From: Nonomuraea sp. SYSU D8015
Lineage (GTDB): Bacteria; Actinomycetota; Actinomycetes; Streptosporangiales; Streptosporangiaceae
DNA: 64,000 bases
NCBI RefSeq assembly: GCF_008065375.1
Contig: NZ_VJYI01000023.1
Span: 62,001 to 126,000 of the forward strand
Reading direction: 5' to 3'
In this document: positions 1 to 64,000 of the stretch, in pieces
Layout: each line of letters opens with the position of its first letter
Position numbering within the stretch: position 1 is the stretch's first letter
Program-made: the position numbers and the translations under genes
The notes under the pieces: generated by a model
Databases searched by the model: none
What the model was told of the DNA's origin: nothing
What the model saw: only the letters and a program-made list of their open reading frames with translations

Positions 1-372
1 GCGGCGCTGGCCATCGGCATGACACCGCGCTCCGCGATGAGATGGATCATCCTGCCGCAGGCGCTGCGCTTCATCGTCCCGCCGCTCGGCAACAACTTCA
101 ACGCCATGATGAAGACCACCGCGATCTTGAGTGTGATCGGCGTCGACGAACTGTTCCTCAACACCCAGGCGATCAGTTCCACGACCTTCCGCACGTTCGA
201 GGTGTTCATCGTCGCGGCCCTGTACTACCTGATGCTCACCACCTTGTGGTCGTTCGTCCAGGCTTGGATCGAGGGCCGGCTGAATGCATCGGCCGGGATA
301 TCGCGACCTCCGACGATAGGGCAGCGGCTCTTCGGCGGCGGGCGTGCCGTGGTCCGGGCAGAGGCGCCATGA
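1..372 (+). CDS. Amino-acid ABC transporter permease, 3' part
   Basis: This is the C-terminal part of a polar amino-acid (HisM/GlnP-type) inner-membrane permease; the gene begins before the window and is open from base 1. The segment RWIILPQALRFIVPPLGNN is the cytoplasmic EAA-loop region of this family, which contacts the ATPase. It is followed by a hydrophobic helix (about FEVFIVAALYYLMLTTLWSF in the sequence) and a charged tail, as usual for the family end. The stop overlaps an ATG by 4 bp (ATGA), the spacing expected for an ATPase gene directly downstream, but that ATPase is reduced to a stub. Function of the family is established; the substrate cannot be told from this fragment. Confidence 0.9.
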   Translation, partial: AALAIGMTPRSAMRWIILPQALRFIVPPLGNNFNAMMKTTAILSVIGVDELFLNTQAISSTTFRTFEVFIVAALYYLMLTTLWSFVQAWIEGRLNASAGISRPPTIGQRLFGGGRAVVRAEAP

Positions 373-458
373 GCGTGATCGTCCGAGCCGAGCACGTCAC
401 TGGCGCTCGGTGGCCACGTCGCGAACGTACGCGATCGTACCTACCCAAGATCATCTGA
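369..458 (+). pseudogene. Remnant of amino-acid ABC transporter ATPase (start only)
   Basis: The ATG overlaps the permease stop by 4 bp. The first eleven codons (MSVIVRAEHVT) look like the N-terminus of a GlnQ/HisP-type ATPase. The reading frame then goes into unrelated sequence and stops after 29 residues, with no Walker A, signature or Walker B motif. I infer that the rest of the ATPase was deleted when the downstream gene became joined here. A chance ORF is possible, but the ATGA coupling and family-like start argue for a real remnant. Confidence 0.5.
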
Positions 459-465
459 AAGTGAC

Positions 466-1995
466 ATGACCTATCACTGCGCCATCGCCAGCCCGCACGT
501 TCTCGCCACCGCCGCTGCAAAGGAGGCCGTCGCACGCGGCGGCAACGCCGTAGACGCCGCGCTCGCGGCCGCCGTGACGCTCACCGTCGTCTATCCGCAC
601 AACACCGGACTCGGCGGCGATCTGATCGCTCTGATCCGATCGCCGGACGGAAGGATCTCGTGTGTCAACGCCAGCGGTCCCGCTCCCGCCGGCATCGACG
701 TGGCGGCGCTGAGCTCGCGTTCCGGTGGCCAGATGCCCGTGTCCGGGCCTGACACGATCACCGTGCCCGGCGCGGTCGCGGGCTATGCCGCGCTGCACGC
801 CTGCGGTGCCGTGCTGACGTGGCCCGACCACTTCGCCGCCGCCATACGCCATGCGGAAGGCACTCCTGTCGTTCCGGGCCTGGCAGCGGCCATAGCCGAG
901 GCCGGAGATCTGATCGCCGCCGACCCTGGGATGCGGAGCGTCTTCGGGTCACTGCGCGTCGGCGAAACCCTGCGCCAGGAGGCGTTGGCCGCGACGCTCG
1001 CGGAGATCGCGGCTCAGGGCCCCGAGGTGTTGTACGGCGGGCGGTTGGGCAAGCGGCTGGTCGCCGGCCTGCAGGCGTTGGCGGTCCCCATCGCCCTGGA
1101 CGACCTGTCCGCCTACGAGGTCGAGCAGTCCGATCCGCTCCACCGTGCCTTCCGGGGTTTCGACGTGTACACAAGCCCGCCCAACACACAGGGCTTCCTG
1201 CTGCTGCAGGCGCTGGCCGCACTGGAGAGGACGGACCCGCACGGAGAGGACGCCGGACAACTGGCCGCGATCTTTCACGGAGGCATCGCCGACAGGACCC
1301 GCCATCTGGCCGACCCCCGGTTCGCGCAGATCGACGTGGACGCCCTGCTGCTGGGCCCCTCCCGCGAAACGGCCGGGCCGGCCGTCACCGGCAGGGCGAG
1401 TGGCGACACGGTCGCGGTCGTGACCGCGGACAGCGAAGGGCGCGCGGTCTCACTGATCCAGAGCCTCTTCCACAGCTTCGGCGCAGGGCTGCTCGAACCC
1501 TCGACCGGCATGGTGATGCACAACCGCGGGGCGTTCTTCTCCCTCGACGCCGCCTCGCCCAACGTCATCGCGCCGGGCAAGCGTCCGGCACACACGCTGA
1601 TGCCGGTCATGGTCACCCATGAAGAGCGGCTGGCCTGGACGATGGGCACGATGGGAGGCAAGGCGCAACCACAGATCCTCACCCAAGTGCTGCTGCGGCT
1701 GCTCCACGGGGAACAACCCGCCGACGCGGTGGCCGCGCCCCGCTGGGTCGTCGGCGGCATGGAAGCGGGCCAGCCGGAGGACACGATCAGCCTGGAGATG
1801 GATCTCTCCCCTCGGACCATCGCAGCTCTGACCGCGACCGGCGCGCCGATCGTCCCGCTGCCGCCGGCATCGGAATGGGTCGGCCACGCACAGGTCGTCG
1901 GGGGCGCCACCTCAGCGGGGAGCGATCCTCGCTGCGATGGCGCCTCCGCCATGGTTTCGCTGATACCGGAAGATCCCCAGGCCGACATGTCCTGA
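466..1995 (+). CDS. Gamma-glutamyltransferase family protein (Ntn hydrolase)
   Basis: 509 residues. The start MTYHCAIASPHVLATAAAKE followed by GGNAVDAALAAAVTLTVV is the typical N-terminal signature of gamma-glutamyltranspeptidase-like Ntn hydrolases, which cleave themselves before a Thr that becomes the nucleophile. The matching site is near residue 315 (GDTVAVVTADSEGRAVSLIQSL). Thr is present, but the usual T-x-H-x-S pattern reads T-V-A-V-V, so the histidine and serine positions differ. A late glycine-rich stretch (MGTMGGKAQPQ) also fits the family. No signal peptide is seen, so it is probably cytoplasmic. It follows amino-acid transporter remnants, which suggests use of gamma-glutamyl or acylated amino acids; that is inference. 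No strong ribosome site is visible. Confidence 0.85.
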   Translation: MTYHCAIASPHVLATAAAKEAVARGGNAVDAALAAAVTLTVVYPHNTGLGGDLIALIRSPDGRISCVNASGPAPAGIDVAALSSRSGGQMPVSGPDTITVPGAVAGYAALHACGAVLTWPDHFAAAIRHAEGTPVVPGLAAAIAEAGDLIAADPGMRSVFGSLRVGETLRQEALAATLAEIAAQGPEVLYGGRLGKRLVAGLQALAVPIALDDLSAYEVEQSDPLHRAFRGFDVYTSPPNTQGFLLLQALAALERTDPHGEDAGQLAAIFHGGIADRTRHLADPRFAQIDVDALLLGPSRETAGPAVTGRASGDTVAVVTADSEGRAVSLIQSLFHSFGAGLLEPSTGMVMHNRGAFFSLDAASPNVIAPGKRPAHTLMPVMVTHEERLAWTMGTMGGKAQPQILTQVLLRLLHGEQPADAVAAPRWVVGGMEAGQPEDTISLEMDLSPRTIAALTATGAPIVPLPPASEWVGHAQVVGGATSAGSDPRCDGASAMVSLIPEDPQADMS

Positions 1996-2354
1996 GGTGA
2001 CGCGGGACAGTGGGGTTGCCACGCCGACACCGTTGAGCTTGTCATCCGCTGAGCAGCGCTGCTCCGTCGTCCGCGAAAGCGCGCGACCGTCGAACAAGCG
2101 CCGCTCGAAGCGTCCGGCGAACATGCAGCCGGCCTGAAGCCCGGTACGGCCGGCTCGCACATGCGTCCGCGCGAAACCGGGGCTCGATCCTGACTCTCAG
2201 GCCGCGACTCATGCCCCTGGCCCTTGTCCGCCCTGGCCGTGCTCGGGATCATCGTCACGATGCAGAGCAGCCCCATGAGCACAAGGGCACCGCGCCCGGG
2301 TAGGACGCCGAACCGAACTTCACGATCACCCTCCTGATCGAGGGCCGCGGTGTG
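1996..2354. other. Intergenic, possible decayed coding sequence
   Basis: No intact gene. On the plus strand around 2215-2290 one frame reads a hydrophobic stretch (WPLSALAVLGIIVTMQSSP) that resembles the last membrane helix of a permease, but there is no start and no supporting motif. The convergent genes on either side end here. Confidence 0.3.
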
Positions 2355-3701
<1,347 letters not shown>

Positions 3702-3933
3702 TCACTGTTCCGCCTCTCTGTGGGGCCGCCGTCTCGGCGGAGACGCATCGGACGGGCCCTCGCTCCGAGCCGCCGGCGCTCGCGAGCCGGCTGCGCCGGT
3801 ACGGATGGGGAGCAGCCGCGCAGCGTCCGGCGGCCAGCACGAACCGTCTCCCATCGGCGGATGGGCGAGCGAGGACCGAAGGGTGTGGTGCCTGTGCGGA
3901 TCTCGCGGGCTGCGGTCGTCAGCGCTACGCTTG

Positions 3934-3949
3934 TTGTGAGCGCTAACAA
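3934..3949. promoter_or_regulatory. LacI-type operator, TTGTGAGCGCTAACAA
   Basis: A 16-bp dyad with one mismatched pair, TTGTGAGC facing GCTAACAA. The same motif recurs at 6457-6470 and 6632-6647, always upstream of xylan-degradation genes. The central CG and 7-8 bp arms are typical of LacI-family sites. The likely binder is the LacI protein encoded at 12662-13684 (inference). Confidence 0.7.
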
Positions 3950-4122
3950 GCAGCTTGGCTGGTCGAACTCCTCCTCCTCGGTCCGGTGGAGGTGGTGGCG
4001 GAAGGAGCAAATACGAAGCCGAAAGCCACTGTCAAGGAGCCCCGAGCTCGCGGTGAATCGGAGTAGGCAGCGGCCGGGCGCGCTCACCTCGCGCTATCAG
4101 GACCTGCCGCACCGGATCCGCG

Positions 4123-4135
4123 ATGAAACTTTCAT
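4123..4135. promoter_or_regulatory. GAAA-C-TTTC palindrome upstream of xylanase
   Basis: Perfect 13-bp palindrome ATGAAACTTTCAT around a central C. GAAA-N-TTTC palindromes are known upstream of Streptomyces xylanase genes, recalled from the literature rather than checked here. It is the first of three in this control region. Confidence 0.6.
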
Positions 4136-4162
4136 GCGAGTACCGGCCGGGCGCGTCAGGCC

Positions 4163-4171
4163 GAAAGTTTC
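4163..4171. promoter_or_regulatory. GAAA-G-TTTC palindrome upstream of xylanase
   Basis: Perfect 9-bp palindrome GAAAGTTTC, 38 bp centre to centre from the first copy. Confidence 0.55.
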
Positions 4172-4230
4172 AGGAGCAAGAAGCCGAACGTGAGCCACTG
4201 CAACAACATGAACTGCGATGGCTCTTCACC

Positions 4231-4240
4231 GAAAGTTTTC
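4231..4240. promoter_or_regulatory. GAAAGTTTTC imperfect palindrome upstream of xylanase
   Basis: Third copy of the same motif with one extra T. A half site (AAGTTTCG) follows at 4255-4262. The cluster suggests a second regulator besides the LacI protein, and it is not obviously encoded in this window. Confidence 0.45.
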
Positions 4241-4365
4241 ACGCCTTCCTTGACAAGTTTCGGCGAGATTCCCACACTGAGTCCCCAAGGCGATCTCCCT
4301 GTCAGATCGGTGGTGCGCGGCAGGGGCCGCCGTCACGACGCCCTTGTGGTGCGCGTTCCCCATGA

Positions 4366-5898
<1,533 letters not shown>

Positions 5899-5968
5899 CC
5901 CCGCATGGGACCTGCCGGTCGGCAAGGCAGACACAGGTGAGGTCATCAGGCAGCGGTTGGCGAACAGG

Positions 5969-6019
5969 GTGGCTCACCCTTCTTCGGCCCGGTGGAAAGG
6001 CCGAAGGAGGGCGAGCCAC
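5969..6019 (+). terminator. Long stem-loop after GH10 xylanase
   Basis: Arms 5969-5989 and 5999-6019 (21 bp each) pair except for two G-T type mismatches, with a 9-base loop. There is no T-run, so it resembles the stem-only terminators common in actinomycetes. Its place 70 bp after the xylanase stop supports this role. Confidence 0.65.
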
Positions 6020-6267
6020 GCCGGTGCCCGCGGAGTGGGTGAAGCAGGTCCGGTCTCGAGCGGGCCGGAAGAAACTTAATTAAGATCAAGTACGATGCCG
6101 ACCACGCCCGCAGAGGAGCCACAGGCCGGCAGCATATTGCCGATGAGCGGCGGTTGAACTCAGCGCCAGACCGAAGGGGATCACCCCTACGTCGCATGGC
6201 CACGACGCCGAGACAGCAACTTAACCCATTATTCGCGGCAAATTATCCTGTTGCCAACGGGTAACTT

Positions 6268-6284
6268 CTGTGAAACTTTCACAG
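6268..6284. promoter_or_regulatory. 17-bp GAAA-C-TTTC palindrome
   Basis: Perfect palindrome CTGTGAAACTTTCACAG with a central C at 6276. It is the longest copy of the motif found three times before the first xylanase, and it links the two transcription units to the same unknown regulator. Confidence 0.65.
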
Positions 6285-6456
6285 GCACGAGCAGCACGGC
6301 GCGATCTCCTTGGAGGCAAAACTCCAGGCGGGAAGCGTTCCGATGGCAACGCCCAAGTCGGGAGGGGGTGCCCCTCGTTGACGCCGGGCCGGACCGTCGG
6401 ATGTACTCCGCGACAACGCGCTCAACGGAGTAGCCACACGGCTGTCGACAGGAGGA

Positions 6457-6470
6457 TGTTAACGCTAACA
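6457..6470. promoter_or_regulatory. LacI-type operator, TGTTAACGCTAACA
   Basis: A 14-bp dyad with one mismatched pair, a member of the same family as 3934-3949 and 6632-6647. It is 298 bp upstream of the operon's first start codon. Confidence 0.7.
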
Positions 6471-6631
6471 GCTTTCGTGACCCCATCTGCGACCTAGTCA
6501 AGGAGCCCTGGATGTGCCCCCTCATCCCCGGCGACCGCACAGGACACACGGCATCGGCCTCCAAGAACAGCCATGACGGCCGCGGCCCCGCATCGCCCCT
6601 TCCCGACCTTCCGGGTGACCCCATGAGCGAA

Positions 6632-6647
6632 TTGTTAGCGTTAACAA
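6632..6647. promoter_or_regulatory. LacI-type operator, TTGTTAGCGTTAACAA
   Basis: A 16-bp dyad with one mismatched central pair. Together with 6457-6470 (176 bp apart centre to centre) it could allow looping repression of the operon that starts at 6768. Looping is a guess; the motif is plain in the sequence. Confidence 0.75.
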
Positions 6648-6767
6648 GTCGTTCGCGAGCGGCATCTCCGCGCGGACAGCCATGGGCGGCCTTTCCGACA
6701 GCCTGACCCGGTGAACACGGACCGGTGGCGGCCGGTCAACACCCCCCATTTTTCCAAGGAGCTCCAC

Positions 6768-7262
6768 ATGTCCTTGAGCCGTCGTCAGATGTTTCAGGCC
6801 ACAGGCGCGACCACCGCGTTCTCGGCCGCCGGCCAGGCAGCCGGCACATCCCCCGCTCTGGCCCCACTCCCCCGGGCCAGATCCGACATCGGCGTCTCGG
6901 CCTACGAGTTCGACCTCGGCCAGGTCCGGCTGACCTCCGGCGCCACCATGCCGGGCACCTACGCCGCCCTCACCCGGTCGTGGGCGTCGCCCCCCTCCTC
7001 GATCACCCGGACCAGCACCTCCTCCCTTGCCTTCACGGCCACGGCCAACGGAGCGTCGGTGCGGCTGGGGCCGTTCTACGACGCTCACGACCACAACAAC
7101 GTCGTCTACTGGAACACCGGTGGCCAGGGCGGTACCGGCACGGCGAGCTTCCGGCTGGTCAACGCCGCCGGCGGGCCGGCCTTCGGCGGCACGTCCCAGG
7201 GCGCGCAGGTCGTGCTCGCCGACGACAACGACGCGAACAACAACCTCTGGAGGCTCCTGTGA
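6768..7262 (+). pseudogene. Internally deleted GH127 beta-L-arabinofuranosidase remnant, Tat signal
   Basis: 164 residues with a well-placed ribosome site (AAGGAG before the ATG). The start SLSRRQMFQATG is a twin-arginine signal. The next stretch, ARSDIGVSAYEFDLGQVRLTSG, matches the usual beginning of the mature part of actinomycete GH127 enzymes. At about residue 60 it jumps to what looks like the C-terminal beta-sandwich (SVRLGPFYDAHDHNNVVYW) and one CBM13 repeat ending NNLWRLL. The family is normally above 600 residues, so the catalytic barrel is missing while the frame stays open. The stop overlaps the GTG of the GH43 gene by 4 bp, so the stub may still aid translation. Assignment rests on my memory of family sequences; an unknown small secreted protein is the alternative. 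Confidence 0.55.
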
Positions 7263-9280
7263 GGCGCGTGCTCGCGGTTCTCTCGCCGCTGCTTCTCGTC
7301 GGCGTGTTCCTCACGCCCCAGGCGTCGGCCGCGACGGTCGACACCAACGCGTGGTACGTGCTGGTCAACCGCAACAGCGGCAAGGCCTTGGACGTGTACA
7401 ACCTGTCCACCGCCGACGGCGGCCGGATCACCCAGTGGACCCGCAACAACGGCAACCAGCAGCAGTGGCAGTTCGTCGACTCCGGCGGCGGCTACTACCG
7501 GCTGAAGTCCCGCCACTCCGGCAAAGTCCTGGACGTCTACAACTTCTCCACCGCCAACGGCGCGAACATCGTCCAATGGGCCGACCACAACGGCACCAAC
7601 CAGCAATGGAGACTCGCCGACTCCGACGGCGGCCACATCCGCCTGATCAACCGCAACAGCAACAAGGCCCTCGAAGTCCAGGGCGCCTCCACCGCCGACG
7701 GCGCCAACATCGTCCAATACGACGACTGGGGCGGCGCCAACCAGCAATGGCAACTCGTACCCGTCGGCGGCAACCCGGATCCGGGCGGCACCTACACCAA
7801 CCCGGTCGTCTGGCAGGACTTCGCCGACGGCGACATCATCCGGGTCGGCGACGCCTACTACTACTCGGCCTCGACGATGCACTACTCGCCGGGCGCGCCG
7901 ATCCTGCGCTCCTACAACCTCATCGACTGGGAGTACGCCGGGCACTCGGTCCCGAGGCTCGATTTCAACTCGGGCGCCTACGACCTCAACGGCGGGCGGG
8001 CGTACGTGAAGGGCATCTGGGCTTCGACCCTGAACTACCGGCCCAGCAACAGCACCTACTACTGGATCGGCTGCGTCGAGTTCAACCGGACCTACGTCTA
8101 CACCGCCTCCGCCGTCGACGGCACGTGGACCAAACGCTCGCAGATCAACAACTGCTACTACGACGCCGGCCTGCTGATCGACACCAACGACACCATGTAC
8201 GTCGCCTACGGCAACGGCACCATCAGCGTCGCCCAACTGTCGGCCGACGGGCTCAGCCAGGTGCGCGCCCAGCAGGTGTTCCAGACCCCCAGCAGCGTCG
8301 GCACCCTGGAAGGCGCCCGCTTCTACAAGCGGAACGGCTACTACTACATCTGGCTCACCCGGCCCGCCAACGGCCAGTACGTGCTCCGCTCCACCTCGCC
8401 ATGGGGCCCGTACGAGATGCGCCAGGTCCTGCTCAACATGCCCGGCCCCATCTCCGGCGGCGGCGTCCCCCACCAGGGCGGGCTCGTCCAGACCCAGAAC
8501 GGCGACTGGTACTACATGTCCTTCGTCGACGCCTACCCCGGCGGACGCGTCCCCGCGCTCGCGCCGATCACCTGGACCGGCGACTGGCCGACCGTGCAGA
8601 CCGTCAACGGCGGCTGGGGCGTCAACTACCCGAAGCCGAACATCCAGACCAGCCGGACCGTGGCGTCCATGATCGGCCCCGACACCTTCACCTCGGGCAG
8701 CCTCGGGCACCGCTGGGAGTGGAACCACAACCCCGACACCAGCCGCTTCTCCACCGGCAACGGCCTGCGCCTGCAGACCGCGACCGTCACAGGCGACCTC
8801 TACAACGCCCGTAACACGCTGACCCACCGCATCCAGGGCCCGTCGTCGACGGCGACGATCGAGCTCGACTACTCGCAGATGGCGGACGGCGACCGCGCCG
8901 GGCTGGCCATGCTCCGCGACCAGTCGGCCTGGATCGGCGTCAAACGCGACAACGGCGTCAACCGGGTCGTGATGACCAACGGCCTGACCATGAACAGCTC
9001 GTGGCAGACCACAGGCACCGGCACCGAGGCGGCGAGCGCGAACATCTCGGGCGGCCGGATCTGGCTGCGGGTCAACGCCGACATCCGGCCGGGTTCCGGC
9101 AGGCAGGCCCGCTTCTCCTACAGCACCGACGGCAGCACCTTCGTGAGCCTCGGCCCGGCCTTCACGTTGAACAACGCCTGGCAGTTCTTCATGGGCTACC
9201 GCTTCGGAATCTTCAACTACGCCACCCAGTCCCTCGGCGGAGCAGTGACCGTGCGCCGCTTCGACCTCACCACCCCCTGA
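7259..9280 (+). CDS. Secreted CBM13-GH43 enzyme (beta-xylosidase/arabinofuranosidase type)
   Basis: 673 residues from a GTG start that overlaps the preceding stop (GTGA); the frame is open further upstream, but MRRVLAVLSPLLLVGVFLTP is a clear signal peptide ending ASA. A CBM13-type module without cysteines occupies about 27-168 (three blocks with QQQWQF, NQQWRL, NQQWQL). GH43 starts near residue 178 with TYTNPVVWQDFADGD, which holds the general-base Asp, and continues with a five-bladed-propeller sequence to about 470. A C-terminal beta-sandwich (about 475-673) is typical of larger GH43 xylosidases. The likely task is release of xylose or arabinose from xylan chains at the surface. It is translationally coupled to the GH127 remnant and followed by GH10 and GH62 genes. 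Confidence 0.9.
   Translation: MRRVLAVLSPLLLVGVFLTPQASAATVDTNAWYVLVNRNSGKALDVYNLSTADGGRITQWTRNNGNQQQWQFVDSGGGYYRLKSRHSGKVLDVYNFSTANGANIVQWADHNGTNQQWRLADSDGGHIRLINRNSNKALEVQGASTADGANIVQYDDWGGANQQWQLVPVGGNPDPGGTYTNPVVWQDFADGDIIRVGDAYYYSASTMHYSPGAPILRSYNLIDWEYAGHSVPRLDFNSGAYDLNGGRAYVKGIWASTLNYRPSNSTYYWIGCVEFNRTYVYTASAVDGTWTKRSQINNCYYDAGLLIDTNDTMYVAYGNGTISVAQLSADGLSQVRAQQVFQTPSSVGTLEGARFYKRNGYYYIWLTRPANGQYVLRSTSPWGPYEMRQVLLNMPGPISGGGVPHQGGLVQTQNGDWYYMSFVDAYPGGRVPALAPITWTGDWPTVQTVNGGWGVNYPKPNIQTSRTVASMIGPDTFTSGSLGHRWEWNHNPDTSRFSTGNGLRLQTATVTGDLYNARNTLTHRIQGPSSTATIELDYSQMADGDRAGLAMLRDQSAWIGVKRDNGVNRVVMTNGLTMNSSWQTTGTGTEAASANISGGRIWLRVNADIRPGSGRQARFSYSTDGSTFVSLGPAFTLNNAWQFFMGYRFGIFNYATQSLGGAVTVRRFDLTTP
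7337..7766 (+). repeat. CBM13 module copy 1 (in GH43 gene)
   Basis: First of three highly similar DNA segments coding a cysteine-free ricin-type module beginning [20 protein letters not shown]. The others are at 10322-10750 and 10863-11292. Long runs are the same at the DNA level, suggesting recent duplication or conversion. Confidence 0.85.
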
Positions 9281-10753
<1,473 letters not shown>

Positions 10754-10766
10754 ATCGGAGCACATC

Positions 10767-12218
10767 ATGAAATTCAGATCCCTGGCCGTCCTCGCGACGG
10801 TCGCCACCTTACTGGCGAGCCTGTTCGTCGCCGTTCAGACTCAGTCCGCCAACGCGGCCACCGTCGACACCAACGCCTGGTACGTCCTGGTCAACCGCAA
10901 CAGCGGCAAGGCCCTGGACGTCTACAACCTCTCGACCGCCGACGGCGGCCGCATCACCCAGTGGACCAGGAACAACCAGAACCAGCAGCAATGGCAGTTC
11001 GTCGACTCCGGCGGCGGCTACTACCGCATCAAGTCCCGCCACTCCGGCAAGGTGCTCGACGTCTACAACTGGTCGACCGCCAACGGCGGCGCGATCGTGC
11101 AATGGGCCGACACCAACGGCACCAACCAGCAGTGGCGGCTGGCCGACAGCTCCGACGGCTATGTGAGGTTCATCTCGCGCCACAGCAACAAGGCCCTGGA
11201 GGTGCAGGGCGCCTCCACCGCCGACGGCGCGAACATCGTCCAGTACGACGACTGGGGCGGCAACAACCAGCAGTGGCAGCTCGTCCGGGTCGACGGCGGC
11301 AACCCCGGTGAGTGCGATCTTCCGTCGACGTACCGCTGGACATCGACGGGCCCGCTGGCGCAGCCAAGGTCGGGATGGGTCTCGCTCAAGGACTTCACCG
11401 TCGCCCCCTACAACGGCAAGCACCTCGTCTACGCCACGACGCACGACTTCGGGACGAGGTGGGGTTCGATGAACTTCACCCCCTTCACCAACTGGTCCGA
11501 CATGGCCTCGGCCAGCCAGAACGCGATGTCGTCCTCCACCGTCGCGCCCACGCTCCTCTACTTCGCCCCGAAGAACATCTGGGTGCTCGCCTACCAGTGG
11601 GGCGGGACCGCCTTCTCCTACAGGACCTCCAGCGACCCCACCAACCCGAATGGCTGGTCATCGCAGCAGGTGCTCTTCTCCGGAAGCATCTCAGGCTCCA
11701 ACACAGGGCCCATCGACCAGACGCTCATCGGTGACAGCACGAACATGTACCTGTTCTTCGCCGGCGACAACGGCAAGATCTACCGGGCCAGCATGCCCAT
11801 CGGGAACTTCCCGGGCAGTTTCGGCACCACCTCGACGGTGATCATGAGCGACACGACGAACAACCTGTTCGAAGCCGTTCAGGTCTACAAACTCCAGGGC
11901 CAGAACAAATACCTCATGATCGTCGAAGCGATCGGCTCACGGGGCCGCTACTTCCGCTCGTTCACCGCCACCAGCCTGAACGGTTCGTGGACACCCCAGG
12001 CCGCCACCGAGAGCAACCCCTTCGCCGGCAAGGCCAACAGCGGCGCCACCTGGACCAACGACATCAGCCACGGCGAACTGGTCCGCACCAGCGCCGATCA
12101 GACCATGACCGTCGATCCCTGCAAGCTGCAGCTGCTCTACCAGGGCCGCGACCCCAACTCCGGCGGCGATTACGGCCTTTGGCCCTACCGGCCGGGTCTG
12201 CTGACACTGCAGCGCTGA
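10767..12218 (+). CDS. Secreted CBM13-GH62 alpha-L-arabinofuranosidase
   Basis: 483 residues. Signal peptide [23 protein letters not shown] ends near ANA at about 30. The cysteine-free CBM13 covers about 33-170. The GH62 domain begins after a short linker with [18 protein letters not shown] and [21 protein letters not shown], which are hallmarks of the family. It continues through [20 protein letters not shown] and ends [14 protein letters not shown], also typical. GH62 enzymes remove single arabinose side groups from arabinoxylan, which fits the neighbouring xylanases. It starts 13 bp after the GH10 stop, so co-transcription is likely. Confidence 0.95.
10863..11292 (+). repeat. CBM13 module copy 3 (in GH62 gene)
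   Basis: Third copy of the cysteine-free CBM13 segment, at the N-terminus after the signal peptide. Module position (N- or C-terminal) changes between copies while the sequence stays close. Confidence 0.85.
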
Positions 12219-12661
12219 TGGCGTGACACGCGTCCGGCTCGGATGTTCCTGACGTTCACGGCAATGGCGTATGCCCCATCGGGTGAGCGCCATCACGGCA
12301 CGTCATCAGGTCCGGGTGGAGCCGGCGTGGCGGGCTCGGTGCAAGGCCGAGCCCGCCCGTGCCATGCAGAAATGTCAGCGCTCACTCTACGCCTCCGGCG
12401 GCAGCGAGTAGCCGGCGGTGCCGATGGGCTGCCCGTGCCCCCGCGCCAAGATCGCCGTCTACACGATCAGCGGCTCCTCGGCCCTCGGCGGCGTGCTGCT
12501 GTCAGCTCCTGGTGGACGAAGATCTTCATCGGCGCCATGCTGCTCGTCTTCCCCCTGCACCGCCTCATGTCAAATCGCGGACATGACCCGCGGCGCAGAA
12601 GCCCTGATCTTGGCAAGACGGCACCGCCCGCCTCCCTGTACTCCCTGACTAGACTGCCGCC
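12219..12661. other. Intergenic between GH62 operon and LacI gene
   Basis: Contains the terminator at 12329-12357. One frame around 12500-12590 reads a short hydrophobic stretch (WWTKIFIGAMLLVFPLHRL) that might be a decayed membrane-protein piece, but it has no start or family signature. The remainder is probably the promoter of the LacI gene. Confidence 0.4.
12329..12357 (+). terminator. Hairpin after GH62 gene
   Basis: Perfect 11-bp arms GGCGGGCTCGG (12329-12339) and CCGAGCCCGCC (12347-12357) around a 7-base loop, 111 bp after the operon end. There is no T-run. Confidence 0.65.
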
Positions 12662-13684
12662 ATGACCACGGAGTCGTCCCCTCTCACCATCGCTCAGCTC
12701 GCCGAGCTGGCCGGAGTTTCCACCGCGACGGTCTCCAAGGTCGTGAACGGCCGTTCCGCAGTGTCGTCCGAAACCCGCGCCGCCGTGGAGGAGCTCATCC
12801 GCCGGCACGGCTACCGGCGACAGCGCCGCCGTTCCACGCCGGCAGCCCTGGTGGAGCTCGTCTTCCACGCGCTGGAGGGCGACTATCCCGTCGAGATCAC
12901 CAAAGGCGTGGCGGAGGCCGCCCGTGAGCACGAGCTCACGGTGGCGATATCGGACCTGCACCGTGACCACACCGCCGCAGACGCCTGGCTGGACGGTGTG
13001 CTGCGGCGCCGCCCGAGCGGCGTGATCGCAGTGTTCTCGGGCCTGACCGAAACCCAGCACGAACAGCTCATCCGCCGCGAGATCCCGCTGGTCCTGCTGG
13101 ATCCGGCCGACGCTCCCGCGCGGAACATCCCATCGGTCGGCGCCGGCAACTGGAACGGCGGGCTCACGGCCACCCGCCACCTCCTGGAGCTCGGGCATCG
13201 CCGCATCGCCATCATCACCGGACCCGACTCCGCGCTGTCCAGCCGGGCCCGTCTCGACGGCTACCGAACCGCCCTCGACATGGCCGGCGTGCCCGTCGAC
13301 CCGGGGCTGATCGGCCGGGGGGACTTCCTCATCGAGGGCGGTCTGGCCGAAGCGCACCGCATGCTGCGCCTGCCCGACCGGCCAACCGCGATCTTCGCCA
13401 CGAACGACGGCCAAGCCATCGGCGTCTACCACGCGGCCCGTCAGCTCGGCCTGCGCATCCCGGACGATCTCAGCGTGATCGGCTTCGACGACATGCCGTC
13501 GGTGCGGTGGGCCATTCCGCCGCTGACCACCATCCGCCAGCCCCTCGCCGAGATGGCCGCGGCGGCGACCTCGATGCTGCTGACGCTGACCCATGGCGAG
13601 CAACTGCCACAGAGCCGCGTCGAGCTGGCCACCGAACTCGTCGTACGCGAGAGCACCGGGCCTCCCCCACTCCCAACCGCCTGA
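12662..13684 (+). CDS. LacI-family regulator of the xylan block
   Basis: 340 residues. The N-terminal helix-turn-helix (about 6-55: IAQLAELAGVSTATVSKVVNGRSAVSSETR) is classic LacI, with a hinge region near 56-60. A periplasmic-binding-protein-like sensor domain follows, with the family motifs TRHLLELGHRRIAIITG, AIFATNDGQAIGVYHAA and LSVIGFDDMP. It lies directly after the xylan-degradation operon in the same direction. Three LacI-type dyads lie upstream of the esterase/xylanase pair and of the GH43-GH10-GH62 operon. It therefore probably represses these genes until a xylo-oligosaccharide binds; ligand and sites are inferred. Confidence 0.9.
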   Translation: MTTESSPLTIAQLAELAGVSTATVSKVVNGRSAVSSETRAAVEELIRRHGYRRQRRRSTPAALVELVFHALEGDYPVEITKGVAEAAREHELTVAISDLHRDHTAADAWLDGVLRRRPSGVIAVFSGLTETQHEQLIRREIPLVLLDPADAPARNIPSVGAGNWNGGLTATRHLLELGHRRIAIITGPDSALSSRARLDGYRTALDMAGVPVDPGLIGRGDFLIEGGLAEAHRMLRLPDRPTAIFATNDGQAIGVYHAARQLGLRIPDDLSVIGFDDMPSVRWAIPPLTTIRQPLAEMAAAATSMLLTLTHGEQLPQSRVELATELVVRESTGPPPLPTA

Positions 13685-13960
13685 GCCGAAGCGCGGCCTC
13701 CAAAGGGCAGCGGCGCGAGTTCACCAGCAGGAGCAGGCCTATCCGCCAGAGAAAGCGGCCATGGCCGGTACATCATCGCCGAACTCGACCCGGCGCAGGT
13801 GACGGCGGTCGTCACCGCTCCCGAACCCGTTCTGATCGGCGTGAGCCCGACCGGTCTGGAAAGGCTCGGCGTCACCGTCCACACCGGGCGTTGGAACCCA
13901 TCCGGCATTAATGGAGGCTTTGGTGTGCCCTGGGTTCGATGGAGTCGCGTTCCTGGATTG
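13685..13960. other. Intergenic with possible gene fragment
   Basis: On the plus strand about 13760-13905 one frame reads YIIAELDPAQVTAVVTAPEP and continues with protein-like composition for some 50 codons, with only a GTG as possible start and no recognisable family. It runs into the IS3 remnant, so it may be the broken end of a gene cut by that element. Confidence 0.3.
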
Positions 13961-14105
13961 TCATGCCACGGTGGACGCGTTCTCGAACTGTATCGGGGTG
14001 AGCATGCCCAGGCGGCTGTGCCGTCGTTGCCGATTGTGCCAGACCACCAGGAGGCCCAGTCGATGGACAGCGACCAGGCGGCGGCGCGCCAGGGCAGTGA
14101 GCTGG
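13961..14105 (-). pseudogene. IS3-family transposase, C-terminal remnant
   Basis: Read on the minus strand, the frame ends HNRQRRHSRLGMLTPIQFEN and then a stop at 13961-13963. The NRxRRHSxLGxLTPxxFE end is the hallmark of the integrase-core OrfB of IS3-family elements. Only about 45 codons are left, and the catalytic DDE residues are gone. Confidence 0.65.
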
Positions 14106-14160
14106 TCGGCTCGCTACGTGGGGCTCAAGTCGTACGGCGGCGGCTCCGTACCGGGGCGGG

Positions 14161-15204
14161 TCACATCCGGGCGCCGTCCTGGTGCGCCGGCTGCTCGGCC
14201 ACGCCGGGCGGCACTTCGCGATGCCGCTGGCCCGTGGCGTGCTGAGCGTCTTGTGCCACGGTGGCGTCCATGAGCCGGGTGGCCAGCGTCCGGATGTGCT
14301 CGGCCAGTTCGGGTGGCTCGTGCACCGTGAACGGCATCCCTATCAGAGCCACCCACAGAGCCAGTTCGTCGAGTGAGTTGGAGCCGCAGACCAGCGTGCA
14401 CGTCCGCTCGTCGATGGGCTCGACCGTGCCTGTCGTAGGTGAGACACGCTCGGCCACGGTCGCGGCAGGGGCGTGGAGGGTGAAGCGGCCCTGGTAGCGA
14501 TAGGGGGCGCTGGAGATCGTGTGAGAGGTGTATCCCGCGAGGTCGGTGGCGGGCGGGTCACGGGGGATGAAGCGCGGGCCGTTGGGTGAGCGCAGGCTGA
14601 GCCGGTCGAGGCGGAAGGTGCGCCAGCCGGCGCGCTCTGTGTCGTAGGCGACCAGGTACCAGCGGCGGCCGGTGGCCACCAGCCGGTACGGCTCCGCCAT
14701 CCGGCTGCTGTGGACGCCCTCATGGGAGCGGTAGTCGAAGCGCAGGGTCTCATGATCGCGGCAGGCCGCCGCGATGGCGGTCAAGGCCCCGGAGTCGACC
14801 GCGGGCACGTCGGTGGTCATCGGGACCGTCATCGACTGCAGCGTGTGGACGCGGTGCCGCAACCGGGACGGCAGCACCTGCTCCAGCTTGATCAGCGCCC
14901 GGACCGAACTCTCCTCGATTCCGGTCACGGTGCCGCCCGCAGCGGTGCGCAACCCCACGGCGACCGCCACCGCCTCCTCGTCGTCCAGCAGCAGCGGCGG
15001 CAGGTCGGCTCCGGCGCCCAACTGGTATCCCGCCGCCCCCGCGACCGCATGCACGGTATAGCCGAGCTCGCGCAACCGGTCGACGTCGCGGCGTACGGTG
15101 CGCGGGGTCACGCCGAGGCGGTCCGCCAGTTCCGCGCCCGACCACCGGCGATGGGTCTGCAGGAGGGTCAGGAGCCTGAGCAGCCGTGCCGAGGTTTCCA
15201 GCAT
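14161..15204 (-). CDS. WYL-domain transcriptional regulator (YafY/DeoR-like HTH)
   Basis: 347 residues. The N-terminus ARLLRLLTLLQTHRRWSGAE followed by LADRLGVTPRTVRRDVDRLRELG is a winged helix of the type found in front of WYL domains. The WYL core (about 150-235) shows RFDYRS, EPYRLVATGRRWYLVAYD and WRTFRLDRL, with the region binding small molecules or nucleic acids in this family. A C-terminal WCX-like extension ends near LATRLMDATV. It is divergent from an epoxide-hydrolase-like gene 62 bp away, and this pairing is common for such regulators, so control of that gene is likely (inference). Confidence 0.9.
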   Translation of the reverse strand: MLETSARLLRLLTLLQTHRRWSGAELADRLGVTPRTVRRDVDRLRELGYTVHAVAGAAGYQLGAGADLPPLLLDDEEAVAVAVGLRTAAGGTVTGIEESSVRALIKLEQVLPSRLRHRVHTLQSMTVPMTTDVPAVDSGALTAIAAACRDHETLRFDYRSHEGVHSSRMAEPYRLVATGRRWYLVAYDTERAGWRTFRLDRLSLRSPNGPRFIPRDPPATDLAGYTSHTISSAPYRYQGRFTLHAPAATVAERVSPTTGTVEPIDERTCTLVCGSNSLDELALWVALIGMPFTVHEPPELAEHIRTLATRLMDATVAQDAQHATGQRHREVPPGVAEQPAHQDGARM

Positions 15205-15266
15205 GTCTCCACCCTTCCAGGCACTTAGGACTCATCCTGTCCTAGGAGTCTCCTAGCGTCTGCGTC

Positions 15267-16388
15267 ATGAGCGACACCGACTTCGAAATCCGCCCGTTCC
15301 GCATTGAGATCCCCCAGGCCGAACTGGACGACCTGCGTGAGCGGATCGGCCGTGCCCGCTGGCCGAGCGAGATCGACGGCCAGGACTGGAGCCGCGGAGT
15401 GCCCGTCGGCTATCTGAAGGAACTGGCCGCCCATTGGGCCGCGGGCTACAACTGGCGGGCCTGGGAAGCCAGACTGAACGCCTATCCACAGTTCACCACC
15501 GAGATCGACGGACAGAACATCCACTTCCTGCACGTCCGCTCCACCCGGCCCGACGCCCTGCCGCTGATCCTCACCCACGGCTGGCCCGGCTCGGTCGTGG
15601 AGTTCCTCGACCTGATCGAGCCGCTCTCCCAGGACTTCCACCTGGTCATCCCCTCCATCCCGGGCTTCGGCTTCTCCGGGCCGACCCGGCAGGCCGGCTG
15701 GACGACCACGCGCATCGCCGCCGCCTGGGCCGAGCTCATGCACGGACTCGGCTATGACAGGTACGGCGCCCAGGGCGGCGACTTCGGCGGCGGCATCGCC
15801 CGGGCGCTGGGCCTGGCCGCTCCGGACAACGTCGTCGCGGTGCACGTCAACGGCGGCACGACCTATCCGAGCGCGGCCGAAGACGACCCCACGCTCACCG
15901 ATCGGGAACGGGCGAGGGTGCGGCGGATGCAGGAGTTCATGAACGAGGCGGGCGGCTACATCGCCATCCAGTCCACCCGGCCGCAGACCCTCGCCTACGG
16001 ACTGACCGACTCCCCCGTCGGCCAGCTCGCCTGGATCATCGACAAGATCCGGGACATGACCGACCTGGCCAAGCCGCTTCCGCACGAGGCGATCGACCGG
16101 GACCTGCTGCTCACCGATGTGACGATCTACTGGCTGACCGGCACGGCGGGCTCCTCGGCGGCGCTCTACTACGAAGACGCGCAGGAGTGGGGCGAGCAGC
16201 AGACATCTTCGGTGCCGATGGCCGTGGCGCTGTTCACCATCCAGGACATCGCGCTGCGCCGCGATGAGGAGAAGGTCAACAATGTCGTGCGCTGGTCGGA
16301 CTTCGACCGTGGCGGCCACTTCGCCGCGATGGAGGCCCCCGATCTGCTGCTCGGCGACCTGCGGGAGTTCTTCGGCACCTATCGGTGA
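15267..16388 (+). CDS. Epoxide hydrolase family protein (EHN domain + alpha/beta hydrolase)
   Basis: 373 residues. An N-terminal EHN-like domain (about 7-110: [37 protein letters not shown]) precedes an alpha/beta-hydrolase fold. HGWPGS forms the oxyanion region and GGDFGGG holds the likely nucleophile Asp172. Two tyrosines in the cap (in the TIYWLTGT and SAALYYED regions) fit epoxide ring opening. A late histidine lies in [13 protein letters not shown]. Epoxides are opened to diols in the cytoplasm; the natural substrate is unknown. It is divergent from the WYL regulator, and the ATG has no very strong ribosome site. Confidence 0.9.
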
Positions 16389-17371
16389 CCCACTGGTCCG
16401 AGCCGCGGGGCCCGGGAGAGCATGATCTCGCACGCCGTCCGGCCGGCTGCGGTCGCAGCTGGCCACCAGCGCCTGGACCTGGCCCGATGGCAACGCCTGC
16501 GGCAGCGACAGGCCGCGCGGCCCGGCGACCGCCGGCACCGCCGCGGCCAGATCCCGCCGGATCCGGCCAGTCAGATGCAGGTAGCGCAGAAACGCCCGCA
16601 TGCCGGTCACCAAGACTTGGGCCCCGGCGACGCTGCGCCGGCGCGCGCCTGTCCGATGAAGCCCGTGATCTGGGCGGCGCTGCGCGAGCTGGCACCGCCC
16701 TGGCCGGGGAGCGGCACATGACCATCTCCTTCACCGCCGCGGTCGCCGACTATCCCGGCACTGGCCATGGCGGCAGGCCTGGACCAACGCCTTCCACGCG
16801 ACCCACCGCCCACCACCGGCCCGCACAGCCTGACCCGCCCAAAAGCCCAGGTCACCACCCCGCTCGACGACCTCCCGGTCACCTGCCACCCCGCCCCGAC
16901 CCGCATCCACGGACAAGCCGCGACCCGAGCACGGCGGGTCACCCACGCCCCGAAACTGGGCCTCTACCTGCGAGAACGATCCTCATAGAGGAATTGGGCC
17001 GAGGAATGATCACAAAGAATGAAGCCGTGGATCCAGGCTGAGGGATATCACCACAGCGCCGAATGTGAAGTTGCGAACGGGGCACGAGAATAACATGTCG
17101 CCCCTTCTTCGCCGGTAATGACTTTCGCGGACTCGACCGGCCGCCCGCGTGGGAACGCGCGTTTCGCAGCAAAGTATCTTTTATCGCTGGAAGAGGCAGC
17201 GTGTCCAGGGCGGGAGGCGGACATTCAGCGGACATTTCGCTGTCGGGGACGACGGGATAATCCGCCCAAGTCCCTGCGCAAGGCGCCGGACCCGGTCGAG
17301 GCAGCCGAGTCCGCGAATTACAGCGACATAATCAGCACCTCAAGCGGCTCAGGTCGCTACCATGCCGTGAG
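16389..17371. other. Intergenic, recombinase remnant and low-complexity sequence
   Basis: About 980 bp without an intact gene. The first 300 bp carry a tyrosine recombinase remnant on the minus strand (separate entry). From 16740 to 17000 the sequence is C-rich, with proline/arginine-rich frames on the plus strand and no family signature. From 17000 to 17371 nothing is recognised. Confidence 0.5.
16400..16690 (-). pseudogene. Tyrosine recombinase (phage-type integrase) fragment
   Basis: The minus-strand frame reads AQVLVTGMRAFLRYLHLTGR and then IRRDLAAAVPAVAGPRGLSL and QALPSGQVQALVASCDRS. This is the end of the SAM-like N-terminal domain and the start of the catalytic domain of site-specific integrases. 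It breaks off next to the epoxide hydrolase stop, before any of the catalytic R-H-R-Y residues. There is no start codon that would give a whole protein. Confidence 0.6.
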
Positions 17372-18577
17372 ATGAAAACGTCATTTTCCCCGTTCTGGCT
17401 ACCGCTGGATGCACTTGTACTGGCGGTGCGCTATTTTCTGCCCCTGGCGTTCTTCTACACGATCGGGCGCGTCGCGCACGACCTGGTGCTGGTCGCGGCG
17501 GCCTACGTGGGTGACGTGGAGGGGCCGCGCAAGTACGCGGGCTTCGCCATCATGAGCATGGCGGTGCTGGCCACGCTGGCCGCGTACGTGGCGATGTTGC
17601 AGGTGCTGAAGCACGACACCGCCCGGTCGGAGGGCGGCGATCGCGGCGAACGCCTGCCCGCGGTGATCGCCCACACCCTGCTGCCGTTCCTGGTGTTCTA
17701 CGGCGCCTGGGGGCTGTTCGTCGACGACGTCCGGCAGTACAGCATCCTGGCCCAGGAGCTGTTCGGCGTGCAGCAGATCAAGAACCTGGAGTTTGACCCG
17801 CTCCTGCTGATCCTGGCGATCGCCGGGGTGGCGTTCGTGATCAGGGTGGTGATCGAGAAGCAGTACGAGCGGACGAGGAAGGGCTGGCTGGGGCTGCTGA
17901 CCACGGTCTTCGAGGCCATGTGGATGTTCTTCGCCGTCGTCAGCGTCGAGGAACTGATCGGCGGCGGCGTCGACTGGATCACCTCCAGGGCCGCGTGGGT
18001 GGCGGCCGGCGACGCCGTCGGCACCGTGCTCGGGCCGGTCGGCGACGCCATCGGCTTCGTTCTGCCCGACTGGCGCGATGCGCTGCTGGTGCCGCTCGTC
18101 TGGATCACCATCGCCGCCGTGGTCTTCGGCCGCGAGATGGGCCAGGGCGAGGCGGTCATCGCGGGCACCAGGATCGAGGAACGGGCCGGCCGGTTGCGCT
18201 CCGCGGCCCCCACGCCGGTCCGCAGGACAGTCGAGTTCGTCACGCGTGACCTGCGTGACAAGTACACGCCCATGCTGAACGGCCTGCGCCTCGTGCTGGG
18301 CGCTGGGCCGGTGCTCTTCCTCGTTCTGTGCCTGTGCTACACGCTGCTGACCGTGGCCAGGGACTGGGCCTTCATCGGCGTGACGTACCTGATCGGGCCG
18401 CACGAGGCCCACTGGTGGACGGTTTGGCACGGCCCGGTCAAGTTCGGCGTGACGGCCGTCTACGAGGTGTTGCGGATCAGCCTGCTGGCTGCGGCCTTCC
18501 GGATGGCGCTGCGGCCGGCGTCAGGCGCACGAAGCCCTCAGTCTTCTGCACCCGCACCTCAACCTGCAGCGAACTGA
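17372..18577 (+). CDS. Polytopic membrane protein of unknown function
   Basis: 401 residues, not assigned to a family. Hydrophobic segments are seen near residues 7-30, 45-72, 95-115, 145-165, 180-200, 235-255 and 310-335, plus an amphipathic region near 355-380. Charged loops lie between them (for example KQYERTRKG and a basic stretch around 270-300). The tail is rich in Ser, Pro and Ala. It converges with and overlaps by about 100 bp the last gene of a three-gene minus-strand operon of anchored proteins. The shared locus suggests a common membrane role, but this is inference. Confidence 0.7.
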   Translation: MKTSFSPFWLPLDALVLAVRYFLPLAFFYTIGRVAHDLVLVAAAYVGDVEGPRKYAGFAIMSMAVLATLAAYVAMLQVLKHDTARSEGGDRGERLPAVIAHTLLPFLVFYGAWGLFVDDVRQYSILAQELFGVQQIKNLEFDPLLLILAIAGVAFVIRVVIEKQYERTRKGWLGLLTTVFEAMWMFFAVVSVEELIGGGVDWITSRAAWVAAGDAVGTVLGPVGDAIGFVLPDWRDALLVPLVWITIAAVVFGREMGQGEAVIAGTRIEERAGRLRSAAPTPVRRTVEFVTRDLRDKYTPMLNGLRLVLGAGPVLFLVLCLCYTLLTVARDWAFIGVTYLIGPHEAHWWTVWHGPVKFGVTAVYEVLRISLLAAAFRMALRPASGARSPQSSAPAPQPAAN

Positions 18578-19010
18578 CCGCTTCGATGGGAACGGCGAAG
18601 GAGGCCTGCCACTTCAGCTCCGTGCCCGGTGGGACTAGCACGGGCTTGTTCAACCGCATGCACACGGACGCGAGGCCGGGCAGGCCCTGGACGGCTCTGG
18701 AGGGACTCCACACACGGTCGGCCCTGTCGCGTACGGTGGCGCTGCATCCCTGGGCCATCGCCTTGCTGGCCGCCTGGTCCTTGGGCGTGACACCGATGAC
18801 CGCGGTCACGCCGGCGGTGCCCTTCGGCAGGTTCTCGCCGGTCGCCGGGGCGAGGCTGATCAGCCGCCAGGACGCGCCGCCGTAGGAGTCGGCGGGGACG
18901 GGTGAGCCGCCCTCTTCCAGCGTGTACTGCTCGAGATGGGGCACCACCTGCACGGCGACCAGAGCGGCCACGGAGACGATGATGCCGAGCCCGTACCAGA
19001 GGTGCTTCAT
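18477..19010 (-). CDS. Membrane-anchored extracellular protein, unknown (gene 3 of operon)
   Basis: 177 residues. A single N-terminal helix (LWYGLGIIVSVAALVAVQVV) acts as an uncleaved anchor or signal, followed by an extracytoplasmic domain of about 140 residues. Two cysteines (in QGCSATVRD and SVCMRLNKP) may form a disulfide. The phrases PVLVPPGTELKWQASFAVP and LQVEVRVQK look like an immunoglobulin-like beta-sandwich as in DUF4352/telokin-like proteins (inference). The ATG at 19008-19010 overlaps the upstream stop by 4 bp. The 3' end overlaps the convergent membrane-protein gene. Confidence 0.7.
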   Translation of the reverse strand: MKHLWYGLGIIVSVAALVAVQVVPHLEQYTLEEGGSPVPADSYGGASWRLISLAPATGENLPKGTAGVTAVIGVTPKDQAASKAMAQGCSATVRDRADRVWSPSRAVQGLPGLASVCMRLNKPVLVPPGTELKWQASFAVPIEAVSSLQVEVRVQKTEGFVRLTPAAAPSGRPQPAG

Positions 19011-19546
19011 GACTCCACCTCCGCGACCGAGGCGGTCGGGACGGGTGCGGGCAGGGTGCCCAGGTCGATCTCGACCGCCGGGCCGAGCGCGCTGGAATAT
19101 TGCGGCCCGGTGATCCGCAGGACCGCGCTCTTGAGGCCGGGCGGCACCTCGAAGGCGATCGAGCCCGCCTGGGGGATGCCTGCCTCGAGATTGGCGGTGT
19201 TGAGGCCGAAGACGCCGTCGCCGGCGGCGTAGACGGTGCCGTCCGGTCCCTCCAGCATGACGTCCTGGAGCGACACCGGCTCCTTGGTGGCGGTCGCGGT
19301 GAGCTGGACCGTCACCCACACGCCCTTGGACGGCAGCACCTTCTTCACCTCGCCAGAAGGCGCGGTGACCTGCAGCTCGCGACCGGTCCGGACGCCGTCC
19401 ACGCGGACCGAGTACGGCGCGGTCCGCACCTCCTCGTTGATCCCGCCGGTGGAGGCGATCGGCCGGTACATGCGATCGGCGTCGGGCAGCAGCCGCTGCG
19501 CCAGGCCGACGGCCACCAGCAGCACCGCTGCGATGATCCACTTCAT
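19007..19546 (-). CDS. Membrane-anchored extracellular protein, unknown (gene 2 of operon)
   Basis: 179 residues with a short N-terminal helix (MKWIIAAVLLVAVGLAQRLL). The rest reads as a beta-rich extracytoplasmic domain: VWVTVQLTATATKEPVSLQD followed by LEGPDGTVYAAG and IAFEVPPGLKSAVLRI. This pattern, a comparison of an extra property added to a free-standing value, is typical of DUF4352-like immunoglobulin folds. Both ends overlap neighbours by ATGA, so the three genes are translationally coupled. No enzyme motif is visible. Confidence 0.75.
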   Translation of the reverse strand: MKWIIAAVLLVAVGLAQRLLPDADRMYRPIASTGGINEEVRTAPYSVRVDGVRTGRELQVTAPSGEVKKVLPSKGVWVTVQLTATATKEPVSLQDVMLEGPDGTVYAAGDGVFGLNTANLEAGIPQAGSIAFEVPPGLKSAVLRITGPQYSSALGPAVEIDLGTLPAPVPTASVAEVES

Positions 19547-20127
19547 GTGCGCTCTACCTGCGTTTCCAGCAGGGCCATGATTTTTCCGCGGTACCAGAGG
19601 GAGGTGCCGGAGCTGTAGCCGAGAAGTGACCAGCTCGGCTCGTACACGTGGTCGCGGAAGGAGACGGACAGCCGCTGGGGATTGCCGGCGTTCTCGGGCA
19701 GTTCCCAGGCGATGCGCACTGTTTCCGGCAGTCCCGGGTTGAGCAGGGTGCCGCGCTCCTCCCCGTTCCGGATGATCTCCCGGCTTTGCAGGTTCATCAC
19801 CGGATCGAGGGCCTGGCCGTCGACCTTGGCGTTCATGGCGAGATAGAGGTCGGACACGTCGGCGGGCATCTTGCTCACGTTGGTCACGTCGAGGTTCAGG
19901 ACCAGGTAGCGGCCTGTGAGGCTGCCGCCGGGAGAGCGCGTCGTGGAGTACACCTTGCGGGGGACCAGTTCGAGGCGGTGGCCTTTCACACGCTGGCCCA
20001 GGCTCACCCGCGGCGGCTGGGGGTCAGGGGCGTCGGCCAGCCCGCCCAGAGGCCAGGCGATGGCGAAGGGGAGCAGCAACGCGACCGCTGTGGCCGCGCC
20101 CCACGTCCATGCAAGTCGGGTGGTCAC
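19543..20127 (-). CDS. Membrane-anchored extracellular protein, unknown (gene 1 of operon)
   Basis: 194 residues from the GTG at 20125-20127; the frame is open to a TTG at 20178, but the GTG gives a compact TTRLAWTWGAATAVALLLPF signal or anchor. The domain resembles the two following proteins (GRYLVLNLDVTNVSKMPADV, LNPGLPETVRIAWELPE), again a beta-sandwich of DUF4352 type. The C-terminus (SWSLLGYSSGTSLWYRGKIM) is different. It heads a three-gene operon with ATGA overlaps. No clear ribosome site is seen, so the start is uncertain. Confidence 0.65.
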   Translation of the reverse strand: MTTRLAWTWGAATAVALLLPFAIAWPLGGLADAPDPQPPRVSLGQRVKGHRLELVPRKVYSTTRSPGGSLTGRYLVLNLDVTNVSKMPADVSDLYLAMNAKVDGQALDPVMNLQSREIIRNGEERGTLLNPGLPETVRIAWELPENAGNPQRLSVSFRDHVYEPSWSLLGYSSGTSLWYRGKIMALLETQVERT

Positions 20128-20694
20128 TGGCGGGAGTGTAGTAGTTAAAGATGTGATATGCGTCGTTGTGCAACCCAATTCGCGTGGCCCATCCGACCTT
20201 CGCCGAGTCTTCGTGCTGTTTCACCAGGTAATCGTCCGGCCGAGCGGATCTGAAGCAGCTCCCATGAAGCTCATATGAAGCCGTCAGCTGAGAGACTGCC
20301 TACTGTCTACGTTGGGGTCGGGTTTAGTCGGCGTGAAGCCGCTATACCCAACCTGCTCCGCCAACGCCTCGAATCGAACGGGGAATGTGTCCGCACCCGT
20401 TCCGGCTCGTCCAGCCACGCAGAAGATCGATATCCGTCCTTGACGTGCTTGGTGATGTCACCAGTCACTGCCAGAGGGCGCGCGCAGCCGCTCCGTCCAA
20501 GCAGTGAAACTCTCCGCTACTGCCTGTGGCACCTGTCCGCCTAGCGGGTTCTCACACGCGGCGCCCACCTGACCAGCTCAAATGTGTCCCACCTAGGAGC
20601 GGAAGGAGGCCAACACAGCATCGGGCACAGGTATCGATGATGCACTCCCCTGCGCTCCCGCCGCGGGTGTCAACGACGGCCGAATACTGGGTCT
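20128..20694. other. Intergenic, nothing recognised
   Basis: About 570 bp between the membrane-protein operon and the ISL3 remnant. An 89-codon frame at 20275-20544 has no family resemblance and no good ribosome site, and I do not call it. Confidence 0.4.
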
Positions 20695-20990
20695 GGCACG
20701 AATTCCGTGAAGTGGTGGACTCATTATGCAGTTCGGGCAGGGCGTCGGTGTCGGCTGTGGCCATCCAGCGTTCGAGGTGGTGGCCGTGCCGGTTGAGCAT
20801 CATGTCGGCGAAGGCGCGTACGTGGTCGTGCAAGCCCGCCAGGGGGTGGGCAGGCAGTGGTGAGCGCGTCCAGGTGTCGCCGCTCGTCCGAGGTGAGGGT
20901 GGCGGGGTTGCGCAGCAGCCATCCGGTGGCTTGGCGCCCGAATGAGATCAACTCCACGAGATCGAGCTGGGAATCGACGAGCTTGCGTGG
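20695..20990 (-). pseudogene. ISL3-family transposase fragment, frameshifted
   Basis: On the minus strand one frame reads LVELISFGRQATGWLLRNPA and then LTSDERRHLDALTTACPP. After a shift near 20840, the next frame gives HDHVRAFADMMLNRHGHHLE and RWMATADTDALPELH. This is the middle-to-late part of ISL3 transposases. The final catalytic part and the N-terminus are missing. Confidence 0.6.
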
Positions 20991-21518
20991 TCAGTCCGAA
21001 TCCCACCAGCGCGGAGCGAAGTCTGGTTGCTCCGGGCTCGCAAAATGAAACGGGATACCGAACCGTTCTGCCAGCCTTCGCCCGATGGTGCCAGCTTCCT
21101 CAGCCTCTGGCCACGGAGGGACCTCGCCGTTGAATAGACGGAGGTCGGTCCCATGCCGAATGATCGCGAGATGATGCTCGGCCCTCGGCTCAATCGTGAC
21201 GGCCAGAAGGCAGACCATCCATCCTTCGCTATCGCCGTCCCATAGAGCTTCGATTGCCGCGGGTGCGTGGGGCAGGGCCCGGACCATGGCCATGAGTTCG
21301 TCGAGATCCAATGAGGCGGTTGGTGAGCGGGTGAACCGTTGTCCGAGGTCTTTGAAGCGCTCGGCGACCAGATCCATGCACTCGCGGAGTCCTGGCCGCG
21401 GCTCCTCCAGGGCTTCCCGGATCACCTTGACGGCCTGGAGTTTGTTGCCCTTCGTCACGAGATCATCGACCTGGGCGCGCACCTGCGCGGGCAAGGCCTC
21501 CCAAAGCGGAGTTTTCAT
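20991..21518 (-). CDS. Small protein with L7/L12-like N-terminal motif, unknown
   Basis: 175 residues from the ATG at 21516-21518 (the frame is open upstream but loses coding character). Residues about 10-60 (RAQVDDLVTKGNKLQAVKVI, LRECMDLVAERFKDLG) resemble the ribosomal L7/L12 C-terminal fold found in many small actinobacterial proteins. The rest has no motif I know; it is rich in Trp and acidic residues and ends ASPEQPDFAPRWWDSD. No signal or membrane segment. It sits next to an ISL3 scar and divergent from an alpha/beta-hydrolase gene. Confidence 0.7.
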   Translation of the reverse strand: MKTPLWEALPAQVRAQVDDLVTKGNKLQAVKVIREALEEPRPGLRECMDLVAERFKDLGQRFTRSPTASLDLDELMAMVRALPHAPAAIEALWDGDSEGWMVCLLAVTIEPRAEHHLAIIRHGTDLRLFNGEVPPWPEAEEAGTIGRRLAERFGIPFHFASPEQPDFAPRWWDSD

Positions 21519-21867
21519 GCCTGCATTCAACCGGCACACGCCCAGGACGGGCCGTGCTGTTACCCGTCGCTCGGCATGAGCATGAACGTCACTGGGATCG
21601 AGCACGTTGGGGACCGAAACCCTGTGGGGATAGGCGACACGATCGTGAGTATGACGAGGTCTTCGGCATCGTGGCCCTCGCCTGCCCGCGGGCACGCAGT
21701 GCTGGCTGATCGATCGTGTCCCGTGCCGGAAGGGCGATGTCGTCCTCATCTGCCGATGACAGCGTCGCCCTCCGGGGACTGCGACGATGGAGGCGGGCCG
21801 TCGGTCTTCAACTCCGCGGGAACATTTGTCCAAGACTGATAGTCGACCACCCGTGCACAGTCTCCGC
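21519..21867. other. Divergent promoter region, nothing specific recognised
   Basis: About 350 bp between divergent genes. No clear palindrome or second gene could be supported by eye. Confidence 0.4.
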
Positions 21868-22677
21868 ATGAGTGAGTACGACATTGAGCACTCGCATGGG
21901 ATGCACGTGGTCCATGACGGCCCGCGGCACGCGCCGCCGTTGTTGCTCATCCACGGATCGGGGGCCTCGGGCGGCTTCTGGAGCCCGGTGGTCCCGGCAC
22001 TGGCCGGCCACCATCACGTCATCCGGGTCGACCTCCCGGGCTGCGGCCAGTCCCCGCCCGCGCCGTCGTACGACGTGCCTGCGCAGGCGGGCCAGGTGGC
22101 GGCGCTGCTGGACGACCTCGGCCTTCGTCACGTCGCCGCGGTCGGGCACTCCAGCGGCGGCTACGTCGCCACCGCGCTTGCCGAACAACGTCCCGACCTC
22201 GTGGGTTCGCTTGCACTGATCAGTAGCGGCCCAAGTCTGGATGCGCTCCTTCGGCAGCCGTTCATCCTTCGGGTTCTGTTGGCCCCGCCTTTGGGCCCGC
22301 TCCTGTGGTCGAGGCGTTCGGATGCGATGATCCGCAGGGGGATCATCGCGACGGCCGCTCGCCCGGTGGACCTCTCGGACGACGTGGTCGCCGACGTACG
22401 GGGCATCACCTACCGCGTGATGAGGACGGTGCTGCGCCGGAACACCGCGTACATCGCCGAGCGGAGCGTGCCCGAGCGTCTCGCCGCCCTCGAGGTCCCC
22501 GTGCTGGTGATCTTCGGCGCTGCCGACCCCCGTTGGGAGCCGTCGTCGGCGCACCAGTACGACGCGGTGCCGAACGCGCGGGTCGAGCTGCTGCCCGGCG
22601 TCGGGCACCTACCCATGTTGGAAGCGCCCGAGACGACCGGCAAACTGCTGCTGGGCTTCACGGCAACGGGCCGCTGA
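21868..22677 (+). CDS. Alpha/beta-fold hydrolase
   Basis: 269 residues from the ATG MSEYDIEHSHG; upstream codons lack coding character. The family pattern is complete: LLLIHGSGASGGFW for the oxyanion loop, nucleophile Ser95 in VGHSSGGY, an acid in VLVIFGAADPRWE and the histidine in LPGVGHLPMLEAPE. It resembles small C-C hydrolases, esterases and haloperoxidase-like proteins; the substrate is unknown. An AraC regulator gene starts 38 bp downstream on the same strand and may control it (inference). Confidence 0.88.
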   Translation: MSEYDIEHSHGMHVVHDGPRHAPPLLLIHGSGASGGFWSPVVPALAGHHHVIRVDLPGCGQSPPAPSYDVPAQAGQVAALLDDLGLRHVAAVGHSSGGYVATALAEQRPDLVGSLALISSGPSLDALLRQPFILRVLLAPPLGPLLWSRRSDAMIRRGIIATAARPVDLSDDVVADVRGITYRVMRTVLRRNTAYIAERSVPERLAALEVPVLVIFGAADPRWEPSSAHQYDAVPNARVELLPGVGHLPMLEAPETTGKLLLGFTATGR

Positions 22678-22714
22678 CAGCCCACCCATGATCCCTGAGG
22701 CCTAGACTGGTCAC

Positions 22715-23599
22715 GTGTTGTCGACCGGGACGCCACCTGACCGGGCGTGGGTGGACGTCGCAGTCCCACGCCCGTCGGTTCGGCTGCCGGGGGTCAGCAT
22801 GGCCGGGTTCCGCCATCGTGCCCCGGCCCTTGTGGACATCGCCATGGTCGCGTACCCGTCCGTCACCCTGCTCGTCGATCTGAGCGAGGGAGAAGGCGTC
22901 GTCTACGAAACCCATGGCCGGCACGAGCGCGGCAGTGTCGTCGTCGGGCTCCTCCCCGGCGATCTTCGGGCAACTGGCTGGGGAGTCGGCGAGTGCCTCC
23001 AGATCCGGCTGCAGCCGGTCGCGGCGGCTGCGTTGTTCGGCGCATCGACCGAGCTCAGCGGGACGGTGGTAGCCCTTGAGGATGCCTGGGGCCGCGACGC
23101 CGGGCGAGCCGAGGACAGGCTGCGCGCCGCCCCGTCGTGGGACGAACGGTTCACGATCGCGGTGGACATCCTCGGCCGACGGCTGGGCGCCCACCCACCG
23201 GTCGATCCGCAGGTCGCCTACGCCTGGCGGCGGACGCTCACCAGCCGGGGGCGGGTGCGGGTCGACGGCCTGGCGGACGAGGTCGGCTGGAGCCGCAAGC
23301 GCCTGTGGTCCCGCTTCCGGTCCCAGCTCGGCATCACACCCAAACGCGCCGCCCGGCTGGTGCGCTTCGACCACGCCGCCCACCTTCTCGCGGCGGGTCA
23401 CGCCGCCGCCCGCGTTGCCACCGAGAGCGGCTACGTCGACCAGTCCCACCTCCACCGCGAGGTCACGACGTTTGCCGGGCTCACGCCCACGGCCCTGGCC
23501 GTCGCGCCGTGGCTCGCGATCGACGATGTTGCGTGGCCGGCTTCATCGCCAACCCAGCGCCCTGCGAAGGGTGGCGAACGCATCCCCGGCCTTCGTTGA
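22715..23599 (+). CDS. AraC-family transcriptional regulator
   Basis: 294 residues from a GTG start. The C-terminal part (about 180-265) holds two helix-turn-helix units: VRVDGLADEVGWSRKRLWSR followed by FRSQLGITPKRAARLVRFDH, then AARVATESGYVDQSHLHREV and TTFAGLTPTAL. These are the classic AraC/XylS signature. The N-terminal 150 residues (LLVDLSEGEG, GLLPGDLRATGW) form a sensing domain of unknown ligand. It probably regulates the alpha/beta-hydrolase gene just upstream. Confidence 0.9.
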   Translation: MLSTGTPPDRAWVDVAVPRPSVRLPGVSMAGFRHRAPALVDIAMVAYPSVTLLVDLSEGEGVVYETHGRHERGSVVVGLLPGDLRATGWGVGECLQIRLQPVAAAALFGASTELSGTVVALEDAWGRDAGRAEDRLRAAPSWDERFTIAVDILGRRLGAHPPVDPQVAYAWRRTLTSRGRVRVDGLADEVGWSRKRLWSRFRSQLGITPKRAARLVRFDHAAHLLAAGHAAARVATESGYVDQSHLHREVTTFAGLTPTALAVAPWLAIDDVAWPASSPTQRPAKGGERIPGLR

Positions 23600-24104
23600 A
23601 CAGCTTGCTACACGATGCGGCTGCCACGCGCTGCGCACATTGAGAAACCCACCGCGTCAGGGCAGTTTCGTCAAAGTCCCCGCGGAAGGTTCGCTGGTCG
23701 TGGCTGCAGCTCGAGAACTTCCTGCCCGGCGCAGTGACGTTCTGTGCTCACAGCCGGTGACGCCTGACACCGTGCCGACGTCTGAGCGTGCCGCGGGCAC
23801 ACCCATCTGATCGCCTGGCCGTCGAGCAGGGCCACCTATCGTTCACAGGGGCCATCTACCGTCACAGGCACACCCACAGAGGCTGTGAACGATTAGACGG
23901 CGGACGAGAGCGGTAGTTGGCGGCACAGACGCCTGGAGCCGATCAAGCAGCGCAAGGAGATCGGTTGATCACGATGTTCTCGAGGCGAGGCTGCGCGCCG
24001 GCCCTGGCTGCGGCAACCCCTGGCAGGCGCCGACCTGCGCCCCGGCGAGACCGCGCTCCATCTCGGCTCCGGTGACACAGAAGCCTGGGAACCACCGGAG
24101 AGCC
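23600..24104. other. Intergenic, nothing recognised
   Basis: About 500 bp between the AraC gene and the minus-strand hydrolase. Frames here show no family signature. A short repeated phrase (ttcacaggggccat / gtcacaggcacacc) near 23840-23880 is noted without interpretation. Confidence 0.4.
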
Positions 24105-24911
24105 TCACCGAGGAGCGAGCCATGTCGACGCATGGTCCGCGACGATGCGGGCGAGCTCATCGGGAGCATCACGAGCTACCAGGTGACCTGCGGAAGGCAC
24201 ACGGGAGACGGTGAGCGCAGGGTTGGCTGCGCGGAAGCGCTCCACGTCAGCGTCAGTGAGCGGCGAGCCCGGCCCGCCACGAACGAGCAGGATCGGCAGC
24301 TCGATCCTCGTGGCCGTCGCCAGGAGCTCGGGGCCTTGTCCGAGGATGTCCTCGACGAGCTCGAGGCTGTGGCGGCGGAGGCCGCGGTCATCGAGCCAGG
24401 CGCGAACCCGATCGGGATCGGGGTCGGGGACGACGTCGACGAGTACCAACCCGGCGACATGTCGTGCCGCGCGGGGGTCGGCGAGGGACGCGATGGCCGC
24501 CAGTCCGCCGAGGGAAGCGCCGACCACGACGACCGGTGCTGGCTCACGGCAGATCATCGCGGTCACGTCCTTCGCGATCGTCCGCAGCGTCGTCGCCCGT
24601 CCCGAACTGTCGCCGTGACCCCGCAGGTCGAAGGCCACGGTCCGCAGCCCGCACGGGGTGAGCGCCGCCACGACCGGCGACCACACGCCGCGACGTTCGC
24701 CACCGGCGTGGAGCAGGAGGACGGTCGGCCCGGTGCCGGTGGCCGTAGCGCGCAGCGTCGCGCCGTCTCGGACGAGGGTGGCTTCGGCCGTCGCCGGTTG
24801 AGACGCGGCTCGTCCCGACGTTTTGCTGCCGGGGACGGGACCGGATTGCCGAGCGAGGCCCGCGCGGTCACCCGGTAGCTCGTTCCTCTGCGGCTTCGTC
24901 AGATCGACCAT
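24105..24911 (-). CDS. Alpha/beta-fold hydrolase, TetR-controlled
   Basis: 268 residues from the ATG at 24909-24911, which has GGAGG six bases upstream; an in-frame ATG four codons earlier is possible. After a polar N-terminal stretch of about 50 residues, the hydrolase fold shows VLLLHAGGERRGVWSPVVAA, FDLRGHGDS, nucleophile Ser in VVGASLGGLAA, acid near LPILLVRGG and histidine in PSAGHLVARDAPDE. The operator pair and the divergent TetR gene next to its start indicate substrate-induced expression. Substrate unknown. Confidence 0.88.
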   Translation of the reverse strand: MVDLTKPQRNELPGDRAGLARQSGPVPGSKTSGRAASQPATAEATLVRDGATLRATATGTGPTVLLLHAGGERRGVWSPVVAALTPCGLRTVAFDLRGHGDSSGRATTLRTIAKDVTAMICREPAPVVVVGASLGGLAAIASLADPRAARHVAGLVLVDVVPDPDPDRVRAWLDDRGLRRHSLELVEDILGQGPELLATATRIELPILLVRGGPGSPLTDADVERFRAANPALTVSRVPSAGHLVARDAPDELARIVADHASTWLAPR

Positions 24912-24931
24912 GGGTGCCTCCATGTCCTCTC

Positions 24932-24951
24932 TACCTTGAGATGTCAAGGTA
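24932..24951. promoter_or_regulatory. TetR-type operator 1
   Basis: Inverted repeat TACCTTGA-gatg-TCAAGGTA with perfect 8-bp arms, between the divergent hydrolase and TetR genes and 20 bp from the hydrolase start. It shares arms with operator 2. Confidence 0.75.
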
Positions 24952-24964
24952 CGATATGGCCCAA

Positions 24965-24984
24965 TACCTTGACCGGTCAAGGTA
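24965..24984. promoter_or_regulatory. TetR-type operator 2
   Basis: Perfect 20-bp palindrome TACCTTGACCGGTCAAGGTA, 11 bp before the TetR start codon and 33 bp centre to centre (about three helical turns) from operator 1. It would allow one regulator to control both divergent genes. Confidence 0.8.
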
Positions 24985-24995
24985 AAATTGACGGT

Positions 24996-25613
24996 ATGGC
25001 GACACGTCGAACCCGAAGACCGCCCGAGGAGGCTCGCCGCCTCATCTTGGACGCCGCAGCGGCACTGCTCGCCGATGGAGGCGTCGCAGCGGTCCAGGTC
25101 CGCGCCGTCGCCGCCCGGGTCGGCATGACCGACGCCGGCGTGACCCACCACTTCCAGAGCCGCGACAACCTGCTGCGCGAACTGCTCCGACACGGCGGAC
25201 GCAACCTGAGAGCCGCTGTGCAGGACGTTCTCTCGTCATGGCTGGAGCGGGACGCCGACCTCCTCGAACTCGTCGAGTCACTCGCAGGCCTGTACCGGCA
25301 GGGTTACGGCGAGCTGGCGGTCGCGCTGCACGCTGCGGGCTGGCGAGAGCATGGCAGCGGGATGCTGAACCCGGTGGTCGACGCCCTCCACAAGCTCAGG
25401 CCACCCGGGGCCTCGATCGAGGACACGCGGCTCGCGGTCGCGGCCCTCCACCAGGCGATGGCGACAGAGCCCCTCTACGGGAGTGCCTTCCGCCGCAGCG
25501 CCGGCCTCACCGACGCCGCAGCGAGCGACTCGACCGCACACCTGCGCTGGTGGACGCGCCAGCTCGAACTTGCCCTCGGGCTCGAACCGTCCCCGCTTCG
25601 GCATGACCGGTGA
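24996..25613 (+). CDS. TetR-family repressor
   Basis: 205 residues from ATG MATRRTRRPPEEARRLILDA. The N-terminal HTH (about 12-58) reads AAALLADGGVAAVQVRAVAA, RVGMTDAGVTHHFQSRDNLL, a textbook TetR domain. The C-terminal ligand domain is helical with no specific motif. It is divergent from an alpha/beta-hydrolase, with two matching palindromes in the 84-bp gap, so autoregulation and control of the hydrolase are very likely. Confidence 0.92.
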   Translation: MATRRTRRPPEEARRLILDAAAALLADGGVAAVQVRAVAARVGMTDAGVTHHFQSRDNLLRELLRHGGRNLRAAVQDVLSSWLERDADLLELVESLAGLYRQGYGELAVALHAAGWREHGSGMLNPVVDALHKLRPPGASIEDTRLAVAALHQAMATEPLYGSAFRRSAGLTDAAASDSTAHLRWWTRQLELALGLEPSPLRHDR

Positions 25614-25619
25614 CCGGCC

Positions 25620-25999
25620 AACGTCTGGAGAGCCGGTCATGCAGTCGTCAGGATACGAGGCTGTAGCCGTCTCGCTGTCGCGACGGCCGCTGCGGGCCAC
25701 GATGGTCGGCCCGGGGAACGGCCCGCCATATCCCCATATCTAGGTACGCAACCCGGGCAGCAGCTCCATGTCGGCCGCCCGCTCGACCAGCTCGTAGAAG
25801 CCCACTCCGCCGACGCTGCGTACCGGCTTGGCGACCTCGGGGATCGGCAGCGGCACCGCGTACGGCTTGGGCGGCGCCGCCGCGCAGGCCAGAAACCGCG
25901 GCTGCGGGGTGCCGGCCAGCAGCGAGCAGCCCGGCACCCCGGCCACCGCCACGGCGCCCAGCCCACCAGGCGCAGCACGTCACGTCTGTTCGGGTTCAT
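25620..25999 (-). pseudogene. Multicopper oxidase N-terminal remnant, frameshifted
   Basis: The ATG (25997-25999) starts MNPNRRDVLRLVGWA, a Tat-like signal. The frame then shifts near 25950 to VAVAGVPGCSLLAGTPQP (lipobox-like GCS) and continues PYAVPLPIPEVAKPVRSVGG. It ends in a stop after ELLPGLRT, and in a third frame it reads GYGGPFPGPTIVARSGR. The last string is the first copper-site region of multicopper oxidases. About 110 of roughly 500 residues remain and no copper ligands beyond this point are left, so it cannot be active. It overlaps the small upstream gene by 4 bp. Confidence 0.7.
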
Positions 26000-26136
26000 G
26001 CCGCGGGCCGGCCCAGCACCCTGAAGAGCTGCGCGACGCCACCGCCGAACAGCAGCGCGACGACGTGCAGCACCACCACGGCCCGGAGCGCCTGCGTGGT
26101 CCAGGAACGGGCGGCGACGTGCTGATGGACGGTCAT
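25996..26136 (-). CDS. Small single-helix membrane peptide, probably truncated
   Basis: 46 residues with AGGAG seven bases before the ATG at 26134-26136. One helix is predicted (ALRAVVVLHVVALLFGGGVA). The stop overlaps the start of the multicopper oxidase remnant (ATGA). Similar-looking first helices occur in four-helix proteins beside such oxidases, so it may be a shortened relic (inference from memory). The 230 bp upstream contain only a weak open frame (VCVLLLVAAAGGAYSLLPLV) that may be another piece. Confidence 0.45.
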   Translation of the reverse strand: MTVHQHVAARSWTTQALRAVVVLHVVALLFGGGVAQLFRVLGRPAA

Positions 26137-26366
26137 GATGTTCTCCTGCGCGTGTTCGGGTGATGAGGGCCTCGGCGCCTTATGTGCAGCCGCCCAGCGC
26201 GTTCGGGTCGCCTGACCAGGTCCGCGACCAGGGGCAGGAGCGAGTAGGCGCCTCCGGCGGCTGCGACCAGCAGCAGGACGCACACCGCCGAGGGGCATCG
26301 ATGTGACGACAGGGTGGCGGAACCGGGCTTTCGCCGGCGTTCGGAGCCGGGCACGTGCTGAAGAAG

Positions 26367-27257
26367 CTAGCGCCAGTTGCCGAGCTGTTCGACGTACGCC
26401 TGCCCGGTAACCGGCTTACCCCGGTACCGTCCGGTGACGGTGGCCGCACCCTCGTAGACGCCACCGAACGCCTGGACTTCCTGCCCCTGCGGCGCGGCGA
26501 CAACGGTGAGGCGGGCATCCAGCGCGGGAATGTGCACGGTCCACCGGGTGCCGTACCGCTTCCCGGTGGTCGGGCTGGTCCAGAAGCCGGAGGTGCCGTC
26601 GGCGAGCGGCTTCACCGCGACAATCTCGTGAGTTCCGTCCCGGCGGAGCACTGTGGCGTAGGGAGACTCACTCCCCTGGGCGAACAGGTCCCAGAGGGGT
26701 AGGTACGGTTCTTCACGGTAAGCGTGCCCTGTGTCGCCAAGCTGGGCAGCGAATAGTAGTAGCTCGTGCCACCGAGAAAGGGCATCAGCCCGGTCCCGTT
26801 GTTGTACATGGCGGGTCCCCGCGCGCTGAGCGTCAGTTTGATTTCGCCGACCGGCAGGGGGGCGTGCAGTTCCGTCGCATGCATCGGCCCAGACAGCCTC
26901 GCCGGGGGCACACGTGCGTCGAGCTCGGTTGCGGAGAAGCTGGCCTGGTCAGGCGAGTAGCTCTGGCTGTGCGTGTAGTACTCGCCAATGGCCTTATCAG
27001 TGATCGCGATGGAAGCCTGCGGCGCCTCCTCGGCGTGGTTGATCATGACCTCGTAGCTGAACCGGTGACCGTGTGCGTTGACGTGGCCGACCACGTACCA
27101 CCATTCCTGGCGTGCGTTCGGATGCGCCGCCTGATCAGCCGGCAGATGCACGAACCTCGGGAAGGCGGGGCGGCCGCCGCCGACGACGCGACGGCCAGCA
27201 CCGTGCTGACCATCAGGGTGGCGATAGCCGCACTCGATCGACGTTGCAGCTTTTCAT
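26367..27257 (-). pseudogene. Secreted AttH/CrtC-like lipocalin-fold protein, frameshifted
   Basis: A ribosome site (GAGGAAC) precedes the ATG at 27255-27257, but the frame is right only if one A is restored in the A-run after it. It then reads KLQRRSSAAIATLMVSTVLA, a signal peptide. After another shift it gives HLPADQAAHPNARQEWWYVV and GHVNAHGHRFSYEVMINH, the typical start of AttH/CrtC-type hydrolase-like proteins. Near 26680 it shifts once more into SPYATVLRRDGTHEIVAVKP and ends VTGQAYVEQLGNWR. The central WMDxxW-type motif is missing. At least three frame changes make it a pseudogene. Confidence 0.65.
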
Positions 27258-27561
27258 ACTGTTCCTCATCTCTTGCTGACCTGGAGTCCACTGGTCCACG
27301 TGGTCAGCGCCCACTGCCGGAATCTCGCATCGTCCGGATGCCGCCGTCCCGTCGAGCCGGAGCGCGGTGGCTCGGCCTATGCCGGTCGATGTACCGGTGA
27401 ACGAGCGCCTAGAAGGGTTTCACGGAATCGATCATTGTGCCGTCGGGGCAGCCGCGGCCTTCACAGCGGATGGCAAAGTCTAGGCCGGCCCTCGCCTCCA
27501 ACGCATCCAGTACATCCGCGCTGGAGGCAAGGCGAGCCGGGATCTGGGGCAGGGCGACCGG
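27258..27561. other. Intergenic with a C-terminal scrap
   Basis: The minus strand, 27413 to about 27565, is open and reads ARLASSADVLDALEARAGLD then FAIRCEGRGCPDGTMIDSVK before a stop. It looks like the end of a real protein, but I do not recognise the family and there is no start. Confidence 0.35.
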
Positions 27562-28035
27562 TCACTTCTCCCTCAGCGAGCTCGGGGCAGGCGGGAAACG
27601 TGGGCGGGACTCCAGGCCGAGCCGGGTGGTGGCTCTGGTCGGGCGGGGTGAGGTTGAGGGTCCCACCGCCGAACCGGCGGAGGGCATACCATCGTCCTCC
27701 CGATCCCGCAGCACTTCCAAAGCCTTCTCGATCCGCCGTATGCGCGTCTCGGGCTTCTTCGCGCTTTCGATGGCCAGCACGTGCTCGCGCTTGTGGCTGT
27801 AGGCCAGGCGGTCGTAAACGGCGCGGGCAACCGGGTCGGCGTCCAGGGCGCGGGCAAAGTCCGCAGGCTCTACCACGTCGTGTTCGCGCAGCCACGTGCG
27901 CAGGTCGTCCCCGCGGGCGGACCCGCCACGGACGGCCGCAGCGACCGATCGCCCCTTTGTGAGCAACTCCGCCACCAGCCACCGCCCCTGAAAACCGGTC
28001 GCGCCGGCGACCAAGGTGTCAGGCTCTTTGATCAT
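27562..28035 (-). CDS. Chimeric ORF: NAD(P)-binding N-terminus joined to OmdA/YdeI C-terminus
   Basis: About 157 residues from the ATG at 28033-28035 (an ATG two codons earlier is also possible; GGAG lies upstream). Residues 1-35 (EPDTLVAGATGFQGRWLVAE) are the dinucleotide-binding start of an extended SDR. From about residue 53 the sequence is DVVEPADFARALDADPVARA, then AYSHKREHVLAIESAKKPET RI-RRIEKALEVL, the C-terminal part of YdeI/OmdA-type proteins. Neither domain is complete. The tail after residue 115 is low-complexity. I infer a deletion that fused two genes in frame. A TetR-type operator lies 17 bp before the start, so the stub is probably still expressed. Confidence 0.6.
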   Translation of the reverse strand: MIKEPDTLVAGATGFQGRWLVAELLTKGRSVAAAVRGGSARGDDLRTWLREHDVVEPADFARALDADPVARAVYDRLAYSHKREHVLAIESAKKPETRIRRIEKALEVLRDREDDGMPSAGSAVGPSTSPRPTRATTRLGLESRPRFPPAPSSLREK

Positions 28036-28051
28036 GACCATGTCTCCTAAC

Positions 28052-28063
28052 TAGATCGGTCTA
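28052..28063. promoter_or_regulatory. TetR-type operator TAGATCGGTCTA
   Basis: A near-palindrome that is the exact reverse complement of the site at 28714-28725. It lies just upstream of the chimeric ORF. Both sites are followed by an AT-rich tract. Confidence 0.7.
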
Positions 28064-28130
28064 CATATTCTTGGCACACATGAAGGCGAGAGACTTGGTT
28101 TTCTGGGCTGGGCGGGCGCCGGGGCGCCTC

Positions 28131-28703
28131 TCAGGCGTTGAGGAGTGCTCCGGCAGACTCTCGTGCCCGGTCAATGGGGATCCGGCTTCGCTGGGCGCGG
28201 GCGAGAACGAGCGCTCCTTCGATCAGGGCGAGCAAGGAGCAAGCCAGGGCCCCGGCGCGGTCGGGGGCGTAGCCATCAGCAACGAGATGGTCCGCGAGCA
28301 CTCCCTGCCAGTCGTCGTATGCCTCAGCACAGATTTTCTGCAGTGAGTCATTGGTTGCCGCGACTTCCAGGGCGACTGTGGCGATCGGACAGCCTTTGGC
28401 GTAGCCGGCCTCCTCCATCCGGTCGGCCAGTGCGTCCAGCACGGCCTCGACCAGCGCCCTGGCGTTGGGCGCATCCTCGGAGAGGGTGCGGATGAGTGCA
28501 GCGATCTCCTGGCCGGAGGCGGCGAGAGCCGCCGCGACCAGTTGGTCCTTGCCGCGGGGGAAATGGTGGTACAGCGAGCCCCGGGGTGCCTTGCCGGCGT
28601 CGGTCATCTCGTTGAGCCCAGCACCGAAGTAACCCCGCTCCTCGACCAGCGTGCGTGCGGCGTTGATCAACCTCGCCCGCGTCTGCTCTCCCTTGGTTGC
28701 CAT
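28131..28703 (-). CDS. TetR-family repressor (TetR/YcdC-like)
   Basis: 190 residues from ATG MATKGEQTRARLINAARTLV. The HTH (about 8-52) includes LVEERGYFGAGLNEMTDAGK and APRGSLYHHFPRGKDQLV, the pattern of the TetR group whose C-terminus reads GCPIATVALEVAATND, as here. That C-terminal form is usual in repressors of dehydrogenase or efflux genes. The same 12-bp operator lies before this gene and before the chimeric SDR-like ORF, so it very likely controls itself and that ORF. The ATG is chosen because the operator sits just upstream. Confidence 0.9.
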   Translation of the reverse strand: MATKGEQTRARLINAARTLVEERGYFGAGLNEMTDAGKAPRGSLYHHFPRGKDQLVAAALAASGQEIAALIRTLSEDAPNARALVEAVLDALADRMEEAGYAKGCPIATVALEVAATNDSLQKICAEAYDDWQGVLADHLVADGYAPDRAGALACSLLALIEGALVLARAQRSRIPIDRARESAGALLNA

Positions 28704-28713
28704 GACGGAAGAG

Positions 28714-28725
28714 TAGACCGATCTA
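28714..28725. promoter_or_regulatory. TetR-type operator TAGACCGATCTA
   Basis: Exact reverse complement of 28052-28063, 11 bp upstream of the TetR start codon; autoregulation is the obvious reading. Confidence 0.75.
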
Positions 28726-28749
28726 TATATTTGTCCAGCAGGGCGGCTA

Positions 28750-28843
28750 CCTCGCAAAGACCCTCGAGAAGGAAACCCAGCGACCTGATCGCCCAACTCC
28801 AGGCCCTCGGCCACAAGGTCACCGTCGAACCGATGGCCGCCTG
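28750..28843 (+). pseudogene. Probable transposase C-terminal scrap
   Basis: The plus frame ends SDLIAQLQALGHKVTVEPMA A-stop, which resembles the last residues of several actinomycete transposases. There is no start and only about 25 meaningful codons. The family is not certain. Confidence 0.3.
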
Positions 28844-28871
28844 ACCCGAACTCCCCACGTAACTCTGACCG

Positions 28872-28879
28872 ATGATCCT
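28872..28879. repeat. 8-bp target duplication, left copy
   Basis: ATGATCCT directly outside the left inverted repeat; it recurs at 33037-33044 outside the right one. Confidence 0.8.
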
Positions 28880-28950
28880 CCAATGCCGCGAAGTTAAGGA
28901 TCTTCGAGGTTCTTCAAGGGGCTGAGGGTGTGATCGTCGGCACAGTGCGT

Positions 28951-29086
28951 CGGGGCCGGGCATGGGACGAGACCTTTGCTATGCCGGGGTGGTCCGTCCG
29001 AAGATCCGTCCCGGAGCCGAGGTTTCGTTGCTGCCCAAGTCTGCCAGGTCTGTAGTTGTCGAGGTTGTGCGGAGGGTCCAGGTTGC
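28951..29086 (+). repeat. 136-bp direct repeat, left copy (transposase 5' end)
   Basis: Matches 31318-31453 with two differences seen by eye. It contains the ATG and first 42 codons of the IS4 transposase (MGRDLCYAGVVRPKIRPGAE...). After it the frame continues into unrelated sequence, so this copy is a stub. Together the copies bracket the passenger genes. Confidence 0.9.
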
Positions 29087-29239
29087 GCTTTCGGTGTCCG
29101 AAGGCGCGGCGGGGTTGATGGTCACGGCCCCGGCATCGTCGCCGCCGTCGCGGCGCCGGTCTTGGCGGTGCTGGCCGAGCTCAGACGCCCTCGCGCCGGG
29201 TTTGCGTTCGAGCGCGCTCAAAGCCCTAGCGTCGTCGCC

Positions 29240-30100
29240 ATGACGACACAGACCTGGATCATCACTGGCGCGTCCCGCGGGTTCGGGCGCGCACTGGCGG
29301 AGTCGGCGCTGGAGGCGGGCGACAACGTGGTGGCGGCGGTGCGCCGGCCCGACAGTGTGGCCGACCTGCGGGCCACCCATCCGGACACCTGCCTGATCAC
29401 GAAGTTCGACGCCCGAGACGTCGCCGCGGCCTCGGATCTTGTGGAGGAGACCCTCGACCGCTTCGGTCAGCTGGACGTTCTCGTCAACAACGCGGGGCGA
29501 GCCGTTGTCGGCGCGGTCGAGGAGGTCGGCGACGCGCAGTTGCGGGAGCTGATGGAGCTGCACCTGTTCGGCCCCGCCGCGCTCGTCCGCGCGGCGCTGC
29601 CCGCGATGCGCGCGCGGGGCACCGGGACGATCGTGCAGATGAGCAGCCAGGGTGGGCGGATGTCGTTCCCCGGGGTGTCGACGTACTCCGCGTCGAAGTT
29701 CGCCCTCGAGGGCTGGTCGGAGGCCCTGGCCGGGGAGGTCGCACCGTTCGGGATCCGCGTGATGATCGTCGAGCCCAGCCGGTTCAGGACCGAGTTCAAC
29801 GCCGCCGACGTGCTCGAGTTCGCCGAACCGTCCGAAACGTACCGCGACGTGCTCGCCGCCGTCCGCGCGGACATGGCCGGGGCCAACGGCCGCCAGGAAG
29901 GCGACCCGGCGCGGGCGGCCGAGATCATCGTGTCCCTCGCGCACGATGAGGAGGTGCCGCTGCGGCTGCCGCTCGGGCGCGAGGCGGTCGAACGTATCTC
30001 GGGCGTGTACCGGCGAGGCCTGGAGGATGTCGAGCGGTGGGCCGAGACCGCCCGCAGCGCCGACTTCGCCGGCGTCCCGGCATCGGTCCGGCCGATTTAG
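29240..30100 (+). CDS. SDR-family NAD(P)-dependent oxidoreductase (passenger gene)
   Basis: 286 residues from ATG MTTQTWIITGASRGFGRALA. Rossmann motif TGASRGFG, then LDVLVNNAGRA, Ser in QMSSQGGRMSFP and the catalytic YSASK: all classical SDR features. It resembles the subgroup with TWFITGTSRGFG starts, as does the second SDR at 41955-42785. The substrate is unknown. It lies inside the IS4 element, 154 bp after the left direct repeat, and is followed 11 bp later by a MerR gene, so the three passengers form an operon. Confidence 0.92.
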   Translation: MTTQTWIITGASRGFGRALAESALEAGDNVVAAVRRPDSVADLRATHPDTCLITKFDARDVAAASDLVEETLDRFGQLDVLVNNAGRAVVGAVEEVGDAQLRELMELHLFGPAALVRAALPAMRARGTGTIVQMSSQGGRMSFPGVSTYSASKFALEGWSEALAGEVAPFGIRVMIVEPSRFRTEFNAADVLEFAEPSETYRDVLAAVRADMAGANGRQEGDPARAAEIIVSLAHDEEVPLRLPLGREAVERISGVYRRGLEDVERWAETARSADFAGVPASVRPI

Positions 30101-30111
30101 GGTTGGCTGTC

Positions 30112-30684
30112 ATGGCCACCGACGAGCTGATGAGAAAGGCGCTGGAAGCGCTCCGGGACGACGGCCCGCCCTCGGTCGAGGCGATCCACCGCCTCACTGA
30201 TCTGGGCGGCGTGCACGAGCCCATGATGATCAATGAGGTCGCCGACCTCCTCGATATCTCGCCCCACACGCTGCGCTACTACGAACGGGCCGGGCTGGTC
30301 GAGGTGGCCCGCGACGGCAACGGTCACCGCCTCTACGACGCCGAGGCGGTGCGGCGCCTGGTGTTCCTCACCCGGATGCGGCTGGCCGGCATGCCGATGC
30401 GCGACCTGCAGCACTACATCACGCTCGTCGAAGCCGGGAAGCACACGGTGCCCGAGCGGCTCGACATGCTGATCGAACATCGCGACACCATCTGCCGGCG
30501 GATCCGTGAGCTGGCCCTTTCCCTCACGGCGGTCGAGTACAAGATCGCCACCTACGGGGGCTGGACCGGACCGGACGTCCAAGATCTCGACACCGCCTTG
30601 CCGCGCGAGCCGCAGCGGCGAACGCAGGCCGCAGGAACCGACAAGAGAGGAGCCGGCGAGCGTGCGGATGGCGGACCTGAGTGA
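30112..30684 (+). CDS. MerR-family regulator 1 (passenger gene)
   Basis: 190 residues. A 37-residue N-terminal extension comes before the MerR winged helix (about 38-105): MMINEVADLLDISPHTLRYY, ERAGLVEVARDGNGHRLYDA, LVFLTRMRLAGMPMRDLQHY. A coiled coil follows (VPERLDMLIEHRDTICRRI). The C-terminus is hydrophilic and lacks cysteines, so metal sensing is not suggested. It overlaps the next MerR gene by 23 bp from the GTG. It probably senses the SDR substrate or a related compound (inference). Confidence 0.9.
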   Translation: MATDELMRKALEALRDDGPPSVEAIHRLTDLGGVHEPMMINEVADLLDISPHTLRYYERAGLVEVARDGNGHRLYDAEAVRRLVFLTRMRLAGMPMRDLQHYITLVEAGKHTVPERLDMLIEHRDTICRRIRELALSLTAVEYKIATYGGWTGPDVQDLDTALPREPQRRTQAAGTDKRGAGERADGGPE

Positions 30685-31264
30685 GCAGACCGGAGTCTCG
30701 GTCCCCACGATCAGGCTCTACCTGCGGGAGGGCCTGCTTCCTCCAGGTCGGTCCGCGGCACGCGACCAGGCCGAGTACAACGCCGCGCACGTCCGCAGGC
30801 TCAAGCTCGTACGCACACTCGCCGAGTACGGCGATCTCAGCATCGCGATCATCCGTGACCTGATCGCGCACCTCGACGACCCGGAGGCCGGCGGCGGAGA
30901 TCTCCTGGGCATCGCCCTCGCCGTGACCGCGCGGCACCACCCCCCGCCGCCGGGCCCCGGCCGTGACGCGGCCGAGGGCATCGTGGACAACCTGCTGCGG
31001 CGCCGGGGGTGGACGGGCCTCGGCCAGCATCCGACGCGGCAGGCCCTCATCGGGCTCGTGACCAGCCTCGCGGAGCTGGGCCGCGAGGACATGCTGGAGG
31101 TTTTCGACGACTACTGCGCGGCGGCAGAGCGGGTGGCCGAGGCCGACCTGCGGGCCGTCGGCGACCCGCGCGACCGTGGGCGCGCGTTGGAGATCGGGGT
31201 GCTCGGCGACGTCGTCCTGGCCGCGCTGCGCCGGGCCGCCCAGGCGCACAAGCTGACCGGGTGA
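30662..31264 (+). CDS. MerR-family regulator 2 (passenger gene)
   Basis: 200 residues from the GTG at 30662, which has AGAGGAG nine bases upstream; the ATG two codons later is the alternative. The winged helix (about 1-70) reads VRMADLSEQTGVSVPTIRLY, LREGLLPPGR, RRLKLVRTLAEYGDLSIA, as in the MerR group that starts near residue 1. The C-terminal domain is helical, with no cysteine cluster. It overlaps regulator 1 in another frame, a tandem MerR arrangement that I do not know as a common pair. Confidence 0.88.
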   Translation: MRMADLSEQTGVSVPTIRLYLREGLLPPGRSAARDQAEYNAAHVRRLKLVRTLAEYGDLSIAIIRDLIAHLDDPEAGGGDLLGIALAVTARHHPPPPGPGRDAAEGIVDNLLRRRGWTGLGQHPTRQALIGLVTSLAELGREDMLEVFDDYCAAAERVAEADLRAVGDPRDRGRALEIGVLGDVVLAALRRAAQAHKLTG

Positions 31265-31317
31265 CTGTGCGGAGCGCGCCGGGACCGATCGGGCGAGGAG
31301 ATCGTTTTGCCTAGAAT

Positions 31318-31453
31318 CGGGGCCGGGCATGGGACGAGACCTCTGCTATGCCGGGGTGGTCCGTCCGAAGATCCGTCCCGGAGCCGAGGTCTCGTTGCTG
31401 CCCAAGTCTGCCAGGTCTGTAGTTGTCGAGGTTGTGCGGAGGGTCCAGGTTGC
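31318..31453 (+). repeat. 136-bp direct repeat, right copy
   Basis: Second copy of 28951-29086; here the frame continues into the complete transposase. Differences from the left copy are seen at the GACCTC/GACCTT and GGTCTC/GGTTTC positions. Confidence 0.9.
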
Positions 31454-33002
31454 CGGCGGTGTTTTCGCGCCGGGGCATCTGGGCGAGTTGACGCAGGTGG
31501 TGCCGTTCGAAATGGTCGATGCCGTACTGGAGGCAGACCGGGACGACCGAGCGGCGGCTGCGGTCGCTGCCGTCGCGGGGGGTGTCTACTTCATGCTGGC
31601 GTTGGGGCTGTTCGAGCAGATGGGCGCCGCGCTGGTGTGGCAGAAGCTGGTCGCGGGCCTGGCTGGGTTGCCGGTTCCGGCCCCGTCGGAGAAGGCGTTG
31701 CGGGATCTGCGCCGCCGGATCGGAGCGGCCCCATTGAGGGCCTTGTTCGAGGTGTTGGCCGTCCCGCTGGCGCGACCGTCCACACCTGGGGTGCGGTATC
31801 GGCGGTGGCGGACGGTGGCCTTCGACGGGTGTGCGTCCTTGCGGGTCCCCGACCGGGAGGCCAATCGTGGCTGGTTCGGCAGGCTCAAAGTGAGGTTCGG
31901 GGTGGCCGGGTATCCGTCCTTAATGCTGATGACGCTCGCCGAGACCGGCACCCGAGGGCTGCTCGGGGCGATCTTCGGCCCCTCGGCCACGGGTGAGCGT
32001 GCTTACGCGATGAGATTGGCGCCGCTGCTCGGCCCGGACATGCTGCTGCTGGCCGACCGCGGTCTCGATGGCAACGACCTGTTGGAAGCGGTGACCCAGA
32101 CCGGTGCACAGTTCCTGGTCCGGGGCAGGACCGACCGGCGGCCGCCGGTTCTGGCCCGGCTGCGCGACGGCTCCTACCTGACCCGGATCGCCGGCCTGAA
32201 GCTGCGGGCGATCGAAGCCGACATCACCGTGACCGGCACGGACGGCACCTTCGTGACCAGCACCTACCGGCTCCTGACCACCCTGACCGACCCGCACACC
32301 GACCCCGCCGCGACGCTCGTGGCCTTGTATCACGAACGCTGGGAGATCGAATCGGCCTACTACGCGCTGCGCCACACCCTCCTGCACGGGCGAGTCCTGC
32401 GCTCCAAGGACCCCGCCGGGATCGAGCAGGAGATGTGGGCACTGCTGGCCCTCTACCAGGCCCTGCGCCACGCCATGGTCACCGCGGTCGAGACCATGCC
32501 GGGCACCGACCCCGACCGGGCCTCCTTCACCACCGCACTGGCCGCCGCCCGCGACACCGTTACCGCAGTCGTCGGCGTCCTGCCCACCTCCGACACCGGA
32601 CGGATCACCACCGCCGTCCTGACCAGCCTGCTCCCACCCCGCCGGCCACGCTTCAGCGCTCGCACCGTCAAATCCGGTATCTCCCGCTACCACACCTGGA
32701 ACGCCGGAAACCGTCCCCTGGCCAGCACGAACATCCCCAACATCGCGATCATCATCGGCCAAGGCGCCCCAACCCAGCCACACGATGACGACACCCCCGC
32801 CACCTATCCTCCGGGCCCCACGATCGTCCTGGCCATCATGCAGGCCACACCAGAACACTCCTGGCGCGCCCGCGACCTCGCCCGCAGATCAGCGGCAAGA
32901 AACCCCTCGACGCCTTCTGTACCCGGATGGCGAAATGGGCCAGCCAAGGACTCCTCACCAAGACCGGCCCCGCAACCTACAAGATCTCATCCCAGACCTT
33001 GA
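31329..33002 (+). CDS. IS4-family DDE transposase
   Basis: 557 residues as read. The N-terminal domain FAPGHLGELTQVVPFEMVDA is typical of actinomycete IS4 transposases. The DDE core shows AFDGCASLRVPD, LLADRGLDGNDLL (second Asp) and YHERWEIESAYYALRHTLL, the Y-(2)-R-(3)-E signature with the catalytic Glu. After RARDLARRS (near 32885) the frame seems shifted: the neighbouring frame reads AFCTRMAKWASQGLLTKTGP and then ATYKISS before a stop near 33020, as in relatives. So the last roughly 40 codons are altered, while the catalytic part is whole. It may still be active. Confidence 0.88.
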   Translation: MGRDLCYAGVVRPKIRPGAEVSLLPKSARSVVVEVVRRVQVAGGVFAPGHLGELTQVVPFEMVDAVLEADRDDRAAAAVAAVAGGVYFMLALGLFEQMGAALVWQKLVAGLAGLPVPAPSEKALRDLRRRIGAAPLRALFEVLAVPLARPSTPGVRYRRWRTVAFDGCASLRVPDREANRGWFGRLKVRFGVAGYPSLMLMTLAETGTRGLLGAIFGPSATGERAYAMRLAPLLGPDMLLLADRGLDGNDLLEAVTQTGAQFLVRGRTDRRPPVLARLRDGSYLTRIAGLKLRAIEADITVTGTDGTFVTSTYRLLTTLTDPHTDPAATLVALYHERWEIESAYYALRHTLLHGRVLRSKDPAGIEQEMWALLALYQALRHAMVTAVETMPGTDPDRASFTTALAAARDTVTAVVGVLPTSDTGRITTAVLTSLLPPRRPRFSARTVKSGISRYHTWNAGNRPLASTNIPNIAIIIGQGAPTQPHDDDTPATYPPGPTIVLAIMQATPEHSWRARDLARRSAARNPSTPSVPGWRNGPAKDSSPRPAPQPTRSHPRP

Positions 33003-33036
33003 CAGACCAGCAAGATCCTTAACTTCGCGGCATTGG

Positions 33037-33044
33037 ATGATCCT
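33037..33044. repeat. 8-bp target duplication, right copy
   Basis: ATGATCCT directly outside the right inverted repeat, matching 28872-28879. Confidence 0.8.
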
Positions 33045-33136
33045 CAGCCAGGATGTGCCCTGCCGCCCGCCTGGCTGAGGTTGATTCACGTGTCAGCGCG
33101 CCGCGATTCGGCAGCGGTATCGGTGCTCGGGAGCGG

Positions 33137-33904
33137 TCACGACGCCGCGAGAGCGTACGGGGAGGCGGGTTGCGGGCCGGTTCCCTCGTAGGCGGCGATC
33201 CAGGAGTCGTGGAGCCACATCTGAGTGCCTCGGCGTCCCCGACTGGAGTCCCAGGTGATGTCGCGCTCATAGGTCAGCACGGTCTCGTCGGGGCCGACGA
33301 TGACCCAGGTATAGAGGCCGTTGTCGTGATGCATCTTCACCTTCATCCCGGAGATCGTCTCGGTGGTGCCGTCGGTCCGGGTCACGGTCTCATCGTGTTG
33401 CGCGACCCAGTTGACGGTGAGCCCTTCGGCATGGTCGGGCGCCACCTGCCGCAGGAAGCGCAGAGCGATCTCCTCGGCGCGACGTGCGTCGGGGAGCCGG
33501 CCGCGATCTCCGTCCTGGAGGCGGGTGAATCCGAGAATCGTGCCGGCGGCGTCGAGGACGAGGCTGGTGTGGGGGCCGTTGAGACGGTAACCGTCGGGTT
33601 GGTGGCGGATGACGGTGACATCGCGGTCGTCGTGCCGTTCCTCGCGCACCCTGACGATCTCCCACCCGCGGGGGATGCGGAGACCGGTACCGTTCAGCGC
33701 ATCGCCCTCCAGGCGCCGGGCGCCGTTGACGTCGGCGGCTGGTGGCTCGGTGGAGGGCGGCATGGTGATCTCCTGTCGGCCGGTCCTCGGCTCGGCGGCT
33801 GTCGGCGGGATCTCATCGCGGGTGGTCGCGGTGTAGGCGGCTCCGGAGGTGGCGAGGACCGCAACGGCGACCCCGGAAAGGACGACGGAATTCAGACGAG
33901 GCAT
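33137..33904 (-). CDS. Secreted protein of unknown function
   Basis: 255 residues from ATG MPRLNSVVLSGVAVAVLATS with AGGAG seven bases upstream; an earlier in-frame ATG is less likely. The signal peptide ends near GAAYTA at about 28. The remaining sequence is hydrophilic with a PPSTEPPAA linker and a mixed alpha/beta domain (SLVLDAAGTILGFTRLQDGD, TETISGMKVKMHHDNGLYTW, VIVGPDETVLTYERDITWDS). I do not recognise the family. It lies 64 bp downstream of the MFS gene on the same strand, so the two may share transcription. Confidence 0.7.
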   Translation of the reverse strand: MPRLNSVVLSGVAVAVLATSGAAYTATTRDEIPPTAAEPRTGRQEITMPPSTEPPAADVNGARRLEGDALNGTGLRIPRGWEIVRVREERHDDRDVTVIRHQPDGYRLNGPHTSLVLDAAGTILGFTRLQDGDRGRLPDARRAEEIALRFLRQVAPDHAEGLTVNWVAQHDETVTRTDGTTETISGMKVKMHHDNGLYTWVIVGPDETVLTYERDITWDSSRGRRGTQMWLHDSWIAAYEGTGPQPASPYALAAS

Positions 33905-33968
33905 GAAACAACTCCTCACGTGGTGATACGGGCGTGTACTCGGCGGGAAAGGACGTGGGTGGTCATGG

Positions 33969-35159
33969 TCACTGGCGGCCCTTCATGGCACAGGCCGCGT
34001 AGACGACGGCGCTTGCGGCGACGTACAGCCCGGACATGACGCCGAGCGCGCCGCCGAAATCTCCCGGCAGCTCGATGGCGTAGGAGCCGACACCGGCTCC
34101 GAGGAAGAGGACGAACCCGTTGACGGCCATCCCGACGCCTCGGGCGGGATGCGCGGCTTCGCCCCACAGCGTGATCATCGTGGGGACCAGGACGGCGACG
34201 CCGGCGACGAAGACGACACTGGCGGCGAGGAGACCTGTGAGTGCGTCGGCCAGTACGGACTCGGCTGCCAGGCCTGCAGCCGCAAGGATGAAGCCGGTGA
34301 GTGCAGTACGTGCCGGACCGAGGCGTGCGGCCAGTGGCCCGGCGAGCAGCGAGCAGAGCATCGCCGGCAGGGCGGCGGCGCGCACAAGCATGATCTCGTT
34401 GGCGGAAAGACCGGACGAGGCCAGATGCGTGCCGAGCAGGTTGTACATTCCGACGAAACCGCCCAGGACGACCAGATGCCCTGCAGCGAGGAGTAGGGAA
34501 CGGGGCCGGAGTGCGAACCGGATGAGACCGGCATAGCGGGCCGGGAGAGGCTGATGGGGCCGGCCGGCGTCGGGTTCGCGGATGACGGCAAAGGCCGCGA
34601 GGGTGAGGGCGGCGAGCAGGATGCCGCCGATGAAGAACGTTCCGCGCCAGCCTGCGGCGGCGGCGATGGCGGCCAGTTGTCCGAGGATTCCCGAGGTGAG
34701 GAAGGCCACCGAGAGGGCGCCGATCGCGCTGGCACGCCGTGGAGGGGGCAGCGCCTCCCCGAGGTAGGCCAGGGCGGTCGGCGCGAAGGTGGCCGCCGCC
34801 AGGCCCTGTACGGCTCGCAGGACGGCCAGGGCGCCCGTCGAGGGGGCGAAGCTCACGGCGAGCGTTGCGACCGTAAGCGCCGCGAGGCCGGAGACGAGAA
34901 TGCGCCGGCGCCCGTAGTGATCCGACAACGGCCCGAAGATCAGGAACCCCAGTGCGTAGGCGAACGAGTAACCGGCGGCCAGCGCGGTCGTTACGTCGGC
35001 GGACCCGAGGTCGGCGGCCACGAACTGGTGAAGCGGGATGGCCACGTAGAGCTGAACGAGTACGACGAGTGCGGTGCCGACGAGCAGGGGGATGGTGCCT
35101 GCCCGAGCGGCTGCATGCTCGGCCGTGGGCGGCGGCGGCCCGTGCAAGATGGTGGACAT
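33969..35159 (-). CDS. MFS transporter (multidrug/sugar efflux type)
   Basis: 396 residues from ATG MSTILHGPPPP. Twelve hydrophobic segments are readable. The motif-A region is GPLSDHYGRRRILVSG between helices 2 and 3, with RAVQGLAAATFAPTALAYLG (motif B/C) later, the pattern of the AraJ/Bcr-like efflux group. Divergent from a TetR regulator with two dyads in the gap, as common for pump/repressor pairs. Substrate unknown. Confidence 0.92.
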   Translation of the reverse strand: MSTILHGPPPPTAEHAAARAGTIPLLVGTALVVLVQLYVAIPLHQFVAADLGSADVTTALAAGYSFAYALGFLIFGPLSDHYGRRRILVSGLAALTVATLAVSFAPSTGALAVLRAVQGLAAATFAPTALAYLGEALPPPRRASAIGALSVAFLTSGILGQLAAIAAAAGWRGTFFIGGILLAALTLAAFAVIREPDAGRPHQPLPARYAGLIRFALRPRSLLLAAGHLVVLGGFVGMYNLLGTHLASSGLSANEIMLVRAAALPAMLCSLLAGPLAARLGPARTALTGFILAAAGLAAESVLADALTGLLAASVVFVAGVAVLVPTMITLWGEAAHPARGVGMAVNGFVLFLGAGVGSYAIELPGDFGGALGVMSGLYVAASAVVYAACAMKGRQ

Positions 35160-35162
35160 GAA

Positions 35163-35188
35163 TTCCAACTCCAACGTTTGGGTTGGAA
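35163..35188. promoter_or_regulatory. 26-bp dyad near MFS start
   Basis: Arms TTCCAAC (35163-35169) and GTTGGAA (35182-35188) with a partly symmetric core; 11 of 13 base pairs match. It is immediately upstream of the MFS start codon and a likely site for the divergent TetR protein. Confidence 0.65.
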
Positions 35189-35216
35189 ACCACCCTAGCG
35201 CCTCATCGGAGATTTG

Positions 35217-35230
35217 CAACGCAAGCGTTG
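35217..35230. promoter_or_regulatory. Dyad CAACGC-AA-GCGTTG near TetR start
   Basis: Perfect 6-bp arms with a 2-bp spacer, 16 bp before the TetR ATG. It shares the CAACG/CGTTG core with the first dyad. Confidence 0.6.
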
Positions 35231-35245
35231 GATATGCTGTCGGGC

Positions 35246-35920
35246 ATGGCCTGGAACACCGCCGAGACCAAACGCAGGCTCAAGGAGTCCGCGGTCGCCG
35301 AGTTCGCCGCTCACGGCCTCGGTGGCACCACCATGGAGCGCATCGCCCGCCGGGCGGGGATCAACAAGGAGCGCCTGTACACCTACTTCGGCGACAAATC
35401 CCGGCTGTTCGCCACCGTGCTCGCGGACGAACTGAACAAGGTCGCGGCCGCCGTTCCGCTGGACAGCCTGGACGGGCCGGAAGCCGTTGCCGCGTACGCC
35501 GCCGCGGTGTACGACTACCACGCAGAGCACCCCGAGCTGACCCGGCTGCTGCTGTGGGAGGGCCTGCTCGATCTCCCCGAAGTGCCCGACGAGGATTCCC
35601 GCACCGACTACTACCGCACCAAGGTGACGGCTTTCACCCGTGCCCAGCAGGCGAACCTGATCAGCGACGACATACCCGCCGCCGACCTCGCCTTCCTCAT
35701 CCTGGCCCTCGCAGGCTGGTGGTACGCGGTTCCGCAGATGGCGCGCATGATGCATGCCGACGATCCGGCGACACCGGACACTGCGAGGGAAGCGCTCATG
35801 CGCGCCGCCGCGAAGCTGGCCACGTCCGCGTCGCCGTGGTCCCGCCGCGGCGGCCGAGGCCGCGGCCTGCGCGACCGTGACGGTGAGCAGGGCGGCGGCG
35901 AGCAGGATGACGAAATTTGA
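35246..35920 (+). CDS. TetR-family repressor of the MFS pump
   Basis: 224 residues from ATG MAWNTAETKRRLKESAVAEF (an ATG four codons earlier is possible). The HTH (about 8-52) contains FAAHGLGGTTMERIARRAGI and NKERLYTYFGDKSRLFATVL. The C-terminal ligand domain follows TetR_C-like helices. The last 35 residues are Arg/Gly/Glu rich and may be disordered. Divergent from the MFS gene with two dyads between them. Confidence 0.9.
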   Translation: MAWNTAETKRRLKESAVAEFAAHGLGGTTMERIARRAGINKERLYTYFGDKSRLFATVLADELNKVAAAVPLDSLDGPEAVAAYAAAVYDYHAEHPELTRLLLWEGLLDLPEVPDEDSRTDYYRTKVTAFTRAQQANLISDDIPAADLAFLILALAGWWYAVPQMARMMHADDPATPDTAREALMRAAAKLATSASPWSRRGGRGRGLRDRDGEQGGGEQDDEI

Positions 35921-36330
35921 CGGCGGCGCGCATCAGATCCCCTTTCGGCGGGTTCTGCCTGTTACTCCGACGACGGGCGGCGTCGCGGTCTCGGGGCGAA
36001 CGCAGCCGGGCCGTCTTGTCTGAATGGCCTGCTGATCTAAGCCGTGTTCAGGGCCGGCGCCCACCTCTGCAGCGTGCATCTCCTGGACCAAAGCCGCTCG
36101 CTCCTGCGGATGGAGACGACCATGGGCGTCCTTGCCGCCATCGCCCGGACATGGGCCACCATCGGGACGAACGACTCCGGGCCCGTGGCCTTGTCAGCGC
36201 GCGAGCGCAGCGGGCAGTCATCGAGGTCGGCGTGGTGCGCGTGATCCGCAAGGAAGTGAGCTGACATGACCCGCTAGCTCCTCCGAGCGCTCCTGAGAGC
36301 GTGACTCATCTTGGGCCTTGATCGTTAGGG
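35921..36330. other. Intergenic, nothing recognised
   Basis: About 410 bp between the TetR gene and the IS5-type scraps. No frame has a recognisable signature. Confidence 0.4.
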
Positions 36331-36335
36331 CGTTC

Positions 36336-36434
36336 GTGGATGCATTCCTTCGGCGCCTGGTGCCCGATGAGTTGTGGGAGTTGTTCCAGCGCGTGGTGCC
36401 GCCGTCGCACTCACCACCATATCCACTGAGGTAA
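36336..36434 (+). pseudogene. IS5-type transposase N-terminal scrap
   Basis: From a GTG the frame reads VDAFLRRLVPDELWELFQRV VPPSH and stops after 32 residues. This is the start typical of IS5-family transposases (DELWELFxRVVPP). The rest of the gene is missing. Confidence 0.55.
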
Positions 36435-36451
36435 TCCCAGCAAGTTTCATG

Positions 36452-37150
36452 TGATCATTCCGTGTGCTCGAAGTGGGTGAGAACGAGCGCGGCTTTTGGC
36501 GAGGCCGCCGACTCGGCTGGGGCTGAGGTGGACGTGCTGAAGGGTGCGCCAGCGTTGTTCAAGAAACGCGAAGCCGCGTTCTCCCAGACACGCGAAGAGA
36601 TCGAGGAAGCGCGTTTCTGGTACGGGTGCCAACGTCAAGCTCGCGGCCGTCTGCGGGCTGCTTGACCGGGACATGGACGCCGGCGCCTGAGCCTTCGTAG
36701 CCCGAGTCGGCGGGCAGCGGCATGTCCTTGAGATAAGGGCGCATGGTGGCGAGAACCTGTTCGCGCGCGGCGGTGATGTCATGAGTCGACCCAGGCAGGG
36801 CGTCGGATATCCATATCGGAAAGCCGCCCGGTGTCATGAGACCTTGCAGGTTGGCGGCGGAGGCTCGGGCTTTGCCGGAGTACCAGGCGTCGATTTCCTT
36901 GCCTTCACGCTGGTCTTCTCGCCGATCCGATCGATGCTCGTCAGGGTGTCGTCCAGGATCAGGTGAGGTTGGCCGTCGGCCAGGGCCAATCCAGTGCGTC
37001 CTTGAGGCCGGGTGCCTGTCCTGCCAGGACATCGATGATGACCCGCGTCATCCGGTACGAGTCCCTCCAGGCCTAGGGCGAGCGCACCGCCCGGCTGGGC
37101 CGTCAGTCGGATGCGGAGATGTGCAAGATCGACCTTCAGCCCCGGGGGGC
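36452..37150 (-). pseudogene. IS5-like (DDE_Tnp_4) transposase, frameshifted
   Basis: Read on the minus strand over three frames: ALADGQPHLILDDTLTSIDR, then EGKEIDAWYSGKARASAANL, then APGG-like GGFPIWISDALPGSTHDITA with the motif region ADSGYEGSGAGVHVPVKQPA. It ends GFAFLEQRWRTLQHVHLSPS. The order matches IS5-type transposases of actinomycetes. At least two frameshifts and a missing N-terminus show that it is dead. Confidence 0.65.
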
Positions 37151-37485
37151 ACATGCGCGTCGGGCAACTCGACCGGCGGCTCGTCCTGGGCCCGGGATCC
37201 TACACGTTCGTCGACCTGTCACGCCCGACACGAACCGTCACCGACAGGGAGAGCGGCCTTGTCGCCGTCGTCTTCCCCTGGGCGGTGCTGCCCCTGCGTG
37301 ACCGGATGTCAACGCGTTGATCGGCGCGACGTTCTCCGGCGGCCAACCGGGGGCGTGCCTGCTGGCGTCGATGGTGCGCCAGATGGCCGGGGATCTGGGC
37401 GCCTATGAGGGCCGGGACCGGTCCGAGTTCGGCTTGGCCGTCCTCGACCTGATCATGGCCACGCTGGCGGCGCGGCAGCCGCTCG
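37111..37485 (+). pseudogene. AraC-type regulator fragment (sensor domain only)
   Basis: The plus frame reads GQLDRRLVLGPGSYTFVDLS RPTRTVTD then VAVVFPWAVLPLRDRMSTR. After a +1 shift near 37318 it gives LIGATFSGGQPGACLLASMV followed by FGLAVLDLIMATLAARQPLG. This is the AraC_binding_2 sensor domain. The DNA-binding half is missing: at about 37486 the sequence passes directly into the opposite-strand XdhC gene. No function is expected. Confidence 0.55.
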
Positions 37486-38051
37486 GGGCAGGTCTCGGCG
37501 TCGCCTCCGATCTCCACCCGGCCGGTGCGGCCGGCCGCGAGCAGCCCGCGTGCCCGGGCCGCGGCCACCCGGTCCACGTCCTCACCGCCGCCCAGACCCC
37601 CGTACGGCGTCCCGCCGTCCGGGATATGGACCATACGGCCGAGCAACGCCTCTGGACCGTCCACCACGTGGGCGATGGCCACAGGGCGGTCGCGCAGCAC
37701 CTCGTCGAGCGCCGCGACCAGGTGCGGGGCTGCGGTCGGCGACATCTGCTGCACCAGCACCTCGATCTCGCCGCCGCAGGTCAGGCCCACGGCGAAGGCG
37801 TCATCGTCGGAGTAGCCGAAGCGGGCCCGGGCAGGTGCGCCGCCGTCGGTCAGCGCCTGCCGGCACAGCTCGTAGACGGCGCCCTCCACACAGCCGCCGG
37901 AGAGGCTGCCGACCGCGTTGCCGTCGGTGTCCACGGCGAGGCCGGTGCCGGGTGGCAGGGGTGCACTGCCGCTGACGCCCACGACAGTGGCCAGGGCGAA
38001 GAGGCGATTCTCACGACACCAGCGGTACAGCGTGTCGGTGATGTTCAGCAG
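37486..38051 (-). pseudogene. XdhC/PaoD-like molybdenum cofactor chaperone, truncated
   Basis: The minus frame reads LLNITDTLYRWCRENRLFAL, then ATVVGVSGSAPLPPGTGLAV, GSLSGGCVEGAVYELCRQAL, FGYSDDDAFAVGLTCGGEIE. This is the first half of XdhC-type proteins, which insert modified molybdenum cofactor into xanthine dehydrogenase-like enzymes. About 190 of roughly 370 residues remain; the second half with the Rossmann-like domain is replaced by the AraC remnant. The expected ATG is not visible (CTG CTG at that position). It follows the molybdenum subunit directly, as paoD does in paoABCD operons. Confidence 0.7.
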
Positions 38052-38086
38052 CGCGGGGTCCTTCTGCGGGGAGTCGGCCCGGCGGC

Positions 38087-40282
38087 TCAGAGCAGGGCCT
38101 CGGCGGTGATGGGCAGGTCGCGGACGCGGCGTCCGGTGGCGTGGAAGACCGCGTTGGCGATGGCGGGCGCCACGCCGATCTGCACGAGCTCGCCCAGGCT
38201 CTTGACTCCGATGGGGTCGGCTTCGTCGTCCCGGCCGTCGAGGTAGATCGCCTTGAGATCGGGGATGTCGGCGTTGACGGGGACGAGGTAGTCGGCCAGG
38301 TTGGCGTTGACGATCCGGCCGTCGCGGTGGTCGGTGACCGTGTGCTCCAGCAGGGCCATGCCGATGCCGCCCACCATCCCGCCGATCGCCTGGCTGTCGG
38401 CGAGCTTGGGGCTGATGATCCGGCCCGCGTCGTAGACGCCGAGCATCCGCCGCACCCGTACCAGCCCCAGGCGGGCGTCGACGGCGACCTCGGCGAACAT
38501 CGCGGCGTAGCCGTACATCGAGAACCGGGACTCCTGTGGCGGGTTGTAGGACCCCCGCGCTACGAGGTGGGTGCCGTTGTTGCGGGCAAGGAGCTGCTGG
38601 TAGGTCTCCCCGCGCGCACGGTCGCCCTTCACCTGCAGCCGGCCGCCGCTGACCACCACGTCATCGGCGTCGACGCCGTGCAGCGGTGAGCCCTCGTCCT
38701 CGACGGCGAGCTTGATGGCCTGCTTGCGCAACTTGTCGCAGGTGTCCTGGACGGCGGATCCCACGCTCGCCATGGTCTGCGAGGCGCCCTGTGGCGGGGC
38801 CGGCGGCATGGTGGAGTCGCCCAGCCGGAACTCGACGTGGCGTGCCTCCAAGCCGAGAGCATCGGCCGCGACCTGGGTCATGGAGGTGTACGTGCCCGGG
38901 CCCGCGTCGTGGGTCGCGGATTCGACCACCGCGGTGCCGTCGGCGTCGATCCTGGCATAGGCCTGGGCCTGTCCCCGCCAGACGTCGTAGCAGCCGGTGG
39001 CCACGCCGGTGCCGATGAGCCAGTCGCCGTCGCGGGTGGAGCGCGGCGTGGGGTTGCGCCGGTGCCAGCCGAATTCGCGGGCGCCCACGCGGAAGCACTC
39101 GCGCAGCCGCCGGGTGGAGAAGGGCCGCCCGTTCGACGGATCTTCGTTGGGTTCGTTGCGCAGCCGCAGCTCGATCGGGTCGATGCCGAGTTCGTAGGCG
39201 AGGTCGTCCATCGCGGACTCGATGCAGAAGGCGGCGCTGCTGTAGCCGGGGCCGCGCATCCACAGCGGGGTGCTCACATCGAGCGGCACCGTCCGGACCG
39301 ACTGGCTGACGTTGGGCACGGCGTAGAGCATCTGCCCGAGCACCAGGTTGGCCTCCCAGAATCTCTCGTAACGGGAGGTCTCGTGCTTCAGCTCGTGGAC
39401 CATCGCGGTCACCCGCCCGCGCCGGTCGCTGCCCAGGCGCAGCTTGTACTCGTACGCGGGCCGGTACCCCACCGAGAAGTACATCTGCCTGCGGGTCAGC
39501 GCGAGTTTCACCGGGCGTCCCACCTCGCGAGCGGCCAGAGCCGCGATGATGACGTGCGGCCAGGTCCGCAGGGCGCTGCCGAACGCGCCGCCGACGAACG
39601 GCGAGATGACGCGCACCGACTCCGCCGGGATGCCGAAAACGGCCGCGAGCTCGTGCTGCACGCCGATCACCCATTGGGTCTTGTCCCATACGCGGAGCCT
39701 GTCGCCGTCCCAGCGGGCGATGGTGGCGTGCGGCTCCATCGGATTGTGGTGGTTGCGGGAGAGCCGGTAGCTCATCTCCAACCGGACGCCCGCGGAACCC
39801 AGCGCTTGCTCCGCGTTGCCCCGGGCGTAGGTCTGGGGCTCGTCGGCCGGGCTCCCGGCCAGGTCGGTCGAGGACTTCTCGGCGTCGTAGGTGATCTCGA
39901 CAAGGTCGGCGGCGTGCTGCGCGGCCTCCAGGGTGGTGGCCACCACGACGGCGACCGGCTGGCCGAAGAACTGGACGCGGTCGTCCTGGAAGACGCGCAG
40001 CCGCCGACCCCCTCGGGGGGCGAGCGAGACCGGGTTGTCGCGGTAGGCCAGCCTGGGCGCGTCGAGGTGGGTGATCACTTTCAGCACGCCGGGCTGGGTG
40101 AGGGCGGCGCGGGCGTCGATGCCGGCGATGCGTCCGCGCGCGACGCTGCTGTCGACGACGACGGCGTGGACGACCCCGTCGATGTCGTGCTCGGCAGCAT
40201 ACTTCGCCTGCCCGGTCACCTTCAGGCGTCCCTCCACCCGGGACAGCGGCGCTCCGACTGCCGCCTGTGGCTGCGGGCTCAC
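38087..40282 (-). CDS. Xanthine dehydrogenase-family molybdopterin subunit (PaoC-like)
   Basis: 731 residues from the GTG at 40280-40282, which overlaps the preceding stop by 4 bp. Domains follow the large-subunit order: an aldehyde oxidase/xanthine dehydrogenase a/b hammerhead (about 15-120: VEGRLKVTGQAKYAAEHDID), then molybdopterin-binding parts with FVGGAFGSALRTWPH, RGPGYSSAAFCIESAMDDLA, GVATGCYDVWRGQAQAYAR and GMVGGIGMALLEH. The end YLVPVNADIPDLKAIYLDGR contains the Glu-bearing family end region (GVKSLGELVQIG). Together with the FAD and 2Fe-2S genes it forms an aldehyde- or heterocycle-oxidising enzyme. Substrate unknown. Confidence 0.92.
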   Translation of the reverse strand: MSPQPQAAVGAPLSRVEGRLKVTGQAKYAAEHDIDGVVHAVVVDSSVARGRIAGIDARAALTQPGVLKVITHLDAPRLAYRDNPVSLAPRGGRRLRVFQDDRVQFFGQPVAVVVATTLEAAQHAADLVEITYDAEKSSTDLAGSPADEPQTYARGNAEQALGSAGVRLEMSYRLSRNHHNPMEPHATIARWDGDRLRVWDKTQWVIGVQHELAAVFGIPAESVRVISPFVGGAFGSALRTWPHVIIAALAAREVGRPVKLALTRRQMYFSVGYRPAYEYKLRLGSDRRGRVTAMVHELKHETSRYERFWEANLVLGQMLYAVPNVSQSVRTVPLDVSTPLWMRGPGYSSAAFCIESAMDDLAYELGIDPIELRLRNEPNEDPSNGRPFSTRRLRECFRVGAREFGWHRRNPTPRSTRDGDWLIGTGVATGCYDVWRGQAQAYARIDADGTAVVESATHDAGPGTYTSMTQVAADALGLEARHVEFRLGDSTMPPAPPQGASQTMASVGSAVQDTCDKLRKQAIKLAVEDEGSPLHGVDADDVVVSGGRLQVKGDRARGETYQQLLARNNGTHLVARGSYNPPQESRFSMYGYAAMFAEVAVDARLGLVRVRRMLGVYDAGRIISPKLADSQAIGGMVGGIGMALLEHTVTDHRDGRIVNANLADYLVPVNADIPDLKAIYLDGRDDEADPIGVKSLGELVQIGVAPAIANAVFHATGRRVRDLPITAEALL

Positions 40283-41259
40283 TTGGTACCTCCTACGATG
40301 CGCAGTTGGCGTTCGACGGTGCGTTTGAGCAACTCGACCTTGAAGCGGTTGTGAGTGAGGGGGCGGGCCCCCTCGGCCGCCCCCTCGGCCGCCTCGGCCC
40401 ACAAGGCGTCCGAGGGCCGCCGGCCGGTGAGCCGCCGCTCGACCGCGGGCAGTCTCCACGGCACGGTGCCCACGCCTCCGACGGCGATCTTCGCCTGCCG
40501 GATCACTCCGCCGCGGACGTGCAGGGCGACGGCCGCGGAGGTGAGCGCGAACTCATACGACTGCCGGTCGCGCACCTTCATATAGCCCGACTTGAGCGGG
40601 CCCGGATGCGGCGGAATCTCCACGGCCGTGATCAACTCGCCTGGGCGAAGAGCCTGTTCGCGGTTCGGCGTGTCGCCGGGCTGAAGCAGGAAGTCGGCGA
40701 AAGGCACGCTGCGCTCCCCGTCCGGCCCCAGCAGGTGCACGCTCGCCTCCAGCGCCGCGAAGGCCACCGCGACGTCGGAGGGGTGGGTGGCCACGCAGTG
40801 GTCGGAGGTGCCGAGGATCGCGTGGGTGCGGTTGTAGCCCTGCAGGGCGGCGCAGCCCGAGCCCGGCTCACGCTTGTTGCAGGCGGCGGTCACGTCACGG
40901 AAGTACGCGCACCGGGTGCGCTGCATGATGTTGCCGCCGATCGTGGCCATGTTGCGCAGTTGGGCGGACGCGCTCAGTTCCAGAGCCTGGGAGATGACCG
41001 GGTAGAGGGTGCGCACCTTGGGGTGGGCGGCGGCCTCGGCCATCCGCACCAGGGCGCCGATGCGCAGCCCTCCGCGTGCGGTGTCGGTGACCTCGCGCAT
41101 CGGCAGGGCGCTGATGTCGACCAGGGTGCGGGGGCGTTCGACGGTCTCGCGCATCAGGTCGACGAGCGTCGTACCGCCGGCGATGTAACGCCCGCCGCGC
41201 CGACCGGCCTCCAGCGCCTCACGAGTGCCGGCGGCCTTGGTGAAGGAGAAGGGATACAT
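40279..41259 (-). CDS. FAD-binding subunit of aldehyde oxidoreductase (PaoB-like)
   Basis: 326 residues from ATG MYPFSFTKAAGTREALEAG; a GTG two codons earlier is possible. The FAD site GRYIAGGTTLVDLMRETVER, then NMATIGGNIMQRTRCAYFRD and CVATHPSDVAVAFAAL are hallmarks. The CAYFRD region with later CNKR and GCAA cysteines suggests an extra FeS cluster as in PaoB. It carries electrons from the 2Fe-2S subunit to an acceptor. It starts 6 bp after the 2Fe-2S stop and overlaps the Mo-subunit GTG. Confidence 0.92.
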   Translation of the reverse strand: MYPFSFTKAAGTREALEAGRRGGRYIAGGTTLVDLMRETVERPRTLVDISALPMREVTDTARGGLRIGALVRMAEAAAHPKVRTLYPVISQALELSASAQLRNMATIGGNIMQRTRCAYFRDVTAACNKREPGSGCAALQGYNRTHAILGTSDHCVATHPSDVAVAFAALEASVHLLGPDGERSVPFADFLLQPGDTPNREQALRPGELITAVEIPPHPGPLKSGYMKVRDRQSYEFALTSAAVALHVRGGVIRQAKIAVGGVGTVPWRLPAVERRLTGRRPSDALWAEAAEGAAEGARPLTHNRFKVELLKRTVERQLRIVGGTK

Positions 41260-41265
41260 CGGCAC

Positions 41266-41910
41266 TCACTTCCGGCCCGCGGCCTGCTCGACCGCCCGTA
41301 CGATCTTCACGTAGCAGCCGCAGCGGCAGATGTTGCCGCTCATCCACTCCCGGATCTCCTCGGCCGATCCGCTGTGGCCCTCCTGCATGCAGCCGACGCC
41401 GGACATGATCTGCCCGGGGGTGCAATAGCCGCACTGGAAGGCGTCCTGGTCGATGAACGCCTGCTGCAGCGGGTGCAGCCGGTCGCCGTCGGCAAGACCC
41501 TCGATGGTGGTGACCTCGGCGCCCTCCAGCCGTACCGCCAGTGTCAGACAGGAGTTGACCCGCCGACCGTCGACCAGCACCGTGCACGCCCCACAGGCAC
41601 CGGCGTTACAACCCTTCTTCGAGCCGGTCAGGCCCAGATGTTCGCGCAGCAGGTCCAGCAGCGAGGTCCGGTTGTCAACCGTGACGGTGTGCCGGTCGCC
41701 GTTGACGGACAGTGACACGGGACTGGTGGGCGGCGACTCAGCGGGTGCCGCTGCGCCGACCCTGGACGGCCCGGCGACCAGGCCACCGGTCGCGACGGTA
41801 GCGCCGGCTGCGGTGGTCGCCGTGATGAACGTGCGCCGGGTGGGCCTGACCGGTGGTGCGGTGGGTACGGCGGCTGTCTCAGACGGTTGGGCCGGTATGG
41901 GTTCTTCCAT
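41266..41910 (-). CDS. 2Fe-2S subunit of aldehyde oxidoreductase, Tat-exported (PaoA-like)
   Basis: 214 residues. A twin-arginine signal (PTRRTFITATTAAGATVATG) near residues 23-45 shows export of the folded complex, as for PaoA of Escherichia coli. The plant-type ferredoxin site is CNAGACGACTVLVDG plus a later Cys, and the second cluster uses QCGYCTPGQIMS and NICRCGCY. The normal CxxC pattern before Y ends the second cluster. It heads a three-gene operon with the FAD and Mo subunits and the truncated chaperone. Confidence 0.93.
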   Translation of the reverse strand: MEEPIPAQPSETAAVPTAPPVRPTRRTFITATTAAGATVATGGLVAGPSRVGAAAPAESPPTSPVSLSVNGDRHTVTVDNRTSLLDLLREHLGLTGSKKGCNAGACGACTVLVDGRRVNSCLTLAVRLEGAEVTTIEGLADGDRLHPLQQAFIDQDAFQCGYCTPGQIMSGVGCMQEGHSGSAEEIREWMSGNICRCGCYVKIVRAVEQAAGRK

Positions 41911-41954
41911 GAATCGCTTCCCTCGGATCGGTGTACGTTACGGGCGAGGTCCGG

Positions 41955-42785
41955 TCAGGCAGCGAGGCGGCTACCCATGGCCGCTTCCGAGATGTGGTTC
42001 CACTCCTGCCAGGCCACGACGCGACGCGCGTATTCGTCACGCGTCAGCTCGAGCAGGCCGGCGCCGAGGAAGATCCGCAGCGGCGGTTCCTCGGCATCGA
42101 CGACCTGGAGGATGGCCGGGGCGGTCGCCTGCGGGTCGCCGGGGGTCGTCCCGCTCCAGAACGCGGCCGCGGCCTCGCGCACACCGTCGTAGGCGGGCAG
42201 GTGCTCAGAGTGCACCGCCGAGCTCCCTCCCCAGTCCGTGGCGTAGCCGGCCGGCTCGACGATCGTGATCTTGATACCGAAGCCGCGGACCTCGGCGGCG
42301 AGAGCCTGGCTCATCGCTTCCAGCGCCCACTTCGACGCGTTGTAGATGCCGAGGGCGGGGAACGCGCGCAATCCGCCGATCGAGGAGAGCTGGATGACGT
42401 GGCCCGAGCCCTGCTCGCGCAGATACGGCAGGACGGCCTGGGTCACCAACAGAGTGCCGAAGACGTTGGTCTCGAACTGGTCGCGGGCCTGCTTCTCGGT
42501 GGCCTCCTCGGTCATGGCGAAAAGACCGTATCCCGCGTTGTTGACGACGATGCCCAGCCGCCCGAAGTGGTCGTGGGCCGTCTTCACGGCCAGGTCCACG
42601 GCGGACTTGTCGGTGACGTCGAGTGCGATCGGCAGGACATTGTCGCCGTAGCGGTCGACGAGATCGGTCAGGGTGGCGACATTCCGGGCGGTGGCAGCCA
42701 CCTTGTCACCTCGACCCAGCGCGGCCTCGGCCCAGATGCGGCCGAACCCCCGCGACGTTCCGGTGATGAACCAGGTACGAGACAT
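41955..42785 (-). CDS. SDR-family oxidoreductase
   Basis: 276 residues from ATG MSRTWFITGTSRGFGRIWAE with CAGGAG upstream. The Rossmann motif TGTSRGFG, NNAGYGLF, Ser in QLSSIGGLRAFP and YNASK catalytic motif are all present. It is of the same subgroup as the passenger SDR at 29240. It lies 44 bp from the 2Fe-2S gene start on the same strand, and divergent from an XRE regulator that probably controls it. Confidence 0.92.
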   Translation of the reverse strand: MSRTWFITGTSRGFGRIWAEAALGRGDKVAATARNVATLTDLVDRYGDNVLPIALDVTDKSAVDLAVKTAHDHFGRLGIVVNNAGYGLFAMTEEATEKQARDQFETNVFGTLLVTQAVLPYLREQGSGHVIQLSSIGGLRAFPALGIYNASKWALEAMSQALAAEVRGFGIKITIVEPAGYATDWGGSSAVHSEHLPAYDGVREAAAAFWSGTTPGDPQATAPAILQVVDAEEPPLRIFLGAGLLELTRDEYARRVVAWQEWNHISEAAMGSRLAA

Positions 42786-43041
42786 CAAAGCTCCTGGAAG
42801 AAGTGGCCGGGCAGGCCACGACAGCGCACCTCTGCCCGAGACACTGATCGAAGGAAACCGGACGGCCGCGACGGCGGGTCTCAGCACCGTGCTGGTCGGC
42901 GCTGGTTCCGTTCCGGCCGGGACATCGCCAAGCCTGCCGTTCATGCCCGGGAACAGCCATCCGCCGCCTTGGCTACCTTCCGTGTTCCTACTGCTGGCAG
43001 TGGCAGGCACGGCAGTCGCTGGATGGGGCACACTGGACAGC

Positions 43042-43941
43042 ATGTCCAGCTTCAGCGCCGGCGACGATGGGTCGGCTGCCGGCCTCGATCGGCGTGCAGA
43101 GCTCAGCGAATTCCTGCGCAGCCGCCGGGCCCGGCTCAAGCCCGCCGACGTCGGCCTGGCCGACTATGGTCGGCGACGGCGGGTGCCCGGGCTGCGCCGG
43201 GAGGAACTGGCACAGGTGGCCGGCGTATCGGTCTCCTACTACACGCAGCTCGAACAGGGCAACAGCGGCAACGTTTCGGTGGAGGTGCTGGACTCCATCG
43301 CCCGAGCCCTGCAACTGACCGAAACCGAGCAGGCCTACCTGGCACACCTGGCGAAGCCCACACGAAAGAGGCCGAGCAAGCCGTCACCGCGGACCCAACG
43401 GTTGCGCCCCGCCATCCAGCAGCTTCTCGACACGATGACGGACGTACCCGCGTACGTGAACGGATTCCGCATGGACATCCTCGGCTGGAACCGGACGGCC
43501 GCCGCACTGTTCGGCAACTGGGCAGAGCTGCCGCCCGAGGAGCGCAACTGGGGACGGCTGATCTACCTCTCCCCCGCCATGCGCGATCTGTTCATCGACT
43601 GGGAGCGCAAGGCGGGCGCCATCGCCGGGATCTTGCGCATGCACGCCGGCAGCCATCCCGAAGATCCGCAGCTCGCTTCGCTGGTGGGCGAACTGTCGGT
43701 GCGGAGCGAGGCGTTCCGCCAGTTCTGGACTGCGCACGAGGTGCGCCGCAAGAGCCATGGGGTGCTGCGGTTCAACCATCCGCTGGTGGGCGAACTCACC
43801 CTGTCATACGAGACGTTCCCTCTGCTCGACGACCCCGACCAGACGCTTGTCACGTACCACGCGGAACCTGGCTCCGAGTCCGCCACGGCCCTGCGGCTAC
43901 TTGCCAGCTGGGGAACGGACGCGACGACACCGGTCGGCTGA
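43042..43941 (+). CDS. XRE-family regulator with MmyB-like ligand domain
   Basis: 299 residues from ATG MSSFSAGDDG; upstream codons belong to the divergent promoter. The HTH (about 20-95) reads FLRSRRARLKPADVGL, RRRRVPGLRREELAQVAGVS and VSYYTQLEQGNSGNVSVEVL, as in the common actinomycete MmyB/XRE group. The C-terminal domain begins DVPAYVNGFRMDILGWNRTA, which fits a PAS-like MmyB ligand pocket (fatty acid binding in the family). It is divergent from the SDR gene 257 bp away and may repress it. Confidence 0.92.
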   Translation: MSSFSAGDDGSAAGLDRRAELSEFLRSRRARLKPADVGLADYGRRRRVPGLRREELAQVAGVSVSYYTQLEQGNSGNVSVEVLDSIARALQLTETEQAYLAHLAKPTRKRPSKPSPRTQRLRPAIQQLLDTMTDVPAYVNGFRMDILGWNRTAAALFGNWAELPPEERNWGRLIYLSPAMRDLFIDWERKAGAIAGILRMHAGSHPEDPQLASLVGELSVRSEAFRQFWTAHEVRRKSHGVLRFNHPLVGELTLSYETFPLLDDPDQTLVTYHAEPGSESATALRLLASWGTDATTPVG

Positions 43942-44010
43942 ACCAAACCGCAGAGCTCGCAGGGTTTCTGCGGAGCACGATCCTACCGGCGAGCGCCGGG
44001 CTGATGACCA

Positions 44011-45651
44011 TTACTGGGGCTCGCTGTGCAGTTCTTCGACGTCGGCCTGGTGGATCTGGTCGCGGAGGCGGAACTTCTGGATCTTCCCGGAGCCGGTCAG
44101 CGGTAGTTCGGCGGTGTGGAACCAGCGGGTGGGTGTCTTGTGGGGTGCCAGGTGCGCACGGCAGAGCTGGTGGAGTTCGGTGACTGCTGGGATCTGGTCG
44201 GGGTGGGCGGGTACGAGTACCGCGGCAACGATCTCGCCCCAGGTGGGATCGGGCAGGCCGAGCACGGTGACATCGCGGATGCCAGGGTGGGTGAACAGCA
44301 CTTGCTCGATTTCGGTTGCGTAGATGTTCTCCCCACCGCGAATGATCATGTCTTTGAGCCTGCCGGTGATGCGGAGGTAGCCGCGGTCGTCCATGGTGCC
44401 CAGGTCGCCGGTGTGCAGCCAGCCGTCCCGGTCGACGGTTTCGGCGGTGCGTTCGGGCATGTCGAAGTAGCCGAGCATGCGCTGGTAGCCGCGAGCGCAG
44501 ATTTCCCCTTGCCCGCCGATGGGCACGGTGTCGCCGGTGACGGGGTCGCGGACGGCGATCTCGAGTTGCGGCAGTGGCCGTCCGACGGTGGTGGCTTTGT
44601 CGTCGGGCGAGTCGTCGGGGCTGGTCTGCGTGACCACCGGCGACAGTTCGGTCTGGCCGTACACCGTGGTGAACTGGACGCCGAAACGGCGCTCGACCCG
44701 GTGCACGAGTTCGGGCGGAACGGGGCTGCCGCCGGAGAGCACCCGCGACAGGCGGGACAGGTCGAACTGGTCGAACTCGGGGTGGCTGAGCATCGCGATG
44801 AGCATGGTGGGAACCCCTGCCAGCAGATCCGCGTGGTGGTCCTGGGCCGCGGTGAGCACGAGCACGGGGTCGAACAGCTGACACAGGACGTAGGCGGCTC
44901 GCTGGTGCACCGAGCCGAGCACGCCCATTGCACAGCCGGCGGTGTGGAACAACGGCATCGCCGAGACCATGGCGCCCCGGTCCGGAAGCTGTGTCCGGTC
45001 GATCATGAACCGGGCGTTGGTGACCAGCCCCCGGTGGTGCAGCAACGCCCCCTTGGGGAATCCGGTGGTACCGGATGTGTACTGGATCTGGGCGGGGTCG
45101 CTGGGCCGCACTGTCGGCAGCGAGCCGTCCGCTTGGTGGGTGCGTACGGTGTCCTGCCAGTCCTCGAAGCAGAACGTGGCGCGTAACTCCGGCAGTCCCG
45201 GCATCGCTTCCCGCGCGATCGCGGTCATGTCGCTACCGCGAAACTCGGCGGTGTGGAACAGGCCCGCTGAGCGGGACTGCTCAAGTACGTAGCGCAGTTC
45301 TGCCGCCCGTAGCGCCGGGTTGGCGGTCACGACGATCACACCGGCCAACGCCGCGCCGTATTGCAGGATGATCCACTCGGGAATGTTGGGCGCCCAAACG
45401 GTGATCCGCTCACCCGGTGCGAACCGGGTGAGCAGCCAGTGTCCGCACTGCTCGGCGTCGGCCAGCAGTTGCCGGTAAGTCCATCGGCGGTCCGTGCGTT
45501 CGGCACCGGCTGGCGACGGCGTGCCTGGTGGCGCCGCTTCGATGAGGGCGGTCTGGTCCCCGGCGTCCCTGGCGGCTTCGCGCAACAGGTCCCCTGTGGA
45601 CAGGTCCAGGACGGGCCGGCTGGTGTCGGCGGGCCAGTACGCCAGGTCCAT
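44011..45651 (-). CDS. Acyl-CoA synthetase (AMP-forming)
   Basis: 546 residues. The ATP-binding loop is YTSGTTGFPKGALLHHRGLV near 180-200; A5/A8 motifs include YGQTELSPVVTQT, DGWLHTGDLGTMDDRGYLRI and GRLKDMIIRGGENIYATEIE. The C-terminal lysine lies in GSGKIQKFRLRDQI. It activates a carboxylic acid (fatty, aromatic or branched) to the CoA thioester in the cytoplasm. It sits 4 bp after an enoyl-CoA hydratase gene and a TetR gene on the same strand, giving a small fatty-acid-type catabolic operon; the exact substrate is unknown. Confidence 0.93.
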   Translation of the reverse strand: MDLAYWPADTSRPVLDLSTGDLLREAARDAGDQTALIEAAPPGTPSPAGAERTDRRWTYRQLLADAEQCGHWLLTRFAPGERITVWAPNIPEWIILQYGAALAGVIVVTANPALRAAELRYVLEQSRSAGLFHTAEFRGSDMTAIAREAMPGLPELRATFCFEDWQDTVRTHQADGSLPTVRPSDPAQIQYTSGTTGFPKGALLHHRGLVTNARFMIDRTQLPDRGAMVSAMPLFHTAGCAMGVLGSVHQRAAYVLCQLFDPVLVLTAAQDHHADLLAGVPTMLIAMLSHPEFDQFDLSRLSRVLSGGSPVPPELVHRVERRFGVQFTTVYGQTELSPVVTQTSPDDSPDDKATTVGRPLPQLEIAVRDPVTGDTVPIGGQGEICARGYQRMLGYFDMPERTAETVDRDGWLHTGDLGTMDDRGYLRITGRLKDMIIRGGENIYATEIEQVLFTHPGIRDVTVLGLPDPTWGEIVAAVLVPAHPDQIPAVTELHQLCRAHLAPHKTPTRWFHTAELPLTGSGKIQKFRLRDQIHQADVEELHSEPQ

Positions 45652-45655
45652 GGGC

Positions 45656-46522
45656 TTACTCCTCGTCGATTTCGGCTGTGGTGGGGATGGGGCCGCCGCC
45701 GTCGGGGATCGGCCTGCCGGAGTCGCGCCATCGCACCGCGGCGGGGAATCCGTGCTGTGCGGCGAATTCCTGGAACCAGCGGCCCTCAGGGGAGTGCCGG
45801 GTGATCCCGTCGAACAGGGTGGCCAGGATCTGGGTGCCGTGCAGGCCCATGTTGTCGTAAGCCTGGTTGATCATCAGTTTCTGCATGACCAGCTGGTTGA
45901 CCGGGACCCCGGCGATGCGGTCGGCCAACGCCTCGACCGCGGCGTCCAGTTCGGCGGCCGGGACCGCCTGCAGCACCAGACCCCATGCGGCGGCGGTGGT
46001 TCCGTCGATGGTGTCCCCCGTCAGCAGCATCCGCTTGGCCCGCTCGGCACCGAGCCGGTAGACCCACATCGCGGTGGTCGGACAGCCCCACACTCGCGCG
46101 GGCATGTAACCGACCCGGGCGTCCTCGGCCATCACCACCAGATCGCAGGACAAGGCGATATCACTGCCGCCGGCCACCGCGTAGCCGTGCACCTTCGCGA
46201 TGGTCGGCTTCAGTGAACGCCACAGACTGAAGAAGTCGTCGGTGTTGCGCTTCATGTGCTGGTAATCCTTGATCGGATCCCACACCGGCGGCTGCGTCAG
46301 ATGGCCGTGCTCAGCGTACTGCTTGAGGTCGTAACCCGCGCTGAACGCACGCCCCGCGCCCTGGAGCACGATCACATGCACCGCCGGATCGTCGTTGGCC
46401 CGATCGACCAGCTCCTTCAGCCTGCGCGCCACTTCCGCCGTGATCGCGTTCAGCCGATGGGGCCGGTTCAACGTCAGATAGGCTTTGCGGTCCCGCACCT
46501 CATAGCCGATGACATCACTCAC
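45656..46522 (-). CDS. Enoyl-CoA hydratase/isomerase family protein with altered active site
   Basis: 288 residues. Crotonase hallmarks are VIVLQGAGRAFSAGYDLKQY (oxyanion region) and KPTIAKVHGYAVAGGSDIAL. At the positions where hydratases use two glutamates, this protein has Asp121 (GGSDIAL) and Cys147 (VWGCPTT), so it may not be a simple hydratase; several crotonase subgroups look like this. The start overlaps the TetR stop by 4 bp and the stop is 4 bp before the ligase gene. It presumably acts on the CoA ester made by the ligase. Confidence 0.9.
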   Translation of the reverse strand: MSDVIGYEVRDRKAYLTLNRPHRLNAITAEVARRLKELVDRANDDPAVHVIVLQGAGRAFSAGYDLKQYAEHGHLTQPPVWDPIKDYQHMKRNTDDFFSLWRSLKPTIAKVHGYAVAGGSDIALSCDLVVMAEDARVGYMPARVWGCPTTAMWVYRLGAERAKRMLLTGDTIDGTTAAAWGLVLQAVPAAELDAAVEALADRIAGVPVNQLVMQKLMINQAYDNMGLHGTQILATLFDGITRHSPEGRWFQEFAAQHGFPAAVRWRDSGRPIPDGGGPIPTTAEIDEE

Positions 46523-47124
46523 GGGTTATTCCCCTCCAGGATGGCCTGGGCAACCGCGACCCAATCGGCGATCAGCCGCTCGGTAGTGCGCCGCTCACCG
46601 CGCAGCACATCGGAAATCGCCAGGCCACGCAGGAATTGCACAGTCAGCGACGCCACCATGGGGTAACGCGCGCTGGACGACAGATCCTCGCCGAACACCT
46701 CTCCGACCACCCGGTAAAGATCCACACGCGCTCGCTTCTCCTCACGGCGCAACACCTCCCGCAACGCGGGATCCGTACGCGCGGCCGCCCACAACTCCAA
46801 CTCCGCGACGAACGCCGGACGCACCATCGACGCGCACAGCACCCGGATCGCGCGCTCCACACGATCAAGGTCGGCCGGCGTTTCGGCCTCGGCCTGCCGC
46901 ACCGCCGCCTCATTGCGCTCCATCAGCAGCCGGATCGTGGCACCCAGCATCGCCTCGCGCGTCGGGAAGTGATGCAGCAACGCACCCCGGCTGAACCTGC
47001 CAGCACGCTGCACTTCGACGGTTGTCGTCGCCGCCAGTCCGCGCTCGATCAACAACTCCACCGCGACCTGAACGATCCGCTGCCGTGTCGCCTCACGCTG
47101 CGCGGCCCGTACACCCGACGCCAT
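46519..47124 (-). CDS. TetR-family regulator of the acyl-CoA operon
   Basis: 201 residues. HTH (about 13-58): QRIVQVAVELLIERGLAATT, RFSRGALLHHFPTREAMLGA. The C-terminal domain has LTVQFLRGLAIS, LRGERRTTER of a TetR_C type seen with fatty-acid genes. It is the first gene of the operon and has a perfect 7-bp inverted repeat (47139-47156) just before its ATG. Confidence 0.92.
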   Translation of the reverse strand: MASGVRAAQREATRQRIVQVAVELLIERGLAATTTVEVQRAGRFSRGALLHHFPTREAMLGATIRLLMERNEAAVRQAEAETPADLDRVERAIRVLCASMVRPAFVAELELWAAARTDPALREVLRREEKRARVDLYRVVGEVFGEDLSSSARYPMVASLTVQFLRGLAISDVLRGERRTTERLIADWVAVAQAILEGNNP

Positions 47125-47540
47125 GCGTGAACCGTTTCACAGTCACATCTGACTGTCAACCGCCCAAGACCAAAGGCTTAATGATGATCTTGTGAGTGGA
47201 GTGTCCTGTCGAGGACCTGGCCATGAACGTCACGAGGAACTCTGGGCGTGCGGCCGGGGCAGGCTGCAGCTCTGTCCCGTGAACCGAGGGCGATTCAAGG
47301 CGTCCACGAGCCGCCCGTCACGTGGTGAACCAGCACGGCACAAGGGCGGCGGCAGGAGCCCCGTCGCCACCCTTGAGGCCGCCAACCCCGACGACACGCC
47401 CCGGCTCGTAGGCGGACGCCGTGGCGCCGGCGAGCATCTCCAGTGTGCTTATGGCCGCTCCCGCCCACTTCCCCGCGGTTCCGGTCGGCCCGGTGCAGAC
47501 AGTCCAGCCTCACTCCAGAGCACAGGACCTTGACCCGAAG
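47125..47540. other. Intergenic, no gene supported
   Basis: About 400 bp between the acyl-CoA TetR gene and the LacI operator sites. A plus-strand frame at 47192-47533 has poor coding character and I do not call it. Confidence 0.4.
47139..47156. promoter_or_regulatory. TetR-type operator ACAGTCA-catc-TGACTGT
   Basis: Perfect 7-bp arms with a 4-bp centre, 15 bp upstream of the TetR start. A second smaller dyad, GTGAA-ccgt-TTCAC, lies at 47127-47140. Confidence 0.6.
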
Positions 47541-47552
47541 GTGATCGTTCAC
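47541..47552. promoter_or_regulatory. LacI operator variant GTGATCGTTCAC
   Basis: A 12-bp dyad with one mismatched pair, 24 bp centre to centre from the perfect site at 47564-47577; probably a double operator before the beta-galactosidase unit. Confidence 0.65.
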
Positions 47553-47563
47553 TATTTTGTCCG

Positions 47564-47577
47564 AGTGAACGTTCACT
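47564..47577. promoter_or_regulatory. LacI operator AGTGAACGTTCACT
   Basis: Perfect 14-bp palindrome, identical to 58846-58859 and sharing its 12-bp core with 50411-50424. It controls the unit containing the small lipoprotein-like ORF and the GH42 gene. Confidence 0.85.
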
Positions 47578-47754
47578 AGATGGCGTTCACGTTTACCTTG
47601 ACATCAACTTCAGCGCAGGTGCTCGCGTTGCGAGCCGGCTCCATCGCCCGAATACGACCGCGCGGCGCCGCACCCTATCCCGGAACGCGACCGCACGGCG
47701 TGCCCTCCCGCAGGTAACGCCCTCGCCTGTCGCCATCGGCGGCGAAGGAGGACA

Positions 47755-48039
47755 ATGAGACACGGACTTCGCCCGACCCCACGTGCGGGCTTGCTCACCC
47801 TCGGACTGATCATCGCTTTGGGCTTGGTCACGAGGTGTGCTGGAGGCGGCGCATCCGAAATCACCGTTCAGCCGGAGGACTCCGCGTACCACGACTACTT
47901 CGACAAGCTGTCGACGAGCGCCGCGTCCGCTTCCCGACGTCACGCAGGTCGCCGATGCCCTCCCCACCGCCGATCTCCCCGTGACGTCGCTCCTCGCGGA
48001 CCCGACAAAGGAGACGCCCTGTGTCCCACCTCCCAATGA
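47755..48039 (+). CDS. Short secreted/lipoprotein-like ORF, possibly decayed
   Basis: 94 residues with a GGAGGA ribosome site before ATG MRHGLRPTPRAGLLTLGLII. The hydrophobic segment and RCAGGGASEI look like a weak lipoprotein signal, as in sugar-binding proteins. After about residue 62 the neighbouring frame (LPDVTQVADALPTADLPVTS) reads more protein-like, suggesting a frameshift. It overlaps the GH42 start. It may be a leftover of a solute-binding protein or a leader for the beta-galactosidase gene. Confidence 0.4.
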   Translation: MRHGLRPTPRAGLLTLGLIIALGLVTRCAGGGASEITVQPEDSAYHDYFDKLSTSAASASRRHAGRRCPPHRRSPRDVAPRGPDKGDALCPTSQ

Positions 48040-50066
48040 ACACCTTTCGTGACCGACTGTCCGGCATCCTCTATGGCGGGGACTACAACCCTGAGCAGTG
48101 GCCGAGGAGTATGTGGCACGAGGACGTCGAGCTGATGCGCGCCGCAAACGTACGGCTCGTGAGCCTCGGCGTCTTCTCCTGGTCGGCGCTCGAACCCGCC
48201 GACGGCACCTTCGAGTTCGGCTGGCTCGACGAGATCATGGACCTTCTCTGGTCGAACGGCATCGCCGTGAACCTCGCCACGCCCAACGCTTCGCCGCCGC
48301 CGTGGCTCGCGGAGGACTTCCCCGAGACGCTGATGGTCGAGCGCAACGGTGTCCGCGTCGGCGTGGGCAGCCGCGGACACTTTTGCCCATCCTCCGAGGT
48401 GTACCGAGACCGGAGCCGGCGCATGGCGCGCATGCTCGCCGAGCGCTATCGCGACCACCCGGCACTCGCCATGTGGCACATCGGCAACGAGTACCACTCG
48501 CACTGCTTCTGCGACGTGTGTGATGACCGGTTCCGGGGCTGGCTTCAGGACAAGTACCAGTCGCTCGAGGAGCTCAACCGGCGCTGGGGAACCTCGATGT
48601 GGAGCCAGCGCTACAGCGACTGGGCGCAAGTCCACCTGCCCAAACCGGTCCGAGGCTGGGTGAACCCCGCGCGCGAGCTGGACTTCGCCCGCTTCAACTC
48701 CGACATCCAGCTCGAACTCTTCACGCGCGAACGCGACCTGCTCAAGTCCATCACGCCCCACGTGCCGACGACGACCAACTTCATGCAGTTCTTCCGGCTG
48801 AACGACTACCGCCGATGGGCGGAGGAACTCGACGTCGTCGCCCTCGACATCTATCCGAACCCAGCCGACCCGGCGGGACTGGCGAAGGCCGCCCTGCAGT
48901 ACGACCTGATGCGATCCCTGCGTGCCGGACAACCGTGGATGCTGATGGAACAGGCTGCCGGAGCCGTCAGCCAGTGGCCGATCAACCTGGTCAAGCAGCC
49001 CGGACGAATGCGGCTCGGGTCATATCAGACGGTGGCGCACGGCGCCGACGCGGTCATGTTCTTCCAATGGCGCGCATCGCGCTTCGGCCAGGAGAAGTTC
49101 CACTCCGCCATGCTTCCGCACGGGGGCCAGAACACCCGCATTTGGCAGGAAGTGCTCGCGCTCGGCGACGAACTGACCCGCATCGCGGACGTGGCGACCG
49201 CCCGCACCCACGCCGAGGTCGCCATCGTCTGGGACTGGGAGAACTGGTGGGCGGTCGAGGGCTGCGCGCACCCGGACAACACCTACAACTACGCCGACGT
49301 CGTGAGCAGCCACTATCAGGCCCTGTGGAACGCGCAGGTGGCGGTGGACGTCGTGACCCTGTCGGCGGATCTGTCGCGCTACCGCGTACTCATCGTGCCC
49401 AACCAATACATGATGAACGAGGCCCAGCAAGCCGCCGTGCGCCTCTTCGTCGAGAACGGAGGACACGCGCTCATCTCCTACTTCTCCGGCATCGTCGACG
49501 ACGATGACCACGTCCTTCCCAACGGCTATCCCGGCGGCCTCCGGGAGGTCATCGGAGCACACGTCCGCGACTTCTCCCCGTTGACGCCGGACGACTCGGT
49601 GGCCGTACGAGCCGTCGCGGAGCAGTCGCTCGTGGACGACGCCTTCGCCGCCACCGCAACCCGATGGCAGGACGATCTGATCACCGAATCAGCGCGTGCC
49701 GTCGCCGTGTACACGGCCGGCTACCTCGCCGGTCAGCCGGCCGTCGTCGACAACGCTCTCGGCGCGGGGCGCGCGGTCTATCTCGGTGCGCGCCTCGATC
49801 AGCCCGCTCTCGACTCTCTCATACGCGCCGTCCTCGACCGTGCGGGCATCCACCCCGTCCACGCGGCGCCCGCCGGAGTGGAAGTCACAGAACGCCGCAC
49901 CGCCGACCGCAGATTCCTGTTCCTGCTCAACCACGGCCAGGACAAGGCGACCGTGCGCCTCGACAGGCGCGGGGTCGAGCTGCTGACGGGACAGGTTGTC
50001 GATGTCGGTCACGAAGTCGTTCTGGAGCCGGCCGGCGTCGTGATCGTGGAAAGCACGCTTGCCTAG
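48021..50066 (+). CDS. GH42 beta-galactosidase
   Basis: 681 residues from a GTG with AAAGGAG six bases upstream; an ATG five codons later is possible. The start GILYGGDYNPEQWPRSMWHE is a GH42 signature. The acid/base Glu lies in MWHIGNEYHSHCFC (about 155) and the nucleophile Glu in WMLMEQAAGAVSQWP (about 315). A trimerisation domain (about 385-600) with TLSADLSRYRVLIVPNQYMM and a small C-terminal beta domain follow, as usual. There is no signal peptide, so it cleaves beta-galactosides brought into the cell by the adjacent ABC transporter. It is preceded by two copies of the LacI operator. Confidence 0.95.
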   Translation: MSHLPMNTFRDRLSGILYGGDYNPEQWPRSMWHEDVELMRAANVRLVSLGVFSWSALEPADGTFEFGWLDEIMDLLWSNGIAVNLATPNASPPPWLAEDFPETLMVERNGVRVGVGSRGHFCPSSEVYRDRSRRMARMLAERYRDHPALAMWHIGNEYHSHCFCDVCDDRFRGWLQDKYQSLEELNRRWGTSMWSQRYSDWAQVHLPKPVRGWVNPARELDFARFNSDIQLELFTRERDLLKSITPHVPTTTNFMQFFRLNDYRRWAEELDVVALDIYPNPADPAGLAKAALQYDLMRSLRAGQPWMLMEQAAGAVSQWPINLVKQPGRMRLGSYQTVAHGADAVMFFQWRASRFGQEKFHSAMLPHGGQNTRIWQEVLALGDELTRIADVATARTHAEVAIVWDWENWWAVEGCAHPDNTYNYADVVSSHYQALWNAQVAVDVVTLSADLSRYRVLIVPNQYMMNEAQQAAVRLFVENGGHALISYFSGIVDDDDHVLPNGYPGGLREVIGAHVRDFSPLTPDDSVAVRAVAEQSLVDDAFAATATRWQDDLITESARAVAVYTAGYLAGQPAVVDNALGAGRAVYLGARLDQPALDSLIRAVLDRAGIHPVHAAPAGVEVTERRTADRRFLFLLNHGQDKATVRLDRRGVELLTGQVVDVGHEVVLEPAGVVIVESTLA

Positions 50067-50107
50067 GCGATCGCTGTCCGGTCTGGGACCTCAGCACCGC
50101 CTGCGAA

Positions 50108-50179
50108 GCGCATCCGAACGAAAAGTCTCACGGCAGGCCGATGAACTCTGCCCGCCAACGAGACTTCGTTCGGATGCGC
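50108..50179. repeat. Long inverted repeat after GH42
   Basis: Left arm 50108-50129 and right arm 50160-50179 pair over 20 bp with a 2-base bulge (AA) in the left arm; the loop is 30 bases. The stem is GCGCATCCGAACGAA-type, AT-poor and without a T-run. It may be a strong terminator of the GH42 gene or a miniature mobile-element relic. Confidence 0.6.
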
Positions 50180-50410
50180 GTCATGCCCCGAACCCGTCGG
50201 CGCCGTGTCCCCCGAGGCAGTGGATCTTCTGACGCCGGGAGCGGCAACGATCGGCGACAAGCTCTTCACCTGCCGCCCTACGGCGTGGCCCTGCCGAGGC
50301 CGGCTCAGGCCCGGACCAGCGGGTCCTGAGCACCGCCACAATCGCCGCCCACGGCCCTCACTCCTCGCCCACCAAAAAGTGATCGATCACATTACGCGTA
50401 TTGACCCATA

Positions 50411-50424
50411 GGTGAACGTTCACT
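50411..50424. promoter_or_regulatory. LacI operator GGTGAACGTTCACT
   Basis: Same 12-bp palindrome core GTGAACGTTCAC as 47564-47577 and 58846-58859. It is 128 bp upstream of the solute-binding protein gene and controls the ABC transporter unit. Confidence 0.85.
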
Positions 50425-50551
50425 ACCCTCAACGCAACCGCGTCGCCACAAGCGGTGAGCGGGCCGCTTTCTGCAGCTCAACCGCACCGGCACGCGCACG
50501 CTGCCGCCACTTCTCCTCGTCCCGACGCCTCCAAGTCCAGGGAGTTGGACC

Positions 50552-52672
50552 ATGAGCCAAATCAGCCGACGCCACTTGCTGCGCACCGCCGCGGCCGCCG
50601 CCGGCGGCGTGATGCTCGCCGCGTGCACCAGCGGTCGCCCTGACAAGCCCGCCACGACGTCCCCAGGCGCCGGCTCGGACCTGAAGGGCGACGTGACCAA
50701 GGCACTGGCGCGCCCGGCGAAGATCCAGGAGTCGCCCGCGCTGACGGGCAAAGGTCTGCCGCCCGTCGAGCAGCGCATCCCCGCGAACCCCTACGTCATC
50801 CCGCACCGCTGGACGAGTGGGGGCAAGTACGGAGGAAAGCTGAAGATGCTCGCCTTCGGCGCCACGGGCGCTGCCAACGCCAACTCGATCGCCGAATTCT
50901 TCTACGGCCACTCGCCCCTGCGCTTCCTCAACGACGGCCTGGACGTCGGCCCCGGTCTCGCCGACCAGTGGAGTGCCAACGACGACGCGTCCGAGTGGAC
51001 CGTCCACTTCCGCGAGGGCCTCAAGTGGTCCGACGGCGAACCCTTCACCGTGGACGACATCCTGTTCTGGTGGGAGGACATGGTCCTGCCCGGCTACAAC
51101 GCGCAGACGCCGCCGCCGTCGAACATCTCCGGCACGGGCACCGCGGTGAAGATGACCAAGGTGGATGACCATACGCTGAAGTTCACCTGGGACACCCCGC
51201 AGCCGCTCTTCCCCGAGCAACTGGCCACCTATGTCAACGGAGGCCTGGGCCGGAACGGCCCCACCTGGGTGCTGCCGAAGCACTACCTCAAGCAGTTCCA
51301 CCCCAAGTACAACACGAAGGTCCCCAAGGACTGGGACACGCCGGGCGGTCTGTGGGAGCAGAAGGCCGACTGGAAGCGCAACCCCGACTGCCCCACGCTC
51401 ACCGGCTACCGGTGCAAGTCCTTCGACAACAACACCGGCATCGTCCTCGAGCGCAACCCGTACTACTGGGTCGTCAACACCAACGGCGACCAGCTGCCCT
51501 ACATCGACGAGATCAGCTTCTCGCTGCAGACCAACGCCGAGGCGCTCAAGCTCAAGATCCAGCAGGGTGCGGTCGACTACTGCCAGGGCTTGTTCAATCA
51601 GGTCAGCCTCGCCGACGTGTCCACGCTCTCCCGGCACAAGGACAGCGGCCACTACGACATCCTGCTGTGGAACACCGGGGACGGCACCGGCTCGATCTTC
51701 TTCTTCAACTACGACTACATCGCCAAGGACGAGAAGTACGGCAAGCTCATCCGCGACAAGCGCTTCCGCCAGGCCGTCTCGCTCGGCTGGGATCGTAAGG
51801 CCACCCGCAAGAACCTGTACTTCAACCAGGGCGAGCTCACCACCGGCACCATCGGGCCCGGCACGGCCGAGTTCCATGCGCAGCCGGACGGCCCGAAGCT
51901 GTACCAGCAGTGGCGCGACTCCTACCTCGGCCCCGACCCCGAGAAGGCCAAGGCACTGCTGGCGGAGATCGGCCTGAAGGACACCGACGGCGACGGCTAC
52001 GTGGAGTTCCCCGACGGCGCACCCCTGACGATCCAGGTCCCCTACTCCGCCGACATCTCCAAGCCGGAGGCCGACAAGGACGAGCAGCTCGTCGCCGACA
52101 TGAAGAAGATCGGGCTGCACATGAAGCGCGTCCCGATGTCGCCGGCCGCCTTCGGCGAGCAGTGGACGGCAGGGCAGCTGATGTCCCACACCAACTGGGG
52201 CAACGCCAACGGCACCTCGATCATGGTGGTGCCGAACTGGCTGGTCCCGGTGAACACCCAGTACTGGGCCCCGCTGGAGGCCGCCTGGTACGCCAACAGC
52301 GCGAGCGGCAAGAACAAGGAGGAGCTGGACCTCGCGCCCATCAAGCGGCATCCCCCGCGTATGGAGCCCGAGCCGGGCGACCCAGTCGAGAAGCTCACCA
52401 GCCTGTACAAACAAGCCAAGACCGAAGCAGATCCGGTCAAGCGCAACCAGCTGGTCTGGCAGATGTTCAAGATTCACATTGAGGACGGGCCGTTCTTCAT
52501 GGGCTCCACGGCCAACTTCCCCGAAGTGATCGTCAAGAACCGGGACCTCGCCAACGTCCCCGGCCCGAAGAACCTCGCCCTCGGCGGCATCACCGGCCCC
52601 TGGCACATCCCCGCCCCGGCCACCTACGACCCCGAGTGCTGGTACTGGACGAACCCGGAGAAGCACGCGTGA
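50552..52672 (+). CDS. ABC transporter substrate-binding lipoprotein, family 5
   Basis: 706 residues, large for the family. Start MSQISRRHLLRTAAAAAGGV MLAACTSG combines a twin-arginine motif and a lipobox (LAAC), so it is probably a Tat-exported lipoprotein. The SBP_bac_5 fold is clear: LADQWSANDDASEWTVHFRE, GLKWSDGEPFTVDDILFWWE, and late SLGWDRKATRKNLYF. Family 5 binding proteins carry peptides but also oligosaccharides in several bacteria. The operator shared with the beta-galactosidase unit and the neighbouring glycoside hydrolases favour an oligosaccharide ligand here (inference). Confidence 0.93.
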   Translation: MSQISRRHLLRTAAAAAGGVMLAACTSGRPDKPATTSPGAGSDLKGDVTKALARPAKIQESPALTGKGLPPVEQRIPANPYVIPHRWTSGGKYGGKLKMLAFGATGAANANSIAEFFYGHSPLRFLNDGLDVGPGLADQWSANDDASEWTVHFREGLKWSDGEPFTVDDILFWWEDMVLPGYNAQTPPPSNISGTGTAVKMTKVDDHTLKFTWDTPQPLFPEQLATYVNGGLGRNGPTWVLPKHYLKQFHPKYNTKVPKDWDTPGGLWEQKADWKRNPDCPTLTGYRCKSFDNNTGIVLERNPYYWVVNTNGDQLPYIDEISFSLQTNAEALKLKIQQGAVDYCQGLFNQVSLADVSTLSRHKDSGHYDILLWNTGDGTGSIFFFNYDYIAKDEKYGKLIRDKRFRQAVSLGWDRKATRKNLYFNQGELTTGTIGPGTAEFHAQPDGPKLYQQWRDSYLGPDPEKAKALLAEIGLKDTDGDGYVEFPDGAPLTIQVPYSADISKPEADKDEQLVADMKKIGLHMKRVPMSPAAFGEQWTAGQLMSHTNWGNANGTSIMVVPNWLVPVNTQYWAPLEAAWYANSASGKNKEELDLAPIKRHPPRMEPEPGDPVEKLTSLYKQAKTEADPVKRNQLVWQMFKIHIEDGPFFMGSTANFPEVIVKNRDLANVPGPKNLALGGITGPWHIPAPATYDPECWYWTNPEKHA

Positions 52673-52718
52673 GCGCATCCAGCGGGGACGGGCCGGCCGT
52701 CACCTCCGGGAAAGCCGC

Positions 52719-53705
52719 ATGCTGATCGTGGTCGCCCGCCGCGCCGTCTACATGATCGTGACGCTCGCCGTCGTGTCCGTGCTCAGTTTCGCCATCATCG
52801 CCGCGCCGCCCGGCAGTGCTCTCTCGCAGAAGATCTCCCAGCTGCAGTCGCAGGGCGGGGAGGTGACCGAGGCGCAGATCGCCGCGCTGAAGGAGCAGTA
52901 CGGCGTCGACGAATCCTGGTTCACCCAGTACGGGAAGTGGATATCCGGCTTCTGGCACGGCGACTTCGGGTTCTCCTTCACTCTCAACGAACCCGTCGGT
53001 TCCCTCATCTGGAGCCGGCTCGGACTCTCGCTGCTGCTCAGCATCGGGGCCCTGCTCATCGCCTGGGGCTTGTCGATCCCGCTCGGGGTCTACTCCGCCA
53101 CGCACCGGCGCTCGCTGCCCGACAACGTCATCACGGTGATCCAGTTCGTCGGAGTCGCCATCCCGGAATTCCTGTTCGCGCTCGTGGTCATGACCCTCGC
53201 CGCCAACTACCTCGGCGCGGACGTCGGCGGGCTCTTCTCCAGCCAGTACGAGAACGCCCCGTGGAGCTGGGCCAAGTTCACCGATCTGCTCGAACATCTC
53301 TGGATCCCGCTGGTGGTGATCGCGGCCGGCTCGACCGCCTGGCTGACCCGCGTCATGCGCGCCAATCTGCTCGACGTTCTCAACAACCAGTACGTGCAGA
53401 CCGCGCGGGCCAAGGGGGTTTCGGAGCGCAAGGTGATCTGGAAGCACGCGGTGCGCAACTCGCTGCACCCGCTGGTGATGACCTTCGGCACCACCTTCCC
53501 CGTGCTGATCTCCGGCGAGGCGATCGTGTCGATCGTCCTCAACCTGCCGACCATCGGGCCGCTGCTGGTCAACTCACTGCTCAACAAGGACATGTACGTC
53601 GCGGGCACCATCTTGCTCATGCTCTCGGCCCTGCTGGTGATCGGCAATTTCGTCGCCGATCTCCTGCTCACCGTGATCGACCCCCGCATCCGGGTCGGAG
53701 AGTGA
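52719..53705 (+). CDS. ABC transporter permease 1 (DppB/OppB type)
   Basis: 328 residues with six hydrophobic segments. The first helix VVARRAVYMIVTLAVVSVLS and the long periplasmic loop after it are typical of DppB. The EAA loop near 235 includes YVQTARAKGVSERKVIWKHA, which docks on the ATPases. It lies 46 bp after the binding-protein gene and 6 bp before permease 2. Confidence 0.94.
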   Translation: MLIVVARRAVYMIVTLAVVSVLSFAIIAAPPGSALSQKISQLQSQGGEVTEAQIAALKEQYGVDESWFTQYGKWISGFWHGDFGFSFTLNEPVGSLIWSRLGLSLLLSIGALLIAWGLSIPLGVYSATHRRSLPDNVITVIQFVGVAIPEFLFALVVMTLAANYLGADVGGLFSSQYENAPWSWAKFTDLLEHLWIPLVVIAAGSTAWLTRVMRANLLDVLNNQYVQTARAKGVSERKVIWKHAVRNSLHPLVMTFGTTFPVLISGEAIVSIVLNLPTIGPLLVNSLLNKDMYVAGTILLMLSALLVIGNFVADLLLTVIDPRIRVGE

Positions 53706-53711
53706 TCGGAG

Positions 53712-54839
53712 ATGACGACAACGCCACCGCCTCCCGTCACGGAGCCCCCCGCCCCCTCCGCGCTCGCCGACGCCGGCAACGGGGCGGCCACCCTGCCGCA
53801 GTGGCGGCTCATGTTGCGCCGCTTCCTCAAGAACCGCCTCGCGGTGGCCAGTTCGGTCGTGCTCGTGGTGCTCTACGTGTGCGCGATCCTGGCCCCTTTC
53901 CTCTCCCCCAACCCCTACGACCAGCAGAACGTCGACCTGAAGAACGCATCCCCGACGGCCGTCATCTGGTCCGGCGGACCGGCGATCTGCAGCCGCGAGC
54001 AACAGCTCGACACCGAGACCTTCACCTACGAATACCGCAGCGACTGCAGCAAGCCCGTACCGCTGCGGTTCTTCGGCAAGGGGTACGAGTACAAGCTGTT
54101 CGGCCTGATCCCGACCGACCGGCACCTCGTGACGGTGGACAAACCGCACACACTGCTGATCTGGGGCGCCGACAGCGCCGGCCGGGACGTGTTCGCCCGC
54201 TCCATGCAGGGCGCGCGGGTGTCGCTCACCATCGGCCTGCTCGGCGTAGCCGTCGGCACCTTCCTCGGCGCGACGATCGGCACGATATCGGGGTACTTCC
54301 GGGGAGCCGTCGACACGCTGCTGCAGCGGTTCATCGAGCTGCTGATGTCGCTGCCCACGCTGCCGCTGTGGCTGGCGCTGGCCGCGATCCTGCCCCAGGA
54401 CATGTCCGTCACCAGCCGTTACTTCCTGATCACCCTCATCCTGTCACTGGTCGGCTGGGCGAGCCTCGCGCGGCAGATCCGCGGCAAGGTGATGTCGTAC
54501 GCGGCCAGCGACTACGTCGCCGCCGCCCGAATCGCCGGCTCCTCCAGCGCCCGCATCGTCTTCAGGCACCTGATACCGAACGCCTCCAGCCACATCGTCG
54601 CCACGGCGATGCTGGCGGTACCGGCCACGATCATCGCCGAGACGTCGCTGTCGTTCCTCGGCGTCGGCATGCTGCCGCCCGCCGTCAGCTGGGGCGTCCT
54701 GCTCTCGGACGCGCAGAACGTCGCGACCGTGCAGCAGTACCCGTGGCTGCTGATCCCGGCGGCCTTGGTGGTGCTCGCGGTGACCTGCTTCCAGTTGATC
54801 GGCGACGGGCTGCGCGACGCCGTCGACCCCTACGGATGA
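53712..54839 (+). CDS. ABC transporter permease 2 (DppC/OppC type)
   Basis: 375 residues, longer than a typical DppC. An N-terminal helix ([20 protein letters not shown]) is followed by an enlarged periplasmic loop of about 100 residues, then the core with [20 protein letters not shown] and the EAA motif [20 protein letters not shown]. Ends [17 protein letters not shown], a DppC hallmark. The stop overlaps an in-frame ATG (ATGA) that could start the following ATPase. Confidence 0.94.
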
Positions 54840-54904
54840 GGGGCACCGTGACACCCCGCGTGACAGGACCCGACCGACCCCCGACCGAGCCGGAGAACCG
54901 CACG

Positions 54905-56002
54905 ATGAGCCAGTCATACGCGGCAGAGGAAGGAACACCTGCCGCCGCCCCGGTGGAGGTGCCGCACGGCGCCGGAGACGCTGTGCTGTCCATCCGTGAC
55001 CTGGAAGTGGAGTTTCCTACCCAGCTGGGCGTGGTACGCGCGCTGAACGGCGTGACATTCGACGTTCCGCGGGGCAAGGTGCTGGGGATCGTCGGCGAGT
55101 CCGGCTGCGGCAAGAGCGTGACGGCCCGGGCGATCCTGCAGATCATCGAGAAGCCGGGGCGCATCACCGGCGGCAGCATCACGCTGCGCAGCGTGGGCGG
55201 GGAGACCGAGATCACCGGGCTCAGCCCGGACAGTGCGCGGATGCGCGAGCTGCGCGGCAGGGAGATCGCGATGATCTTCCAAGAGCCGATGAGCTCGCTC
55301 AACCCGGTGTACACCATCGGCGCCCAGATCGCCGAAGCCGTCCTCATCCATCAAACGCGGAACCGCGAGGAGGCGCACAAGCGCGCGGTGGAGATGCTGC
55401 GCCAGGTGGGCATGCCGCACCCCGAGGCGGCCGCCGCGTCCTACCCGCACCAGCTCTCCGGCGGCATGCGGCAGCGCGCCATGATCGCCATGGCACTCTC
55501 CTGCAACCCGACGGTGCTCATCGCCGACGAGCCCACCACCGCGCTGGACGTCACCACCGAGGCACAGATCCTCGAACTGATCCGGAACGTGCGCGACCGG
55601 GCCGGCATGTCGATCATGTTCATCACCCACAGCATGGGCGTGGTCGCCCAGCTCTGCGAGGAGGTGATCGTGATGTATCTGGGCCGGATCGTGGAGCGCG
55701 GCAGCGTCGACGACCTCTTCTACGACCCCAAGCACCCCTACACCCGGGCGCTGCTCCGCTCGATACCCCGCATCGGCCGCAACCGCAAGGCGCCGCTGGA
55801 GGTGATCGAGGGCTCTGTGCCCGATCCGCACACACGGGTGGCCGGCTGCCCGTTCCACCCCCGGTGCCCGGAGGCGATCCCAGGCCGCTGCGATACCACC
55901 GTCCCGGCCCTGAGCACCGCGGGACCGGGACACACCGTGCACTGCCATCTCTACCAAGGCGACGACGAGACCGGCCGGACCGAGCCGGGCGAGGACGCAT
56001 GA
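54905..56002 (+). CDS. ABC transporter ATPase 1 (DppD/OppD type)
   Basis: 365 residues from [13 protein letters not shown] with GGAG nine bases upstream; an ATG at 54836 coupled to the permease stop (23 codons earlier) is possible. Walker A GESGCGKS, signature LSGGMRQR and Walker [13 protein letters not shown] are intact. The oligopeptide/dipeptide C-terminal cysteine motif [15 protein letters not shown] is present and may bind a 4Fe-4S cluster as in DppD. ATG of the next gene overlaps the stop. Confidence 0.95.
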
Positions 56003-57036
56003 ACGAACCACTGCTCGAAGTAACCGGCCTGCGCAAGCACTTCCCCATCCGCGGCGGCTTCCTGCGCCGCCGCGTCGGGGAGATCAAGGCGGTGGACGGG
56101 GTCGACCTGACGGTCCGCCGGGGCGAGACCGTCGCCCTGGTCGGCGAGTCCGGCTGCGGCAAGTCCACGACCGGGCGCACGATCCTCCGGCTGGAAGAGC
56201 CGACCGCCGGCGAGGTCGTCTTCCACCACCCCGGACGCGGCCCCGTCCGCCTCGAGTCCGCCGACGCCCGCATGCTGCGCGCGGTCCGCCCCCACCTCCA
56301 GATGATCTTCCAGGATCCGTTCGCCTCCCTGGACTCCCGGATGACCGTCGGCAGCATCATCGCCGAACCGCTCCTCATCAACAAGGCGGCCGCCGGGCGG
56401 GCGCTGAAGGACCACGTCGCGGAACTGCTCACCCTGGTCGGCCTGCGCCCCGAGCACGCGAACCGCTACCCGCACGCCTTCTCCGGCGGCCAGCGCCAGC
56501 GCATCGGCATCGCGCGGGCGATCGCCCTCAACCCGGATCTGATCGTATGCGACGAGGCGGTCTCCGCCCTGGACGTGTCCGTGCAGGCGCAGATCCTCAA
56601 CCTGCTGGAGGAGCTGCAGCGCCGACTGGGCCTGGCCTATCTCTTCATCAGCCACGACCTGGCGGCCGTCGAGCACATCGCCGACCGGGTGGTGGTGATG
56701 TACGTGGGACGGATCGTCGAGAGCGGACCGGTCGAGCAGCTCTACACCGCGCCGAAGCACCCGTACACCGAGGCGCTGCTGGCCGCCGTACCGCAGCCCG
56801 ACCCGCGGGTGCGAACCCGTCCGAAGCTGCTCACCGGCGACGTGCCGAGCCCCGCGAACCCGCCCAGCGGCTGCTACTTCCACCCACGCTGCCCCTACGC
56901 CCAGCCGGTCTGCGCCGCGGAGACCCCGCCGGTGCGTCAGGTCGGCGAAGACCACCGCTCGGCCTGCCACTTCGCCGGCGCGCTGCCGCTCGCGGGCGCC
57001 GCCGCGGCAGTGCCACCCGCACAGGCCACCTCGTGA
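55999..57036 (+). CDS. ABC transporter ATPase 2 (DppF/OppF type)
   Basis: 345 residues. Walker [13 protein letters not shown]-loop [19 protein letters not shown], signature [14 protein letters not shown], Walker [19 protein letters not shown] and the H-loop [10 protein letters not shown] are complete. C-terminal [14 protein letters not shown] is the family cysteine motif. It starts 4 bp within the DppD-type gene and ends 54 bp before a small unknown gene. Confidence 0.95.
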
Positions 57037-57089
57037 AGCTCAGCCAGTCCTCCCCGGCCCCGCGTCACCGGGCGTACGACAGGAGTGCC

Positions 57090-57665
57090 ATGACCGACGA
57101 CGTACCGCAGTTCACCGGCATCACCCGCTACCGCGACCCGCGGGGCCGGTTCTCGTTCCGCTACCCCTGGGACTGGCATACCGATCGCCTCGACCAGGAC
57201 CGCGAGGGGGTGATGCTCAGGCCCGACGCAGACGACCCGGACACCTATGTCGCCGCCTGGGTGAGCACGCTCCCGGCCGACGTGACCGTCGGCGACCTGC
57301 CCGAGCTGCGCGACGGCTTCGACGCCGGCCTGGCCACACTGCCGGAACGGGACGTTCTGGAAGCGCGCGAGGACACGGTGGGCGGGGCGGTGCAGGTGGA
57401 GCGCACCGCCACCTTCCGCGAGGGTGAACACATCCGGCAGCGCTGCATCCGGGCGCTGTATGCGGGCCGGATTCAGCTGGTCTTCGTGTATCAAGGTGCG
57501 ACGCGGGGAGCGTACGCGTACTGGCTTGCGATGGGCAACTATTGCTGGGCCACGCTCCAGCTCGCCGAAGAGATCTGGTACGGCGCGGATCCGGAACAGG
57601 GCCGGGCAGCGCCCGGTGCGCCCCATACGGCGGCGGCGTCGGGTGTACCGGGTCACGTGGCGTAA
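57090..57665 (+). CDS. Small unknown protein in the LacI regulon (PsbP/Mog1-like guess)
   Basis: 191 residues from ATG MTDDVPQFTGITRYRDPRGR with AGGAG five bases upstream; a GTG overlapping the DppF-type stop is the alternative. No signal peptide. The sequence around FSFRYPWDWHTDRLDQDREG, VMLRP, YVAAWVSTLP, and later EGEHIRQRCIRALYAGRIQL, VFVYQG looks like the alpha/beta/alpha layer of PsbP/Mog1-like proteins, in which a plain stretch near the start has F-R-Y-P-W. This is a guess from pattern. It is the last gene of the transporter operon and could be a companion of the transporter. Confidence 0.7.
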   Translation: MTDDVPQFTGITRYRDPRGRFSFRYPWDWHTDRLDQDREGVMLRPDADDPDTYVAAWVSTLPADVTVGDLPELRDGFDAGLATLPERDVLEAREDTVGGAVQVERTATFREGEHIRQRCIRALYAGRIQLVFVYQGATRGAYAYWLAMGNYCWATLQLAEEIWYGADPEQGRAAPGAPHTAAASGVPGHVA

Positions 57666-57680
57666 GCCCGGGCTGGAACG

Positions 57681-57710
57681 TGCCCCGCCGCGCGGCGCCG
57701 TGGCGGGGCA
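57681..57710. terminator. Bidirectional hairpin between operon end and LacI gene
   Basis: Perfect 9-bp arms TGCCCCGCC (57681-57689) and GGCGGGGCA (57702-57710) around a 12-base loop, between convergent genes. Confidence 0.6.
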
Positions 57711-57728
57711 TACGGCAGCCTGCCGCTG

Positions 57729-58769
57729 TCAGCGCGTCCCGGCGGATGGGGATGCGGAGGGACGGCCCGGGGGGGCCGTCGACTCGCGCCAGATGACCTG
57801 CGTCACCGGGCCGCTCCACGGTTCGAGCTCGGGCCCGCCGACCGCCTTGATCAGCCGCAGCACCGCGTTGCGCCCGACTCCTTCCAGGTTGATGCGGACG
57901 GTGGTGAGCGACGGGGGGAGGAACCGGCACAGCTCGTTGTCGTCCCACCCGGTGACGCTCAGGTCGCCGGGTACGTCCAGGCCGCGTTCATGGGCACCGC
58001 GCACCACCCCGGAGGCGACCACGTCGTTGGCGGCGATCACGGCGGTGGGCAGCCGGTCGGAGTCCAGCCGCATGACGGCTTCCACCCCCGACTCGCCGGA
58101 CCAGTCGCCCTCTGCCACCCCGACCGACTCGAGTCCGAGCCGCTCGACCGCCTCCAGGTAGGCGGCCTTGCGCGCCCGTGCCGAGGCCCAGTCCTGATCT
58201 CCGGCGACGTGCAGGAACCGCCGGTGGCCGAGGGCGGCGAGGCGTTCCATCAGCTCAGTGACGGGCGAAGCGTCGGTGAGTTCGCCGATGCTGCGCATGG
58301 CGTCGTCGAAGTCCGGGGAGACGACGACGGCCGCTCCCTCCGGCAAGCCGTGCTCGATGCCGGCCGCCATGGGCGTCAGCGACAGCACCCCGTCCACCTG
58401 TCCCGACTGGGCGAGTTCGAGGACTCGCTCGGTCCGGGTCGCGGTGGAGCCCTCGACGCTGACGACCTCGACCACGTGTCCCGCCTCGTGGCCTGCGGCC
58501 AGAGCGCCGGAGAGCAGGCGCGCGTGGTTGAAGGTGGTGACGGGCATGACGACGGCGAGCCGGCCGGTGCGCCGGGTGCGCATAGAGCGGGCCATGAGGT
58601 TGGGGCGGTAACCGAGTTCTTCGACCGCGCCATCGATGCGCTCGAGCGTGGCCGGGAGCAGGCCCTGACGAGACTTCAGGTATCGCGAGACGGTCTGGTG
58701 CGAGACGCCCGCCAGGCGTGCCACCTCTTTGATGGTGGGCCGCCTGGCCGGTGCGGAGTGTTCGGTCAT
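57729..58769 (-). CDS. LacI-family repressor of the beta-galactoside regulon
   Basis: 346 residues. The HTH (about 10-58) reads IKEVARLAGVSHQTVSRYLK, SRQGLLPATLERIDGAVEEL and GYRPNLMARSM, a classic LacI domain with hinge. The sensor domain contains ERLAALGHRRFLHVAGDQDW, AVIAANDVVASGVVRGAHER and LSVTGWDDNELCRFLPPSLT. It is divergent from the Gfo/Idh gene, with AGTGAACGTTCACT in the gap, and the same operator lies before the GH42 and transporter units. It most likely represses all three and itself. Confidence 0.94.
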   Translation of the reverse strand: MTEHSAPARRPTIKEVARLAGVSHQTVSRYLKSRQGLLPATLERIDGAVEELGYRPNLMARSMRTRRTGRLAVVMPVTTFNHARLLSGALAAGHEAGHVVEVVSVEGSTATRTERVLELAQSGQVDGVLSLTPMAAGIEHGLPEGAAVVVSPDFDDAMRSIGELTDASPVTELMERLAALGHRRFLHVAGDQDWASARARKAAYLEAVERLGLESVGVAEGDWSGESGVEAVMRLDSDRLPTAVIAANDVVASGVVRGAHERGLDVPGDLSVTGWDDNELCRFLPPSLTTVRINLEGVGRNAVLRLIKAVGGPELEPWSGPVTQVIWRESTAPPGRPSASPSAGTR

Positions 58770-58845
58770 GGATGGACCCCCTCGTGCTGAGCGGCACCCT
58801 ATTGCCCTGCTGGAGAAAGTTCACTACGGTTTTCCTCGAAGCGAA

Positions 58846-58859
58846 AGTGAACGTTCACT
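58846..58859. promoter_or_regulatory. LacI operator AGTGAACGTTCACT
   Basis: Perfect 14-bp palindrome, 25 bp before the Gfo/Idh start and 76 bp from the LacI start. A half site (AAGTTCACTA) lies at 58817-58826. It serves both divergent genes. Confidence 0.85.
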
Positions 58860-58884
58860 ATTCTGCCATAGAGGGAGACCGTCC

Positions 58885-59997
58885 ATGCCGGACCCGTCCC
58901 CGTCCGCCCGCGTCGCCATCGTTGGCGCGGGCGGCATCGCCCACGCGCACGCGGGTGCCCTGGCCGAACTGTCCGACCGGGCGAGCCTGGTGGCCGTCGC
59001 CGACACCGACCGCGACCGCGCCGAGACCTTCGCCCGGCGCTTCTCCGTGTCGGGCGTGTACACCAGCGCGGAGAAGCTCCTCGCAGAGGAGCGTCTCGAC
59101 CTGGTGCACATCTGCACCCCGCCGCACAGCCACACGCCGCTGGCCATCGCCGCCCTGCGCGCCGGGGTGCCGGTACTGGTCGAGAAGCCGACCGCGCTGA
59201 GCCTCGCCGAGCTGGACGAGCTCGCCGCGGTGCAGCAGGCCACCGGCACACCCGTCCTCACCGTCTTCCAGCACCGCTTCGGCCCCGCCGCCGTCCGGCT
59301 GCGCCGGCTGGCCTCCTCCGGAGCGCTCGGCCGACCGCTCACCGCGGTCTGCGAGACCCTGTGGTACCGCACCGACGCGTACTTCGCCGTGCCGTGGCGC
59401 GGGCGCTGGGAGGTGGAGGGCGGCGGCCCGACCATGGGCCACGGCATCCACCAGTTCGACCTGTTGCTCTCCGTCCTCGGCCCGTGGAGCGAGGTCACCG
59501 CCGTGGCCGGCCGGCTCGCCCGGCCCACTGACACCGAGGACGTCTCGATGGCCCTCGCCCGGTTCCAGAACGGGGCGATGGCCAGCGTCGTCAATTCACT
59601 GCTCGCCCCGCGCGAAACTTCACGGCTCCGCTTCGATTTCGAGCACGCCACCGTCGAGCTGGAGCACCTCTACGGCTACCGGGAGAAGCACTGGCGCTTC
59701 ACTCCCGCCCCCGGCCACGAGCACCTGGCAACCCTGTGGCGCAGCGACGACGCGGACGACGTCGAGAGCGCGCACCTGCTGCAGATCGCGGCGGTCCTGG
59801 ACGCGCTGCGGCACGGCACCGAACCCGGGGTGAGCCTTGCCGAAGCGCGCCGCACCCTGGAGTTCGCCGCCGCCACCTACGCCTCCGCGTTCCGCCGCCG
59901 CCCCGTCGCCGCGGGCGAACTCACCGGCGACGATCCTTTCGTGCGCGCCATGGACGGTGGCGCCGTGCCGTGGCCGCGCGTCAAGGAGGCCGCATGA
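58885..59997 (+). CDS. Gfo/Idh/MocA-family oxidoreductase
   Basis: 370 residues from ATG MPDPSPSARVAIVGAGGIAH with GAGGGAG upstream. Rossmann motif GAGGIAHAHA, then VHICTPPHSHTPLAIAALRA and VEKPTALSLAELDELAAV (EKP motif with the catalytic Lys), GGGPTMGHGIHQFDLLLSVL. These are hallmarks of sugar or inositol dehydrogenases and glycosyl-oxidising enzymes of the family. It probably acts on a sugar released by the regulon's hydrolases. The stop overlaps the next ORF by 4 bp. Confidence 0.93.
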   Translation: MPDPSPSARVAIVGAGGIAHAHAGALAELSDRASLVAVADTDRDRAETFARRFSVSGVYTSAEKLLAEERLDLVHICTPPHSHTPLAIAALRAGVPVLVEKPTALSLAELDELAAVQQATGTPVLTVFQHRFGPAAVRLRRLASSGALGRPLTAVCETLWYRTDAYFAVPWRGRWEVEGGGPTMGHGIHQFDLLLSVLGPWSEVTAVAGRLARPTDTEDVSMALARFQNGAMASVVNSLLAPRETSRLRFDFEHATVELEHLYGYREKHWRFTPAPGHEHLATLWRSDDADDVESAHLLQIAAVLDALRHGTEPGVSLAEARRTLEFAAATYASAFRRRPVAAGELTGDDPFVRAMDGGAVPWPRVKEAA

Positions 59998-60215
59998 CCG
60001 CGCTGGACACCCGCCCGGGCACCGGGGCAGGGCTCACGGTGCACAACAGCGGCACGGAGCTCATCGTCCGCGACTGCACTGACGGGGCGGCGCACGGAGC
60101 TGCTGCGCTACGTCTACCACGGCGTCGCCGTCGCCGACGCAAGGCCGGACGAGGCCAGGAGTCGCCGCTGCTGCAGGGGAGTTGCCGGGCCGCGACGCAG
60201 GATCGGCCGGCGTGA
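59994..60215 (+). pseudogene. PmoA-like (DUF6807) gene remnant
   Basis: 74 codons between the Gfo/Idh gene (ATGA overlap) and the GH43 gene (TGATG overlap). The frame begins MTALDTRPGTGAGLTVHNSG TEL; after a shift the next frame reads TELLRYVYHGVAVADARPDE. TELLRYVYxP is a familiar phrase near the start of PmoA/DUF6807 proteins, which often sit beside Gfo/Idh genes. About 270 residues would be missing. The call is tentative. Confidence 0.4.
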
Positions 60216-61258
60216 TGGGACCAGCGGGCACGCCAGCCCCCACGTCCGCCGGAGCCGATGCATTCGAGGGCTACCTGTTCGCCTACTTCACGGGAGAGGA
60301 CAAACCCCGCGGCGAGCAGATCTACTTCGCGGCCAGCCGCGGCAACGACCCCCGATTCTGGGACGAGCTGAATGAGGGACAACCGGTCCTCACCTCGACG
60401 CACGGCGAGAAGGGGGTACGCGACCCGTTCCTTGTGCGTTCACCCGCCGGCGACCGGTTCTTCCTGCTCGCCACGGACTTGCGGATCTACGGGAGCGGGG
60501 ACTGGCACGCCGCGAAAAGGGTCGGCAGCCTGTACATCGAGGTGTGGGAGTCGGCCGACCTGGTGCACTGGTCGCCGCAACGCCACATCCGGGTCTCCCC
60601 CGGCACCGCCGGCTGCGCCTGGGCACCGGAGGCGCACTACGACCCGGAAAGCGGCGCCTACGTCGTGTACTGGGCGTCGCGGCTGTACGCCGTGGGCGAC
60701 ACGGACCGCTCCACAGAGACCCACGAGCGCATGCTCTACGCCACGACCCGCGACTTCCGCACCTTCAGCGCCCCGCAGATCTGGCACGACCCGGGGCACC
60801 CCGTCCTGGACGCCACGGTGTTCCGCCACGGCGAGACCTACTACCGGTTCACCAAGGACGCGCGAGCCCCCGGCTGGTCGGACCCCTGCGGCCGGTTCAT
60901 CACGCAGGAGAAGTCCGCACGGCTCACCGGCGCCGAGTGGGAGCTGGTCGCCAAGTGCGTCGGACGGGGTGACACCACGCGCCCGGGCGTCACCGAAGGC
61001 GAGGGGCCGACCATCTTCCGCTCCACCACCGAGCAGAAGTGGTACCTGCTCATTGACGAGTTCCGCGGCCGCGGGTACGTGCCGTTCGAGACCTCCGATC
61101 CAACCGGCGGGGTGTGGCGCCCTGCCGAGGGATTCGTACTTCCGCAGGGCGCCCGGCACGGCAGCGTCCTGCCGGTCACGCGAGCGGAGCTGGAGCGATT
61201 GCGTGCACACTACGGCGCAGGCGGCGCCCCGGCGCCACGGGGAGCCGGAGCGGGCTGA
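60215..61258 (+). CDS. GH43-like glycoside hydrolase (cytoplasmic)
   Basis: 347 residues from ATG (a GTG one codon earlier is possible). No signal peptide. The sequence EGYLFAYFTGEDKPRGEQIY, FAASRGNDPRFWDELNEGQP, VRDPFLVRSPAGDRFFLLAT contains the GH43-clan Asp in GVRDPFLV. WAPEAHYDPESGAYVVYWAS carries the likely transition-state Asp/acid region, and a TEGEGPTIF Glu follows. Propeller layout fits GH43 arabinofuranosidase/galactosidase-type enzymes. It joins the GH42 enzyme in cleaving imported oligosaccharides. Confidence 0.85.
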   Translation: MGPAGTPAPTSAGADAFEGYLFAYFTGEDKPRGEQIYFAASRGNDPRFWDELNEGQPVLTSTHGEKGVRDPFLVRSPAGDRFFLLATDLRIYGSGDWHAAKRVGSLYIEVWESADLVHWSPQRHIRVSPGTAGCAWAPEAHYDPESGAYVVYWASRLYAVGDTDRSTETHERMLYATTRDFRTFSAPQIWHDPGHPVLDATVFRHGETYYRFTKDARAPGWSDPCGRFITQEKSARLTGAEWELVAKCVGRGDTTRPGVTEGEGPTIFRSTTEQKWYLLIDEFRGRGYVPFETSDPTGGVWRPAEGFVLPQGARHGSVLPVTRAELERLRAHYGAGGAPAPRGAGAG

Positions 61259-61529
61259 CGGTTCCTTCGACGCACCGCGGACCGAGCGTCCTGACGGGGG
61301 CATCCCGCGGGGGCGCTCTTCGCAGCGCATGGCGACGGCTGCGCATCGTTCACAGTGTCCGCCACCGGACTCCTTCCGGTCCGCGTGAAGGCGCGATCGA
61401 CCAGGCCGATGGCGATCTGGTTCGGCATGGCACACAGCCACTCGGGTCGGCCGCTGAGGAATTCCAGCCCGGCGCATGAGGAACTCGACCAGGCCGTGGC
61501 ACGCGCAGCAGGTTGCCGGGCTGGCTCAG
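61259..61529. other. Intergenic, remnant-like sequence
   Basis: No gene. On the minus strand near 61490-61590 a frame reads RLVGHQRGRTLVLTGLSQPG, which resembles the end of a STAS/anti-sigma-antagonist domain, but it is too short to call. Confidence 0.3.
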
Positions 61530-61887
61530 GCCGGTGAGTACGAGGGTGCGCCCGCGCTGGTGGCCGACGAGCCGGACACGGCCCGGACTCGCGCGTACGT
61601 CCCGCAGCGCGTCGCGGGCCACGCCGGTCAGGCTCCCGGCCTCGGCACGGGCTGCGGCGGCGTCCTTGGCGAACAGCCGCGGCGCCGGGTCGACCTTCAG
61701 CGAGATCGCCGACAGGCTCTGGCCGATCAGGTCTGCAGGTCGCGGGAGACCTGGATGCGTTCCTCGCCGACCACCGTGGCGGCCAGTCGCGAGTGGCGTC
61801 CAGCTCGGTCACCAGCCGGACCAGCCGGGCGCCGCCGACCAGGGCCACGGCGTACAGGCCGGCGGCGACCACGGCATATGTGCCCAT
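61530..61887 (-). pseudogene. Sensor histidine kinase remnant (HisKA_3/DesK type)
   Basis: From an ATG the frame reads MGTYAVVAAGLYAVALVGGA RLVRLVTELDATR. After shifts it continues ATVVGEERIQVSRDLQT and then LSAISLKVDPAPRLFAKDAA and RAEAGSLTGVARDALRDVRA. This is the dimerisation/phosphoacceptor region of LuxR-partner kinases. The phosphoacceptor is gone (RDLQT in place of RDLHD) and the ATPase domain is missing. Confidence 0.6.
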
Positions 61888-62012
61888 GAGGATGGCCTGT
61901 GGGACCGTCGCGCCCGGCTCCCGCAGCACGCCATCCCGTCGGGCGTTCGCCCCGGGCGGCCGCGAGGCTGTGCCGCAGCTGGATGACGCCGGCAGGCCGG
62001 CCAGCAGGATCA

Positions 62013-62231
62013 CGACGACCGGGTCGCCGGGCCCGCATTTCGCGTGAACTGCTGGTTCTGCCCGCTGGTGCAGGTGTACTGGATCAGGCGGGTGCCGTCG
62101 GCGGTGGAACTGCTCGGGACGTCAAGGCATTTGCCGGAGTGTCCGGCGACGATCTGGTAGTAGCCGGTGCCGAGGTCCCGGACCTCCCAGCGCTGGTTGC
62201 TGCCGCCGTTGCCGCGGATCGTGCCCAGCAA
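62013..62231 (-). pseudogene. CBM13 (ricin-type) C-terminal fragment
   Basis: The minus frame reads GSNQRWEVRDLGTGYYQIVA GHSGKCLDVPSSSTADG and then LIQYTCTSGQNQQFTRN before fusing to unrelated sequence and a stop. Two QxW/QxF repeats remain, with no catalytic domain in front. It is the wreck of a secreted enzyme gene like those at 2.3-12 kb. Confidence 0.65.
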
Positions 62232-62306
62232 CGGTGTACGGCCGGTCAGCAGCCGGCGGCCGGGGTGTGCGGCAGGCTTCGAGACGAATCACGAGATCTC
62301 CCTTTT

Positions 62307-63713
62307 TCAGGTCGAGGCAAGAGGAGGCTGGTTTCGTCCGCCATCGGGCTCGTCGTCGACGACCAGGGTCTTCATGAGGGTGGTGACGGTCGGCGCCAGG
62401 TCGACGTTCCAGATCTCGTCGAGCATCCGGCTGCACCGCGCTGCCGTCGTCAGCGGTTCCACGAGGGCCACGAACTTCTTCTCGAACTGCTCATCGGTCA
62501 TCGGCGTCCGGTGGCCGCCGGGGGCGTCGTGGACCTCGCGGACGAGCTTGTCGCCGGAGGTGAGGCGGATGGTGACCCGGTTGGGGATGCGGGTCGGCAG
62601 CATCGCCGTGAGAACCGGGTCCTCGCGAACCTCGACGCGGGCCATCAACGCCCCGACGGCGGGGTCGGTGAGCGCGTCCGGATCGTACGAGGACGCCGTC
62701 AGTTCCCCGTCGACGAGTGCGCGGGCCACCGTGTACGGGAGGCTGTGGTCGGCGGTCTCGCGGGTGGTGGGGCGCCACTTCTCCGGGTCCTTGCCCAGGA
62801 TCGTCCAGCCGATGTGCGTGGTGTCGACGACGATGCGGTCGATCTCGTCGAGGTCGGCGATCTTCTCGCGCAAGGCGAACGCCGCCCACACCGCTGTCTG
62901 CATCTCACCGTTGGTCGGCAGCAGTTTGGTGAGCGTCCGGGACACGGCGTACGTGCTGCCGGAGTTGTGCGGAAACTCGAGTGGCTCCAGCACGAAGGAA
63001 TCGCTCACCTGTCGCATGAACCCCATCTCGCCCTCGAAGATCGGCGCGGGTCCGGTGAACCCCTCCCTGGCCAGCCAGGCGGAGAAGACGCCGTTCCTGG
63101 CGGCGTTCGGCGCGGAGGAACCCTTCCACGACGACAGTTCGCCTGCCCGGACCTGGCGCATCGCGATGTGCCCGTTCAGGGCGATGTTGACCGCCTGGGT
63201 GAGCTGTCGAGCCTCCAGGCCCATGAGCTTGCCGGCGGCGAGGGTGGCGGCCACGAGCACGTAGTTCACGTGGTCCCACCCGCGGCGGTAGAGGTTCGCG
63301 GCGTCCTGCAACTGGACCTGCACCTCGTAGGCGAGCGCGATGGCTGTGACGAGGTCCCGGCCGGAGCGCCCTTCGGCCTCGGCAACCGCCAGACATGCCG
63401 CAATGTTGTCGCTGGGATGTCCGGGCTCGAGCCCGAGGTAGCCGTCGTTGAAGTCCAGGTGGCGCACCATCGTTCCGTTGACGAACGTGGCGACGTCCGC
63501 GGTGGCGGTGTGTCTCGCGCCCAGGACCGTCGACGGGCCCGGGGGAAGGGCACGTGCGAGACGTCGCGCGGCGCGGCTGGGCTCGGCGTCGAACGCGCCG
63601 AGCCCGCAACCGAGGGTGTCGACCAGGCGTTGCCGGACCGTGTGGATCGCGTGCTCGCTGAGGTCGTCGAAACGCAGCGCAGCCGCCCAGGTACCCAGGT
63701 CGTCAGCGATCAC
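62307..63713 (-). CDS. MmgE/PrpD-family protein (2-methylcitrate dehydratase-like)
   Basis: 468 residues. Start DLGTWAAALRFDDLSEHAIH, then VRQRLVDTLGCGLGAFD and VNGTMVRHLDFNDGYLG are hallmarks of the all-helical MmgE/PrpD domain. Later AFALREKIADLDEIDRIVVD and TIRLTSGDKLV-like phrases complete the C-terminal domain. The family dehydrates or isomerises small hydroxy tri/dicarboxylates; the exact substrate is uncertain. The ORF overlaps the upstream DUF4387 gene by 11 bp, so they are co-translated. Confidence 0.9.
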   Translation of the reverse strand: MIADDLGTWAAALRFDDLSEHAIHTVRQRLVDTLGCGLGAFDAEPSRAARRLARALPPGPSTVLGARHTATADVATFVNGTMVRHLDFNDGYLGLEPGHPSDNIAACLAVAEAEGRSGRDLVTAIALAYEVQVQLQDAANLYRRGWDHVNYVLVAATLAAGKLMGLEARQLTQAVNIALNGHIAMRQVRAGELSSWKGSSAPNAARNGVFSAWLAREGFTGPAPIFEGEMGFMRQVSDSFVLEPLEFPHNSGSTYAVSRTLTKLLPTNGEMQTAVWAAFALREKIADLDEIDRIVVDTTHIGWTILGKDPEKWRPTTRETADHSLPYTVARALVDGELTASSYDPDALTDPAVGALMARVEVREDPVLTAMLPTRIPNRVTIRLTSGDKLVREVHDAPGGHRTPMTDEQFEKKFVALVEPLTTAARCSRMLDEIWNVDLAPTVTTLMKTLVVDDEPDGGRNQPPLAST

Positions 63714-64000
63714 GGCCGGCCGACTGCCTGATCGGCATGCGCGCGAGAGGGACGTGGTGCTGGCCGGCGTGCATGTCGCGGTCCCGGAGCGATCCCTGGC
63801 CGATGGGGCGCGGGAAGGAGATCTTCACGACGTTCAGCGACGGGATCCGGAACATCTGGACCGTGCTCTCCTCGACCCGGTAGAGCTCGGCGATCACGCG
63901 TTCGTTCAGGAAGGACTCGTCCGCGGCGATCCGGTAGCCGTCGGCGTCGCGCAGGAAGAGCTCCATGGTGACCCAGAACGGGCCCGCGTTCTTGGACCGG
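63703..64000 (-). CDS. DUF4387 protein, 3' part (continues beyond window)
   Basis: The minus frame is open to the right edge. RSKNAGPFWVTMELFL, then NERVIAELYRVEESTVQMFR, and the end IGQGSLRDRDMHAGQHHVPL match the DUF4387 family, which is found beside AtuA-like acyclic terpene/short-chain acid genes. The function of DUF4387 is not known to me. The gene start lies outside the window. Confidence 0.75.
   Translation of the reverse strand, partial: RSKNAGPFWVTMELFLRDADGYRIAADESFLNERVIAELYRVEESTVQMFRIPSLNVVKISFPRPIGQGSLRDRDMHAGQHHVPLARMPIRQSAGRDR

Follow-up and report, generated by a model that had tools for sequence, protein, structure and literature searches.

Can an IS4-type insertion sequence carry ordinary genes within its own ends, and has such a unit moved with those genes aboard? 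Small insertion sequences are usually viewed as containing a transposase and nothing else. The question is raised by a unit at 28881-33035 (4155 bp) of the window, a 64,000-nucleotide stretch of the Nonomuraea sp. SYSU D8015 genome (G000) analysed here. The unit is terminated by perfect 24-bp inverted repeats, CAATGCCGCGAAGTTAAGGATCTT on the forward strand at 28881..28904 and its exact reverse complement on the reverse strand at 33012..33035; because the flanking positions 28871..28880 and 33036..33045 (no strand assigned) both read GATGATCCTC, the target site duplication is 10 bp long. A perfect 24-bp inverted repeat flanked by matching 10-bp direct repeats is far more than chance would produce, and the observation of a cargo-bearing IS4-type unit with terminal repeats and a target duplication is confirmed, with corrections. 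The first-pass annotation had rightly called the ends perfect but had counted one flanking base per side into a 25-bp repeat, and the end-bounded unit that it recognized measures 4155 rather than 4157 bp. Its 8-bp target duplication is incorrect: the flanks share 10 bp, as is usual among relatives. In the best 80 of 388 transposase relatives (several copies from one genome included), paired ends accompanied by an exact duplication of at least 8 bp are present in 53; this duplication is 10 bp long in 48, 9 bp in three, 11 bp in one and 8 bp in one. The CAATG ends and the 10-bp duplication agree with the ends (-AATR) and direct repeats (10-13 bp) tabulated for the IS4 subgroup (PMC2266710), and the duplication with the length of about 10 bp expected of the IS4 family.

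When the unit is left out and its flanks are joined, the resulting sequence aligns across the junction with repeats in two other genomes (G141:C9 and G255:C577), and a match at G265:C509 likewise spans the junction (best 13 candidates per genome scored). Thus, an empty target is present in repeats elsewhere, which supports the reading that the passengers lie inside the element.

The transposase gene (31329..33002, forward strand) encodes Nterm_IS4 and DDE_Tnp_1 domains (PF13006, E 8e-19; PF01609, E 1e-11; profile search) and scores 118.9 bits against NF033592, above the cut-off of 115, which bears out its designation as an IS4-type DDE transposase. Inspection by eye of the signature Y-(2)-R-(3)-E-(6)-K indicates that the window protein and relatives such as L056 retain Y, R and E, with K replaced by R; the K is present in the transposase of L127, a locus in Actinoallomurus. 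A frameshift missed in the earlier annotation affects the C-terminus: the gene has 7 nt fewer than three relatives near this end, and its last 38 or so residues are out of frame with respect to theirs. Because L056 and L058 are open at that place, the frameshift appears to be a lesion of the window copy; it would weaken the case for activity of this copy, not the case for its descent. No second full copy of the unit or of the insertion sequence was found in the same genome among the best 40 candidates scored, the sole other match being a 233-nt stretch at C4, 73% identical, within the transposase. With a frameshifted transposase and no second full copy found, present-day activity of the element appears doubtful.

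Profile searches agree that three non-transposition genes lie inside the ends, all on the forward strand: an SDR-family oxidoreductase (29240..30100, an open frame of 286 aa, PF00106 E 2e-46); MerR1, a regulator of 190 aa that is NmlR-like yet under the curated cut-off (30112..30684); and MerR2, a regulator of 198 aa whose start overlaps the end of MerR1 (30668..31264; its comparison comprised 53 rows representing 49 places). Upstream of the SDR gene and fused to it is a fragment of an MFS transporter gene (29087..29172, forward strand), overlooked previously, with homology over 29085-29172 to a full MFS_1 gene in L164. By these homologies the cargo is a mosaic of an MFS-gene fragment and an SDR-MerR1-MerR2 operon. 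A putative MerR-type promoter is predicted at 29202..29232 (forward strand), comprising TTGCGT, a 19-bp spacer, TAGCGT and the dyad TTCGAGCGCGCTC(G/A)AA, the core of which is exact in 43 of 46 rows of relatives (the anchor is present in 46 of the 49 loci compared; L043 and L160 are one place). The dN/dS ratio of the SDR gene is 0.21-0.34 against 7 relatives (plain Nei-Gojobori, chosen relatives); the corresponding samples were 8 relatives for MerR1, 3 of them with a stop in the read frame, and 2 for MerR2. A detoxification role for these genes is a guess from family names alone.

The cargo is bracketed by a 137-bp direct duplication that had also escaped notice. Its left copy (28950..29086), consisting of the transposase leader and 5' end, differs by 2 mismatches from the right copy (31317..31453), which lies upstream of the transposase; both are on the forward strand. 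The left part of the insertion sequence up to the cargo breakpoint (28881..29086, 206 bp, forward strand) matches only at its own site and at the duplicate 31317-31453 among 341 family genomes (best two candidates each). Removal of the cargo and one repeat copy leaves an IS4 of the normal kind, 1788 bp long, inside the range of 1499-1847 bp spanned by 49 of the 53 paired relatives; this exceeds the 1400-1650 bp tabulated for the IS4 subgroup (PMC2266710), a typical range and not a strict criterion. In place of the two complete flanking copies of a composite transposon there are one transposase, one pair of ends and the 137-bp partial copy.

We consider it probable that the 4155-bp unit is a passenger-carrying IS4, most likely a streamlined composite transposon, that moves or once moved whole. 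Two 1.79-kb IS4 copies would once have lain in direct orientation on either side of the SDR-MerR1-MerR2 operon. Deletions would then have eliminated the right-hand portion of the left copy, together with 69 bp from the start of the right copy, so that a single left end, a single right end and a single transposase plus leader were retained, and the 137 bp in which the two copies still overlapped stood at each border of the cargo. Judging from knowledge of the family, the transposase would recognise only the outer ends and would cut and paste all between them, with a 10-bp target duplication. The cargo would be expressible wherever it landed, because its own putative, conserved MerR-type promoter is aboard.

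A second copy of the cargo, in another species (G141:C8), is 98% identical to that of the window over three blocks, begins inside the MFS fragment and is decayed. Its two gaps, of 343 and about 354 nt, are nearly equal in size. Among the 341 family genomes (best two candidates each), only G000 and G141 give a match that extends from the MFS fragment into the SDR gene. In G141 the cargo sits in an insertion of 5924 bp. The left end of this insertion, CAATGCCGGGAAGTTAGGG, is IS4-like but belongs to another IS4 type past about 20 bp, and the right tip, CGCGGCATTG, extends over only about 10 bp; no match to the window transposase was found within the insertion. The genes flanking the insertion, a yigZ-like UPF0029 gene and a chorismate-binding gene, are separated by 0-105 bp at 27 of the 28 junctions read in relatives. 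Between the G000 and G141 genomes they share 87% and 90% identity (best 5 candidates per genome scored), whereas the cargo shares 98%, a difference that points to horizontal transfer of the cargo. The gap between these two genes in G000 is 1.3 kb and contains another gene, and no IS ends were seen in it. The outer flanks of the G141 insertion, ACTGATCATC and CCTGATCATC, agree at 9 of 10 positions; this repeat was rejected as a clean target duplication and is ambiguous, because two and three copies of CTGATCA, respectively, are native to the insertion spot in the two nearest empty sites, G250 and G261. A CAATGCC at L160:5905 was likewise dismissed as an IS end, as it lies within a hydrolase gene without a matching flank and is attributable to chance. 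Accordingly, the recurrence of the SDR-MerR-MerR trio between such ends, which the first-pass annotation had proposed as a check, is borne out in another species for the cargo and IS4-like ends, but in decayed form and without a clean duplication. The converse case, in which the same genes would occupy this locus without the ends, was not found; the empty target and the G141 copy both agree with three passengers inside an IS4-type element. The presence of the fused cargo between IS4-like ends elsewhere suggests that this module has moved with IS4 ends on more than one occasion, and genes can probably travel this way in actinobacteria.

Searches for the ends themselves detected no exact copies outside the window unit in 345 order genomes. 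The 24-mer end with at most 2 mismatches matches in 7 of these 345; the 25-mer matches in 3 of 250 family genomes with at most 2 mismatches and in 2 of 54 genus genomes with at most 3. Related ends lie about 1.5 kb apart in G272, and L020 (G032) is among the weaker end matches. Plasmid records gave 129 partial matches, none covering 80% of the unit in one place. In those searches of genome DNA that scored the best 2 to 40 candidates per genome, absence is not proof. The suggestion that the ends might recur around passengers thus holds for related ends (L127, L160), not for exact ones. Host-type genes occur inside only one of the 53 paired relatives, L127, which has a 10-bp target duplication, a cargo of AsnC/Lrp-type regulator sequence and an epoxide hydrolase, and an outer left end that repeats 102 bp of the right end in inverted orientation (98%). 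L127 is a third, independent passenger-bearing IS4 unit with another mode of capture. Four other candidates were rejected: within the 3569-bp unit of G274, an IS4, lies an ISAzo13-type transposase gene, L082 contains a Mutator-type transposase gene that we take to be IS256-like, and L073 and L096 apparently have just longer transposase C-termini (by eye). The claim that passengers are rare in this family is consistent with the single case among 53 but must be tempered by their documentation in the IS231 subgroup (PMC2266710).

The target duplication alone cannot tell a move of the whole unit from an unlikely alternative, in which a plain 1.79-kb IS4 landed first and acquired the operon by subsequent recombination, such as a single crossover with a circle that bore the 137-bp IS piece, so that the whole never moved as a unit; the duplication belongs to the outer ends in either order of events. 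Single-crossover integration would yield exactly a 137-bp direct duplication at both cargo borders, and this order of events accords with the ambiguous duplication in G141 and with the finding of the exact unit only once, which counts against movement of this very unit. However, a second independent capture would be needed to place the fused cargo between IS4-like ends at the unrelated G141 site, and L127 is a passenger-bearing IS4 unit with an outer target duplication that arose elsewhere. An assembly artefact is highly improbable: the assembly comprises 71 contigs and an assembler could be misled by a 137-bp repeat, but the unit lies inside a 191-kb contig of a genome in which no second full IS copy was found, and the G141 assembly also places the cargo between IS4-like ends.

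It is somewhat unlikely, and compatible with a composite-transposon origin, that the cargo module is mobile on its own, by another mechanism or through frequent horizontal transfer, and that the IS4 ends are incidental. Many related genomes have an SDR-MerR1 pair that lacks IS ends; as such the pair is a common chromosomal module independent of the window element. At 42 relatives' loci, comparison of the flanks over up to 1400 bp gives 37 groups on the left and 37 on the right, so that the pair resides mostly in differing neighbourhoods, and a related pair (67% identity) is encoded on a Tsukamurella plasmid. Short IS4-end words beside these loci (6 on the left, 2 on the right) are scattered, at about 790-1330 bp, and appear fortuitous. 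Nevertheless, the match through the MFS-SDR fusion is confined to the two IS4-bracketed copies, and a search of native copies for IS4-end words revealed no common terminal structure.

We also advance tentatively, and regard as doubtful, a broader proposal: that actinobacteria possess a lineage of modular IS4-subgroup elements, a second modular branch beside IS231, which repeatedly captures and exchanges self-regulated enzyme modules (a MerR, AraC or Lrp-type regulator with an SDR, hydrolase, monooxygenase or epoxide hydrolase), and which here may have re-supplied an oxidoreductase operon after decay of the chromosomal copy in this genome. The 137-bp overlap in the window and the 102-bp inverted end in Actinoallomurus offer an anatomy of how an IS4 may turn gene carrier, and the cargo units of the two species can be compared, together with their empty sites. 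If the phenomenon is general, enzyme-regulator modules of actinobacteria can spread without plasmids or integrons, and annotation that ends at the transposase overlooks them.

Passenger-carrying insertion sequences are known as transporter IS, a term used for IS1595; like those of other families, the window unit is a single insertion sequence with host genes within its ends, and it differs from them in family and origin. A mobile insertion cassette consists of ends and cargo without a transposase; the window unit has its own transposase gene, whereas the G141 unit, in which IS4-like ends enclose the cargo without a match to the window transposase, is a better fit to such a cassette. Cassettes of this kind are named in PMC2266710. 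The composite transposons Tn5/IS50 and Tn10/IS10 of the same family (PMC2266710) resemble the window unit in that cargo lies between copies of one IS4-type insertion sequence, the remnant of a second copy being the 137-bp repeat here and the 102-bp inverted end in L127; unlike them, the window unit has one transposase and one pair of ends rather than two complete copies. Among the listed titles and abstract openings of the open-licence literature, no report of passenger-carrying IS4-subgroup elements in actinobacteria was found. Passenger modules left of the transposase are already known for the IS231 subgroup, in which passenger genes lie between the left inverted repeat and the transposase and direct repeats are 10-12 bp (PMC2266710). 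The window unit shares this placement with IS231-MIC231 of the Bacillus cereus group, but has the CAATG ends of the IS4 subgroup instead of the CAT.. of IS231, an actinobacterial host, a cargo of one SDR and two MerR genes, and a 137-bp duplication at the cargo borders.

The IS4-type element of the window (28881-33035, 4155 bp) has ends of the IS4-subgroup type with a perfect terminal inverted repeat of 24 bp, and is flanked on either side by GATGATCCTC, a target duplication of 10 bp. The first-pass annotation had described perfect 25-bp ends and an 8-bp duplication; the perfect inverted ends are borne out, whereas both lengths required correction, one flanking base per side having been counted into the end. 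Among copies in relatives the outermost base is variable and the 10-bp duplication is constant: 53 of the 80 transposase relatives analysed (the best 80 of 388 from a scan of genome contigs) have both ends and an exact duplication of at least 8 bp, which is exactly 10 bp in 48 of the 53. A direct duplication of 137 bp with 2 mismatches (28950-29086 and 31317-31453), detected by a repeat finder and by blast of the unit against itself, covers the leader of the transposase and its 5' end, and the 2230-bp cargo lies between the two copies. Without the cargo and one 137-bp copy the element would measure 1788 bp, an ordinary size for the clade, in which lengths of 1499-1847 bp are found for 49 of the 53 paired relatives (loci L073, L096, L082 and L127 being the 4 larger ones). 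L073 and L096 (2.07 and 2.15 kb) encode related transposases with an apparently extended C-terminal domain.

The window transposase is of the IS4 type, and its closest relative by E-value among the best 80 of 388, in Streptomyces sp. NBRC 110611 (L055), is 65% identical. The true start is probably near the end of the 137-bp repeat, because three relatives (L061, L067, L071) have an in-frame stop in the leader; in that case a leader would have been retained on the left IS part as well as on the transposase. Near its C-terminal end the window frame departs from that of the relatives, as it lacks 7 nt that L055, L056 and L058 have; an ending like theirs is readable in another frame, and L055 too is apparently out of frame near its own end. 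A search of the same genome (40 of 766 candidates scored) found no second full transposase copy, and a 233-nt stretch of 73% identity within the transposase on contig C4. Given the lost frame and the single full copy found, present-day activity of the element is doubtful. Elsewhere, related IS4 transposases on Streptomyces chartreusis plasmids (NZ_CP108842.1, NZ_CP108821.1) are apparently split by a group II intron (ltrA in the matched stretch), and an IS4 element in genome G274 (L247:1758-5326), with a complete 10-bp duplication, holds an ISAzo13-type transposase gene.

The cargo is a mosaic. Its MFS-gene fragment (29085-29172) is similar to the first portion of a transporter gene at L164 (MFS_1, E 8e-40), which has a TetR gene as its neighbour; this MFS gene region, of about 1.9 kb, is common to the window genome (contig C13), G250, G261 and G222. 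Homology to SDR-MerR1 runs from about 29191 to 30597; in 24 of 53 other genomes of the genus the match extends over most of the pair, at 80-91% identity, further genomes have decayed pieces, and identity falls to 74% in other genera. The surroundings mostly differ (42 loci form 37 left-flank and 37 right-flank groups, up to 1400 bp per side), and the pair behaves like a wandering module. Across L024-L042 and L136-L158, promoter and coding sequence are 74-91% identical despite differing neighbourhoods, and decayed copies are frequent. The IS-borne copy is open throughout, in contrast to a second, decayed copy in the same genome (L002, C2:940634-941472; 86%), in which MerR1 is open and SDR is mostly gone. 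A Tsukamurella plasmid (NZ_LR134459.1) carries a related SDR-MerR pair (67%). MerR2 is usually away from SDR-MerR1; because the two are linked at 2 of the 49 places examined, the trio resembles an ancient chromosomal operon. A MerR2 remnant lies downstream of MerR1 in G231 (rows L137, L167), MerR2 lies directly behind an SDR stub in G254, and L140 and L160 gave weak matches only, to other MerR genes. The detoxification role suggested in the first-pass annotation is conjectural: SDR scored too low for any of the 25 curated families listed (25 of 219), and MerR1 is NmlR-like, but below cut-off only.

Three lines bear on movement of the element as a unit: repeats matching the joined flanks, a cargo unit in genome G141, and L127. 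The joined flanks match across the junction in G141 (C9, 84%), G255 (C577, 81%) and likewise G265 (C509); homology around the insertion site extends for about 180 bp, and these matches represent further copies of a short repeat at loci other than that of the window. The repeat (28753-28880 and 33041-33099 in the window) recurs in other genomes of the genus, has an inverted repeat at 33034-33088, and could represent one end of a different mobile element.

Contig C8 of G141 holds the cargo at 98% identity in three blocks, beginning inside the MFS fragment; across 341 family genomes (two best candidates each scored), a match from the MFS fragment into SDR was found only in the window genome and G141, with a single weak 60-nt match touching the border region in G075. 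The right-end tip CGCGGCATTG stands behind the last cargo block, with an IS4-like left end 5.9 kb upstream. This IS4-ended insertion (L160:829-6752) contains several oxidoreductase, hydrolase and regulator genes; in addition to the cargo blocks it has genes for an ABM monooxygenase, an alpha/beta hydrolase and an AraC-type regulator, a partial aldo/keto reductase gene, and a MerR-SDR pair. Nothing in it matched the window transposase. It lies between a yigZ-like (UPF0029 in Pfam) and a menF-like (chorismate-binding in Pfam) gene, both gene names being assigned by eye, which are 0-105 bp apart in 27 of 28 readable junctions (29 loci), the exception being the window genome, where another gene intervenes. 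Its flanks, ACTGATCATC and CCTGATCATC, are identical at 9 of 10 positions and appear ambiguous as a target duplication, because the nearest empty sites, in G250 (L203) and G261 (L204), natively carry two and three tandem CTGATCA copies at this junction. At the same position, different short tandem repeats are found in other relatives (e.g. L214, L216, L218). Between the window genome and G141 the cargo is 98% identical and the two flanking genes 87% and 90%. Capture of the cargo after the IS had landed, conceivable for the single window copy, is made less likely by the G141 unit.

The window element and L127 each have the appearance of a composite transposon with one of its IS copies reduced to an end. 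L127, an IS4 unit from Actinoallomurus iriomotensis (4807-8427, 3621 bp, 10-bp duplication), carries as passengers an epoxide hydrolase and, in two overlapping reading frames, an AsnC/Lrp-type regulator sequence; its outer left end consists of 102 bp that duplicate its own right end in inverted orientation. Reduction of one IS copy to an end would thus explain the 137-bp direct overlap in the window and the inverted end in L127.

The dN/dS values between the window and relatives, 0.21-0.34 for SDR (7 comparisons), 0.30-0.68 for MerR1 (8) and 0.58-0.59 for MerR2 (2), point to purifying selection on SDR that is weaker on both regulators. From locus to locus the sequence 5' of SDR is for the most part unrelated, the exception being TTGCGT, 19 bp and TAGCGT, with single-base variants; the last element is AAGCGT in the decayed G141 copy. 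The dyad TTCGAGCGCGCTCGAA lies within the 19-bp spacer immediately before the SDR start, and 43 of 46 rows have its core GAGCGCGCTC unchanged, while 2 differ by one base and 1 lacks it. Because the window cargo retains both the TTGCGT-19 bp-TAGCGT element and the dyad, it is likely to be self-regulated; MerR promoters classically have a dyad at the centre of a 19-bp spacer.
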